From Pseudobutyrivibrio sp. (lineage in GTDB: Bacteria; Bacillota; Clostridia; Lachnospirales; Lachnospiraceae): a DNA stretch of 46,461 bases. The notes below the pieces were generated by a model, which searched no databases, was not told where the DNA came from, and worked only from the letters and a program-made list of their open reading frames with translations. Location: positions 1-46,461 of the forward strand of contig JAILKL010000101.1 of the NCBI GenBank assembly GCA_024693775.1, written 5' to 3'. The number at the start of each line of letters is the position of its first letter. The first letter of the stretch is position 1. Of the stretch, positions 1-46,461 are shown in pieces. The position numbers and the translations under genes are program-made.

Positions 1-172
1 TGAAGAAATTGGAGAAACTGTTGAAGAACCTGAACCGGAGCCAGAGCCAGAGGCACCACCAGAGGAACCTAAGGATGATTCAATAGTTATTCCTGATGTA
101 GGAGTAGATTTAACAGATCCAAATAGGGTAATGAGTCCTGAAGAAATAGAAAAACTATTTGCAAATATTTAA
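1..172 (+). CDS. C-terminal end of an acidic Pro/Glu-rich protein (partial)
   Basis: Only the last 56 codons are present, read in frame from base 2 to a TAA. The visible part begins with a run of alternating Glu and Pro residues (EPEPEPEPEAPPEEP), an extended acidic linker, then a hydrophobic stretch (SIVIPDVGVDL), and ends in MSPEEIEKLFANI. The last segment resembles the short amphipathic EIDALL-type motif found at the start of FliM and related flagellar switch proteins, but here it is C-terminal. The function cannot be named from this fragment. A hairpin terminator follows seven bases after the stop codon. Confidence 0.75.
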   Translation, partial: EEIGETVEEPEPEPEPEAPPEEPKDDSIVIPDVGVDLTDPNRVMSPEEIEKLFANI

Positions 173-178
173 TAACAT

Positions 179-207
179 GCACCTGTCACTAGGCAGGTGC
201 TTTATTT
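179..207 (+). terminator. Rho-independent terminator of the partial upstream gene
   Basis: A 7-bp perfect stem, GCACCTG (179-185) with CAGGTGC (194-200), closes an 8-base loop and is followed by TTTATTT. It sits directly after the stop codon of the first gene. Confidence 0.75.
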
Positions 208-227
208 AATAAAAAATAAAAAAACAC

Positions 228-256
228 TTGCAAAAAGTTCTAATAGGTTATATAAT
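228..256 (+). promoter_or_regulatory. Sigma-A type promoter of tRNA-Lys
   Basis: TTGCAA (228-233) and a perfect TATAAT (251-256) are separated by 17 bases. Predicted initiation near 263 is about 20 bases before the mature tRNA. Confidence 0.7.
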
Positions 257-284
257 AATCCATGTTGCTGAGGCAATTGGATAT

Positions 285-357
285 GCGCGATTAGCTCAGC
301 TGGCAGAGCACCTGACTCTTAATCAGGGTGTCCAGGGTTCGAACCCCTGATCGCGCA
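285..357 (+). tRNA. tRNA-Lys (anticodon CTT)
   Basis: The 73-base cloverleaf has a GCGCGAT/ATCGCGC acceptor stem, a D arm with GCTC/GAGC, an anticodon arm CCTGA-CTCTTAA-TCAGG that places CTT at positions 34-36, and a T arm CAGGG-TTCGAAC-CCCTG. The discriminator base is A. The CCA end is not encoded (CTT follows), so it must be added enzymatically. It has its own promoter and terminator and so is a single-gene unit. It reads AAG lysine codons. Confidence 0.96.
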
Positions 358-361
358 CTTA

Positions 362-389
362 ACCGTCGATATGTGTCGACGGTTTTTTT
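362..389 (+). terminator. Terminator of tRNA-Lys
   Basis: ACCGTCGA (362-369) pairs with TCGACGGT (376-383) over a 6-base loop and runs into eight T residues. It lies five bases after the tRNA. Confidence 0.9.
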
Positions 390-406
390 GTATATAAAAA
401 TAAATC

Positions 407-434
407 AAAAAATCCTCCACTATAAAAGTGGAGG
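407..434 (-). terminator. Terminator of trmB (minus strand)
   Basis: CCTCCAC (414-420) pairs with GTGGAGG (428-434). Read on the minus strand the hairpin follows the trmB stop codon by nine bases and is followed by a T-run (the A-run at 407-412). Confidence 0.85.
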
Positions 435-443
435 TATAATATA

Positions 444-1088
444 TTATCTACTAGCTATAAGCTTAAAAATAGGATTTCCCTGACTAGAAAATTTTTCTTC
501 ATATTCTGTCATAACATTTCCCTCATTCATAGCAGAATCATTATGCAAATCATAAGTAACAGCATCTAATTTCCATAGAGGATGATTTGTAATTTCCTCA
601 ACAGAAAAATCAAATAAATCTTTATTATCTGTTTTAAATTCAATATGACCATCTAAAGCCAATATAGAATTATACCTATTTAAAAATGTAGATGAGGTAA
701 GACGACGCTTAGCGTGTCTATCCTTTGGCCAAGGATCACTAAAATTAAGATAAATTCTATCAATCTCTCTACATGAAAAAATATCAAGAATATCGGCAGC
801 ATCAAAGCAAATAAAACGAAGATTAGGAATTTCTTCCTCTTCAACTTTTTGAACAGCACGTAATAAAACGCTAGTGTATCGTTCTATACCGATATAATTA
901 ATATTTGGATTTTGTTTTGCCAGTGTAGTGATAAACTGACCCTTGCCCATACCTATCTCGATATAGAGTGGATTATCATTTTGAAAAAGCTCTGATTTAT
1001 ATTTACCCTTAAGCTTTATTGGTTGATTGATACAGTATGGACTGCTAGCAACTACCTCATCAGCTCCAGGGATATTTCTTAATCTCAT
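444..1088 (-). CDS. trmB: tRNA (guanine-N7)-methyltransferase TrmB
   Basis: TrmB methylates G46 in the variable loop of many tRNAs using S-adenosylmethionine. The 214-residue protein has the SAM-binding glycine motif IEIGMGKGQF (about residues 43-52) and the TrmB signature SDPWPKDRHAKRRL (about 117-130), which holds the catalytic region. The length is normal for the family. I chose the ATG at 1088 because GGAGGT lies just upstream at the right distance; an earlier in-frame ATG ten codons upstream has no ribosome site. It is transcribed alone, divergent from dacF, with its own terminator. The neighbouring tRNA gene is probably coincidental. Confidence 0.93.
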   Translation of the reverse strand: MRLRNIPGADEVVASSPYCINQPIKLKGKYKSELFQNDNPLYIEIGMGKGQFITTLAKQNPNINYIGIERYTSVLLRAVQKVEEEEIPNLRFICFDAADILDIFSCREIDRIYLNFSDPWPKDRHAKRRLTSSTFLNRYNSILALDGHIEFKTDNKDLFDFSVEEITNHPLWKLDAVTYDLHNDSAMNEGNVMTEYEEKFSSQGNPIFKLIASR

Positions 1089-1158
1089 AATTACCTCCAA
1101 AAATAAAATCTTTTGCACTCGAAGGATATATTATAACATAATTTTTTCAATAATAGTA

Positions 1159-1188
1159 TTGCAAGTATATAAAAAGGAAGTTTATACT
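1159..1188 (+). promoter_or_regulatory. Candidate promoter of dacF
   Basis: TTGCAA (1159-1164) and TATACT (1183-1188) are 18 bases apart, 24 bases before the dacF ATG. Confidence 0.5.
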
Positions 1189-1212
1189 AGATAAGCGAAA
1201 AGGAATAAGATT

Positions 1213-2604
1213 ATGATTATAAAGAAACATATTACAAAGGCAATAGCCTTTCTATTTTTATTTAATGGGCTATTGGCAGCCCAAACCAATATTGCAAAAG
1301 CAGCAGATTATTGGCCAAACAGTGTTGGAGTTACAGCTGAATCGGCTATTATCATGGAGCAGGAAACGGGAACGATTCTATATTCTAAGAATATAGATGA
1401 GGAACATTTTCCAGCTAGTATTACAAAAATAATGACTGCTCTAATAGTTCTTGAAAAATGCGATTTGGATGAAAAGGTAACCTTTTCAGCTGAAGCAGTT
1501 TATGGAACGGAGTTAGGCTCTTCAAGTATCGCCCGCGATGTAAATGAAGAGATGACAGTTGAGCAAACGTTGTATGGAATGATGCTGGAATCCGCTAATG
1601 AATGTGCCTATGCTTTAGGTGAGCATGTGGCAGGAGATATACCATCTTTTGTTGATATGATGAATGCTAAAGCAAAAGAGTTGGGGTGTACACATACTCA
1701 TTTTAATAATACAAATGGACTTCCTGATGATGAGCATTATACAACAGCACATGATATGGCATTGATTGCCAGGGCAGCATATGAAATACCTAAGTTTGCC
1801 GAAATAGTAGGAACAAAAAATTATACGATTCCACCTACTAACAAGCACGCTGATCCAACACCACTTAACAATCATCATCAAATGCTACATTATTACAAGA
1901 CTAATAAATATCTTTATGATTATTGTTTAGGTGGTAAGACAGGATATACTGTAGTGGCAGGTGCAACCTTAGTTACATACGCTAAAAAGGATGGCATGAC
2001 GCTAATCTGCGTTGTTATGAAGGATACAACAACAGATGAATATATAGATACAACAAATCTGTTTGAATATTGCTTCGATAACTTTAGTACCAATAAGGTG
2101 GCAGATTTCGCATCAATATCTGAGGATGATACAAATGTAACTGGAATTCTTAGCGAGAATAGCGATTTAATTAAGATAGATAAATCAGGCCTAGTAGTAA
2201 TTCCAAAGACAGCAAGTGTGTTAGATGTGCAGGCCGAGGTTGTTCCATATTCGGAAAAAGATAACAGCTCAGTTATAGGGCAGCTAAGATACACCTATGC
2301 AGGTCGAGAGGTAGGATTTGCAAATCTGGTATTTACTAGTGCACAGACAGGAAGCTATCCATTCGATAATTTACCTGTAGAGAAGGGTGGTAGTGGAAAA
2401 GATTACATCCAGGTAAACTATCCTAAAATCGGATTGATATTACTAGTACTTGCAGTAGTTATTGCAATCATCCTTTACATAAGAAGTAAATCTAGTGAAA
2501 TTCTCTTATTCAAGCATAGATATACAAGCAGGCATGCAAAGCCTTCTACAAAAGGCATGGTTATCATAAGGAATAACGGAAAAAAGAGAAGAAAACGTAG
2601 ATAA
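1213..2604 (+). CDS. dacF: D-alanyl-D-alanine carboxypeptidase, DacF/PBP5 type
   Basis: This is a serine-type D,D-carboxypeptidase (peptidase family S11) that removes the terminal D-Ala from peptidoglycan stem pentapeptides outside the membrane. An N-terminal signal sequence covers about residues 8-31. The penicillin-binding motifs are complete: S69-I-T-K72 (nucleophile and base), S127-A-N129 and K242-T-G244. A beta-rich C-terminal domain follows, then a hydrophobic helix near residues 404-425 and a very basic tail (GKKRRKRR). A membrane-spanning helix with a cytoplasmic basic tail differs from the amphipathic anchor of E. coli PBP5 but is common in Clostridia. It is monocistronic. The ribosome site (AAAAGGAATAAG) is weak. 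Confidence 0.93.
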   Translation: MIIKKHITKAIAFLFLFNGLLAAQTNIAKAADYWPNSVGVTAESAIIMEQETGTILYSKNIDEEHFPASITKIMTALIVLEKCDLDEKVTFSAEAVYGTELGSSSIARDVNEEMTVEQTLYGMMLESANECAYALGEHVAGDIPSFVDMMNAKAKELGCTHTHFNNTNGLPDDEHYTTAHDMALIARAAYEIPKFAEIVGTKNYTIPPTNKHADPTPLNNHHQMLHYYKTNKYLYDYCLGGKTGYTVVAGATLVTYAKKDGMTLICVVMKDTTTDEYIDTTNLFEYCFDNFSTNKVADFASISEDDTNVTGILSENSDLIKIDKSGLVVIPKTASVLDVQAEVVPYSEKDNSSVIGQLRYTYAGREVGFANLVFTSAQTGSYPFDNLPVEKGGSGKDYIQVNYPKIGLILLVLAVVIAIILYIRSKSSEILLFKHRYTSRHAKPSTKGMVIIRNNGKKRRKRR

Positions 2605-2652
2605 AGACAATAATTGTCTGTAATACATCAATAAAAGACATAATGAAATATA

Positions 2653-2685
2653 AAAAGACAGCTGATTTTTATCATGCTGTCTTTT
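2653..2685. terminator. Bidirectional terminator between dacF and the convergent gene
   Basis: AAAAGACAGC (2653-2662) pairs with GCTGTCTTTT (2676-2685). The A-run and T-run on either side suit termination in both directions, and the two flanking genes converge on it. Confidence 0.75.
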
Positions 2686-2732
2686 ATATTACGCATAGAC
2701 ATGAAATTATTTGTATATTAAATACAAACAAA

Positions 2733-3245
2733 TCATCTATTTATCAAACTATTTATCATAATTTCTAGCTGTTGTTTATTGTTAGTGAACAAAATTAATC
2801 CGTTAGAAGAATTAATAATAGTAATTATTTTATCAGCAAAGGTTTCTGATTCAGAGAGAAGCTGATATAGATAATCCTTGTAGGTGCCATCTGCTTTAAG
2901 GAAGAGTGTTTGATAATCTTCGAAAGCAGTAAGCTGGCAATTACATTTTTGCATCATAAAGGCTATTTCTTTATCCTGATTTAACTGCGCCTCAGTTTTA
3001 TTGATGATGAAATAACCACGTTCATCCTTTGGCATACCAAGAGATTTTACTGCACGCTGAACTTGCTTGGTAAGACTTTCACTGGCAGGATATAAAGATT
3101 TAAAATATCCCATGAAATCGGATGCAGTTTTAAAGTGTTCATTAGTCCCACGTTCCAACACTTCAGTCATCAAAATCTTTTTGATAATCTTCTCACATTC
3201 CTTACGTGAAGGATTTTTTCTAAGCCCCATAGTTTCTTCAGACAT
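2733..3245 (-). CDS. Unknown 170-residue protein with an ArgR-like outline
   Basis: I do not recognise this gene with certainty. Residues 14-80 are helical and basic and end in LGMPKDERGYFIIN, which resembles a winged-helix DNA-binding domain. Residues 112-170 (a KADGTYKDYLYQLL helix, then IITIINSSNGLILFTNN and a final helix) follow the pattern of the arginine-repressor oligomerisation domain, where a similar segment ends in a GDDTILV strand; the two Asp residues that bind arginine are not evident (SSNGLIL). If related, it would be an ArgR-fold regulator with altered ligand binding. The start is supported by GGAGG upstream. It is monocistronic, and its 5' end faces the AbiE-like operon, so it could regulate that pair. 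The function is inference only. Confidence 0.55.
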   Translation of the reverse strand: MSEETMGLRKNPSRKECEKIIKKILMTEVLERGTNEHFKTASDFMGYFKSLYPASESLTKQVQRAVKSLGMPKDERGYFIINKTEAQLNQDKEIAFMMQKCNCQLTAFEDYQTLFLKADGTYKDYLYQLLSESETFADKIITIINSSNGLILFTNNKQQLEIMINSLINR

Positions 3246-3359
3246 ATTTTAACCTCCAAAGACATCATATTTTGTATTATCTAAATTATAAGACAGTAAA
3301 TAAACAAATAAAAGACAGCAACTGTTACAAAAATAGAATGTGAAGAATTGGTTAATTAA

Positions 3360-3388
3360 TTGACTTCCCAGATTTACAATGGGATAAT
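3360..3388 (+). promoter_or_regulatory. Promoter of the AbiE-like operon
   Basis: TTGACT (3360-3365) and GATAAT (3383-3388) are separated by 17 bases, 39 bases before the antitoxin start. It is one of the best promoter matches in the window. Confidence 0.65.
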
Positions 3389-3427
3389 GAAGAAAATAAC
3401 CTCGTGATGCATGTAGGAGTGGAAAAA

Positions 3428-4060
3428 ATGGAAAGTTTGTTTTCAAGGGATGAAAAGAAGCAATACCAGTTAGAACAAATAAATGATTTGGTAGAAAACA
3501 ATGGCGGATTAATCAAAACCAGCGAGATAGAGGCCCTTGGTGTTGATTACAGAAGAGTCCTAAAGTTTGTGGAGGAAGGCTATCTTATCAGAGTAAAAAG
3601 TGGATATTACACTACGAAATATTATGAGTGCTCTGAAGAAGACTGGATTTTTAAGCTTTTTGGTGAAGATGGAATCCTTACAATGGAATCTGCACTATGG
3701 GTATATGGCTATCTAAAGGATAGGCCCTATAAATGGAGTATAGCAATCAATAAGAACACTTCAAAATCCCGTTTCCACATAGATTATCCGATTGTAGAAC
3801 CATATTACACAGAACCAGAGGTCCTTGAGCTTGGTGCAACAGAAGCAGATTTTGCAGGTGGAAAAATGAAAATATACACTAAAGAGCGATTAATCTGTGA
3901 TGTGTTAAAATATCAGGAAAAAATGGACAGAGAGCTTTTCAAGCAAGGCGTATGGGCATACATCATGGATGAAAACAAAGACGTAGCAAAGCTGATGGAA
4001 TATGCCAAGGAACGTAAGGTATTGAAGAAGGTTCAAACGATGGTAGGCGTGTGGCTATGA
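3428..4060 (+). CDS. AbiEi-like type IV antitoxin
   Basis: AbiEi proteins repress their own operon and counteract the AbiEii nucleotidyltransferase toxin. The protein has an N-terminal winged-helix region (QLEQINDLVENNGGLIKTSE, then VDYRRVLKFVEEGYLIRVKSGYY), the AbiEi_4-type DNA-binding pattern in which a basic wing ends in GYY. A middle segment includes TMESALWVYGYL, and the C-terminal part includes YTKERLICDVLKYQ, matching the family signature 'ERTLCDLLR'. The length of 210 residues is normal. The ATG at 3428 has TAGGAG eight bases upstream; an in-frame ATG eight codons earlier lacks a site. It overlaps the next gene by four bases (ATGA), as expected for translational coupling of an antitoxin and toxin. 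Confidence 0.85.
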   Translation: MESLFSRDEKKQYQLEQINDLVENNGGLIKTSEIEALGVDYRRVLKFVEEGYLIRVKSGYYTTKYYECSEEDWIFKLFGEDGILTMESALWVYGYLKDRPYKWSIAINKNTSKSRFHIDYPIVEPYYTEPEVLELGATEADFAGGKMKIYTKERLICDVLKYQEKMDRELFKQGVWAYIMDENKDVAKLMEYAKERKVLKKVQTMVGVWL

Positions 4061-4911
4061 TAAATAGACTTGGAATAAAGGAAAAAGCAGAAAAACTGAA
4101 TATTCCATTTAGAAATCTTTTATCTGCAGCTGTTTCAGAAATTATTATTGAATTACTAGCAAACGGAAAGTATTGCAACGAACTATATCTATGCAATTAC
4201 AATGAATTTTCCAGTGAGATATATAAGGATAGCTGCATAACCAATATTTATTACGAGTACGTTAAGGATTTAGACGATAAGATGAGCATCCTTTACATGA
4301 GAGATATTCTAAAGGAAATCATGACAAAGGCTGCAATGGAAGGCTTTGCTGTAAATGGTTCTGTAGATGATTCAGGCATCATTCTGAAAATCACCGTAGA
4401 TGAAATGTATATACCTCTTCATCTATATTTTAGAAAGCACCATGGAAGCCAGGACCCAGAGAAAATTACATTACATTTAATAGCCTATGAAAATAGAAAA
4501 GTAGATGTTTTGACAAACCCAAAGGAAGAGGAATTATCAAAGCATTTGCTAGAGATAATAGAAAAGCTGGAATTAATTAACGATATGGATCATTATTTGA
4601 TTGCTTATGAAATCCTATCTGAAAATCCTGTGAATGGACGCAAGGTGAAAAATCGATTAGTAGAGCTTTTAAATGAAAAAGGTATAGTGATTGATGATAC
4701 CAGAATGAAGATGCTAGAAGGCTATACCGATTACACATATATGAAAAAGAAGTGGAAGGTGGAGTTACGCCAAAAAAAGAAGTCTGACCCAAGCTGGCCA
4801 GACGTAAATAAATGCATTGTTAATTTTTTGAGCCCAATATGGGAAGCCATGGAAAAGAATATGGTATTTCTAGGTGATTGGATGCCTCAATTAAAACGAT
4901 TCCTTGACTAG
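4057..4911 (+). CDS. AbiEii-like toxin partner with degenerate N-terminal half
   Basis: Position and length (284 residues) fit the AbiEii/DUF1814 nucleotidyltransferase toxin that pairs with AbiEi. The second half fits well: a helical region (EELSKHLLEIIEKLELINDMDHYLIAYEIL), then YTYMKKKWKVELRQKK and VNKCIVNFLSPIWEAM, the family's typical ending. The first half lacks the expected catalytic features: no GGTAL-type motif and no R-x-S-x-D-x-D aspartate pair can be found around LLANGKYCNELYLCNYNEF. It may be an inactive or repurposed toxin. I chose the ATG at 4057, which overlaps the antitoxin stop; a GTG at 4051 is also in frame. The gene ends two bases from the convergent mobA-like gene with no terminator between them. 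Confidence 0.65.
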   Translation: MINRLGIKEKAEKLNIPFRNLLSAAVSEIIIELLANGKYCNELYLCNYNEFSSEIYKDSCITNIYYEYVKDLDDKMSILYMRDILKEIMTKAAMEGFAVNGSVDDSGIILKITVDEMYIPLHLYFRKHHGSQDPEKITLHLIAYENRKVDVLTNPKEEELSKHLLEIIEKLELINDMDHYLIAYEILSENPVNGRKVKNRLVELLNEKGIVIDDTRMKMLEGYTDYTYMKKKWKVELRQKKKSDPSWPDVNKCIVNFLSPIWEAMEKNMVFLGDWMPQLKRFLD

Positions 4912-4913
4912 TG

Positions 4914-5531
4914 TTAGCACACAAAATTATGCTTTAAGATTGAGAAAACGGCATAATAATATGAGCGTCTATCATTCACTTTATAAAACTGTTGCTCTAC
5001 AGATATTTTTGAAATACCTTCGATTTCTTTTGTATCCACCAGATTAGTGTGGCATTTATCCTGTAAAAAGTTGTGTGTAGTATTTTTAAAGAATATGCTT
5101 TTAAAAAGGGGGCCTATGCAGCGTTTACTGTAGACTCCGCAAATAGTGTCCAACTGTTCTTCTTTGAAATTAAAGGTAGTAAAATCGTAGTTGGATGAGT
5201 GCTCATATAAAAGCATTGCAGTACGAGGATCTAAAAAAGGCGTATCCACGGACATAATGAAAGCTCTATCTCCAGTAATCATTGTAAGGCAGGAAAGAAT
5301 TGCACCAAAAGGGCCAGCTTTTCTTGAAATATCGGGAATTTCAATAGCGTTTAAACCAAGATGAGTAAGGTCGCCCCTTTCATTGACAGAAAGATAAATC
5401 TTATCAAAATATGGACTGAATTTGTCGAAGATATATTCAACCATAGTTTTATCCTCAAATGGTAAAAGAGCTTTTTTAGTTCCCATACGAGAGCTATCTC
5501 CGCCGCAAAGGATTACTAGTGTTTTGTTCAT
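4914..5531 (-). CDS. MobA-like NTP transferase
   Basis: The N-terminus LVILCGGDSSRMGTKKALLPF is the nucleotide-binding signature of MobA, the enzyme that attaches GMP to molybdopterin (usual form LAGGxSxRMGxxKA). SVDTPFLDP near residue 97 corresponds to the metal-binding DxP segment. The length of 205 residues is typical. No other molybdenum-cofactor genes are visible nearby, so the exact substrate remains open; related enzymes transfer CMP or other nucleotides. Choosing the ATG at 5531 puts GGAGG six bases upstream. It is divergent from the decarboxylase gene across a 67-base gap. Confidence 0.75.
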   Translation of the reverse strand: MNKTLVILCGGDSSRMGTKKALLPFEDKTMVEYIFDKFSPYFDKIYLSVNERGDLTHLGLNAIEIPDISRKAGPFGAILSCLTMITGDRAFIMSVDTPFLDPRTAMLLYEHSSNYDFTTFNFKEEQLDTICGVYSKRCIGPLFKSIFFKNTTHNFLQDKCHTNLVDTKEIEGISKISVEQQFYKVNDRRSYYYAVFSILKHNFVC

Positions 5532-5598
5532 GTGTGCCTCCATATATTTTGAATAAATACATTATATTGATTATCAATTAAAAATAAAAGTAAGAAAC

Positions 5599-6963
5599 AT
5601 GAGTTTAAAGAAAAGATTAGAAAACTATAAAAAATCAAATATGTATCCCTTTCACATGCCAGGCCATAAAAGGATGTTAGATGGATGTTATCAGATAGAT
5701 ATGACTGAGGTAGAAGGAGTGGATGATTTACATGATCCAGAAGATGTAATAGCATTGGATGAGAATCGTCTTGCCACTCTTTATGGAGTAGATAAAGCCT
5801 TCATGCTGGTAGGTGGCTCCACAGTAGGTAACCTTTCAGCAATCTATGCCTGCTTAATGGAAAACGATTATGTTTTAATACAAAGAAATTCACATAAAAG
5901 CGTCTATAATGGCGCTACCATTAGGCATTTAAAGGTAGGATACATAAACCCAAAGTTGGATGAAAATGGAATATATAAAGCCGCAACCTTAGAGGAAATA
6001 AAGGAGAGCGTGGTAGCTGCTAAAACAAAACCAAAGGCAATAGTAATCACATCTCCAACCTATGAGGGATATTATTGCAATATAGAAAAGATTGCAGAAT
6101 ATTGCAGAAGTGAAAATATAATTTTGATTGTTGATGAAGCACATGGAGCACATTTAGGATTTCATGAGAGTTTTCCTCATCAGGCAGCTGGCAAGGCAGA
6201 TGTAGTAATTACAAGTCTGCATAAGACATTACCATGTCTAACACAAACGGCAGCACTATTGATATCTACAAATAGAGTGGATATCACAGGCTTTAGAGAG
6301 GCGCTAGATATATTTGAAACAAGCTCTCCAAGCTATGTGCTGATGAATTCCATTAGTCAGTGCATAGATGTAATGGAGGATAACAGGGATTACTATGATA
6401 AATATGTGGATAACCTAAATGATTTCTATAAGATCCGTGGAAAATTGAAACACTTAGAAGTTATTAGCGAAGAAGCTGATAAAAAGGATATTGGAAAGCT
6501 TGTAATATCCACAAAACACACAAATCTATCTGGGGTTGAGCTGGCCAAAATCTTAAGAGAAAAATACGAAATTGAAACAGAATTATCAAGCTTTTCATAC
6601 GTGTTGGCAATGACTAGCTTTATGGATACAAAAGAGGGATTTGAACGATTAAAGAAAGCTTTACTGGAAATAGATAAAGCTATCACAGTTGGCGAAATAA
6701 AGGTGCCTATACTATATGCAGTAACTCCAAATAAAAGGATGGAGCTATGGGAGGCAAAAACATCAGCTGTTATTGAAATACCTTTGGAAGAGTCTCATGG
6801 TAGAATAAGTAGTACTATGGTATGTCTATATCCACCAGGCGCTCCTGTGATAGTGCCAGGTGAAGAAATATCAAATCAATCTATAGAAATAATCAACAAC
6901 GCATTGAAAACAGGAATACACGTGACAGGATTGAATAAAGGAAGAATCTGCGTTGTCAATTAG
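5599..6963 (+). CDS. Orn/Lys/Arg decarboxylase family PLP enzyme (YaaO-like)
   Basis: This belongs to the small type of fold-I basic amino acid decarboxylases, like B. subtilis YaaO/SpeA, which make agmatine or cadaverine from arginine or lysine. The N-terminal MYPFHMPGHKR motif is diagnostic. The cofactor site shows DEAHGAH at 179-185 (Asp pairs with the pyridine nitrogen) and SLHKT at 206-210, with K209 as the Schiff-base lysine. At 454 residues it lacks the wing domain of the large E. coli enzymes. It heads a run of co-directional genes that matches the B. subtilis yaaO-tmk-yaaR-holB order. The substrate (Arg, Lys or Orn) cannot be decided from sequence. The ribosome site (AGTAAG) is weak. 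Confidence 0.88.
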   Translation: MSLKKRLENYKKSNMYPFHMPGHKRMLDGCYQIDMTEVEGVDDLHDPEDVIALDENRLATLYGVDKAFMLVGGSTVGNLSAIYACLMENDYVLIQRNSHKSVYNGATIRHLKVGYINPKLDENGIYKAATLEEIKESVVAAKTKPKAIVITSPTYEGYYCNIEKIAEYCRSENIILIVDEAHGAHLGFHESFPHQAAGKADVVITSLHKTLPCLTQTAALLISTNRVDITGFREALDIFETSSPSYVLMNSISQCIDVMEDNRDYYDKYVDNLNDFYKIRGKLKHLEVISEEADKKDIGKLVISTKHTNLSGVELAKILREKYEIETELSSFSYVLAMTSFMDTKEGFERLKKALLEIDKAITVGEIKVPILYAVTPNKRMELWEAKTSAVIEIPLEESHGRISSTMVCLYPPGAPVIVPGEEISNQSIEIINNALKTGIHVTGLNKGRICVVN

Positions 6964-7009
6964 CACTGCGTGAATTATACTTGAATTAGTAAATTATAAA
7001 GAGGACGAT

Positions 7010-7603
7010 ATGGGAAGTATTTATTGCATAATGGGCAAAAGCTCATCAGGTAAGGACACAATATTTAAGCTTTTGCTTGGAAGGGACGATTTACAATTAA
7101 AGCGAATCGTTTCTTATACAACAAGGCCAATCAGAGATAATGAAAAGCCTGGTGAAGAATACAATTACGTTTCAATCGAAAAAAAGGATAGCCTCATAGA
7201 AGAGGGAAAAGTGATTGAAATCAGAAAATACGATACAGTACATGGACCATGGTTCTATTTCACTGTAGATGATGGAAAAATCGATTTACAAAACAATGAT
7301 TATCTTCTTATCGGAACAGTTGAAAGCTTCGTAAAAATTAGGGATTACTACGGTGAGGACGTTGTTTTGCCGATATATATAGAAGTAGATGATGGCTTAA
7401 GACTTTCACGAGCATTAGAGCGAGAAAGACAGCAATCAAGTCCAAAATACGAGGAGATGTGTAGGCGATTTTTAGCTGACCAGCAGGATTTTTCAGAGGA
7501 AAAGCTGAAGGCAGCAAGGGTGTCAAATCGTTTCAACAATGATGATGACAGCATAAATACTAGTGAAAAAATCGCTGAGTTTATAAAAAAGAGAAGGGGT
7601 TAG
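7010..7603 (+). CDS. Guanylate kinase-like P-loop protein
   Basis: It has a guanylate-kinase-type core: a Walker A loop G9-K-S-S-S-G-K15-D-T, then [23 protein letters not shown], which matches the GMP-binding YTTRxPRxGExxGxdYxF pattern, and a lid region rich in Arg ([10 protein letters not shown]). The P-loop differs from the classical Gmk GPSGxGKST, so this is probably a paralogue and not the essential Gmk. It sits where Bacillus carries tmk (thymidylate kinase) between yaaO and yaaR. It may phosphorylate GMP or another nucleoside monophosphate, or serve as a regulator. It starts after GAGGACG and ends one base before the yaaR start. Confidence 0.8.
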
Positions 7604-7604
7604 C

Positions 7605-8045
7605 ATGGATATACGAGTAAGTGATGTAAGTCAGGTTCAACCAACAGAAGGTGCAAAGCAAACTGCTCCTGTGGATGATACTTTTAAATTTACACTTGCA
7701 GCGGCAGTAAATGATGCAGATTTGCAGGAAAAGCTTACCAATCTATTGAATGATATAACAACCCAGGGAAAGCTTCTGTCTGAGCACATGGATATCAGAG
7801 ATATGAAGCGTTACAGAGGACTGGTAAAGGATTTCCTAAATGAAGTAGTAAATCGTAGCCATAAGTTTTCCAGAGAAAACTTCCTCGACAGACGTGGTCG
7901 TCACAGAGTTTATGGCATGATAAAGCTTGTGGATGAGCAAATGGATGAGCTTGCCTCAGCTTTAGTGCAGGATGAGAAAGACCATTTAGATATTTTAAAC
8001 AAGGTAGATGAAATCCGAGGATTACTATTAGATATCATCACCTAG
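7605..8045 (+). CDS. yaaR: YaaR family protein (DUF327)
   Basis: This short, mostly helical protein of 146 residues matches the YaaR family: a variable N-terminus, then [32 protein letters not shown] and [19 protein letters not shown], the conserved segments. The molecular role is unknown. The gene nearly always lies directly before holB in Firmicutes, as here. It starts one base after the previous stop, so translation is likely coupled. Confidence 0.85.
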
Positions 8046-8064
8046 ATTAGGAGAATTTTGTTAG

Positions 8065-9099
8065 ATGAGCTTTGCAGAAATTATAGGGCAGGAGGATGCT
8101 AAGAACCTCCTGAAGAATGCAGTAAAATCAGGAAATCATAGTCATGCCTATATTTTCAGCGGAGAAAAGGGCTCTGGCAAAATGATGCTAGCAGAGGCGT
8201 TCGCAACCATGCTTCAGTGTGAAAATCCATCTGATGATGCGTGTCTGCAGTGCCATTCTTGTAAGCAATCTATTTCCAGAAATAACCCAGATATAATCTA
8301 TGTTAGAAGAGAAGAGGGAAAGGCCAACATCAGCGTAGATGTAGTGCGTGAAAGAATCGTAAATGATGTGGACATTAAGCCCTATAGCAATAAATATAAA
8401 ATCTATATTGTCGATGAAGCAGAACGAATGAATCAGCAGGCCCAGAATGCTATTTTGAAGACAATTGAGGAGCCACCGGAATATGCGATAATCATTCTGC
8501 TTACGGCAAATCATAATGCGTTCTTGCAAACAATTCTTTCAAGATGCGTTCTTATTCAGATGAAATCCGTGAATACTGACAGCATAAAAAGTATTCTAAA
8601 AAACAGATATGAAACTGTGGATTACCAGGCTAATATGGTAGCATCTTTTGCACAAGGCAATGTGGGAAAAGCCATAGCTCTTGCTACAGATTCAAGCTTT
8701 AACGATGTGAAAAATCGTGCAGTAGCCTTGTGTAAGAAGGCAGGTAAAATGGAAGAGGCCCAAATTGCCGATGAGGTAAAAGCCATAAAGGAAGAAAATG
8801 AGTCTGATAAAAAGAATGATAATCCTGAAAAATTTGAAGGATTTATGGACCAAATGCTAGATTTAATCACCCTTTGGTTTAAAGATGTGCTATTATATAA
8901 AGCGACATTGAATGATAATCTTATTCTTTTTAAAGAGGATTTATTTGATATACATGAGCAAGCAAATAACTGCTCTTACCACGGCTTAAATGAAATAATA
9001 GAAGCAATATCAGAAACTAGAGCCAGACTAAATGCTAATGTCAATTTCGAATTGACTATTATGCTTCTTATAAATGCAATTAAGGAGAACACTAAATGA
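8065..9099 (+). CDS. holB: DNA polymerase III subunit delta'
   Basis: HolB is a subunit of the clamp loader that places the sliding clamp on primed DNA. The sequence has the AAA+ fold: a P-loop G33-E-K-G-S-G-K39-M, a four-cysteine zinc module (C52, C60, C63, C66), a Walker B-like IVDEAE (115-120) and the SRC motif S159-R-C161, which provides the arginine finger to the neighbouring subunit. Many delta' subunits have lost the P-loop; here it is largely intact, with Met where Thr or Ser normally follows the Lys. The length of 344 residues is typical. Its stop overlaps the ricT start by four bases. Confidence 0.92.
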   Translation: MSFAEIIGQEDAKNLLKNAVKSGNHSHAYIFSGEKGSGKMMLAEAFATMLQCENPSDDACLQCHSCKQSISRNNPDIIYVRREEGKANISVDVVRERIVNDVDIKPYSNKYKIYIVDEAERMNQQAQNAILKTIEEPPEYAIIILLTANHNAFLQTILSRCVLIQMKSVNTDSIKSILKNRYETVDYQANMVASFAQGNVGKAIALATDSSFNDVKNRAVALCKKAGKMEEAQIADEVKAIKEENESDKKNDNPEKFEGFMDQMLDLITLWFKDVLLYKATLNDNLILFKEDLFDIHEQANNCSYHGLNEIIEAISETRARLNANVNFELTIMLLINAIKENTK

Positions 9100-9974
9100 T
9101 AAAGGTTATTGGAGTACGCTTCAGAGGGGGCGGAAAAGTATATTATTTTGATCCAAACGAAGTTGAATTCAAGCGTGACGATCAGGTTATAGTTGAAACA
9201 GTTCGCGGTGTTGAAATCGGAACAGTTTTACTTGTTGATAAGGAAATCTCAGATGATGAGGTTCCAGGTCCAATCAAGAAGATTATCCGTAAGGCTACAG
9301 AGGATGACATTAAGAAGGCCGAGAAAAATATCGAAAAAGAAAAAGAGGCCATGAAGATTTGCGAGGAAAAAATCGCAAAGAGAGAGCTAGAAATGAAGCT
9401 TGTTGGGGCAGAATACACATTTGATAACAATAAGCTTATATTTTATTTCACAGCTGATGGAAGAATCGATTTTAGAGAGCTAGTTAAGGACCTTGCAGCT
9501 GTATTCCACACACGTATAGAGCTTCGTCAGATTGGCGTTAGAGACGAGACAAAGCTCATGGGTGGTATTGGAATCTGTGGAAGAGAGCTTTGCTGTAAGA
9601 GTTGGCTTGGAGATTTCGTTCCAGTATCAATTAAGATGGCTAAGGAGCAAAATCTTTCACTTAACCCAACCAAAATATCAGGTCTTTGTGGCAGACTTAT
9701 GTGCTGCCTTAAGAATGAGCAGGAGACTTATGAATACCTTAACAGTCGCCTGCCTGGAATAAACGATACAGTAATTACACCTGAAGGAATCAAGGGAATA
9801 GTACAGTCTGTAAATGTACTTCGTCAGACTGTGCGCGTGCTTTTTGAGGAGGGAGACTTAAAGGAAGTTAAGGATTATCCTACTACAGAGCTTAAGTTCA
9901 AGCCTAGAAAGCGTAAGGTACAGGTGTCTAAGGAAGAGGCTAAAGAGCTTGCTGACTTGGAGGATAGAGATTAA
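9096..9974 (+). CDS. ricT: PSP1-domain protein RicT (YaaT)
   Basis: RicT is part of the RicA-RicF-RicT complex, which carries Fe-S clusters and promotes RNase Y-dependent mRNA processing in B. subtilis. The PSP1 region is clear, with CGRELCC (C161, C166, C167) and CGRLMCC (C198, C203, C204). These six cysteines fit the cluster-binding role of the family. The C-terminal tail is basic (KFKPRKRKVQ). At 292 residues it has normal length. It overlaps holB by four bases and trmN6 by one, so the three genes are tightly coupled. Confidence 0.92.
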   Translation: MIKVIGVRFRGGGKVYYFDPNEVEFKRDDQVIVETVRGVEIGTVLLVDKEISDDEVPGPIKKIIRKATEDDIKKAEKNIEKEKEAMKICEEKIAKRELEMKLVGAEYTFDNNKLIFYFTADGRIDFRELVKDLAAVFHTRIELRQIGVRDETKLMGGIGICGRELCCKSWLGDFVPVSIKMAKEQNLSLNPTKISGLCGRLMCCLKNEQETYEYLNSRLPGINDTVITPEGIKGIVQSVNVLRQTVRVLFEEGDLKEVKDYPTTELKFKPRKRKVQVSKEEAKELADLEDRD

Positions 9975-10714
9975 TGGATAGTCTGATGCACGCAGATGAG
10001 CGTTTAGATGACTTGCAAATAAAAGGATATAAAATTATACAGCATCCTGACAAATTCTGTTTTGGCATGGATGCTGTCTTGCTATCAGGATTTGCTTCAG
10101 TAAATGAAGGTGAGAAGGCTTTAGATTTAGGCACTGGAACAGGAATACTGCCAATATTACTTGAGGCAAAAAATTCAGGTGAGCACTATACTGGATTGGA
10201 AATTCAGCCTGAAAGCGCTGAAATGGCAAGACGTTCAGTTTTGTATAACGATTTGCAGGACAGAATTGATATAATAGAAGGTGATATTAAAGAGGCCAGT
10301 AAGATATTTGGAAAGGCTTCAATGGATGTGGTTACAAGCAATCCTCCATACATGACAAATCACCATGGGCTTAAAAACCCAAATGATGCAAAGGCGATAG
10401 CGAGACATGAGCTGCTATGTTCATTAGATGATGTAGTTAGAGAGTCGGCAGCTGTGCTGAAGCCTAGGGGAAGAGCTTATTTTGTGCATAGACCATCAAG
10501 ATTGGTAGAGATATTCGAAGCTATGCGAAAGTATAAGCTTGAGCCAAAGAGAATGAGGCTTGTATATCCATACGTGGATAAAGAGCCAAACATGGTGCTT
10601 GTGGAAGGCGTTAGAGGTGGTGGACCACAGCTAACAGTTGAAGCGCCACTTATTGTGTACGATGCACCAGGCAAGTACACTGAAGAGATATTAGAGATAT
10701 ACGGAATGAAATAA
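9974..10714 (+). CDS. tRNA1(Val) (adenine37-N6)-methyltransferase-like protein (YabB)
   Basis: This 246-residue Rossmann-fold methyltransferase carries the SAM-binding DLGTGTGILPILL motif (51-63) and the N6-amino methyltransferase motif S122-N-P-P-Y126. YabB/TrmN6 proteins have this outline and occupy this position after yaaT in Bacillus. The exact target (A37 of tRNA-Val) is taken from the E. coli enzyme and is inferred here. The start codon overlaps the ricT stop codon (TAATG). Confidence 0.85.
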   Translation: MDSLMHADERLDDLQIKGYKIIQHPDKFCFGMDAVLLSGFASVNEGEKALDLGTGTGILPILLEAKNSGEHYTGLEIQPESAEMARRSVLYNDLQDRIDIIEGDIKEASKIFGKASMDVVTSNPPYMTNHHGLKNPNDAKAIARHELLCSLDDVVRESAAVLKPRGRAYFVHRPSRLVEIFEAMRKYKLEPKRMRLVYPYVDKEPNMVLVEGVRGGGPQLTVEAPLIVYDAPGKYTEEILEIYGMK

Positions 10715-10729
10715 AAGTATGAGGTAAAA

Positions 10730-11572
10730 ATGAGCGGAACAGTTTATTTGGTTGCAACTCCAATCGGAAACCTTGAGGATATGACCTTTCGTGCAGTACG
10801 AATCCTTAAAGAGGTTGATTTGATTGCGGCAGAAGATACTAGAAATTCAATAAAGCTATTAAATCATTTTGAGATAGATACACCGATGACCAGCTATCAT
10901 GAATTCAATAAGGTAGATAAAGCAATCACTCTTATTGAAAAGCTTAAAGAGGGACAAAACATTGCGGTCATTACGGATGCCGGAACACCAGGCATATCTG
11001 ACCCAGGTGAAGAACTGGTAAAGATGTGCTACGAGGAAGGAATTGAGGTCACATCGGTCCCTGGCCCAGCTGCATGTATCACTGCGGTAACAATGTCGGG
11101 GCAGGCCTGCAGACGCTTTGCATTTGAGGCATTTTTACCAAAAGACAAAAAAGAGCGTCGAAGAGTCCTAGAAGAGACAAAAAATGAAACTAGAACAATT
11201 ATCATTTATGAGGCACCACATCATTTGATTGGTACCCTAAAGGAGCTTAGAGATGTACTTGGTGAGGATAGAGGAATCACCCTTTGTAGAGAGCTCACAA
11301 AAAAGCATGAGGAAAAAGAAAAGACTACAATCGGCGGAGCACTTAAGTCTTACGAAACTAAAGAGCCAAGAGGCGAATATGTGCTTGTTATTGCTGGCAA
11401 ATCAAAGGCCGAGGTAATAGAAGAAGCCAGAGCAGCTTTTGATGAAATGTCCATAGAGGAACACATGCAGATGTACTTAGACCAGGGCATGGATAAAAAA
11501 GAAGCTATGAAGGCAGTTGCAAAGGATAGGGGAGTTAGCAAGCGTGACATTTATAACGCGCTTTTAGATTAA
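10730..11572 (+). CDS. rsmI: 16S rRNA (cytidine1402-2'-O)-methyltransferase RsmI
   Basis: RsmI methylates the ribose of C1402 in the decoding centre of 16S rRNA. The tetrapyrrole-methylase-like fold is evident from GTVYLVATPIGNLEDMTFRA at the start, AEDTR, DAGTPGISDPGEELV and VPGPAACITA. The C-terminal extension ends in the small helical domain (GVSKRDIYNALLD) typical of the Firmicute enzymes. The length of 280 residues is standard. GAGG precedes the start by seven bases. Confidence 0.95.
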   Translation: MSGTVYLVATPIGNLEDMTFRAVRILKEVDLIAAEDTRNSIKLLNHFEIDTPMTSYHEFNKVDKAITLIEKLKEGQNIAVITDAGTPGISDPGEELVKMCYEEGIEVTSVPGPAACITAVTMSGQACRRFAFEAFLPKDKKERRRVLEETKNETRTIIIYEAPHHLIGTLKELRDVLGEDRGITLCRELTKKHEEKEKTTIGGALKSYETKEPRGEYVLVIAGKSKAEVIEEARAAFDEMSIEEHMQMYLDQGMDKKEAMKAVAKDRGVSKRDIYNALLD

Positions 11573-11582
11573 AGGAGAAAAA

Positions 11583-12041
11583 ATGTATTTTATTACAGAT
11601 TTGTTTACTAACAAGATTTTTCTTGCGCCAGCATCGGCTTGGTTCTTAGCACAGATATTAAAGGTGGTTATTGATACTGTAAAATCAGGCTTTTGCAAGG
11701 AGCGTTTAATCGGTGGCGGCGGAATGCCAAGCTCACATGCTGCTACAGTTACAGGCCTTGTTATCATAACAGCTATTTTATATGGCGGTGCATCCTTTGA
11801 ATTTACAATGGCTCTGTTTTTCGCATTTATTGTTATATATGATGCACGAGGCGTTCGTTACGAGACTCAGCGCCAGGGTAAGGCCTTGAACAATCTTAAT
11901 GATGAACGTCAGGAAGAGGGCAAGCAGCCTCTTGATATCATCAAATTCAAGGAGAAGCTTGGTCACACAATTCCAGAGCTTGTTGCAGGAATGGTGCTTG
12001 GAATAGTATGTGCTGTTGTTGTGTATCATTTACCATTCTAG
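11583..12041 (+). CDS. Divergent PAP2 family membrane protein (YuiD/DUF212)
   Basis: The protein has 152 residues, several hydrophobic helices and the signature GGGGMPSSHAATVTG, in which PSSHA corresponds to the phosphatase motif of PAP2 enzymes. A conserved DARGVRYETQRQGKALN segment follows, as in B. subtilis YuiD. Members are predicted to be integral membrane phosphatases, but their substrate is unknown. It starts after AAAGGAG, ten bases beyond rsmI. Confidence 0.85.
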   Translation: MYFITDLFTNKIFLAPASAWFLAQILKVVIDTVKSGFCKERLIGGGGMPSSHAATVTGLVIITAILYGGASFEFTMALFFAFIVIYDARGVRYETQRQGKALNNLNDERQEEGKQPLDIIKFKEKLGHTIPELVAGMVLGIVCAVVVYHLPF

Positions 12042-12092
12042 TAGTGGTTATAGATAAATGATTTGCTTAAGCGAAGGAAAGGGGGAAAAGTA

Positions 12093-12860
12093 TTGGAAAA
12101 TATGGAAAGCATAAAAGCGCTAAAAGAGATGATTGATGAATCGTCCAAAATAGTGTTTTTTGGCGGGGCTGGAGTATCTACTGAAAGTGGAATTCCAGAT
12201 TTTCGTAGTAAAGATGGTCTTTATAACCAGCATGACGTAAGGTTTGATATGTATCAGCCAGAGTATTTGCTTAGCCATTCTTGTTTGATGCGTGAGCCAA
12301 AGGTTTATTTCGAATTCCATCGTCAGAAGATGGACACCAGAAATATTGAGCCCAACAATGCTCATAAGTATCTGGCAAAGCTTGAAGAGATGGGAAAGCT
12401 GATAGGTGTGGTTACACAAAATATCGATGGTTTACATCAAAAGGCTGGCAGTAAAAAGGTTTATGAGATTCACGGTAGTGCACTTAGAAATTACTGTATG
12501 AATTGCGGAACCAGCTACCCTGTGGATTTTATCTTCGATTCAGAGGATGAAATTCCAAAATGTGATTATTGTGGCGGCACAGTTCGTGCAGACATTACAT
12601 TATATGAAGAGGGATTGCCAGAGGACCAGGTTGAAGGCGCAATCAGTGCTATTTCATCTGCTGATATGATGATAATCGGTGGCACATCGCTTACTGTGTA
12701 TCCTGCGGCATCATTTGTTAATTATTTCAGAGGCAAGTACTTGGTAATCATTAATCAAAGTGATTTAGCCGTTAGAAAGGCAGAAAACACATTGATTATC
12801 CGAGAGAGAATCGGTGAAGTATTCACGGAGCTTGCCAAGCTACAAGGCATAGAATTGTAG
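12093..12860 (+). CDS. cobB: NAD-dependent protein deacylase, SIR2 family
   Basis: Sirtuins remove acetyl and other acyl groups from lysines, consuming NAD. The sequence shows GAGVSTESGIPDFR (NAD binding), TQNIDGLH, the catalytic His in YEIHGS (H127), a four-cysteine zinc site (C135, C138, C157, C160) and GGTSLTVYP. I chose a TTG start at 12093 because GGAAAGGGGG ends seven bases upstream; the ATG three codons later is too far from it, and the longer frame from 12063 would begin before the ribosome site. It gives 255 residues. The gene closes the housekeeping run. Confidence 0.9.
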   Translation: MENMESIKALKEMIDESSKIVFFGGAGVSTESGIPDFRSKDGLYNQHDVRFDMYQPEYLLSHSCLMREPKVYFEFHRQKMDTRNIEPNNAHKYLAKLEEMGKLIGVVTQNIDGLHQKAGSKKVYEIHGSALRNYCMNCGTSYPVDFIFDSEDEIPKCDYCGGTVRADITLYEEGLPEDQVEGAISAISSADMMIIGGTSLTVYPAASFVNYFRGKYLVIINQSDLAVRKAENTLIIRERIGEVFTELAKLQGIEL

Positions 12861-12909
12861 GAAATACCTTAGTTTAGAAGAAAATTATTAAAGAAATACT
12901 ATTAAAGCC

Positions 12910-12938
12910 TTGAAAAAAGCAACCGTTCATGCTATTAT
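12910..12938 (+). promoter_or_regulatory. Promoter of rpsF-ssb-rpsR
   Basis: TTGAAA (12910-12915) and TATTAT (12933-12938) are separated by 17 bases. Predicted initiation lies near 12945, giving a leader of about 80 bases. Confidence 0.55.
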
Positions 12939-12972
12939 CTTAATTCGTGGTATAAAATTTATTATATCCTTG

Positions 12973-12998
12973 CTAGGCTATTTCAAATAATAGCTTGG
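12973..12998 (+). promoter_or_regulatory. Leader hairpin before rpsF
   Basis: CTAGGCTATT (12973-12982) pairs with AATAGCTTGG (12989-12998), ten base pairs including two G-U pairs, around a six-base loop. It ends 13 bases before the AAGGAGGT ribosome site. It is a candidate autoregulatory site for the S6-S18 complex, as known for rpsF leaders in other bacteria. I could not confirm the conserved bulge sequence of that motif, so the role is inferred. Confidence 0.4.
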
Positions 12999-13025
12999 CC
13001 AATAGACCAAAAGGAGGTAGAAAGC

Positions 13026-13316
13026 ATGAATAAGTATGAATTAGCACTCGTTGTTAATGCGAAGATCGAAGACGATGCAAGAACTGCCACAGTTGAAAAG
13101 GCAAAGGAGTACATCACTCGCTTTGGTGGTCAGATCTCAGACGTCGATGATTGGGGCAAGAAGAAGCTTGCTTACGAAATTCAGAAGATGAATGAAGGTT
13201 TCTATTACTTCATCCATTTCGATGCAGAGCCAGGCGCACCTGCTCAGATCGAAGAGAATATTCGCATCATGGACAACGTACTTCGATTCTTATGCGTTAG
13301 AGCTGACGAGGCTTAA
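13026..13316 (+). CDS. rpsF: 30S ribosomal protein S6
   Basis: S6 binds 16S rRNA with S18 on the platform of the small subunit. The 96-residue sequence begins MNKYELALVVNAKIED and holds the family's WGKKKLAYEIQKMNEGFYYFIHFDAE core and the NIRIMDNVLRFL ending. A strong AAGGAGGT ribosome site precedes it. Codon use (favoured codons such as CGC, ATC and AAG) fits high expression. It is the first gene of the conserved rpsF-ssb-rpsR operon. Confidence 0.97.
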   Translation: MNKYELALVVNAKIEDDARTATVEKAKEYITRFGGQISDVDDWGKKKLAYEIQKMNEGFYYFIHFDAEPGAPAQIEENIRIMDNVLRFLCVRADEA

Positions 13317-13341
13317 TTGTATAAGACAAGGAGATTAAATT

Positions 13342-13782
13342 ATGAATAAAGTTATTCTTATGGGACGTCTCACAAGAGACCCAGAGGTTCGTTACGGTGG
13401 AGCAAATAATTCAGCAGTTGCACGTTTTTCTCTCGCTGTAGATCGTAGATTTAAGAGAGATGGCGATGAGCAGACAGCTGATTTCATCAACTGTGTTGCT
13501 TTTGGCAAGACTGGTGAGTTCCTTGAGAAATATGCTCGCAAGGGCACAAAGTTTGTTGTAGAAGGTCGTATTCAGACTGGTTCTTACACAAACAAAGAAG
13601 GACAGAAGGTTTACACTACCGATGTTGTATGTGAGAATGTTGAGTTCGCAGAGAGCAAGAATTCTCAGAGCGGTGGAAATAGCAGCTTCGACGGTGGTTC
13701 TAATTTCACACCTAGCTCAGATGCAGGTGACGGCTTCATGAATATCCCTGATGGAATTGACGAGGAATTACCGTTTAATTAA
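13342..13782 (+). CDS. ssb: Single-stranded DNA-binding protein
   Basis: SSB coats single-stranded DNA in replication and repair. The OB-fold begins MNKVILMGRLTRDPEVRYG and includes ADFINCVAFGKTGEFLEKYARKG. A Gly/Ser/Asn-rich linker follows, then the acidic tip DEELPFN, which recruits partner proteins. The length is 146 residues. It lies between rpsF and rpsR as in most Firmicutes. Confidence 0.97.
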   Translation: MNKVILMGRLTRDPEVRYGGANNSAVARFSLAVDRRFKRDGDEQTADFINCVAFGKTGEFLEKYARKGTKFVVEGRIQTGSYTNKEGQKVYTTDVVCENVEFAESKNSQSGGNSSFDGGSNFTPSSDAGDGFMNIPDGIDEELPFN

Positions 13783-13797
13783 TTAGGAGGTTAAATC

Positions 13798-14049
13798 ATG
13801 GCTTTTAATAGATCAGGCGATGGTCAGAGAAGAAGACCAATGCATAGAAGAAAAAAAGTTTGTGTATTCTGTGGTAAAGATAACGTTATCGACTACAAGG
13901 ACACAGCTAAGCTTAAGAAGTACATTTCTGAGCGTGGAAAGATTCTTCCACGTCGTATCACAGGTACATGTGCTAAGCACCAGAGAGCTCTTACAGTAGC
14001 TATCAAGCGTGCTCGTCACGTTGCACTTATGCCTTACGTACAGGATTAA
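13798..14049 (+). CDS. rpsR: 30S ribosomal protein S18
   Basis: The 83-residue basic protein shows the S18 pattern: [41 protein letters not shown] and [14 protein letters not shown]. It carries CxxC plus a third Cys, so it may bind zinc. It partners S6 on the ribosome and is the last gene of its operon. Confidence 0.97.
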
Positions 14050-14060
14050 TATGTATTTTA

Positions 14061-14090
14061 AAACCAGGTTCAACAGAACCTGGTTTTTTT
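14061..14090 (+). terminator. Terminator of rpsF-ssb-rpsR
   Basis: AAACCAGGTTC (14061-14071) pairs with GAACCTGGTTT (14076-14086) around the loop AACA, followed by a T-run to 14090. The A-run upstream may also serve the convergent minus-strand gene. Confidence 0.92.
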
Positions 14091-14097
14091 ATGCAAT

Positions 14098-14625
14098 CTA
14101 AACACCCATATCAAAAATCATTCCGGAAAGGAGGCCATTATCGGCTTCCTTTCTGTTTTTTTGGTAAGGATTATCTTCGTTTGGATAGGCAATCTTTGTA
14201 TGAGTAGTGCCACCGGAGACATAGGTACGGCCACATTCTGGGCATATGGCAGTGTGTATGGAAACAGAGGCCTGGAGTACTTTACCATTGCCTTGTTTAG
14301 CCTTGTCGTAGGCGTTGTTTACATGCTCCTGCTCGTGGCCGCGGACACGTGAAGCGGCAGCATTTGGAGATATATGAGCAGCAGATTTAAAGGACACCTG
14401 TTCATCGGATCCGTCTTGATATTTTCTAGTAGCGCAGGTTTCGCATTCAATAACACCAGCTCTCTTAGCAGAGCGTTCGCTGGTTAGATTCTTTCCTAAG
14501 GCTTCACTTTTACCCTCTGCACGCAATTCATCTGTAATTTTGGAATTAAGAGGATTTGTTGCACCAGAATTAATAGAATTTGTATATGGAGAAAAGTTAT
14601 TGTCAATGCCATTAATACCCAACAT
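14098..14625 (-). CDS. SprA-like putative zinc metalloprotease
   Basis: This 175-residue protein carries H97-E-Q-E-H101, an HExxH zinc-protease motif, inside RVRGHEQEHVNNAYDKA. It also has two CxxC pairs, C61-C64 (CETCATRKYQDGSDE) and C128-C131 (CPECGRTYVSGG). The layout matches the SprA-related family, for which no substrate is known. The N-terminal 50 residues are low in complexity and rich in Asn and Ser. There is no signal peptide, so it is probably cytoplasmic. I chose the ATG at 14625 because AAAGGTGGTGAG precedes it. It stands alone, convergent with rpsR. Protease activity is inferred from the motif only. Confidence 0.7.
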   Translation of the reverse strand: MLGINGIDNNFSPYTNSINSGATNPLNSKITDELRAEGKSEALGKNLTSERSAKRAGVIECETCATRKYQDGSDEQVSFKSAAHISPNAAASRVRGHEQEHVNNAYDKAKQGNGKVLQASVSIHTAICPECGRTYVSGGTTHTKIAYPNEDNPYQKNRKEADNGLLSGMIFDMGV

Positions 14626-14791
14626 AGACTCACCACCTTTAAAAACAAACAAAGGTCATATATTTGAATTCTATCATCAAATTACGTTTAAAGTATGTTT
14701 TAGGTGGAAATAGAAATCGAAGCAGTAATCTTTTATAATAAAAGGAGGAGTTATTGTAGCGGTTCACATAAATATGGAGGCTATGGGGGTT

Positions 14792-15343
14792 ATGAAAAGA
14801 AAAACAGCAAAGGAAATCCTAGCTGAATCATTAAAGGAGATTGCAGCATCAAAGAGCATAGATAAAATAACCATAAAGGACATAACATTAAATTGTGGTT
14901 ATTCCTCGGCTACCTTTTATAGACAGTTTAGGGACAAGCAGGATTTGATCGAATGGGATTACATCAATCAACTAAAGGATATTGTGTCTATGATTGATGG
15001 AAAGAAAGACTCGTGGCAAAATTCTTTGAGGTATGCGGCAGTTTATTTTGAAGAAAATAAAGAATATCTTTCCAATCTTTTTATGAATACCAGTGGAATG
15101 GATTCATTTATAAAAAACATGCGAGAAATAAACTATGCTCAGTTAAAAAATATAGTTCTAGGGCAGATCGAATCAAATAATATAGAAAAAAAATTAGATG
15201 CCAGCATGAGAATATATGTGTTAGGAACAGTTCAATTTGCCTGTGAATGGATACTAGGAAAATATGATATTACAGTGGACGAATTGGCAGAGGTTTTTAA
15301 TATGGCTTTACCGGAAGAATTAAAGAAAATGGTCTCAAAATGA
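14792..15343 (+). CDS. TetR family transcriptional regulator
   Basis: Residues 5-50 form the TetR helix-turn-helix domain (ITIKDITLNCGYSSATFYRQFRDKQDLIEW, with the typical FYRxFxxKxxL ending). The C-terminal ligand domain of about 130 residues resembles the type in the dihydroxyacetone-kinase activator DhaS group, but the effector is unknown. I chose the ATG at 14792, the third in-frame ATG, because GGAGG lies 11 bases upstream and GGGGG is closer still. It probably controls itself and the ferritin-like gene that starts 132 bases downstream. Confidence 0.85.
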   Translation: MKRKTAKEILAESLKEIAASKSIDKITIKDITLNCGYSSATFYRQFRDKQDLIEWDYINQLKDIVSMIDGKKDSWQNSLRYAAVYFEENKEYLSNLFMNTSGMDSFIKNMREINYAQLKNIVLGQIESNNIEKKLDASMRIYVLGTVQFACEWILGKYDITVDELAEVFNMALPEELKKMVSK

Positions 15344-15475
15344 GATAATTATATATAAATTGTATCATTATGAGATATTAATGTTCAGATTATATATTTA
15401 TAAAACAACAAATAGCCTTTATAATTTAATGTACAGACTGATATATTCAGATAATTAGATTATGGAGGTAAATTT

Positions 15476-15931
15476 ATGTCAAAGGAAAAGATCATAGCAG
15501 GACTTCAGACAATTGTTACAGATTTAGCTCAGCAGGCTGATGGGCATGAGATTCAATCAAGAATATTTGCAAGTGAAGGTTTTAATAAATTAGCGGAAAA
15601 ATATGCAGGTCACGCAGATGAGGAGCGTGGATATGTAAAGCAGTGTGCAGATAGAATCCTTGATCTCGGTGGAGAGCTAAAGGTAGAAGCAAAAAAAGAA
15701 CAGCCAGTATGCAAAGATCCTATTGAATGGATAAAATTTGACTTAAAGGTTTCAAAGGATGGCCTTGCTTGGCTCGCAAATTTAATAGAATTAACAAGAG
15801 GAGACTATACAACATTTGATATTCTCAAGGATTATTACAAGGACGAAGAAGAGGATATGTATTGGGCAGAGTCTCAGCTTGATTTAATCGAGTGCATTGG
15901 AAAGCAGAATTGGTTGCTTCAGCAGCTTTAA
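15476..15931 (+). CDS. Bacterioferritin-fold protein with an altered diiron site
   Basis: The four-helix pattern follows bacterioferritin: HADEERGYVKQCADRILDLGGE matches helix B, and DEEEDMYWAESQLDLIECIGKQNWL matches helix D almost residue for residue. Aligned by eye to E. coli Bfr, ligand E51 is kept (E50) and E127 is kept (E124), but H54 becomes Y53, H130 becomes D127, E94 becomes S93 and E18 falls on L17. The heme ligand M52 becomes R51. The protein probably lacks the ferroxidase centre and heme. It could be a structural shell subunit or have another role. The length of 151 residues is typical. TATGGAGGT precedes the start. Confidence 0.8.
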   Translation: MSKEKIIAGLQTIVTDLAQQADGHEIQSRIFASEGFNKLAEKYAGHADEERGYVKQCADRILDLGGELKVEAKKEQPVCKDPIEWIKFDLKVSKDGLAWLANLIELTRGDYTTFDILKDYYKDEEEDMYWAESQLDLIECIGKQNWLLQQL

Positions 15932-15962
15932 TTAAAAAACTTATAGTAAAATTTAATATTTT

Positions 15963-15990
15963 AAAGGAAGTCAGAGATGGCTTCCTTTTT
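15963..15990 (+). terminator. Terminator of the ferritin-like gene
   Basis: AAAGGAAGTC (15963-15972) pairs with GGCTTCCTTT (15979-15988) over a six-base loop, with a T-run continuing to 15991. Confidence 0.85.
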
Positions 15991-16034
15991 TATTGTAAAA
16001 TAAAGAAAATATAAAATATATTTTTAGACAAATG

Positions 16035-16043
16035 TGATAGAAT
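16035..16043 (+). promoter_or_regulatory. Candidate extended -10 promoter of the ADA-SLOG operon
   Basis: TGA followed by TAGAAT (16038-16043) forms an extended -10 element 48 bases before the start codon. No convincing -35 is seen in the very AT-rich sequence upstream. Confidence 0.35.
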
Positions 16044-16090
16044 AGATGCATTAAATATTGGGGCGAATTTTTTAATCAAAGGAGCTATTT

Positions 16091-18553
16091 ATGACATATT
16101 TAACATGGTTTTTTCTCGATAATGAAAAAGATATAATCGTAAACTTATACAAGGATTTAGACAGGATGTATTATGTCCTAAAAACTCCAAATCACAGCAC
16201 TGGAAACCTTATCAGAAACCTTTCAAAGACATTTAGTTTGCCACTAGATAAGGACGACAATGACATGCTAATTATCAAGGGCGAGGTACCATGTTTTATA
16301 GACGGAAATAATGAGGAAAGCTATATTTTCAAGCTTGGTGATATAGAAATCGCCAGCATTTATCCTGATGGCACAGTGGAAAGAAAAGCAACGATTCCTG
16401 CCATTGCAAAGACTTTAATGAGTCAGACAAAGGATTTTAAGCTCCCAGTAAAGAAGACTATTTTTAATACCTTCATCAGAAAGGATCTTAAATTTAGAGC
16501 TGATTTACATACACATATGAACGGAAACCTTACGGGAGATATCTTAATTGCCATGGGTATTGCACATCAAATCAGATATCCTCTTTATTATGTAAAAAAG
16601 CTAGAGCTAAAAATGACAGATGAGCAGTGGGAAAAGGTAAATGCCCAGCGAGAAAAGGTTGCAAAGCAGTTTGTCTCATCTGGATTGCAGGGAAAATACT
16701 TAGATAGAAGAATCAATGACAACACATTTATCAACTTTGCAGATTTAATATTAAACAACCTGGATAATGCTGAGCAAAATATTGTAAAAATCAGGGGTTC
16801 TCTTGCAGTTATAAAGGACGGACAGGCTGTGTTTACAAACCTTGAAAAGGTATATCTATATCGCTATGTTTTTTGTAAGGCAAAGGAAAGCGAAGAAAAA
16901 ATAGACCTTTATAAAATAGATATGATTCCAGATGAGGATGTAAAAGCAGCTTTGAAGCAAATGCTTAGAGATAAGGAAAATCCTGCTTATGCACATAACA
17001 CCATTTTCCAGGACAAGCTATTGTGGATAGCGCGTAGCTATAAGCGCCAGGGTGTGGAATACGCAGAAATCAGCGACACCACCTTGGTAAAAAAATACGA
17101 GTCACTGGAAATGCTCCGTCAGGTTCACGAGGTAATGCCTAGCATCTACAACGAAACAGGAGTAATGATTAGATTTCTAGCTGCTATGCGTAGAATTCCG
17201 CTTACAATCGTAAAGGACGCTGTTACTCCAGCAAACTATCTAGAGCAGAATCTAGAGGTGTTAAAGGCAACAGCACTTGATCCATATGTAGCTGGGTGCG
17301 ATTTTGTCGGTGAGGAGATAAACGACATAATTACCTTAAAGCCTGCATTCAAGGAAATCGTTAAGATTGCTAAGGCTGACCCTACTTTTGTTATACGTGT
17401 ACATGCTGGAGAAAACGACAGTCAAAAAGACAATATTGCACATTCGATTGCCTGCGTTAAGGAGTCTTTAGAGCCAGGACAGGCAATGCCAAAAATGAGA
17501 TTAGGCCATGGACTTTATACCTATAGCCCTAGCTCAAAAAAGGGCCAAGAAACCCTAAAGTCATTAAAGGAAAACAATGTAGTTTTAGAGTTCCAAATCA
17601 CTAGCAATGTACGATTAAATAATTTAAACACACTGGAAAATCACCCATTAAAGCAGTATTTAAAGCAGGGAATTGCATGTGTACAAGGTACTGATGGTGC
17701 CGCACTTTATGGTACAAGTTCTATTGATGAGCAGTTATCACTTGAAAAAATGCTGGGACTTACAGATGCCGAATTACAGCAAATGCGAGAGGCAGAAGAA
17801 AAGATAATTAGAGAGAGTAGAAAGGCATATTCTACAAAAAAGGCTGCATTCATGAAGCTTTTAGGGGACAAGGATATGGAGGATGTTCTCTTAGAAAAGA
17901 TGCAGGAAGTAAAGATTTCCGGTGGAAATAGCGCTCATAGTGCAAAGCTGGATGCAAATACAGAGCTAAAAGAGCAGATAGAAGATATTACCTGGGATAG
18001 ACTTCCTGTTGTTCTTTTGGGAGGCAGCTTTAACACAGAGAATAGAACAACAAAAATAAGTGAAAATGCCACAAAGCAAATTGATGAGTTGTTAGATTAC
18101 TTAAACCCTGAAGAGGTTTGCTTTGTAATAGGACACAAGCTTTCAGGATACGAAAAATACCTTTTAGAAAATAATACAAAGGGCTTTAGAATATATTCCT
18201 TTGTGCCAGCCCTTATTACCAAAAAGGAGGCTGAAAAGCTAAAGAAATCAGAGGTCAAAATACGAGTTTCCACAGAGACAGAGGGAATGGGAATATACAA
18301 GAGCGTCAATTACGAAATTTTCGAAAGACGTCCATCTGTTGTGGTGGCTTTTGATGGAAATTCGGCAGCGGCAAACCTTATCCAGGAGGCCAAAAACGGC
18401 AAAGGAAAATCAAAGATATTCGTATGGAATCACTCTAAAAACCTAATGCAAAAGGCCCAGTCACTACATGGATATGTACATTCCTTTGGTGATGAAACAT
18501 CCATAAGTGAGATGCTTCAAAGCTTTTATTCTGATCTAAATAAAAAGAATTAA
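16091..18553 (+). CDS. Adenosine deaminase-like protein fused to a C-terminal SLOG-like domain
   Basis: The 820-residue protein has three parts. Residues 1-125 form a domain I do not recognise. Residues 136-590 look like the adenosine/AMP deaminase barrel: H140-T-H142 for metal, H438-A-G-E441, H473 in LGHG, and D535 in GTDG. The Asp that normally follows the last metal ligand (D-D in adenosine and AMP deaminases) is Gly here (G536), so substrate binding should differ. About 150 residues are inserted between the HxH strand and the next conserved segment. Residues 637-800 resemble a SLOG/LOG nucleotide-binding fold: LPVVLLGGSFN, then VIGHKLSGYEKYL, then RPSVVVAFDGNSAAANLIQEA. No signal peptide is seen. 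It is paired with the membrane protein 18 bases downstream. Deaminase activity is an inference. Confidence 0.75.
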   Translation: MTYLTWFFLDNEKDIIVNLYKDLDRMYYVLKTPNHSTGNLIRNLSKTFSLPLDKDDNDMLIIKGEVPCFIDGNNEESYIFKLGDIEIASIYPDGTVERKATIPAIAKTLMSQTKDFKLPVKKTIFNTFIRKDLKFRADLHTHMNGNLTGDILIAMGIAHQIRYPLYYVKKLELKMTDEQWEKVNAQREKVAKQFVSSGLQGKYLDRRINDNTFINFADLILNNLDNAEQNIVKIRGSLAVIKDGQAVFTNLEKVYLYRYVFCKAKESEEKIDLYKIDMIPDEDVKAALKQMLRDKENPAYAHNTIFQDKLLWIARSYKRQGVEYAEISDTTLVKKYESLEMLRQVHEVMPSIYNETGVMIRFLAAMRRIPLTIVKDAVTPANYLEQNLEVLKATALDPYVAGCDFVGEEINDIITLKPAFKEIVKIAKADPTFVIRVHAGENDSQKDNIAHSIACVKESLEPGQAMPKMRLGHGLYTYSPSSKKGQETLKSLKENNVVLEFQITSNVRLNNLNTLENHPLKQYLKQGIACVQGTDGAALYGTSSIDEQLSLEKMLGLTDAELQQMREAEEKIIRESRKAYSTKKAAFMKLLGDKDMEDVLLEKMQEVKISGGNSAHSAKLDANTELKEQIEDITWDRLPVVLLGGSFNTENRTTKISENATKQIDELLDYLNPEEVCFVIGHKLSGYEKYLLENNTKGFRIYSFVPALITKKEAEKLKKSEVKIRVSTETEGMGIYKSVNYEIFERRPSVVVAFDGNSAAANLIQEAKNGKGKSKIFVWNHSKNLMQKAQSLHGYVHSFGDETSISEMLQSFYSDLNKKN

Positions 18554-18571
18554 TAAAAGGAAAGGGCGAAA

Positions 18572-19861
18572 ATGTTAGAAGAAAAAATGTTTAAAATAGG
18601 CGAGTTTAATATCGATAGCTATAAGCCTGAAAGTAAGGGAGTTAGGCTAGCAAAGGACATAATGCTGTGGTCTAACATCATATTGTTATATGGTGCGGCC
18701 ATGTTGTTTTTGTTTATATTCTGGACCTGGAAGACGACCTACCTTTTCCAAATACCACTATGCAAGGATACAGGGGTAATATATATAGCATTAGCTATCA
18801 TGGTTTTCGTCATGGGAATATGGTTTGCAGCTAGAAGTGCCATAATTAGAAAAGCCAAAAAGCTTCCTACAGAGGAGAGATTTGACTACAATCTTTATCT
18901 ACTTCATAAAATGTATGCTAGAAGAAAAAGACTTAAGAATCTAAATCTTATTATCCTAGCCAAATGCCTTGCAACAATGGGAAATAAGGAGTTATGCAAG
19001 CAGGCCTTAGATGAGGTATCACCGGATTATAGGTCAAAGGATTTGGATGAGCTAAGAGCCTGGACTACTGTAGAAAACTACGTATTAGACGAATCTGTTC
19101 TTACTCCAGCAAAGGTAATCCATCCAATAAGAATACTTTTTATATTTTGGATAATAGCCTACGGATTTTTATATGATAGCATCGCCTTTTATGACGGCAT
19201 CGAATATATTTTTAATTCCAGATTTGCAGTGGCAGTGTGTGCATATATCAGTGTTTTCTCATGTACATTGTTTGCTACATTAGTATTTAGCATATGCTTG
19301 AATCTTTTTAATAAACGCTTTAATGGAGGCAAAAAGACCACAAAGCTACAAAAGATAGTGCTAATAATACTTGTTGGTATTATTGCCTTGTATTGGATGA
19401 TTCAAAGAAGTGACGCTATAGAATATGGACTAGGAAAAGATAATTATTATTATGAGGATTATTCTTATGATAATGACGACTACTATGACTACTCAGAGGA
19501 TTATACCTACGCGGAAGAGCCTGCAGTGGAGGACATTGATATTATGAACGAGATGATTGTCCTCTGTAATTATTTGAAAAATGATGGAATTATTCCTGAT
19601 TTTAGTGTAAAGCTGGACTATTCGGCCAAGGGCAATGTAAAGGGCACAGTGGCTCAGGATGATGATTACATCTACGTTCTTTATGACAATGGCATAAAGG
19701 AAGATGATATTGGTAATGAATGCATAGAGCTGGTTCTAGAGGCAGAGCCATTGGATGAAAATGGCAATTCTTTGGGCCAAACAGAGGCAAAATTAAAGGG
19801 ATTTTACCTGGTAAATCTGGAAACAGACGAGGTAATTGACGAGCATAAAACAAGCTGGTAA
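18572..19861 (+). CDS. Five-helix membrane protein of unknown family, partner of the ADA-SLOG protein
   Basis: I do not recognise a family. Five hydrophobic helices can be placed near residues 31-52, 68-90, 187-205, 217-245 and 262-282. Between helices 2 and 3 is a basic, helical loop of about 95 residues (LLHKMYARRKRLKNLNLIILAK) that looks TPR-like and by the positive-inside rule is cytoplasmic. After helix 5 comes a tail of about 145 residues, predicted outside, which begins with a stretch very rich in Tyr and Asp (about 295-320) and ends in a small mixed domain (SVKLDYSAKGNVKGTV...). It starts 18 bases after the preceding stop with AAGGAAAGGG, so the two genes form an operon. It could anchor or sense for the deaminase-like protein; this is inference. 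Confidence 0.75.
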   Translation: MLEEKMFKIGEFNIDSYKPESKGVRLAKDIMLWSNIILLYGAAMLFLFIFWTWKTTYLFQIPLCKDTGVIYIALAIMVFVMGIWFAARSAIIRKAKKLPTEERFDYNLYLLHKMYARRKRLKNLNLIILAKCLATMGNKELCKQALDEVSPDYRSKDLDELRAWTTVENYVLDESVLTPAKVIHPIRILFIFWIIAYGFLYDSIAFYDGIEYIFNSRFAVAVCAYISVFSCTLFATLVFSICLNLFNKRFNGGKKTTKLQKIVLIILVGIIALYWMIQRSDAIEYGLGKDNYYYEDYSYDNDDYYDYSEDYTYAEEPAVEDIDIMNEMIVLCNYLKNDGIIPDFSVKLDYSAKGNVKGTVAQDDDYIYVLYDNGIKEDDIGNECIELVLEAEPLDENGNSLGQTEAKLKGFYLVNLETDEVIDEHKTSW

Positions 19862-19955
19862 AAAATTAATCTAAATATAATAAAACAGGAAAAAATAAGT
19901 CTAAAAATTAGGTATTTTGCATATTTTACTAGTACTCATTTAGGACTATACTTTG

Positions 19956-19994
19956 TAAGCTAAAACTAATGAAAATCTTCTTAGTTTTAGCTTA
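19956..19994 (+). promoter_or_regulatory. 14-bp perfect inverted repeat before the EamA gene
   Basis: TAAGCTAAAACTAA (19956-19969) is the exact inverse of TTAGTTTTAGCTTA (19981-19994), with an 11-base loop. A possible promoter (TTTACT 19925-19930, 16 bases, TATACT 19947-19952) would start transcription at the left arm, which would make it a 5' leader hairpin. It could instead terminate the upstream operon, although only TGTTTT follows. Confidence 0.5.
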
Positions 19995-20020
19995 TGTTTT
20001 AGAGTTCGGAGTATAGGAAA

Positions 20021-20917
20021 ATGAAAAATGATTATAAGGGAATACTGCTGACAACAGCAGGAGCAGCTTGCTGGGGTTTGTCAGGATCCATGGGCGAGTA
20101 TCTATTTGACGTTCAAAGGATGGATAGTCAGTGGCTGGTTCCCATAAGACTGGGATTATCTGGAATAATTCTTCTAATTTACTGCATGTTTAAATACAAA
20201 AAGCAGACCTTTAGACCCTGGAGATCCTTTCAGTCGGCAATGTACATGCTTTTGTATGGCGTGGCAGGTGTGAGTCTTTGCCAGTTTTTATATTTTTTGA
20301 CAATACAGTTGTCCACTGCGGCAGTGGGTACCATTTTACAGGACTTGGCTCCAATATTTATTTTAATAGTAGCCTGTATAGTGGCAAAACGCTGGCCAAA
20401 AATAAATGAAATCGGCTCCATAGTCTTGGCTATAGCCGGAGTATTCTTATTGACAACACATGGAAATATAGAGCACATGTCTGTATCAAAGGAGGCAATA
20501 CTTGCAGGAATAGGTAGCGCCTTTTGTGTAATGATTTACAATGTGCTAGCTCCAAAGATTACCTTTGACTTGCCAGTAATTATTGCCCAGGGCTGGTCAT
20601 TTTTACTAGGTGGAATCTTCGGTTCACTTGTTTTTAGACCATGGCACATCCACTATATGCCTAATATATACGGCATTGGTGGTATTGCCTTTGTAGTTTT
20701 AGTTGGAAATATTTGCGCCTTTACCTTTTACATCAGCGGTGTAAAACGAATTGGCCCACAAAAGGCTATTCTTTATAGCTTTGCAGAGCCAATTACAGCA
20801 GCAATTATTTCTACTGTAGTACTTGGAAATCCATTTACCATATTTGATGTGATAGGATTTTTACTAATATTTATTATGCTTTGGCTTATTACTTTTACGG
20901 AGAAAAATAATGACTAA
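20021..20917 (+). CDS. EamA/DMT superfamily transporter
   Basis: The 298-residue protein has about ten hydrophobic helices arranged as two EamA repeats. The first begins GILLTTAGAACWGLSGSMGEYLF; the second includes LAGIGSAFCVMIYNVLAPK and GPQKAILYSFAEPITAAI, with the Glu-Pro pair common near the end of the family's ninth helix. Members export amino acids, nucleobases or other metabolites by exchange with protons. The substrate is not predictable. It overlaps the next gene by eight bases. Confidence 0.88.
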   Translation: MKNDYKGILLTTAGAACWGLSGSMGEYLFDVQRMDSQWLVPIRLGLSGIILLIYCMFKYKKQTFRPWRSFQSAMYMLLYGVAGVSLCQFLYFLTIQLSTAAVGTILQDLAPIFILIVACIVAKRWPKINEIGSIVLAIAGVFLLTTHGNIEHMSVSKEAILAGIGSAFCVMIYNVLAPKITFDLPVIIAQGWSFLLGGIFGSLVFRPWHIHYMPNIYGIGGIAFVVLVGNICAFTFYISGVKRIGPQKAILYSFAEPITAAIISTVVLGNPFTIFDVIGFLLIFIMLWLITFTEKNND

Positions 20918-21173
20918 ATTGATTTTAGGCTATTTACTTATTATGAATATTTTAGGCATGGCTGTGATGGCAATCGATAAAAGCAGAGCCATTAGAAAGC
21001 AGTGGAGAATACCAGAAAAAACACTTTTTCTAGTGAGCCTACTAGGTGGAAGCCTAGGTACTTGGATGGGAATGTACACCTTTCACCACAAGACAAAGCA
21101 CTGGTATTTTGTAATAGGTATGCCGGCCATATTACTTATTCATATAGGTATTGCATATTATTTATGCCTGTAG
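20910..21173 (+). CDS. DUF1294 small membrane protein
   Basis: The 87-residue protein shows the DUF1294 pattern: DKSRAIRKQWRIPEKTLF, LLGGSLGTWMGMYTFHHKTKHWYF, and a final hydrophobic helix. It has about three membrane segments. The function is unknown. It begins inside the EamA stop region, so translation is coupled and the two proteins may act together. Confidence 0.85.
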   Translation: MTKLILGYLLIMNILGMAVMAIDKSRAIRKQWRIPEKTLFLVSLLGGSLGTWMGMYTFHHKTKHWYFVIGMPAILLIHIGIAYYLCL

Positions 21174-21269
21174 TTCAAAACAATTGTATTTTCGGGGATT
21201 CAACCTTGATTTTCCCTATAAATGGGAGTATTATTCAAAAGTCGCTTATGACATAACTCAAAATTACAT

Positions 21270-21403
21270 AGGACAGTTCGTTTGTACCATCCTGTCCCTA
21301 AACAAAACCAGGACTAGCATTATTATTGATGTTTATTCTGGCTGCATATTTTTATATGCGGCCATTTCTTTTTTATGCGCGTCTAGTCCTGAGTTCCAGG
21401 AGG
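21270..21403 (+). promoter_or_regulatory. Structured leader RNA of the queuosine operon, candidate preQ1 riboswitch
   Basis: GGACAG (21271-21276) pairs with CTGTCC (21292-21297). The loop starts TTC and holds GTTT (21280-21283), which can pair with AAAC (21305-21308) after an A-rich joint, giving an H-type pseudoknot like class I preQ1 aptamers. Next come a long-range stem CAGGACTAG (21309-21317) with CTAGTCCTG (21383-21391) and an inner 11-bp hairpin (21339-21349 with 21354-21364). TCCTG (21387-21391) can instead pair with CAGGA (21397-21401), covering the AGGAGG ribosome site of queD. These exclusive pairings are what a translational switch needs. The aptamer class is inferred from structure and gene context. 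Confidence 0.5.
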
Positions 21404-21410
21404 ATTTTCA

Positions 21411-21833
21411 ATGTATTATTTAACTGCAGAAGCAGCATTTGATGGAGCACATTTTCTATCAGGCTATGAGGGTAAATGCTCAAATTTGCACGGCCATAGA
21501 TGGAGAGTAGTTTTAAAAATAAAGGCTGAGGACCTACAAAAGGAAGGTCAGCAGCGTGGAATGGTTGTGGATTTCGGTGATGTAAAAAAGGCCCTAAAGA
21601 CAGAGACAGATTATTTTGATCACAGCTTTGTATATGAAAAGGACACCTTGAAGGAAAAAACTATTGAAGCCTTAGAGGAAGAAGGTTTCTTAATGAGAAC
21701 TGTAGATTTTAGACCTACAGCTGAGAATTTTTCAAAGTATTTTTATGAAAAGTTTGCAGGCTATGGATTTCAGGTAGCAGAGGTTACTGTTTATGAAACA
21801 CCAAATAATTGCGCAAGCTATAGCAAGGAGTAA
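21411..21833 (+). CDS. queD: 6-carboxytetrahydropterin synthase QueD
   Basis: QueD converts dihydroneopterin triphosphate to 6-carboxy-5,6,7,8-tetrahydropterin, the second step to queuosine. The zinc ligands H14, H27 and H29 (NLHGHRW) and catalytic C23 are present, as is the late VTVYETPNNCASY segment with its conserved Glu. The length is 140 residues. AGGAGG lies seven bases before the ATG and is the site that the leader RNA may cover. It is the first gene of queD-queE-folE-queC-queF. Confidence 0.95.
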   Translation: MYYLTAEAAFDGAHFLSGYEGKCSNLHGHRWRVVLKIKAEDLQKEGQQRGMVVDFGDVKKALKTETDYFDHSFVYEKDTLKEKTIEALEEEGFLMRTVDFRPTAENFSKYFYEKFAGYGFQVAEVTVYETPNNCASYSKE

Positions 21834-21835
21834 TC

Positions 21836-22504
21836 ATGGCAGTATTTAATGTGGTAGAAAAATTCGTAAGTATCAACGGAGAGGGCCAGCACGCAGGAGA
21901 ATTGGCAGTGTTTATCAGACTTAGAGGCTGCAATCTCAGCTGCAGTTATTGTGATACCAGATGGGCCTGCACCAGTGATGCTGATGCAACGCAAATGACA
22001 GAGAAAGAAATAGTGGATTATGTTAAGTCTACTGGTGTTCGTAGAGTTACCCTCACAGGTGGCGAGCCATTAATGGCAGAGAACATCAAGCTTCTTTTAG
22101 TGGAGTTTGCAAAAAACAGGGATATTTTTGTAGAGATAGAGACTAACGGCAGCATGCCTATAAAGGAGTATACATCAATTGGTAATGCACCAGCCTTTAC
22201 CCTTGATTACAAGCTGGCAGGCTCTGGCATGGAGGATAAGATGCTAGTGGAAAACTTTAAATATCTAGAACCAAAGGATACGGTAAAGTTTGTGTGCTCT
22301 AGTGTTTCAGAGCTGGATAAGGTCTGTGAAGTAGTTGATACCTATAGACTTTCAGACAGATGCACAGTTTTAATTAGCCCTGTATTTGGACGTATTGAGC
22401 CATCAGACATGGTGGATTATTTAATAGATAAAAAACGAAATGACATTCGTCTACAGCTACAGCTTCATAAATTTATTTGGGATCCAGATAAGCGCGGAGT
22501 GTAG
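21836..22504 (+). CDS. queE: 7-carboxy-7-deazaguanine synthase QueE
   Basis: QueE is a radical SAM enzyme that contracts the pterin ring to make 7-carboxy-7-deazaguanine. It has the cluster motif C32-x3-C36-x2-C39 in [16 protein letters not shown], preceded by [17 protein letters not shown], and TLTGGEPL for SAM binding. The length is 222 residues. It starts two bases after queD. Confidence 0.94.
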
Positions 22505-22518
22505 GGAAAGGAGTAGAT

Positions 22519-23091
22519 ATGGCAATAGATTCAGAGAGAATAAAAAAGAGTATCCGAGAGATTCTAATAGCCCTAGGGGATGACCCGGATAGGGAAGGTC
22601 TAAAGGACACGCCAGATAGGGTGGCCCGCATGTATCAGGAAGTATTTGAAGGTATGAATTACACCAACGCAGAAATTGCAGAGATGTTTAATAAAACCTT
22701 TGAAGAGGACTATTACGAAGAGGGCAATCAGGACCTGGTATATGTAAAGGATATTGAGGTGTTCAGCTATTGTGAGCATCATTTAGCCTTAATGTATGAC
22801 ATGAAGGTAAGCGTGGCATATATTCCAAACGGTAAGGTAATTGGCCTGAGCAAAATAGCCCGTATTGCAGATATGGCAGCCAAGAGATTGCAGCTACAGG
22901 AGAGAATCGGCAGCGATATTGCAGAGATAATTCAAATGGTTACTGGCTCAGATGATGTGGCTGTATTCATAGAGGCTAGCCATTCCTGCATGACAGCCAG
23001 AGGCATTAGAAATGCCAGTGCCAAAACCCACACAGAGACCCTTAGAGGCAGATTTAAAACAGATAGCAATTTACTACAAAGATTAAGATAG
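22519..23091 (+). CDS. folE: GTP cyclohydrolase I
   Basis: FolE opens GTP to make dihydroneopterin triphosphate, the first step of both folate and queuosine synthesis. [11 protein letters not shown] supplies zinc Cys and catalytic His residues; [14 protein letters not shown] and CMTARGI complete the active site. The length is 190 residues. Its position within the que genes suggests it feeds the queuosine branch, with the folate supply possibly shared. Confidence 0.95.
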
Positions 23092-23100
23092 AGGTGACAT

Positions 23101-23787
23101 ATGAAAGCATTAGTATTAATCAGTGGCGGAATCGACAGCACCACATGCCTAGCAATGGCAGTAAAAGAATACGGTAGCGAAAACGTTATCGGTTTATCAA
23201 TATTCTATGGTCAAAGACACAAGAAAGAAATCGAAGCAGCCGATGCAGTTTGTGACTACTACAAGGTAGAGCACATTACACTGGATTTATCTACAATGTT
23301 TAAATTTAGTGATTGCACACTTTTAGAGCATTCTGATGGAGAGATTCCTGAGGAGGAATATGCAGACCAGCTTAAAAAGACAAATGGCAAGCCAGTAAGC
23401 ACTTATGTGCCATTTAGAAACGGACTATTTCTTTCAAGCGCTAGCGCTATTGCACTTTCAAAGGGCTGCTCAAAGATTTACTACGGAGCACACGCTGATG
23501 ACGCCGCAGGAAATGCGTACCCAGATTGCTCTGAGGCCTTCAATACAGCCATGAATACAGCTATTTATGAAGGTAGCGGACAGCAGCTAAAGATTGAGGC
23601 TCCATTCATTAGCCTAAACAAGGCAGGAGTAGTAAAGAAGGGATTGGAGCTAAAGGTTCCATATGAGCTCACCTGGAGCTGCTATGAGGGACATGAAAAG
23701 GCTTGTGGAAAATGTGGTACCTGCCGTGATAGACAGGCAGCATTTATCGCCAATGGTACAACAGACCCAATTCAGTATGAGGCTTAA
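23101..23787 (+). CDS. queC: 7-cyano-7-deazaguanine synthase QueC
   Basis: QueC turns the 7-carboxyl group into a nitrile using ATP and ammonia, giving preQ0. The PP-loop SGGIDSTT (8-15) binds ATP. The zinc site is C194, C202, C205 and C208 in the CYEGHEKACGKCGTC segment. The length is 228 residues. GAGGTGACAT leads directly into the ATG. Confidence 0.96.
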   Translation: MKALVLISGGIDSTTCLAMAVKEYGSENVIGLSIFYGQRHKKEIEAADAVCDYYKVEHITLDLSTMFKFSDCTLLEHSDGEIPEEEYADQLKKTNGKPVSTYVPFRNGLFLSSASAIALSKGCSKIYYGAHADDAAGNAYPDCSEAFNTAMNTAIYEGSGQQLKIEAPFISLNKAGVVKKGLELKVPYELTWSCYEGHEKACGKCGTCRDRQAAFIANGTTDPIQYEA

Positions 23788-23811
23788 AGATAATTAATTT
23801 AGGAGGCAAAT

Positions 23812-24303
23812 ATGTCAGATAGAAAAGACGAGGGAACAATTACCCTTTTAGGAAACCAGAACAATAAATACCCAGATAACTACGCACCAGAGATGCTTCA
23901 GACATTTATCAACAAGCATCCTGACAATGATTATTTTGTAAAATTCAACTGTCCAGAGTTTACATCACTCTGTCCAATTACAGGTCAGCCAGATTTTGCT
24001 AACATCATTATTTCCTATGTTCCAGGCGAAAAGATGGTGGAGAGCAAATCCCTAAAGCTATATCTATTTAGTTTTAGAAATCACGGTGATTTCCACGAGG
24101 ATTGTGTAAACATCATTATGAAGGATCTTATCAAGCTCATGGACCCAAAATACATTGAGGTGTGGGGCAAATTCACTCCAAGAGGAGGCATTTCAATAGA
24201 CCCATATTGCAACTATGGAAAGCCAGGTACAAAGTGGGAGGAGATTGCTTTTAATCGTATGGCAAACCACGATATGTATCCAGAAAGAGTAGATAATAGA
24301 TAG
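23812..24303 (+). CDS. queF: NADPH-dependent 7-cyano-7-deazaguanine reductase QueF
   Basis: QueF reduces the preQ0 nitrile to preQ1. [14 protein letters not shown] holds the catalytic C54, which forms a thioimide with the substrate, and D61. The QueF motif with E77 ([16 protein letters not shown]) and FHED complete the family pattern. At 163 residues it is the short, unimodular YkvM type of Firmicutes. It follows AGGAGGC. With it, the operon encodes the full route from GTP to preQ1. Confidence 0.95.
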
Positions 24304-24310
24304 TAAGATT

Positions 24311-24583
24311 ATGGCTGACAATTTCATTGTTTGGTCAGCAATAAGTCATGGATTGAACAAAGAATTTTGTTACACTGAAATTCCAGAGCACAAGAATGAG
24401 GATTTCGGTATGGATTTTAATTTTGAAGATGAAAATAAACCATATACTTCGGATGATGCATACGAGGATTTAGAGGCTATTCGCGATATACTTCATGAAG
24501 CTCAGCGAAAAATAAACCGCGACAAACTAAAAAATTCCAACATCGATATAAACATTCAAATAGAGGTAGATGGGGATAAATAA
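24311..24583 (+). CDS. Small acidic protein of unknown function at the end of the que operon
   Basis: I do not recognise this 90-residue protein. It starts seven bases after queF, with only a weak ribosome site (AGTAAG), so it is probably translated by coupling. The N-terminal part includes FIVWSAISHGLNKEFCYTEI. The middle is rich in Asp and Glu. The end is helical (EAIRDILHEAQRKINRDKL) and closes with a short strand (NIDINIQIEVDGDK). There is no signal or membrane segment. It is co-transcribed with the queuosine genes, but nothing in the sequence links it to a step of the pathway. Confidence 0.7.
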   Translation: MADNFIVWSAISHGLNKEFCYTEIPEHKNEDFGMDFNFEDENKPYTSDDAYEDLEAIRDILHEAQRKINRDKLKNSNIDINIQIEVDGDK

Positions 24584-24596
24584 TAAGAATATAAGT

Positions 24597-24642
24597 CAGA
24601 TGAAAAGTCAGGTGGAAATCGTGATTTTTCATCTGTTTTTTT
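24597..24642 (+). terminator. Terminator of the que operon
   Basis: A 14-bp stem (24597-24610 with 24622-24635, one G-T pair) closes an 11-base loop and is followed by seven T residues. Confidence 0.92.
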
Positions 24643-24674
24643 GTGTAAAAAATGCGAAATTTGTAGGAGTGATG

Positions 24675-24703
24675 TGGAAAATTACACAGCCATTAATTAT
24701 AAT
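24675..24703 (+). promoter_or_regulatory. Candidate promoter of the GGDEF gene
   Basis: TGGAAA (24675-24680) and a perfect TATAAT (24698-24703) are 17 bases apart. Initiation near 24710 would leave the GGGGGAG ribosome site of the GTG start in the transcript. Confidence 0.45.
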
Positions 24704-24746
24704 TATTGACATATAAGCAAACATTGGTTATATGGGGGAGCATATA

Positions 24747-26141
24747 GTGAGAGAGGGTAATAATAATTTTCGTGAAAAGGACTTTTCAGATGCAGAAATT
24801 CTTTACATGCTGAGAGATTTACCAGATGCATGCTGTATTTTTCAGGTAATGACTGATCCATTTGGAACAGTTATGGATATGCAGTTTTTGTTTGCAAATG
24901 AAAAATATGCAAAGCTAGTAGGTCGAAATTTGGCAGAGCTCATAGGCTCTATGTACTATGAAACTGTTACAAATAGGGACGAGGACTGGATTAAGCTCAG
25001 CTATCAGGCAGCAATATTGCGTCAATCTGCCATCAATCGCACATACAACACAGAATTTAATAAATGGTTTGAGTTTTGGATTGTACCAGTATACAAAAAG
25101 GGCTACTGTGCATATATTATCCATGATGTCACAGCTGAGCAGCGCAAGGAAAAGACTCGTCTTGTTCAGGATAAAACTAACAAGATGATAATAAAATGCG
25201 CAAAGGATATCACATCAAACGATTTTAAAAAAGGAATCAAGCTTGTCCTAAAAAACATCGGTGAGGCAATTAACGCCGATCGAGTTTTTATGGTGGAATG
25301 TACAGATGATAGGCAGGCTGGAGACTTTTATTTTTGGACCCATAAAAATACTGGAACAGGGCTTCCTACAGAAAAAGAGTTTGCAAGATTTGACTTTTTC
25401 ACCATGTGGGACAAACAGTTAAATGGTGAAAACATATTTATCATGAAAGACACTGCACCTATAGAAGCAAAGAATAAAGAGGTGTATGATTCCATTATTG
25501 CAGGAAATGTTAGCAGGTATATTATTTCAACACTGGTGGAGAAGGGACGTACCGTAGGATACATTCTCGCAGAAAACTACGATTTAGATGTGGATTTTGA
25601 TATTAAAAATGTATTTGAAACCACCTCCATGTTTATAGCCTCAGAGATGGTAAATTACAAGCTAACACAGGAAATGACCTATTTATCACATCATGATGTA
25701 CTAACAGGTCTAGGAAATAGATATTCACTGACAGCTACCCAAAAAATGCTTTTAAAAATGAAAGTGCCAGTGGGTGTGTGCTATTGCGATATAAATGGCT
25801 TAAAGGAAGTTAATGATAAAAAGGGACATCAGGATGGCGATGATTTAATAAAGCTAGGTGGAGAGATTTTTGCAAATGTTTTCAGGGAAAAGTTCTGCTA
25901 TAGAATCGGCGGTGATGAGTTTATTGCAGTCATTCCTGAAATGAAGAAGGAAAAATTCGAAGCATTAGTAGATAAGCTAGAAGAAAAGCTAGAAAAGAAA
26001 ACAAAGGATATTTCCATGGCAGTTGGATGGACATGGGTGGAGGATTCCAAGGAAATAGAAGAAGCAATCCGAAAAGCTGATATCCAAATGTATAAAAACA
26101 AAGCAGATTATTACATTGCCAGAGAAAGAAGAAAAAAATAA
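24747..26141 (+). CDS. PAS-GAF-GGDEF diguanylate cyclase
   Basis: The C-terminal domain makes the second messenger cyclic di-GMP from two GTP: it has HHDVLTGLGNR at its start, the D-x-N-G-L-K metal/GTP region, and an intact GGDEF (388-392). The product-inhibition site RxxD before GGDEF is absent; the aligned residues read FREK, so feedback by c-di-GMP should be weak. Residues about 20-135 look like a PAS sensor and about 145-305 like a GAF domain. No membrane segment is seen, so the input is probably cytoplasmic. I chose the GTG at 24747 because GGGGGAG lies six bases upstream; an ATG five codons earlier lies within that site. Confidence 0.88.
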   Translation: MREGNNNFREKDFSDAEILYMLRDLPDACCIFQVMTDPFGTVMDMQFLFANEKYAKLVGRNLAELIGSMYYETVTNRDEDWIKLSYQAAILRQSAINRTYNTEFNKWFEFWIVPVYKKGYCAYIIHDVTAEQRKEKTRLVQDKTNKMIIKCAKDITSNDFKKGIKLVLKNIGEAINADRVFMVECTDDRQAGDFYFWTHKNTGTGLPTEKEFARFDFFTMWDKQLNGENIFIMKDTAPIEAKNKEVYDSIIAGNVSRYIISTLVEKGRTVGYILAENYDLDVDFDIKNVFETTSMFIASEMVNYKLTQEMTYLSHHDVLTGLGNRYSLTATQKMLLKMKVPVGVCYCDINGLKEVNDKKGHQDGDDLIKLGGEIFANVFREKFCYRIGGDEFIAVIPEMKKEKFEALVDKLEEKLEKKTKDISMAVGWTWVEDSKEIEEAIRKADIQMYKNKADYYIARERRKK

Positions 26142-26152
26142 AAAAATTTAGT

Positions 26153-26179
26153 GCACCTCTTACACAGAGGTGCTTTTTT
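26153..26179 (+). terminator. Terminator of the GGDEF gene
   Basis: GCACCTCT (26153-26160) pairs with AGAGGTGC (26166-26173) over a five-base loop, then six T residues. Confidence 0.92.
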
Positions 26180-26268
26180 CACAGATAAATCGTAATTGTG
26201 TTGTATAATCCAAAAAACTAGGTATAGGCATATTATGCTAAACAGGGGGAATGGAAAAGGGGGCACAA

Positions 26269-27918
26269 ATGAAGAAAAGAAAATCTTCACTTAAAGGCTT
26301 ACTTATTGGTGTACTTGGAGTTTCCATGGCTTTAGTAGGCGGTGTAACAGCTGTAATTAGTGTAGTAAACCTAAGAGCAGGAATGGAAGAAGAGGTACAG
26401 CAGGGCATTATGGCTGCCTGCAGTTCCTATGCGGAGGTCCTAATTATTTTGGCTGATTCCGATCATACCAAATATGACATGCTAGAGGAAGAAATGGCAA
26501 AAAAAACAGGTTATGACTACACGTTTTTCATTGGAGATACAAGAACTCGTTCCAGCATTCCAAACGTAGTAGGCACAAAGGCAAACGATACTGTAATTGA
26601 AACAGTTATTGTAGGTCAGCAGGACTATCAGAATAGTGGTGTAATGATTAATGGTGAAGAATACTATGTTACATATGAACCACTGATTGCAGATGATGGA
26701 TCCACATTTGGTATGGCCTTTGTTGGCGAGCAGAAATCGGATATCATGACTGCTATTAATAGCAGAACCTGGGGACTAGTTACAGCAGCTGTGTCAGTAA
26801 TCGTTGTTTGCTTACTATTTGCAATTTATAGTGTTTTAAAATTAATCAAAGCTATTAATGCAAATGTGGATGTAGTTAATGAACTAGCAAATGGAAATTT
26901 AAATGTAGAAATTAGTCCAGCTTTATTAGAGCGTACGGATGAATTAGGTGACATGAGCAATGCCCTGAACGATATGGCAGAAAGACTTCGTGGTGTAATC
27001 GGAAATGCTAGACATTCATCAGATGAAGTAGATGATTCAGCTGGATATCTGTCAGATACAGTTCGCACAATTACAGCTACTACAGATAATGTTACAAATG
27101 CTATCACACAGGTGGCAAGTGGTGCCTCTACTCAGGCAGAGGCTTTGCAGGAAGTAGTAGAAAACGTAAATGAAATCAATCAGTCAATAGAGCTGATTCA
27201 GGAAAATACAAAGGAAATGACAGAGCTTGCAGATTCTATGCAGGATAACTCAAAGGCAAGTTCAGAATCCTTAGACAAACTTAGAAGTTCAACAAGAGAA
27301 ACAATAGCTTCAATTGAGGGTATTGTTGAATTAATTAGTAATACCAATAATGCTGTAACAACTATTAGTGAGGCGGTAGTAATCATTGATTCTATTGCAG
27401 CACAGACAAATCTGCTTTCATTGAATGCCAGCATAGAGGCTGCTAGAGCAGGCGAGGCAGGTAAAGGCTTTGCAGTAGTTGCAGATGAGATTAGACAGCT
27501 GGCAGATCAGTCAGGTGAGGCTGCCCAAAATATTCAGGAAGCAATGAAGGGGCTGGCATCTGATTCAAATAAGACTATGGAAGAGGCAGGTAGCGTACAG
27601 GAAACTATCGCAAATCAAAGAAGCATCATCCATAGAACAATCGAGCAGGTTAACAGCTTGATTGAAAGCATCAATAAGTCAAATGTAATTACAAAGGATA
27701 TTGCAAAGAACGTGGAGAAAACTGATAAGGCCAGCGATGCTATTTCAGATAGTATTTCATCACTTTCATCAATTTCTCAGGAAAACGCTGCAAGCAGCGA
27801 GCAGACAAAGGAGTCTATGCAAGAGCTTGCAGAAACAATGGATGTTTTAGCAGATAAAGCAAATGGACTTAACGAAATAGCAAAGGGATTGGATCGTGAG
27901 ATGAGATTCTTCCAATAA
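26269..27918 (+). CDS. Methyl-accepting chemotaxis protein
   Basis: This chemoreceptor of 549 residues has an N-terminal membrane helix after a basic start ([25 protein letters not shown]), an outside sensor region of about 150 residues with the look of a single Cache domain ([38 protein letters not shown]), a second helix ([18 protein letters not shown]), a HAMP linker ([22 protein letters not shown]) and a long signalling coiled coil. The hairpin tip reads [20 protein letters not shown] and contacts CheA and CheW. The ligand is unknown. I chose the ATG at 26269, which follows AAAAGGGGG; an earlier ATG sits within that site. The adjacent cyclase gene also concerns motility or attachment. Confidence 0.94.
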
Positions 27919-27929
27919 AATTAATTATT

Positions 27930-27966
27930 AAAAGGCTGTCACGCTATATGGTGTGGCAGCCTTTTT
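27930..27966 (+). terminator. Terminator of the chemoreceptor gene
   Basis: AAAAGGCTGTCAC (27930-27942) pairs with GTGGCAGCCTTTT (27953-27965), one G-T pair, with a 10-base loop and a T-run. Confidence 0.88.
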
Positions 27967-27967
27967 G

Positions 27968-27976
27968 TGGTATAAT
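27968..27976 (+). promoter_or_regulatory. Extended -10 promoter of the aminotransferase-araC operon
   Basis: TGG followed by a perfect TATAAT (27971-27976) lies 34 bases before the start codon. No -35 is recognisable, as that space is taken by the terminator stem. Confidence 0.5.
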
Positions 27977-28010
27977 CATACGAAAATTGGGAATTTGGGA
28001 GGATATTTAC

Positions 28011-29219
28011 ATGATTAATCAATCGTATAAGGAAATGCTCTCGGGAAAATCAATAATCAGAGAGCTCAGCGAGTATGCAACAGCTAGAGGCAAGGAGATA
28101 GGATATGAAAATGTTTTTGACTACAGCCTGGGAAATCCCAGCGTGTCATGTCCTAGTGAGTATACCCAGTCGGTGATTGATATGTACAAATCATCCAACC
28201 CTATGGAAATACACGGATACAGCCCATCCCTTGGTATTGAGGATGTGAGAATACAGGTGGCAGCTAGCCTAAATCAGCGCTTCGGTATGCATTACGAGGG
28301 CAAGCATATTTTCATGGCAATCGGTGCTGCAGGAGCTTTGGCCCATGCCTTTAGAGCAGTAACTGAGCCTGGGGATGAGATAGTTGTATTTGCACCATAT
28401 TTCCCAGAGTACTACGAGTATATCCGCAGAACAGGTGCCATTATGAAGGTGGTTGCCGCAGATACAGACACTTTTCAGATTAATTTTAATGAGTTTGAGA
28501 AGGTCATAAATGAAAAGACTATGGCGGTGTTAATAAACACACCAAACAATCCATCAGGCATTGTTTATAGTGAGGAAACAATTAAAAAGCTATCGCAGTT
28601 TTTACTAGAAAAGGAAAAAGAGTACGGACATGATATTTTCTTGATTAGCGATGAGCCATATCGCGAGATTGTTTTCGATAACAAGGCATGCCCATACCCT
28701 AGCAAATATTATCACAATACCTTGAGCTGCTATTCCTTCTCAAAGAGCCTGTCTCTTCCAGGAGAAAGAATAGGGTATGTAGCCATAAATCCAGAATGTA
28801 CTGATGCTGATATTTTAGCGGTAATCATGGGTCAAATCAGTAGAGGAATTGGCCATAATTGCCCTGCTTCTACATCCCAGCTTGCAGTGGCACAGGTGTT
28901 AGATAAGACCAGTGACCTTGGCGTTTACGAGGAAAATATGAATATAATCTATGATGCTTTAATAGAGATGGGATTTACCGTGGTAAGACCTGGCGGAACA
29001 TTTTATATTTTCCCAAAGGCATTAGAGGATGATGCAAATATCTTTTGTATGAAAGCAAAGAAATATGATTTAATATTAGTGCCGGCAGATAATTTTGGAT
29101 GCCCAGGATACTTCAGAATGGCCTACTGTATTGATACTGAAAAGGTAAAAAGATCCATTCCAGTATTCAAAAAATTTGTTTATGAGGAATACTTATGCCA
29201 AAACAAAAACGTCAAATAG
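28011..29219 (+). CDS. Class I/II pyridoxal phosphate aminotransferase
   Basis: The 402-residue enzyme has the fold-I motifs: NTPNNPSGIVY (binds the substrate carboxylate region), ISDEPYREIVF (Asp to the cofactor nitrogen) and SFSKSLSLPGERIGY with the Schiff-base lysine. It belongs to the aspartate-aminotransferase-like group, but the amino donor and acceptor cannot be told. GGGAGG lies eight bases before the chosen ATG. Its last 25 bases overlap the start of the AraC regulator, so the two are expressed together. Confidence 0.9.
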   Translation: MINQSYKEMLSGKSIIRELSEYATARGKEIGYENVFDYSLGNPSVSCPSEYTQSVIDMYKSSNPMEIHGYSPSLGIEDVRIQVAASLNQRFGMHYEGKHIFMAIGAAGALAHAFRAVTEPGDEIVVFAPYFPEYYEYIRRTGAIMKVVAADTDTFQINFNEFEKVINEKTMAVLINTPNNPSGIVYSEETIKKLSQFLLEKEKEYGHDIFLISDEPYREIVFDNKACPYPSKYYHNTLSCYSFSKSLSLPGERIGYVAINPECTDADILAVIMGQISRGIGHNCPASTSQLAVAQVLDKTSDLGVYEENMNIIYDALIEMGFTVVRPGGTFYIFPKALEDDANIFCMKAKKYDLILVPADNFGCPGYFRMAYCIDTEKVKRSIPVFKKFVYEEYLCQNKNVK

Positions 29220-30133
29220 AATATAGATATTATGAAATTCCATCAGACCATTATGTTAAGGCTTTGCTGGGAGAAGCATGGGTACAGACCTATGGAGCAG
29301 TTACGGAAAATCTATTACACTTTCACAATTACCTAGAGATAGGCTATTGCTATTGGGGTAACGGAAAACTCACCATCGAGGAATCTAGTATCAATTACAA
29401 GGGCGGGATCATTACCATAATTCCGGAAAACATACCTCACGAAACCCGTAGCTATAATAATGGCGTGTGTAAATGGGAATATTTGTTTATTGATATTAAT
29501 GGATTTATTCGTAAGGAAATGCAATTCAAGAGAATGCTTCCAGAAGAGGTCATCAAAAGAATTAATAATCAGGGCTATGTAATTCAGTGGAATCAAAACA
29601 AAGCACTGACCTCCATTGTAAGAAATATCATCGAGGAATATCGAGAGAAAAAGCCATATTATAAAGAGGCTGTCAAAGGGTATTTAAGAGCTTTAGTTGC
29701 AGAGCTTTTACGAATAAATGAGGACATGGATACATCTCTCACACTAGATGAAAAGCGACTAAATAGCTACATAGAAAAGAGTGTGACCTACATTGGAGAC
29801 CATTTTGCAGATGATATAAAAATGTCGGATGTAGCCGCAGAATGTGGATTATCCGAGAGCCATTTTAGAAGAATATTTGAGGAAACCATGAGCATGAAGC
29901 CCCTGGATTACCTAAATATGATCAGAATAGACAAAGCCTGTGAGCTCATTCAAAACAAGGACTATGCCATGGAAGAGGTGGGATTTAGAGTAGGCTACCA
30001 AACTCCATCTACCTTCAACCGTAACTTTAAAAAGCTAACAGGCAAAACCCCTTATCAATGGAAAAAAGAAGAAAATACCATTGGGGGTCAAGCCAAGAAA
30101 AACTACAAAATATCCGCCAAGCCAGGGTGGTAA
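29195..30133 (+). CDS. AraC family transcriptional regulator
   Basis: This 312-residue protein has an N-terminal cupin-like sensor (LLHFHNYLEIGYCYWGNG, then GGIITIIPENIPHE), the type seen in sugar-responsive regulators such as RhaR and MelR. A C-terminal pair of helix-turn-helix motifs follows (MSDVAAECGLSESHFRRIFEE and MEEVGFRVGYQTPSTFNRNFK, ending TGKTPYQWK). It overlaps the aminotransferase gene and lies just upstream of the first sugar transporter operon, which it may activate. Tandem ATGCGCAA repeats before that operon are a possible binding site. The link is inferred from position. Confidence 0.92.
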   Translation: MPKQKRQIEYRYYEIPSDHYVKALLGEAWVQTYGAVTENLLHFHNYLEIGYCYWGNGKLTIEESSINYKGGIITIIPENIPHETRSYNNGVCKWEYLFIDINGFIRKEMQFKRMLPEEVIKRINNQGYVIQWNQNKALTSIVRNIIEEYREKKPYYKEAVKGYLRALVAELLRINEDMDTSLTLDEKRLNSYIEKSVTYIGDHFADDIKMSDVAAECGLSESHFRRIFEETMSMKPLDYLNMIRIDKACELIQNKDYAMEEVGFRVGYQTPSTFNRNFKKLTGKTPYQWKKEENTIGGQAKKNYKISAKPGW

Positions 30134-30150
30134 AAATGATAATAAAAAGG

Positions 30151-30184
30151 AAATGCGCAATCATATGATGATTGCGCATTTTTT
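30151..30184 (+). terminator. Terminator of the aminotransferase-araC operon
   Basis: AAATGCGCAATCAT (30151-30164) pairs with ATGATTGCGCATTT (30168-30181) around a three-base loop, followed by T residues to 30184. Both arms contain TGCGCA, the core of the repeats found 150 bases downstream. Confidence 0.88.
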
Positions 30185-30325
30185 AATGAAAATTTTGGTC
30201 TATTTGATTATTTATTGCGCAGAATTCTTAGTTGTTGTGAGAATTGTTTTGGTTAAATTATAGGGCTAACATATGTTTATAAGCTGAGTTCACAAAATTT
30301 TCAATAAATAATGTGATTTGGCAAT

Positions 30326-30341
30326 ATGCGCAAATGCGCAA
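30326..30341 (+). promoter_or_regulatory. Tandem ATGCGCAA repeat, candidate operator of the first sugar importer operon
   Basis: Two exact, adjacent copies of ATGCGCAA lie 16 bases before the start codon of the first permease. Since TGCGCA is its own inverse, the site also reads as TGCGCA-AA-TGCGCA, a dyad. It sits where a bound protein would block the ribosome site region or early transcription. The binding protein could be the LacI or the AraC regulator. Confidence 0.45.
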
Positions 30342-30356
30342 ATTTTGGGAGGTAAT

Positions 30357-31259
30357 ATGGGGAAAAGAATTGCAAAAAACAAAGTATTGTTAATAATGCT
30401 TATTCCTGCGGTGGTTTATGTAATTGTTTTTAGTTACATTCCGATGGCGGGTATTGTACTGGCATTTAAAAATTACAGGTATGCAGATGGAATATTGGGA
30501 AGTCCATGGGTTGGACTCGATAATTTTAGATTTCTATTTGTATCAAATAAAATATGGGATTTAACAAAAAATACGTTGCTATACAACATTGCGTTTATCA
30601 TTTTTGGAATGATCTGTGAGGTGGGGTTCGCGATTATTCTTAGTGAGCTAAATAATAAGATATTTAAGAAAGTAGCCCAAGGTTTTATGTTTTTACCATA
30701 TTTTATTTCATGGGTTGTTGTTTCCACCATAATGCTCAATATATTTGGAGATAATGGCGTAATAAATTCAGTATTAACATCGATAGGGCAGGAAAAATAT
30801 AGTATTTATAGTAATACGGCACTTTGGCCGGTAGTTATGGTTTGTGTAAGACTTTGGAAACAAACTGGATATGGAACAGTCATTTATTTGGCTGCAATAG
30901 CAGGCATAAGTCAAGATTTGTACGAGGCTGCAGCAATTGATGGTGCAAATGTATGGCAGAAGATTAGATATATAACATTACCTTCATTAAAACCAACTGT
31001 TATGATTATGACACTTCTGGCATTGGGTAATATTTTTAGAGGTGATTTTGGAATGTTCTATCAGTTAATTGGTGCAAATCAGTTACTTATGAAGTCATCG
31101 GATATTTTGGATACATATATTTATCGTTTGTTATTAACTACACCGGATGTAGGAATGACAGCAGCTGCTGGTTTATATCAATCATTATTGTGCTTTATAA
31201 CAATTATAACAGCCAATTGGATTGTTAAGAAAATAGCACCAGATTATACATTGTTTTAA
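30357..31259 (+). CDS. ABC sugar transporter permease (LplB-like)
   Basis: This is an inner-membrane subunit of a CUT1-type carbohydrate importer, with about six helices in 300 residues. The loop that contacts the ATPase is clear: YEAAAIDGANVWQKIRYI (EAA motif with its Gly) followed by TLPSLKPT. The N-terminus (NKVLLIMLIPAVVYVIVFSYIPMAGIVLAFKNY) is typical of LplB/YtcP-group permeases, which work with large lipoprotein binding proteins. TGGGAGG sits before the chosen ATG; an in-frame ATG 13 codons upstream lacks such a site and would run through the repeat. No ATPase gene is present nearby. Confidence 0.92.
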   Translation: MGKRIAKNKVLLIMLIPAVVYVIVFSYIPMAGIVLAFKNYRYADGILGSPWVGLDNFRFLFVSNKIWDLTKNTLLYNIAFIIFGMICEVGFAIILSELNNKIFKKVAQGFMFLPYFISWVVVSTIMLNIFGDNGVINSVLTSIGQEKYSIYSNTALWPVVMVCVRLWKQTGYGTVIYLAAIAGISQDLYEAAAIDGANVWQKIRYITLPSLKPTVMIMTLLALGNIFRGDFGMFYQLIGANQLLMKSSDILDTYIYRLLLTTPDVGMTAAAGLYQSLLCFITIITANWIVKKIAPDYTLF

Positions 31260-31274
31260 ATTTAGGGGGAAAAT

Positions 31275-32171
31275 ATGGGGTTACAAATAAAAGGCAAAGA
31301 CCAAATCGTTTTTGAAGTAATAGGCTATATAATAGTGTTTTTGTTTGCGTTAATGTGCGTTATTCCATTTTATTTGATAATAGTAGGTTCATTTACAAGT
31401 GAAAATACAATTATAACGAGCGGCTACAGGCTGTGGCTTACAGCAAAGGAATTTTCTACAGATGCATACAAAATGGCATTTAAAGATCCACACACAATTA
31501 TAAAGGCATATGGTGTAACAATATTTGTTACTGTTGTAGGAACGGCCTTATCGATCTTTTTGACTACAATGACAGGATATGTGTTGGCGAGGAAGGATTT
31601 TCCATGGAAAAATGGGTTTTCATTTTTCTTCTTTTTTACCACTCTTTTTAACGGTGGATTAGTTCCATATTACCTTTTATGTACATCATATTTAGGTTTT
31701 ACAAACAGAATTTATTCACTAATATTACCTGGCATGTTTTCGGTATGGAATATGATAATCGCAAAAAGCTTTATTAAAGGAATTCCATTTGAAATGGTAG
31801 AAGCTGCAAAGATAGATGGGGCTGGAGATTTTTGCATATATTACAAAGTGATTTTACCAATGGCAAAGCCATTATTAGCTACCATAACATTATTTGTTGC
31901 ACTTGCTTATTGGAATGATTGGTACAACTGCATGTTATTTATGAGTACAGGTGAGCATTGGAATTTACAGTATACATTACAGAATATATTAAATAGCTCA
32001 GAGGCATTAAAAAGAATTGCAGTACTTACGGGTATGCAGGTAGGACAGTTGCCATCAGAGGGATTAAAGCTTGCTATGACCGTAATAGCAACTGGACCAA
32101 TTGTTTTACTATATCCATTTTTACAAAAATATTTTGTTAAGGGACTAACCCTTGGGGCAGTGAAGGGTTAA
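31275..32171 (+). CDS. ABC sugar transporter permease (YtcP-like)
   Basis: The second permease of the first importer has 298 residues and about six helices. It shows the EAA loop VEAAKIDGAGDFCIYYKVILP and the family ending PIVLLYPFLQKYFVKGLTLGAVKG. It follows the first permease by 15 bases with a GGGGGAAA site. The two permeases form the channel for a galacto-oligosaccharide-type substrate, judging from the galactanase genes downstream. Confidence 0.92.
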   Translation: MGLQIKGKDQIVFEVIGYIIVFLFALMCVIPFYLIIVGSFTSENTIITSGYRLWLTAKEFSTDAYKMAFKDPHTIIKAYGVTIFVTVVGTALSIFLTTMTGYVLARKDFPWKNGFSFFFFFTTLFNGGLVPYYLLCTSYLGFTNRIYSLILPGMFSVWNMIIAKSFIKGIPFEMVEAAKIDGAGDFCIYYKVILPMAKPLLATITLFVALAYWNDWYNCMLFMSTGEHWNLQYTLQNILNSSEALKRIAVLTGMQVGQLPSEGLKLAMTVIATGPIVLLYPFLQKYFVKGLTLGAVKG

Positions 32172-32199
32172 AAATAAATGTTCTATGGAGGAGAATATA

Positions 32200-33804
32200 A
32201 TGAGGAAAACAGGAAAAAAGATTTTGGGGGCATTATTAGCAACATCAATGGTGATGTCTATGGCTGGATGTGGTAGCAATGCATCCACAGCAAACGCAAT
32301 TAATGGAAAAGCAACTGCAGATGGTTCGGATGATTCAGCTATCGCAGCAGATAGTCCATACGCAGGAAAGGGATTTAATTTTTCAACAAAAGAAACAATT
32401 GTTATGTATGCTTTAGGTGATAGACCAGCAGATATGGACGCTGTCCTTGAGAAAGCAAATTCAGAGTACTTTGAGCCTAATTTAAATACTACTCTTGATG
32501 TACAATTCCTTAATTGGAGTGACTACCAGACAAAATATTCTTTGTTACTATCTGGTGGAGAACAGGTAGATTTGATTTATACAGCTTCATGGTGTTATTA
32601 CAATGACGAAGTTGCAGCAGGTGCTTTTAAGAAATTAGACGAAGATTATTTAAAGACTTATATGCCTTATACATACGAGGAATTACCAGAGGAGGCATGG
32701 AAAGAGATTGCTATAAACGGTGATATTTATGCTGTTCCAAAAGGAAAAGCAACCTTTACATCATATAATGGAGCAGTAGTTAGACAGGACCTTATAGATA
32801 AGTATTCACTTACAACACCGGACAGTTGGGATAATTTCAAAAAATACTTAGAGGAATTAGCAGAGCTACAGTCTGAGACGGGTGTAACAGCTTTGAATAC
32901 AGATGCAAATAGAGAGCAGTTATTTACATTATTCTGCCAGGAAAATACATTACAGGGTGTTACAGAGGGCTATGATTTCTTATATCAAGCAAATAATTCA
33001 GAAAAGGCTCCAAATCCAGAAGATATACAGTATTCTTACATGTCTGATTTCTATACAGACTACGCATTACAGATGGCTGATTTAGCAAGCAAGGGTGTAT
33101 GGTCATCAAATGCAATTAATGATACAACAGATGCGCAGACCTATTTTGAAAATGGAACATCTGGTGCACTAGTTTGGAATAGCTCAATTCTTACTGCCGG
33201 TGATAATCTAGAAAAGGCTGGATTAGGTGAGTATAAGGTATATGATGTAACGCCAAATACAAAGAGATCTAGAGGAGCATATTCAGTTGACGCTACTGCA
33301 ATTGCATCTAAAGCTGCAGATCCTGAAAGAGCTGCTTTAGTGCTCGATTACATGAAGAGTGATGTAGATCTTAACAGATTATTGCTTGGCGGTATTGAGG
33401 GAACACATTATGAATTAGATGAAGATGGAAATAGAATTACACTTGATAAAGCAAGTGATTATCCATGGAATGGTTGGGCTTGGAACATCAACAGACAGGA
33501 TGAGCCAGACGAAGCAGGCATGGATGAAAGAGCTATTGAGTATGGAAACAAGTGTGAAGAAATGGAATTTGTTCCTGAGCAGACAGGATTTACATTTGAT
33601 CCATCTCCAGTACAAAATCAATATGCAGCAGTACAGTCAGTTGTATCAGAATACCAGCAGAGTTTTGCACTTGGAATATATGGAAAGGATACAGAATCTG
33701 CTATTGATGAATTCCATGAAGCATTAAAGGCAGCTGGAGTAGAAGAATTTACAGCAGAATTTATTAAACAGTATACTGAGTATAAAGAGGCTAATAATTT
33801 ATAA
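32200..33804 (+). CDS. Sugar-binding lipoprotein of the first importer (LplA-like)
   Basis: The protein has 534 residues and a lipoprotein signal ending in the lipobox MAGC, so it is tethered to the outer face of the membrane. The body is a family-1-type solute-binding protein of the large LplA/DUF3502 kind (IVMYALGDRPADMDAVLEKAN at the start). The ATG at 32200 follows GGAGG; an ATG five codons upstream overlaps that site. It probably captures galactan oligosaccharides, as inferred from its operon with GH53 enzymes. A hairpin terminator follows, so the binding protein and permeases may be made in larger amounts than the enzymes downstream. Confidence 0.9.
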   Translation: MRKTGKKILGALLATSMVMSMAGCGSNASTANAINGKATADGSDDSAIAADSPYAGKGFNFSTKETIVMYALGDRPADMDAVLEKANSEYFEPNLNTTLDVQFLNWSDYQTKYSLLLSGGEQVDLIYTASWCYYNDEVAAGAFKKLDEDYLKTYMPYTYEELPEEAWKEIAINGDIYAVPKGKATFTSYNGAVVRQDLIDKYSLTTPDSWDNFKKYLEELAELQSETGVTALNTDANREQLFTLFCQENTLQGVTEGYDFLYQANNSEKAPNPEDIQYSYMSDFYTDYALQMADLASKGVWSSNAINDTTDAQTYFENGTSGALVWNSSILTAGDNLEKAGLGEYKVYDVTPNTKRSRGAYSVDATAIASKAADPERAALVLDYMKSDVDLNRLLLGGIEGTHYELDEDGNRITLDKASDYPWNGWAWNINRQDEPDEAGMDERAIEYGNKCEEMEFVPEQTGFTFDPSPVQNQYAAVQSVVSEYQQSFALGIYGKDTESAIDEFHEALKAAGVEEFTAEFIKQYTEYKEANNL

Positions 33805-33813
33805 TATAAGAAT

Positions 33814-33837
33814 GGGCCAGTGCGAGCTGGCCCTTTT
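33814..33837 (+). terminator. Hairpin after the first binding-protein gene
   Basis: GGGCCAG (33814-33820) pairs with CTGGCCC (33827-33833), followed by only four T residues. It is probably a partial terminator that lowers transcription into the GH53-lacI genes. Confidence 0.7.
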
Positions 33838-33855
33838 AAGTAATTGGGGGCACAT

Positions 33856-35355
33856 ATGGATTACATAAAGGGAATGGATATATCTTCATATCAGGAAATG
33901 CTTGATAAGGGATATGAATACTATGATGAAGATGGAAAAAAAGTAGATATTCTTAAGTACGCAGTTGAAAAAGGCTTTAATTATGCCAGAGTGAGAATAT
34001 GGAACAATCCTTTAAATGTCCCGGAATCTGGAGGATATTGTAGTTTAGAAGAAACTATAAAGCTGGCCAGAAAAATAAAAGAAATTGGAATTCCCTATCT
34101 ACTAGATTTTCATTATTCTGATTGGTGGGCTGATCCAGGTAATCAAAAAAAGCCAAAGGACTGGGAATATCTTTCAGGAATAGATTTAATAAATGCAGTA
34201 TATAGCTATACAAAAGAAGTATTAAATGTACTTTCAGATAATGGTGTTTCTCCATCAATGGTTCAAGTTGGAAATGAAATACGATGTGGAATGCTATGGC
34301 CAGATGGAAACAGCGATGATTACAGATGTTTGGTCAAATTGATAAATGCAGGCATAAAGGGTGTTAAAGACTCAAATAATGGCAAGAATATAAAGATTAT
34401 GCTTCATTTAGATCAAGGTGGACGATATCACTATTTTGAAGAATGGTTTGATGGTGTTATAAGAAATGGACTTGATGATTTTGATGTAATTGGATTATCA
34501 TATTATCCATTTTGGCATGGGACCTATCAAGATCTAGATGATACGTTAACAAAGCTTGAAAAGAGATATAAAAAGGATTTAATCATAGCAGAAGTTGCTT
34601 ATGGATATAGATTAGGAGACGATTCACTATTTGGAAAAGGCCAAGAGCGTTTAGGGGGTTATAAAGCATCAGAAGATGGTCAATTTAAGGCGATGCAAAT
34701 AATATCAGGATTAATTCACGGTGTAGACAATAGTAGAGGAAAAGGATTTTTCTACTGGGAACCATTTATGCGTTCAAACGATTCTAGTGGTTGGGGATAT
34801 TGTATGGGATTGGTAGATGAAAACGGCAATCCACTTAAAACATTAAAGGAAATGAAAACAGCTTTTCCAATTGATGTTGATGATGCTAGAAATATGTATT
34901 CAAAGGTAAAATACACGGATGATAGCACTAAACATATAGAAGGAAAAAATGTAATACGTATTGATGGTTTTAAAAATAACCTAGAAGGTTGGAATTATTC
35001 AAATCCAGATAATGTTGATTATGAGATTACTGAAGAAAATAATGTATTCAAATTTGGAAGCACAGGCAATGTAAAGTTTGAATTAAGTCAAAATCAGGTA
35101 ATTGAAAATACTGGAAATTATAAATTGGCTGTTGATTATAGAGGCGATAATACGACAGGCGTTAGTGTAAAGCTATTTATAAAATTTCCAGATTACAGAA
35201 GAGAAATAAATATATATCCATCAGACAAGATGTGGACCAAAGGAATACTAGATGTTCATATGGAATGTGGTACAGAAGTTGAAATGGGAGTAGAGGTAGA
35301 TTCACCAAAAATAACTGGGGAAATAAGGAATGTAGCCTTGTATTTGGAGAAATAA
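33856..35355 (+). CDS. GH53 endo-beta-1,4-galactanase with C-terminal galactan-binding-like domain
   Basis: GH53 enzymes cut beta-1,4-galactan, the side chain of pectin. Residues 1-345 form the barrel: KGMDISSYQ at the start, LLDFHYSDWWADPG, V-G-N-E141 (acid/base), and IIAE246 (nucleophile), then FFYWEP. Residues 365-499 are beta-rich (GFKNNLEGWNYSNPDNVDYEI...) and look like a CBM61-type galactan-binding module. No signal peptide is present, since the protein begins with the barrel itself, so it should act in the cytoplasm. That is odd for an enzyme with a binding module. The start follows GGGGG by five bases. It has 499 residues. Confidence 0.9.
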   Translation: MDYIKGMDISSYQEMLDKGYEYYDEDGKKVDILKYAVEKGFNYARVRIWNNPLNVPESGGYCSLEETIKLARKIKEIGIPYLLDFHYSDWWADPGNQKKPKDWEYLSGIDLINAVYSYTKEVLNVLSDNGVSPSMVQVGNEIRCGMLWPDGNSDDYRCLVKLINAGIKGVKDSNNGKNIKIMLHLDQGGRYHYFEEWFDGVIRNGLDDFDVIGLSYYPFWHGTYQDLDDTLTKLEKRYKKDLIIAEVAYGYRLGDDSLFGKGQERLGGYKASEDGQFKAMQIISGLIHGVDNSRGKGFFYWEPFMRSNDSSGWGYCMGLVDENGNPLKTLKEMKTAFPIDVDDARNMYSKVKYTDDSTKHIEGKNVIRIDGFKNNLEGWNYSNPDNVDYEITEENNVFKFGSTGNVKFELSQNQVIENTGNYKLAVDYRGDNTTGVSVKLFIKFPDYRREINIYPSDKMWTKGILDVHMECGTEVEMGVEVDSPKITGEIRNVALYLEK

Positions 35356-35358
35356 AAT

Positions 35359-36381
35359 ATGCAACGTATAGAACTGAAAACAATAGCAGAGGAACTAAAT
35401 ATTTCGCAGACTACTGTATCTAGAGCTTTGTCGGGAAACGGGAGAGTTTCACAAAAAACAAAGGATAAAATTAATAAATATATTGCGGATAATGGATATG
35501 AAGTCAAGTGCAAAACAATGGAATATTCATTCAAAAAGAAAACAAATAACATTTGTGTAACTTTGCCAGGTGAGGACAATTTTGCAGAGATGCCTTATTT
35601 CAATGCTACTTTACTAAGTATAATAGATTACTATGCCACAAGAAATTATAATGTCATTCCTATAAAAACCAGTGCTGATGATATAAGTGAACTAAAGAAA
35701 ATTGTAAAGCATCATAAAATAGATGGAGTGATTTTAACAAGAACTATAAAAAATGGAATAGATATAGAGTTTTTGAAAGAACATCAAGTACCTTTTATTG
35801 TTATAGGCTCCTATGAAGATGATAACGTGTACCAGGTGGATGTAGATCAGGAAAATGGTTGTAAGGAACTGACCTCATTGTTGCTAAAAATGGGATATAG
35901 AAGGCTGGCTTTACTTTGTGCAGATATGACTCATGTAGTAACACAAAATAGATACAATGGATTCTTTAAGGCACATGTTGAAAATGATATTGCATTTGAT
36001 TCAAGCTTTGTTTTTGATGAAGCAGGATATCCTAGTAGAACGGCACAGGCTTTGGATGATTGTTTGAAAAATCAAATCGAGTGCATTGTGTGTATGGATG
36101 ATAATATCTGCGTAAATGTGCTCAATAGATTAAAGGTTGAAAATGTAGCAGTACCAAGGGATATAAAGGTCGCTTCATTCTATGATAGTTCAGTTTTGGA
36201 AATGCATTATCCACCAATTACAGCTCTAGAATTTAATACTAGAGATTTAGGCTGGACAGCAGCAAAAAATTTATATGAATATTTGCAGGGAAATGAAATA
36301 CCACATAGACAATTATTGGGATATCAGTTAATATTGCGAGATTCTACAAAAATCACAAAAGAAAGTGAGCGGGGAGAATGA
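35359..36381 (+). CDS. LacI family transcriptional regulator
   Basis: The N-terminal domain (IELKTIAEELNISQTTVSRALSGNGRVSQKTK) is the classical LacI helix-turn-helix with its hinge, followed by a periplasmic-binding-protein-like sugar sensor (GVILTRTI..., NGCKELTSLLLKMGYRRLALL). The length of 340 residues is usual. It lies between the two galactanase genes, three bases after the first and overlapping the second by four, so it most likely represses the galactan genes until a galactoside enters. The TGYGCA dyads upstream of both importer operons are candidate sites. Confidence 0.93.
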   Translation: MQRIELKTIAEELNISQTTVSRALSGNGRVSQKTKDKINKYIADNGYEVKCKTMEYSFKKKTNNICVTLPGEDNFAEMPYFNATLLSIIDYYATRNYNVIPIKTSADDISELKKIVKHHKIDGVILTRTIKNGIDIEFLKEHQVPFIVIGSYEDDNVYQVDVDQENGCKELTSLLLKMGYRRLALLCADMTHVVTQNRYNGFFKAHVENDIAFDSSFVFDEAGYPSRTAQALDDCLKNQIECIVCMDDNICVNVLNRLKVENVAVPRDIKVASFYDSSVLEMHYPPITALEFNTRDLGWTAAKNLYEYLQGNEIPHRQLLGYQLILRDSTKITKESERGE

Positions 36382-37421
36382 GTTTATTAAAGGGAGTTGA
36401 TATATCATCTTTACAGGCCATGGAAGATAATGGCGCTGTATATATAGATGAGGATGGACAAATTAAAGATGCACTTGAGATATTGAAAAATAATGGTGTT
36501 AACAGCATACGTCTTCGATTGTTTAATAATCCTAGTCAGTCATTTGATAGAGGAGATTATTGTAATGTCAAAAATACTATTCCAATAGCAAAAAGAATAA
36601 AAGAGAATGGAATGGGGATATACTTGGATTTTCATTACAGTGATTTTTGGGCTGACTGGCAAAAACAAAATATACCTAGTGAATGGTGTGGCAAAAGCTT
36701 AGATGAGTTATGTGATGCGGTATATGATTATACATTTAAAACACTAAGATGCTTCAAAGATAACGGGGCATGGCCTGATATAGTACAAATTGGTAATGAA
36801 ATTGGTCGAGGACTGTTGTGGGAATATGGAACAATCGATAAGCCAAGAAACATAGTAAAACTTCTTAATGCAGGAATTACTGCTGTAAATGATGCGTCAG
36901 ATGAAGGATATGAATCACCAAAAATAATGATACATATTGAGTGTGGTGCAGAAAAGGAACAAACAGAAAATTATTTTTTGAAACTAAATAAATATGGTAT
37001 TAAACATTATGATTATATAGGTTTATCGTACTATCCATATTGGGCTGGACCATATGAAAAGTTTATTGAGAATGCTAATAATGCATATAAGATTTTTGGA
37101 AAACAAATAGTGATAGCTGAGACAGCATTTCCATATACAAACAAGTCAAATGATGATACTCCAAATGTAGTAGATGGGGAGCTAGTATATAGAACGATGG
37201 GGCTAGAGCCTTCTGAGAATAATCAATACGACGCAATTGCTAGAATAATAAAAATAGCTAAAAATGAGGACTCCATAGCAGGAGTTTATTATTGGGAACC
37301 CTTATGGTATCAGTTAAAGGGAGTTGGTGCTGAAAAAAATAAGGGAAACGAATGGGAAAACCAGGCATTATTTGATAATAATGGTAGAGTTTTAAAGGGC
37401 ATGAAAGCATTTTTGATTTAA
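36378..37421 (+). CDS. GH53 endo-beta-1,4-galactanase, catalytic domain only
   Basis: The second GH53 enzyme has 347 residues and only the barrel. It shows KGVDISSLQ, YLDFHYSDFWADW, G-N-E141 (acid/base), VIAE248 (nucleophile) and YYWEPLWY. There is no signal peptide and no binding module. It differs enough from the first GH53 enzyme to be a separate specialised enzyme and not a recent copy; it may prefer short oligosaccharides. It overlaps the LacI gene by the ATGA quartet. Confidence 0.9.
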   Translation: MSLLKGVDISSLQAMEDNGAVYIDEDGQIKDALEILKNNGVNSIRLRLFNNPSQSFDRGDYCNVKNTIPIAKRIKENGMGIYLDFHYSDFWADWQKQNIPSEWCGKSLDELCDAVYDYTFKTLRCFKDNGAWPDIVQIGNEIGRGLLWEYGTIDKPRNIVKLLNAGITAVNDASDEGYESPKIMIHIECGAEKEQTENYFLKLNKYGIKHYDYIGLSYYPYWAGPYEKFIENANNAYKIFGKQIVIAETAFPYTNKSNDDTPNVVDGELVYRTMGLEPSENNQYDAIARIIKIAKNEDSIAGVYYWEPLWYQLKGVGAEKNKGNEWENQALFDNNGRVLKGMKAFLI

Positions 37422-37429
37422 TGCTTTCA
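37402..37429 (+). other. Hairpin across the stop codon of the second GH53 gene
   Basis: TGAAAGCAT (37402-37410) pairs exactly with ATGCTTTCA (37421-37429), with the stop codon in and beside the loop. No T-run follows, so it is at best a weak terminator or an mRNA 3'-end stabiliser. Confidence 0.4.
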
Positions 37430-37540
37430 GCCCACAATTTACACATATTTTCATCGAAAAACAATTATTTAACAATCTCAAATGAGCGAATCTGCACATT
37501 TTAAGAGCTTTTATATCTGCTTATTTTTCCAACAAACTAG

Positions 37541-37546
37541 TATTAT
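37541..37546 (+). promoter_or_regulatory. Candidate -10 element of the second importer operon
   Basis: TATTAT lies 94 bases before the binding-protein start, with no -35 of consensus quality 16-18 bases upstream. This would suit a promoter that needs an activator. The palindrome at 37579 falls about 30 bases downstream of the predicted start of transcription, where a repressor would block elongation. Confidence 0.3.
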
Positions 37547-37578
37547 GACCATATGAGGGGGCGGTAAATATTAAAAAG

Positions 37579-37595
37579 TTGTGCATAGTGCACAA
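37579..37595. promoter_or_regulatory. Perfect palindrome TTGTGCA-TAG-TGCACAA, candidate operator
   Basis: Seven-base arms are exact inverses around a three-base centre, 40 bases before the start codon of the second binding protein. A looser outer pair, CGGTA (37562-37566) and TACCG (37598-37602), flanks it. The core TGYGCA is shared with the repeat before the first importer operon. A LacI-type repressor is the likely binder; an RNA hairpin is an alternative. Confidence 0.55.
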
Positions 37596-37634
37596 TATAC
37601 CGTCAAAAAATTTTACAATAAGGAGAATGGAAGA

Positions 37635-38999
37635 ATGAAGAAACAGTTACTTTCACTTATGTTAGCTGGATCAATGGCAGCTTCAATGGTTGCATGCGGT
37701 AGTGCAGGTTCAGCAGGAAGCACAGATAATTCAGGGGATGCAGCAGCAGAAGATGGTGCAGCAGCAGCAGATGTGCAGTCAGATGATGAGAACACATTAA
37801 CAGTTTACGCTTGGGATGAAAACTTCAATATTCCTGCTTTACAGGCAGCTGAGAAGGATTTCCAGGATGTTAATCCAGATTTTAAATTGGATATTATTAC
37901 ACAGTCACAGTCTTCAGATGTAGAGCAGGCCGTTACACTTGCAGGACAGGCTGGTGATTATAGTACATTACCAGATATCGTACTTTTCCAGGATCATTAC
38001 ATCCAGCAGTACGTAACAAACTTCCCAGATGCATGGCAGTCAGTTGATGATGCTGATTGTGATTGGGATGGACTTGGAGCTGAAAAGCTTTCATATTCAA
38101 CAATCGATGGAGTACATTATGGATTCCCAGTAGATGCTGGTACAGCAATCTTTGCATATAGAACAGACCTCCTTGAGGAGTGTGGATATACAATCGATGA
38201 TGTAACAGGAATCACATGGGATGAGTTCGATAAGATCGGTAAAGAAGTATACGAGAAGACAGGAAAGTACCTTCTTTGCATGGATGGTGATGGAAACGAT
38301 TTATTCTACATGATGCTTCAGGCAGAGGGCGCTTCTCAGTTCAAGGATGGCGAGCCATACTTCACAGAGAATCAGCAGCTCGTTGATGTATTCAACGTAA
38401 TCGTAAAGCTTGCTCAGGACAACGTTCTTTACCTTGCAAATGATTGGTCTGATTACACAGATCAGGCTATCCAGGGCGACATGGTTGCAGGTGTTTACAA
38501 TGGTAACTGGATTATTCCTACAATCGAGCAGGTAGCTGACAACTCAGGAAAGTGGGAGATTACAACAGCTCCAACACTTACAGGTAAAGAGGGATATGCT
38601 TCAAACGGTGGTTCTTCACTTTACATTACAGCAAACTGCAAGAAGGCAGACCTTGCTAAGCAGTTCTTAGCATATACATTCGGTGGCGGTTCTGCAGCAG
38701 ACGGACAGTCAACAACATATGATGAGGCTCTTACAAATGGTGGTGTTATCGGTACATGCGCAGCAGCTGCAGAGTCAGATGTTTACCAGCAGGGTGTTGC
38801 TTACTTCAACGATCAGCCAATCTATGCAAAGATCGTAGAGTACACACAGAACGTACCAACAGTTGAGCAGTCAGATTATCACTATTCAGCACGTACACAG
38901 CTTGCTACAGCTCTTCAGAGCGTACTTACAGACGGTGTAGATGTTGATACAGCAATTGCAAATGCAGAGCAGCAGCTCAGATTCGATATGGGACTATAA
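37635..38999 (+). CDS. Sugar-binding lipoprotein of the second importer (MalE-like)
   Basis: The 454-residue protein has a lipoprotein signal ending in the lipobox SMVAC, then a low-complexity linker rich in Ala, Gly, Ser and Asp, then a family-1 solute-binding domain (NTLTVYAWDENFNIPALQAAEKDFQ, GVYNGNWIIPTIEQ). The ATG at 37635 follows AGGAG. Codon use is strongly biased (AAC, TTC, ATC, CAG, GGT, ACA), unlike the genes just upstream, which suggests very high expression. With lacZ and galK downstream, a galactoside is the probable ligand. Confidence 0.92.
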   Translation: MKKQLLSLMLAGSMAASMVACGSAGSAGSTDNSGDAAAEDGAAAADVQSDDENTLTVYAWDENFNIPALQAAEKDFQDVNPDFKLDIITQSQSSDVEQAVTLAGQAGDYSTLPDIVLFQDHYIQQYVTNFPDAWQSVDDADCDWDGLGAEKLSYSTIDGVHYGFPVDAGTAIFAYRTDLLEECGYTIDDVTGITWDEFDKIGKEVYEKTGKYLLCMDGDGNDLFYMMLQAEGASQFKDGEPYFTENQQLVDVFNVIVKLAQDNVLYLANDWSDYTDQAIQGDMVAGVYNGNWIIPTIEQVADNSGKWEITTAPTLTGKEGYASNGGSSLYITANCKKADLAKQFLAYTFGGGSAADGQSTTYDEALTNGGVIGTCAAAAESDVYQQGVAYFNDQPIYAKIVEYTQNVPTVEQSDYHYSARTQLATALQSVLTDGVDVDTAIANAEQQLRFDMGL

Positions 39000-39013
39000 A
39001 ATGTTAATTCTAG

Positions 39014-39042
39014 GGGAAGTGGCAAGCCCACTTCCCTTTTTT
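39014..39042 (+). terminator. Intra-operon hairpin after the second binding-protein gene
   Basis: GGGAAGTGG (39014-39022) pairs with CCACTTCCC (39028-39036) over a five-base loop, followed by six T residues. It probably stops most transcripts, so that the binding protein outnumbers the permeases. Confidence 0.85.
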
Positions 39043-39062
39043 AAAAGAAGGGGGATGCCAAA

Positions 39063-39957
39063 GTGGAGAAGAAAAGACGAGGAATGACACTTGCTAACAA
39101 GCAATTGGCAGCCGGCTGGTTGTTCCTTACACCAGCAACAATACTCATTTTTATAATGAGCTTTTATCCAATTTTTCAAGCGTTTATTACATCATTAAAA
39201 ACAGGAAAGGGCGTAAACATCGCGTTTGCCAACCCATTAAATTACAATTACAGTCGAATGCTACAGGATAGTATTTTCATGACATCCATGAAAAATACAT
39301 TCTTTTATCTAATAATACAGGTTCCTATTATGCTAGTGCTTGCTATTCTTCTAGCACAGCTTCTTAACAACAAGGACCTAAAGTTCAAGGGATTATTTAG
39401 AACATGCATCTTTTTACCATGTGCTACATCACTTGTATCATATTCATTGATTTTCAAGTCAATGTTTGCAACACAGGGACTTATCAATTCAGTTCTTATG
39501 AATCTCGGAATCATCCATGAGAATATCAACTGGTTAGGTACTCCAGCAACAGCAAAGGCAGTTATTATCATAGCTCTTATCTGGAGATGGACAGGATATA
39601 ACATGGTATTTTACTTGGCTGGTCTTCAGAATATCGAGTATTCAGTATATGAGGCAGCCAAAATCGATGGTGCCAGTGGATGGAAAACATTCTGGTACAT
39701 CACATGCCCACTATTAAAGCCAACAATCGTTATGACAGCTATCATGTCAATCAACGGTACATTACAGCTCTTCGATGAGTCTATGAACTTAACAAGTGGT
39801 GGCCCTGCTAATTCAACAATCACAATGTCACACTACATTTACAACCAGGCATTTGGTCAGGGTGTTGGCCAGTTAGGATACACATCTGCAATGTCATTTA
39901 TCGTATTCATTTTAGTTGGTATTCTAGCATTTATTAGTTTGAAAGTAGGTGATTCAC

Positions 39958-39965
<8 letters not shown>
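39063..39965 (+). CDS. ABC sugar transporter permease (MalF-like)
   Basis: The 300-residue permease of the second CUT1 importer has six helices and the EAA loop YEAAKIDGASGWKTFWYITCP, followed by LLKPT. The N-terminal WLFLTPATILIFIMSFYPIFQAF pattern is typical of UgpA/MalF-type subunits. I chose the GTG at 39063, which lies eight bases after AAGGGGG; the ATG seven codons later has no proper spacing. It overlaps the next permease. Confidence 0.92.
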
Positions 39966-43835
<3,870 letters not shown>

Positions 43836-43843
43836 GGTATAAT

Positions 43844-43879
43844 AAGTGTCAGTTGCGTTAGGCAGCTGGCACTTTTTTA
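43844..43879 (+). terminator. Terminator of the importer-lacZ operon
   Basis: A 13-bp stem (43844-43856 with 43862-43874, two G-T pairs) closes a five-base loop and runs into six T residues. Confidence 0.88.
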
Positions 43880-43920
43880 TGAGTCAAACTAGTAATTTAT
43901 GTATTCAAGGAGGGTTTATA

Positions 43921-44442
43921 ATGTTTGAATCAAATGACACATTCGTAGAAGAGGCAGTAAAATCAAAAGAGACTCCTCAAATGAAAGCTAAGAAAACGGG
44001 ATTAATCGCAATAGATATTATTTTACTTTGTTGCGTTATTATAGGCGTTCATGCACTAATTTCAGCCGTTTTACTCATCATTTCTGGCATATTTACACTT
44101 ATTATTATGGGGAACAAGAATATAGAGTATGAATATGACTACACAAATGGCAGCCTGGAGATTGCAAAGATCATTAACAACGAAAAGAGAAAAAAGGTTG
44201 TTAATATCGAATCATCAGAAGTAAAGCTTGTTGCTGAGATTGGCACAAACGAATCATTGAAATATGATCATGTACAGTTAAAAACTTATGACTGTAGCGC
44301 CCATGATGAGAATGTAAAAGATTACATTTTAGTGGCTCACAACGAGGAAAAAGGGTACGATTTCAAAGTATTATTCAATCCTTCTGAGAAATTATTAAAT
44401 GCAATGAAGCGCTACAACAAGAGTTGTATTTATACTAATTAA
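43921..44442 (+). CDS. Small membrane protein, possibly DUF6106
   Basis: The 173-residue protein has a short polar start, a pair of hydrophobic helices (LIAIDIILLCCVIIGVHAL and ISAVLLIISGIFTLIIMG) and a soluble C-terminal part of about 110 residues (EYEYDYTNGSLEIAKIINNEKRKKVVNIES...). This recalls a family of uncharacterised Lachnospiraceae membrane proteins, but I am not sure of the name. GGAGGG lies before the chosen ATG. It lies 12 bases before galK with no terminator between, so the two may be co-transcribed. The function is unknown. Confidence 0.75.
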   Translation: MFESNDTFVEEAVKSKETPQMKAKKTGLIAIDIILLCCVIIGVHALISAVLLIISGIFTLIIMGNKNIEYEYDYTNGSLEIAKIINNEKRKKVVNIESSEVKLVAEIGTNESLKYDHVQLKTYDCSAHDENVKDYILVAHNEEKGYDFKVLFNPSEKLLNAMKRYNKSCIYTN

Positions 44443-44454
44443 TAAGGAGTTATT

Positions 44455-45624
44455 ATGAAGAAGGAAGAACTAAAGGCATTATTTGAAGAGAAATTTGGCC
44501 AGGGCGGCGATATTCGCACATATTTTGCTCCAGGTCGAGTTAATCTTATTGGAGAACACACTGATTACAACGGCGGACACGTATTTCCATGTGCTCTTAC
44601 TATAGGCACTTATGCAGTAGCTAGACGTCGTGAGGATCGCGTTATCAGGTTATATTCTGCTAACATTGAAAAATATGGAGTCATCGAGAGCAGCTTGGAT
44701 GACCTTACAAACAAGGAAGAATATAACTGGGCAAACTATCCTCTAGGTGTTGTTTGGGCATTAATTGAGAAGGGCTCAGAAATTAAATCAGGATTTGATA
44801 TGTGCGTTTGGGGCAATATTCCAAACGGTTCCGGCCTTTCATCATCAGCATCACTTGAGGTGCTTACAGGTACAGTTCTTACTGATTTATTTGGTTTAGA
44901 GAAGACAATGACAGAGCTTGCCCTTATTGGACAGTACTCTGAGAACAATTTCAATGGATGCAATTGCGGTATAATGGACCAATTTGCGGTAGCAATGGGA
45001 CAAAAAGACCACGCCATTTTCCTTGACTGTGCAGATTTATCATACAAATATGCCAGTGTAAAGCTTGATGGAGCCAAGATTGTCATCACAAATTCAAAGG
45101 TAAAGCATTCCCTTGTGGACAGTGCCTACAATGACAGAAGAAACGAGAGCGCACAGGCTCTTGCAGATCTTCAGACAGTATGTGGCATCAGCACACTAGG
45201 TGAGCTTACAGATGAGGAATTTGAAAAATATGGTTCTGCTATAAAGGACGAGGTTTGCTATCGCAGAGCAAAGCATGCTGTTGCTGAAAATCAGCGTACA
45301 ATAAAGGCAGTAGATGCCTTGAATAACAATGATATCGAAACCTTTGGAAAGCTTATGAATGCCAGCCATGTTTCACTTCGTGATGATTACGAGGTATCCT
45401 GCGAGGAGGTAGATTTCCTCGTGGAAAAGGAATGGAGTGTTCCAGGCGTTATCGGCGCCCGTATCACAGGCGGTGGATTCGGCGGCTGTACAGTTGCTAT
45501 CGTAAAGGATGAGGCCGTAGAAAACTTCAAGGAGACAGTAGGTAAGGCATACAAAGAAAAGTATGACTTAGACGCTGAGTTCTACGTAGTAGACATCGGT
45601 GATGGAGCAAAGAGAATTGCATAG
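44455..45624 (+). CDS. galK: Galactokinase
   Basis: GalK phosphorylates alpha-galactose to galactose-1-phosphate, the entry to the Leloir pathway. The galactokinase signature PGRVNLIGEHTDYNGG (26-41), the GHMP motif PNGSGLSSSASLEV and the late GARITGGGFGGCTVAI are all present. The length of 389 residues is standard. AAGGAG precedes the ATG. No galT or galE is in the window. It follows the lacZ operon and would use the galactose that LacZ and the galactanases release. Confidence 0.96.
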   Translation: MKKEELKALFEEKFGQGGDIRTYFAPGRVNLIGEHTDYNGGHVFPCALTIGTYAVARRREDRVIRLYSANIEKYGVIESSLDDLTNKEEYNWANYPLGVVWALIEKGSEIKSGFDMCVWGNIPNGSGLSSSASLEVLTGTVLTDLFGLEKTMTELALIGQYSENNFNGCNCGIMDQFAVAMGQKDHAIFLDCADLSYKYASVKLDGAKIVITNSKVKHSLVDSAYNDRRNESAQALADLQTVCGISTLGELTDEEFEKYGSAIKDEVCYRRAKHAVAENQRTIKAVDALNNNDIETFGKLMNASHVSLRDDYEVSCEEVDFLVEKEWSVPGVIGARITGGGFGGCTVAIVKDEAVENFKETVGKAYKEKYDLDAEFYVVDIGDGAKRIA

Positions 45625-45634
45625 ATGCATTATT

Positions 45635-45665
45635 AGGAGTGAAGCCTACGGGTTTCACTCCTTTT
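45635..45665 (+). terminator. Terminator of galK
   Basis: A stem of GGAGTGAAGCC pairs with GGTTTCACTCC (one G-T pair) around the loop TACG, followed by four T residues. Confidence 0.8.
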
Positions 45666-45680
45666 ATATCCTCAAAATGG

Positions 45681-45709
45681 TTGCATGCAATTAATTATTG
45701 TTTTAAAAT
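45681..45709 (+). promoter_or_regulatory. Promoter of ddh
   Basis: TTGCAT (45681-45686) and TAAAAT (45704-45709) are 17 bases apart, 33 bases before the start codon. The -35 is part of the palindrome TTGCATGCAA. Confidence 0.45.
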
Positions 45710-45742
45710 TACAAGCAATGAAAAATTTTATGGAGGTATAAC

Positions 45743-46461
45743 ATGATAAAAGCTGGTATTTTAGGATATGGAAACTTAGGACGTGGCGTAGAAGCTGCCG
45801 TTACATTAAGTGATGACATGGAGCTTGTTGCTATTTACACTAGAAGAGATCCAAAGACTGTTTCTGTAAAAACTGATACACCTGTAAAGTCTACTGCAGA
45901 TCTTGATACAGGTAAGGAAGATATAGATGTTCTTATTATTTGCGGAGGTAGTGCTACAGATTTGCCAGAGATGACACCAAAGTATGCACGTCTTTACAAC
46001 GTAATCGATTCATTCGATACACACGCAAGAATCCCAGAGCATTTTGCAAATGTAGATAAGGCTTCAAAGGAAGCTGGAAAGCTTGGTCTTATCTCTTGTG
46101 GATGGGATCCAGGAATGTTCTCATTAAATAGACTTTATGCTACATCAATCCTTCCAAAGGGTCAGGCATACACATTCTGGGGCAAGGGCGTTAGCCAGGG
46201 TCATTCAGATGCCATCCGTCGAATCGAGGGTGTTGTAGATGCTAGACAGTACACAGTTCCAGTTCCAGAGGCACTTGAGCGTGTTAGAAATGGTGAAAAC
46301 CCAGAGCTTACAACTAGAGAAAAGCACACAAGAGAGTGCTTCGTTGTTGTAGAAGAGGGCGCTGACAAGGCTCGTATCGAAAAGGAAATCAAGGAGATGC
46401 CAAACTACTTCTCTGATTACGATACAACAGTAAACTTTATTTCTGAGGAAGAATTAAAGAA
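45743..46461 (+). CDS. ddh: Meso-diaminopimelate dehydrogenase (N-terminal part, cut by the window end)
   Basis: Ddh makes meso-diaminopimelate in one step from tetrahydrodipicolinate, ammonia and NADPH, for cell wall and lysine. The 239 codons seen include the dinucleotide-binding GILGYGNLGRGV, IYTRRDP for NADPH, LIICGGSATDLPEM, NVIDSFDTHARIP, the substrate loop SCGWDPGMFSLNR, and WGKGVSQGHSDAIRRIEGV. All of this is characteristic of the enzyme, which is about 326 residues when complete, so roughly a quarter is missing. TATGGAGGT precedes the ATG. It is a single-gene unit as far as can be seen. Confidence 0.95.
   Translation, partial: MIKAGILGYGNLGRGVEAAVTLSDDMELVAIYTRRDPKTVSVKTDTPVKSTADLDTGKEDIDVLIICGGSATDLPEMTPKYARLYNVIDSFDTHARIPEHFANVDKASKEAGKLGLISCGWDPGMFSLNRLYATSILPKGQAYTFWGKGVSQGHSDAIRRIEGVVDARQYTVPVPEALERVRNGENPELTTREKHTRECFVVVEEGADKARIEKEIKEMPNYFSDYDTTVNFISEEELK

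Follow-up and report, generated by a model that had tools for sequence, protein, structure and literature searches.

An 820-aa protein encoded by a single gene in Pseudobutyrivibrio sp., a rumen bacterium, appears to be a self-contained nucleotide deaminase found in bacteria of the gut and rumen. It couples an active site of the adenosine deaminase type to an extra domain of a sort that frequently binds nucleotides. By analogy with known deaminases, we tentatively propose that it is a soluble, stand-alone, metal-dependent deaminase of a 5'-phosphorylated adenine nucleotide, which would be regulated by a ligand through its C-terminal domain. It would act on AMP, ADP, ATP, or one of their deoxy forms and not on free adenosine, and its activity would be governed by a nucleotide-type ligand that occupies the C-terminal alpha/beta domain. 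Its day-to-day job may be to maintain purine-nucleotide balance, with inosine nucleotides as the product.

The window, i.e., the whole stretch of DNA that was analyzed, comprises 46,461 nucleotides (contig JAILKL010000101.1 of assembly GCA_024693775.1, positions 1 to 46,461 of the forward strand). The original prediction of two open reading frames (ORFs) with ATG starts on a shared strand was confirmed, the frames being separated by 18 bases, and both are genuine. Their base composition is also like that of their neighbors, as predicted, with a GC content of 0.378 for the deaminase gene and 0.363 for the adjacent membrane protein gene compared to 0.375 for the whole window. At the gathering score, the only RNA element found in the window was a tRNA, and no RNA regulator was found in 20 loci with short flanks. 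The features are as follows.

16091 to 18553, + strand: adenosine deaminase (ADA)-like/C-terminal alpha/beta fusion of 820 aa, the whole functional unit (ORF; PF00962 E value of 2.8e-17; homologs in 24 of the 29 genomes from this genus, G000 counted)
16091 to 16495, + strand: N-terminal domain, residues 1 to 135, strand-rich in the model, of no known family (Pfam and PHROG searches)
16508 to 16525, + strand: HTHMNG, residues 140 to 145, the metal-binding HxH with N144 at the mouse D19 position
16535 to 16990, + strand: helical stretch with an insertion of about 110 residues, residues ~149 to 300, limits approximate (H142-H438 spacing; helices in the model)
17402 to 17413, + strand: HAGE, residues 438 to 441, metal His and catalytic Glu
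17504 to 17512, + strand: GHG, residues 472 to 474, catalytic His 473
17693 to 17698, + strand: D535-G536, metal Asp retained and Gly at the mouse D296 position
17996 to 18550, + strand: C-terminal alpha/beta domain, residues ~636 to 820, modeled, SLOG-like by element order only
18572 to 19861, + strand: five-helix membrane protein of 429 aa, a neighbor outside the unit

The Pfam A_deaminase match (63.3 bits against a cutoff of 27) indicates that the 820-aa protein is a true member of the ADA superfamily. The predicted ADA-like barrel with HxH, HAGE, LGHG, and metal Asp was found, and H140, H142, H438, E441, H473, and D535 were invariant in all 82 aligned homologs, from which it follows that the active site has been kept by selection. 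Alignment A2 was derived from 78 representatives by removing L133 and L099 (one over-long, one with a frame reaching the end of its locus) and adding five sequences. In mouse ADA, the carboxylate of D19 holds the 3' and 5' (ribose) hydroxyls of adenosine, according to PMC12669630. The counterpart here is N144, which was Asn in 81 homologs and Ser in one, while D19 was retained in all seven distinct canonical ADAs from the same order. This aspartate is also lost in the ATP deaminases Cad1 (PMC12669630) and RdrB, a point that favors a nucleotide substrate for the long enzyme. The counterpart of mouse D296 is G536, again Gly in 82 of 82; since this position was Asn in six of the seven canonical ADAs compared, its replacement in the long deaminase says little.

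Three regions extend beyond the barrel: the N-terminal domain, an insertion of approximately 110 residues located after HxH and before HAGE, and the C-terminal domain. The first of these had been predicted to be of unknown kind, and this was borne out, with no Pfam family near its cutoff and a best PHROG match (E value of 0.02) to a functionally uncharacterized family. The spacing from H142 to H438 is 296 residues, compared to 174 to 186 in four canonical ADAs and 377 to 513 in three RdrB-like proteins. A structure model built from 82 sequences, which replaced one from 10 sequences that was poor in residues 101 to 271, showed the C-terminal region as a separate domain in which seven strands alternate with seven helices (mean pLDDT of 85.5 for the model). 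Within it, G644, S646, E688, R725, E729, YKS 736 to 738, D755, G756, N762, and Q765 were conserved in 82 of 82 homologs, as they would be in a putative working binding site. Neither Pfam nor the PDB sequences gave a significant match to the domain, and in a search of 199 genomes of the phylum the clear matches were two family members only, the third match having an E value of 0.009. Weak matches to Toprim_2 in 6 of 17 C-terminal domains (best E value of 0.0071) were not accepted as evidence for a Toprim domain. The label "ligand-binding" is applied to this domain by analogy, a point against the proposed regulation.

The original prediction had assigned this domain a SLOG-like fold. The part concerning a separate alpha/beta domain stood, and in the model the strands and helices follow one another in an order compatible with SLOG or a different Rossmann-type fold; neither sequence nor profile comparison (Pfam, PDB sequences, and hhalign) supported SLOG, and the fold searches returned no SLOG protein among the matches listed. 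Local hhalign scores against sets of LOG (5 sequences), TIGR00725-like (9 sequences), and DprA proteins (22 of 30 loci, the rest having failed the motif filter) were 11.5 to 17.4, whereas a background of 30 unrelated families reached 24.1; the global score of 9.25, exceeded by 1 of the 30 background families, was obtained in the wrong register. Among the best 50 matches listed per Foldseek search, none to the C-terminal domain was of Rossmann type. The comparator PF12694 (cpYpsA) gave no matches in 101 genomes but also none in control genomes and was thus uninformative. By eye, the domain shares with the SLOG/LOG/DprA superfamily the alternating strand-helix order and glycine-rich or polar loops after strands. 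It differs in one loop, where LOG/SLOG proteins have GGxGT and the invariant D755-G756 stands here: the PGGxGTxxE of LOG loci is absent and the aligned loop reads DGNSAxxNLIQEA. The SLOG label, drawn solely from the modeled strand/helix order, is unproven.

The adjacent gene encodes a protein with five hydrophobic segments (residues 32 to 50, 69 to 87, 182 to 200, 220 to 238, and 259 to 277) and, as read from the translation, a Tyr/Asp-rich stretch after the fifth, in agreement with the predicted five membrane helices and tail. The neighborhood set comprised 101 loci, 98 of them with a complete deaminase ORF, and relatives of the membrane gene were absent from the other 100. They did occur in 15 congeneric genomes, in every case away from the deaminase, either on another contig (12 genomes) or at least 140 kb off (3 genomes). 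The proposed two-gene unit was therefore dropped, and the membrane protein is probably a chance neighbor of the deaminase. A nucleotide sensor coupled to the membrane through this pair, as originally envisaged, is barely credible: the 18-base spacing and common strand in the window speak for it, but homologs occur without the membrane partner, and a membrane link as a general rule is contradicted.

The deaminase is near-universal in two genera in a single-gene arrangement, being present also in 39 of 47 good genomes of the second genus. Its neighbors were varied and mostly housekeeping genes, consistent with the ordinary flanks noted originally. No recurrent neighbor of any kind and no conserved operon was found in the 101 neighborhoods. 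This holds for purine salvage too, and for purine metabolism, where it counts against a nucleotide deaminase, and homologs were not confined to purine salvage operons. A YfbR-like 5'-nucleotidase gene lies directly upstream in five loci, all from one Butyrivibrio clade, a restriction that also counts against that reading. PADLOC models matched at an E value of 1e-15 or better in at most 4 of 96 immediate-neighbor representatives of 100 to 700 aa, and no defense island was found. The suggested survey of neighborhoods thus showed neither a pair kept together nor enrichment near defense genes. By two peptide patterns, no full-length family member was present in 2.9 million viral contigs, and phage and plasmid records gave short canonical-ADA-like matches only. 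A viral fold search returned a single match at an E value of 0.001 or better, with a meaningless TM score of 0.18. The deaminase gene tree conflicts with taxonomy, indicating that the gene has moved between families.

Considered as a class of hypothesis, the nucleotide sensor or hydrolase of the original prediction was sensible, and several versions of it compete with ours. The protein could instead be an unusual deaminase of adenosine or another nucleoside in purine salvage, its add-on domains being structural and without a regulatory role, which we consider rather unlikely. The closest sequence and fold matches listed are ordinary ADAs, and among genomes of the genus an over-cutoff canonical ADA occurred in 2 of the 5 that lack the long gene versus only 2 of the 24 that carry it, a weak hint that one may substitute for the other, although these counts are too few to weigh and some of the genomes are incomplete. 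Both replaced aspartates and the lack of a surrounding salvage operon argue against such a role. The resemblance in strand/helix order to LOG/SLOG proteins, and the fact that LOG proteins split nucleoside monophosphates, would suit a two-step degradation in which the barrel converts AMP to IMP and a LOG-like nucleotidase at the C terminus releases the base from ribose 5-phosphate; given the missing PGGxGTxxE and hhalign scores no better than those of unrelated families, this is very improbable.

A defense effector like Cad1 or RdrB, in which an infection-linked nucleotide signal on the C-terminal domain would release ATP-to-ITP conversion and halt phage growth, appears distinctly unlikely. Defense genes are usually patchy, far below the prevalence seen in the two genera, and the few PADLOC matches among neighbors, the lack of RdrA or a signal-making gene as a conserved neighbor, and the viral, phage, and plasmid results are all unfavorable. 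Such an effector would nevertheless be in keeping with the superfamily common to two known ATP-deaminating defense effectors, with the missing D19, with a C-terminal domain that could stand in for CARF, with the PADLOC CARF_ADA matches given below, and with movement of the gene between families. A bolder proposal, possible but doubtful, sees the protein as an ATP (or dATP) deaminase gated by a ligand and independent of CRISPR and RdrA. Barrel and sensor would share one chain, in an order the reverse of that of Cad1, and the enzyme, its gene being a standing one in much of the rumen Butyrivibrio/Pseudobutyrivibrio group, could turn part of the adenine nucleotides into inosine nucleotides under stress or infection. 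Its sensor would be a new SLOG/Rossmann branch of nucleotide-binding domains.

To our knowledge, few bacterial enzymes deaminate adenine at the nucleotide level, and RdrB and Cad1, the best studied of the recent examples, are both defense effectors. If the proposed regulated nucleotide deaminase is correct, it would represent a third architecture, built on a single gene and retained by the majority of members of abundant rumen genera, and ligand-controlled deamination at the ATP or AMP level would also be a standing part of bacterial physiology. It would offer a soluble one-chain protein in which to study the link from sensor to deaminase without a partner, and annotators should then avoid the name "adenosine deaminase" for the long enzyme.

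The canonical ADA (Add, PF00962/TIGR01430) has the barrel and metal site in common with the long deaminase; it keeps D19 and is 320 to 347 aa long (four compared), whereas the long deaminase has lost D19 and carries the three added regions. The TIGR01430 equivalog cutoff of 216.55 bits was not reached (54.1 bits). Against the nucleotide-deaminase reading, the sequence is nearer to canonical ADA (best match E value of 6e-12) than to RdrB (0.066). The sole Pfam match to the window protein at E values up to 10 was A_deaminase, the AMP deaminase model, which Pfam presumably includes, giving none.

Cad1, the CARF-ADA effector of type III CRISPR systems, likewise combines an ADA barrel with an extra alpha/beta domain, N-terminal in Cad1 and C-terminal here, and Cad1 chains were among the fold matches listed. 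Both aspartates are replaced in each, by Gly and Asn in TaqCad1 and by N144 and G536 in the long deaminase, and Cad1, with Gly at the D19 position, deaminates ATP and is inactive on AMP and ADP (PMC12669630). The PADLOC CARF_ADA model was matched by eight of nine family members; in the window protein (E value of 2.7e-9) the match began at model position 261 of 605 and residue 137. Pfam scans of this protein found no CARF family and thus no N-terminal CARF domain, and the neighbor scan gave no CRISPR context.

RdrB of RADAR turns ATP into ITP (PMC9994260). The RdrB model, which matched RdrB-like control proteins at 2e-30 to 1e-36, gave no match to the window protein at E values up to 10 or to any of nine members at up to 1, and no RdrA model matched at 1e-15 among the 96 neighbor representatives. 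Of the three RdrB insertions to the ADA core, positions 1 and 2 are filled in the long deaminase and 3 is absent by spacing: the catalytic His and metal Asp are 62 residues apart, compared to 201 to 255 in three RdrB-like proteins and 57 in four ADAs. The C-terminal tail is 285 residues, versus 60 to 76 in RdrB-like proteins. The D19 position in the three RdrB-like proteins is Phe, Gly, and Gly, so that neither group has Asp. RdrB, at about 90 kDa, is similar in size to the long deaminase, and both are extended at the N terminus and have a long insertion following HxH (PMC9994260), features which, with near-universal presence in two genera among mostly housekeeping neighbors, favor a nucleotide deaminase.

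The deaminase is a real enzyme, conserved and new in how its domains are arranged, encoded next to a membrane protein from which it is separated by 18 bases:

16091-18553, plus strand, deaminase ORF (from ORF calling)
18572-19861, plus strand, membrane-protein ORF (from ORF calling)

The protein matched Pfam A_deaminase with an E value of 2.8e-17 (63.3 bits; cut-off of 27) and PADLOC CARF_ADA with an E value of 2.7e-9, and its NCBIfam aden_deam score of 54.1 bits was well under the cut-off of 216.55. The host assembly comprises 2,341,581 bases, is 82% complete, and includes the window as contig 81; window positions 21411-24303 hold a gene run which we take to resemble a queuosine precursor cluster (QueD, QueE, FolE, QueC, QueF).

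Relatives of the deaminase were found in 24 of 29 genomes of the window's genus, counting the window's own and a copy in a congener (G009:C1:2068919-2071360, locus L024) that is broken by stop codons; since this copy is inactive, the deaminase is dispensable in G009. In a second genus, which appears to be Butyrivibrio, it was present in 58 of 79 genomes; among those with completeness of ≥90% and contamination of ≤5%, the count was 39 of 47. Sampled genomes were positive in 23 of 397 cases for the family (19 of 334 genera), 39 of 392 for the order (12 of them from a second family, f8), and 3 of 398 for the phylum, where one of the three (L113) was an ordinary 351-residue frame. Across 84,980 species genomes, a scan detected 544 stretches encoding a relative, of which the best 80 were retained. 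The alignment of 82 rows, drawn from 145 near-complete sequences, showed 49-87% identity to the window protein; H140, H142, H438, E441, H473, D535, and G536 were unchanged in all 82, and position 144 was Asn in 81 and Ser in one. In a gene tree made by a quick method, G088, a genome of f8, nested within the Lachnospiraceae clade, and loci L131, L132, and L025 (the last from the window's genus) grouped with f8 rows, the placement of these three loci being less sure owing to long branches. Because these placements run against taxonomy, the gene has evidently moved at times; despite this occasional movement, it is near-universal in two genera.

The original prediction joined the deaminase and the membrane protein into a two-gene unit. 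Among the 101 neighborhoods collected (the deaminase ORF was complete in 98, and some may be a single genome under two handles), the pair occurred in the window alone, with no membrane gene detected among the ORFs of the others at an E value of 1e-4. Membrane-gene relatives were present in 16 of 61 related genomes including the window's, all of the window's genus and with 29-77% identity by piece; in the 15 others they lay on a different contig from the deaminase (12) or at least 140 kb away on the same contig (3), leaving the pairing unsupported. The membrane family (window 18572-19861 and loci L139-L160) occurs in up to three pieces per genome, and in several members the C-terminal part is better conserved (61-77% identity) than the N-terminal part.

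Immediate neighbors of the deaminase were of 57 kinds upstream (96 neighborhoods) and 68 kinds downstream (97 neighborhoods); the upstream gene was co-directional in 82 of 96 and no more than 50 bases away in 45. When 96 representatives (immediate neighbors of 100-700 residues, drawn from the 211 clusters in the first two positions) were scanned with PADLOC at an E value of 1e-15, four models were matched (mad3 and three PDC-S03), by one member each. Of the neighbor Pfam families listed (25 of 127), most were metabolic, such as enolase, pyruvate kinase, starch synthase, and GGDEF. A defense role, among those originally proposed, is thus not supported. One Butyrivibrio clade (L064, L072, L075, L076, L078) has, directly upstream on the same strand, a 5'-nucleotidase, called YfbR-like on the basis of a single Pfam hit when the neighbors were scanned as a pool.

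A structure model built from 82 rows (mean pLDDT, 85.5; pTM, 0.79) placed a strand-rich region at residues 1-98, an ADA barrel starting at about residue 137, two long helices leaving it at 559-603, and seven strands alternating with seven helices at 638-819. The best 50 of 86 Foldseek matches to the PDB at E values of ≤0.001 were ADA-type barrels, headed by Salmonella adenosine deaminase (3.2e-10) and including many Cad1 chains; RdrB was absent from these 50, and none covered the C-terminal domain. An older structure model gave a similar list plus snail AMP deaminase, with a few unrelated folds lower down.

For the C-terminal domain, Pfam scans gave no family near its cut-off, PHROG gave no match, and the PDB gave no sequence match (best E value, 0.64); in 199 phylum genomes, two family members alone matched clearly, a further hit having an E value of 0.009. 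In line with the proposed SLOG likeness, the loops, by eye, fall at the loop positions of LOG and TIGR00725-like sequences. The likeness was not supported by hhalign, where the LOG, TIGR00725-like, and DprA sets scored 11.5-17.4 against a background of 30 unrelated neighbor families that reached 24.1, at least 9 of which beat the best SLOG score. In global mode the TIGR00725-like set scored 9.25, exceeded by 1 of 30 background families, with the start of one sequence matched to the end of the other. Given scores within background and this mis-paired alignment, a SLOG assignment is possible and unproven; the label that the evidence bears is a Rossmann-type alpha/beta domain. In the open-access literature covered, which includes few preprints or subscription papers, no account was found of an ADA barrel that carries a Rossmann or SLOG domain at its C-terminus.

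A search for canonical ADAs turned up two Lachnospiraceae genomes with large ADA-like frames, at three loci:

L264:1042-7774, RADAR-type, RdrB-like protein (864 residues) and adjoining ATPase
L263:4961-11488, RADAR-type, RdrB-like protein (1042 residues) and adjoining ATPase
L262:677-6410, RADAR-type, RdrB-like protein (909 residues) and adjoining ATPase

They were classed as RADAR-type because RdrB models matched all three large proteins (2e-30 to 1e-36) and RdrA models matched two of the three ATPases, that of L262 giving no RdrA match at an E value of 0.001. A tetratricopeptide-like third gene, its fold judged by eye, adjoins the ATPase in two of the three. Among the 29 genomes of the genus, 4 had over-cut-off TIGR01430 matches (2 of 5 that lack the long gene versus 2 of 24 that carry it, too few for argument), and in nine more an ADA-like protein scored lower, at about 117-129 bits.

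We tentatively favor, as the most likely reading, a regulated adenine-nucleotide deaminase working alone: an ADA-type enzyme that would deaminate adenine nucleotides under the control of a ligand. Our confidence is held at this level because we infer both substrate and ligand.

The three RdrB-like proteins and four canonical ADAs served as spacing comparators. The second HxH His lies 296 residues from HAGE in the window protein, versus 174-186 in the ADAs and 377, 397, and 513 in the RdrB-like proteins; the catalytic His lies 62 residues from the metal Asp (57 and 201-255, respectively), which is followed by 285 residues (52-68 and 60-76). From these spacings, the window protein, like RdrB, has extra sequence at the places of insertions 1 and 2, but insertion 3, the element that forms the RdrB shell according to PMC9994260, is missing from it, and its C-terminal domain has no RdrB counterpart. 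Its sequence is also nearer to canonical ADA (E value, 6e-12) than to RdrB (0.066).

According to PMC12669630, D19 of mouse ADA binds adenosine through its 5' and 3' hydroxyls; Cad1, with Gly and Asn in place of D19 and D296, deaminates ATP and does not deaminate AMP, ADP, or N6-methyl-AMP. At the D19 position, the window protein has Asn and the three RdrB-like proteins have Phe, Gly, and Gly, whereas all seven distinct canonical ADAs of the order keep Asp. The D296 position, Gly in the window protein and Asp in the three RdrB-like proteins, is less telling: of the seven canonical ADAs, six have Asn there and one has Asp. As in Cad1, both residues are replaced in the window protein, for which we infer a phosphorylated substrate of some kind.
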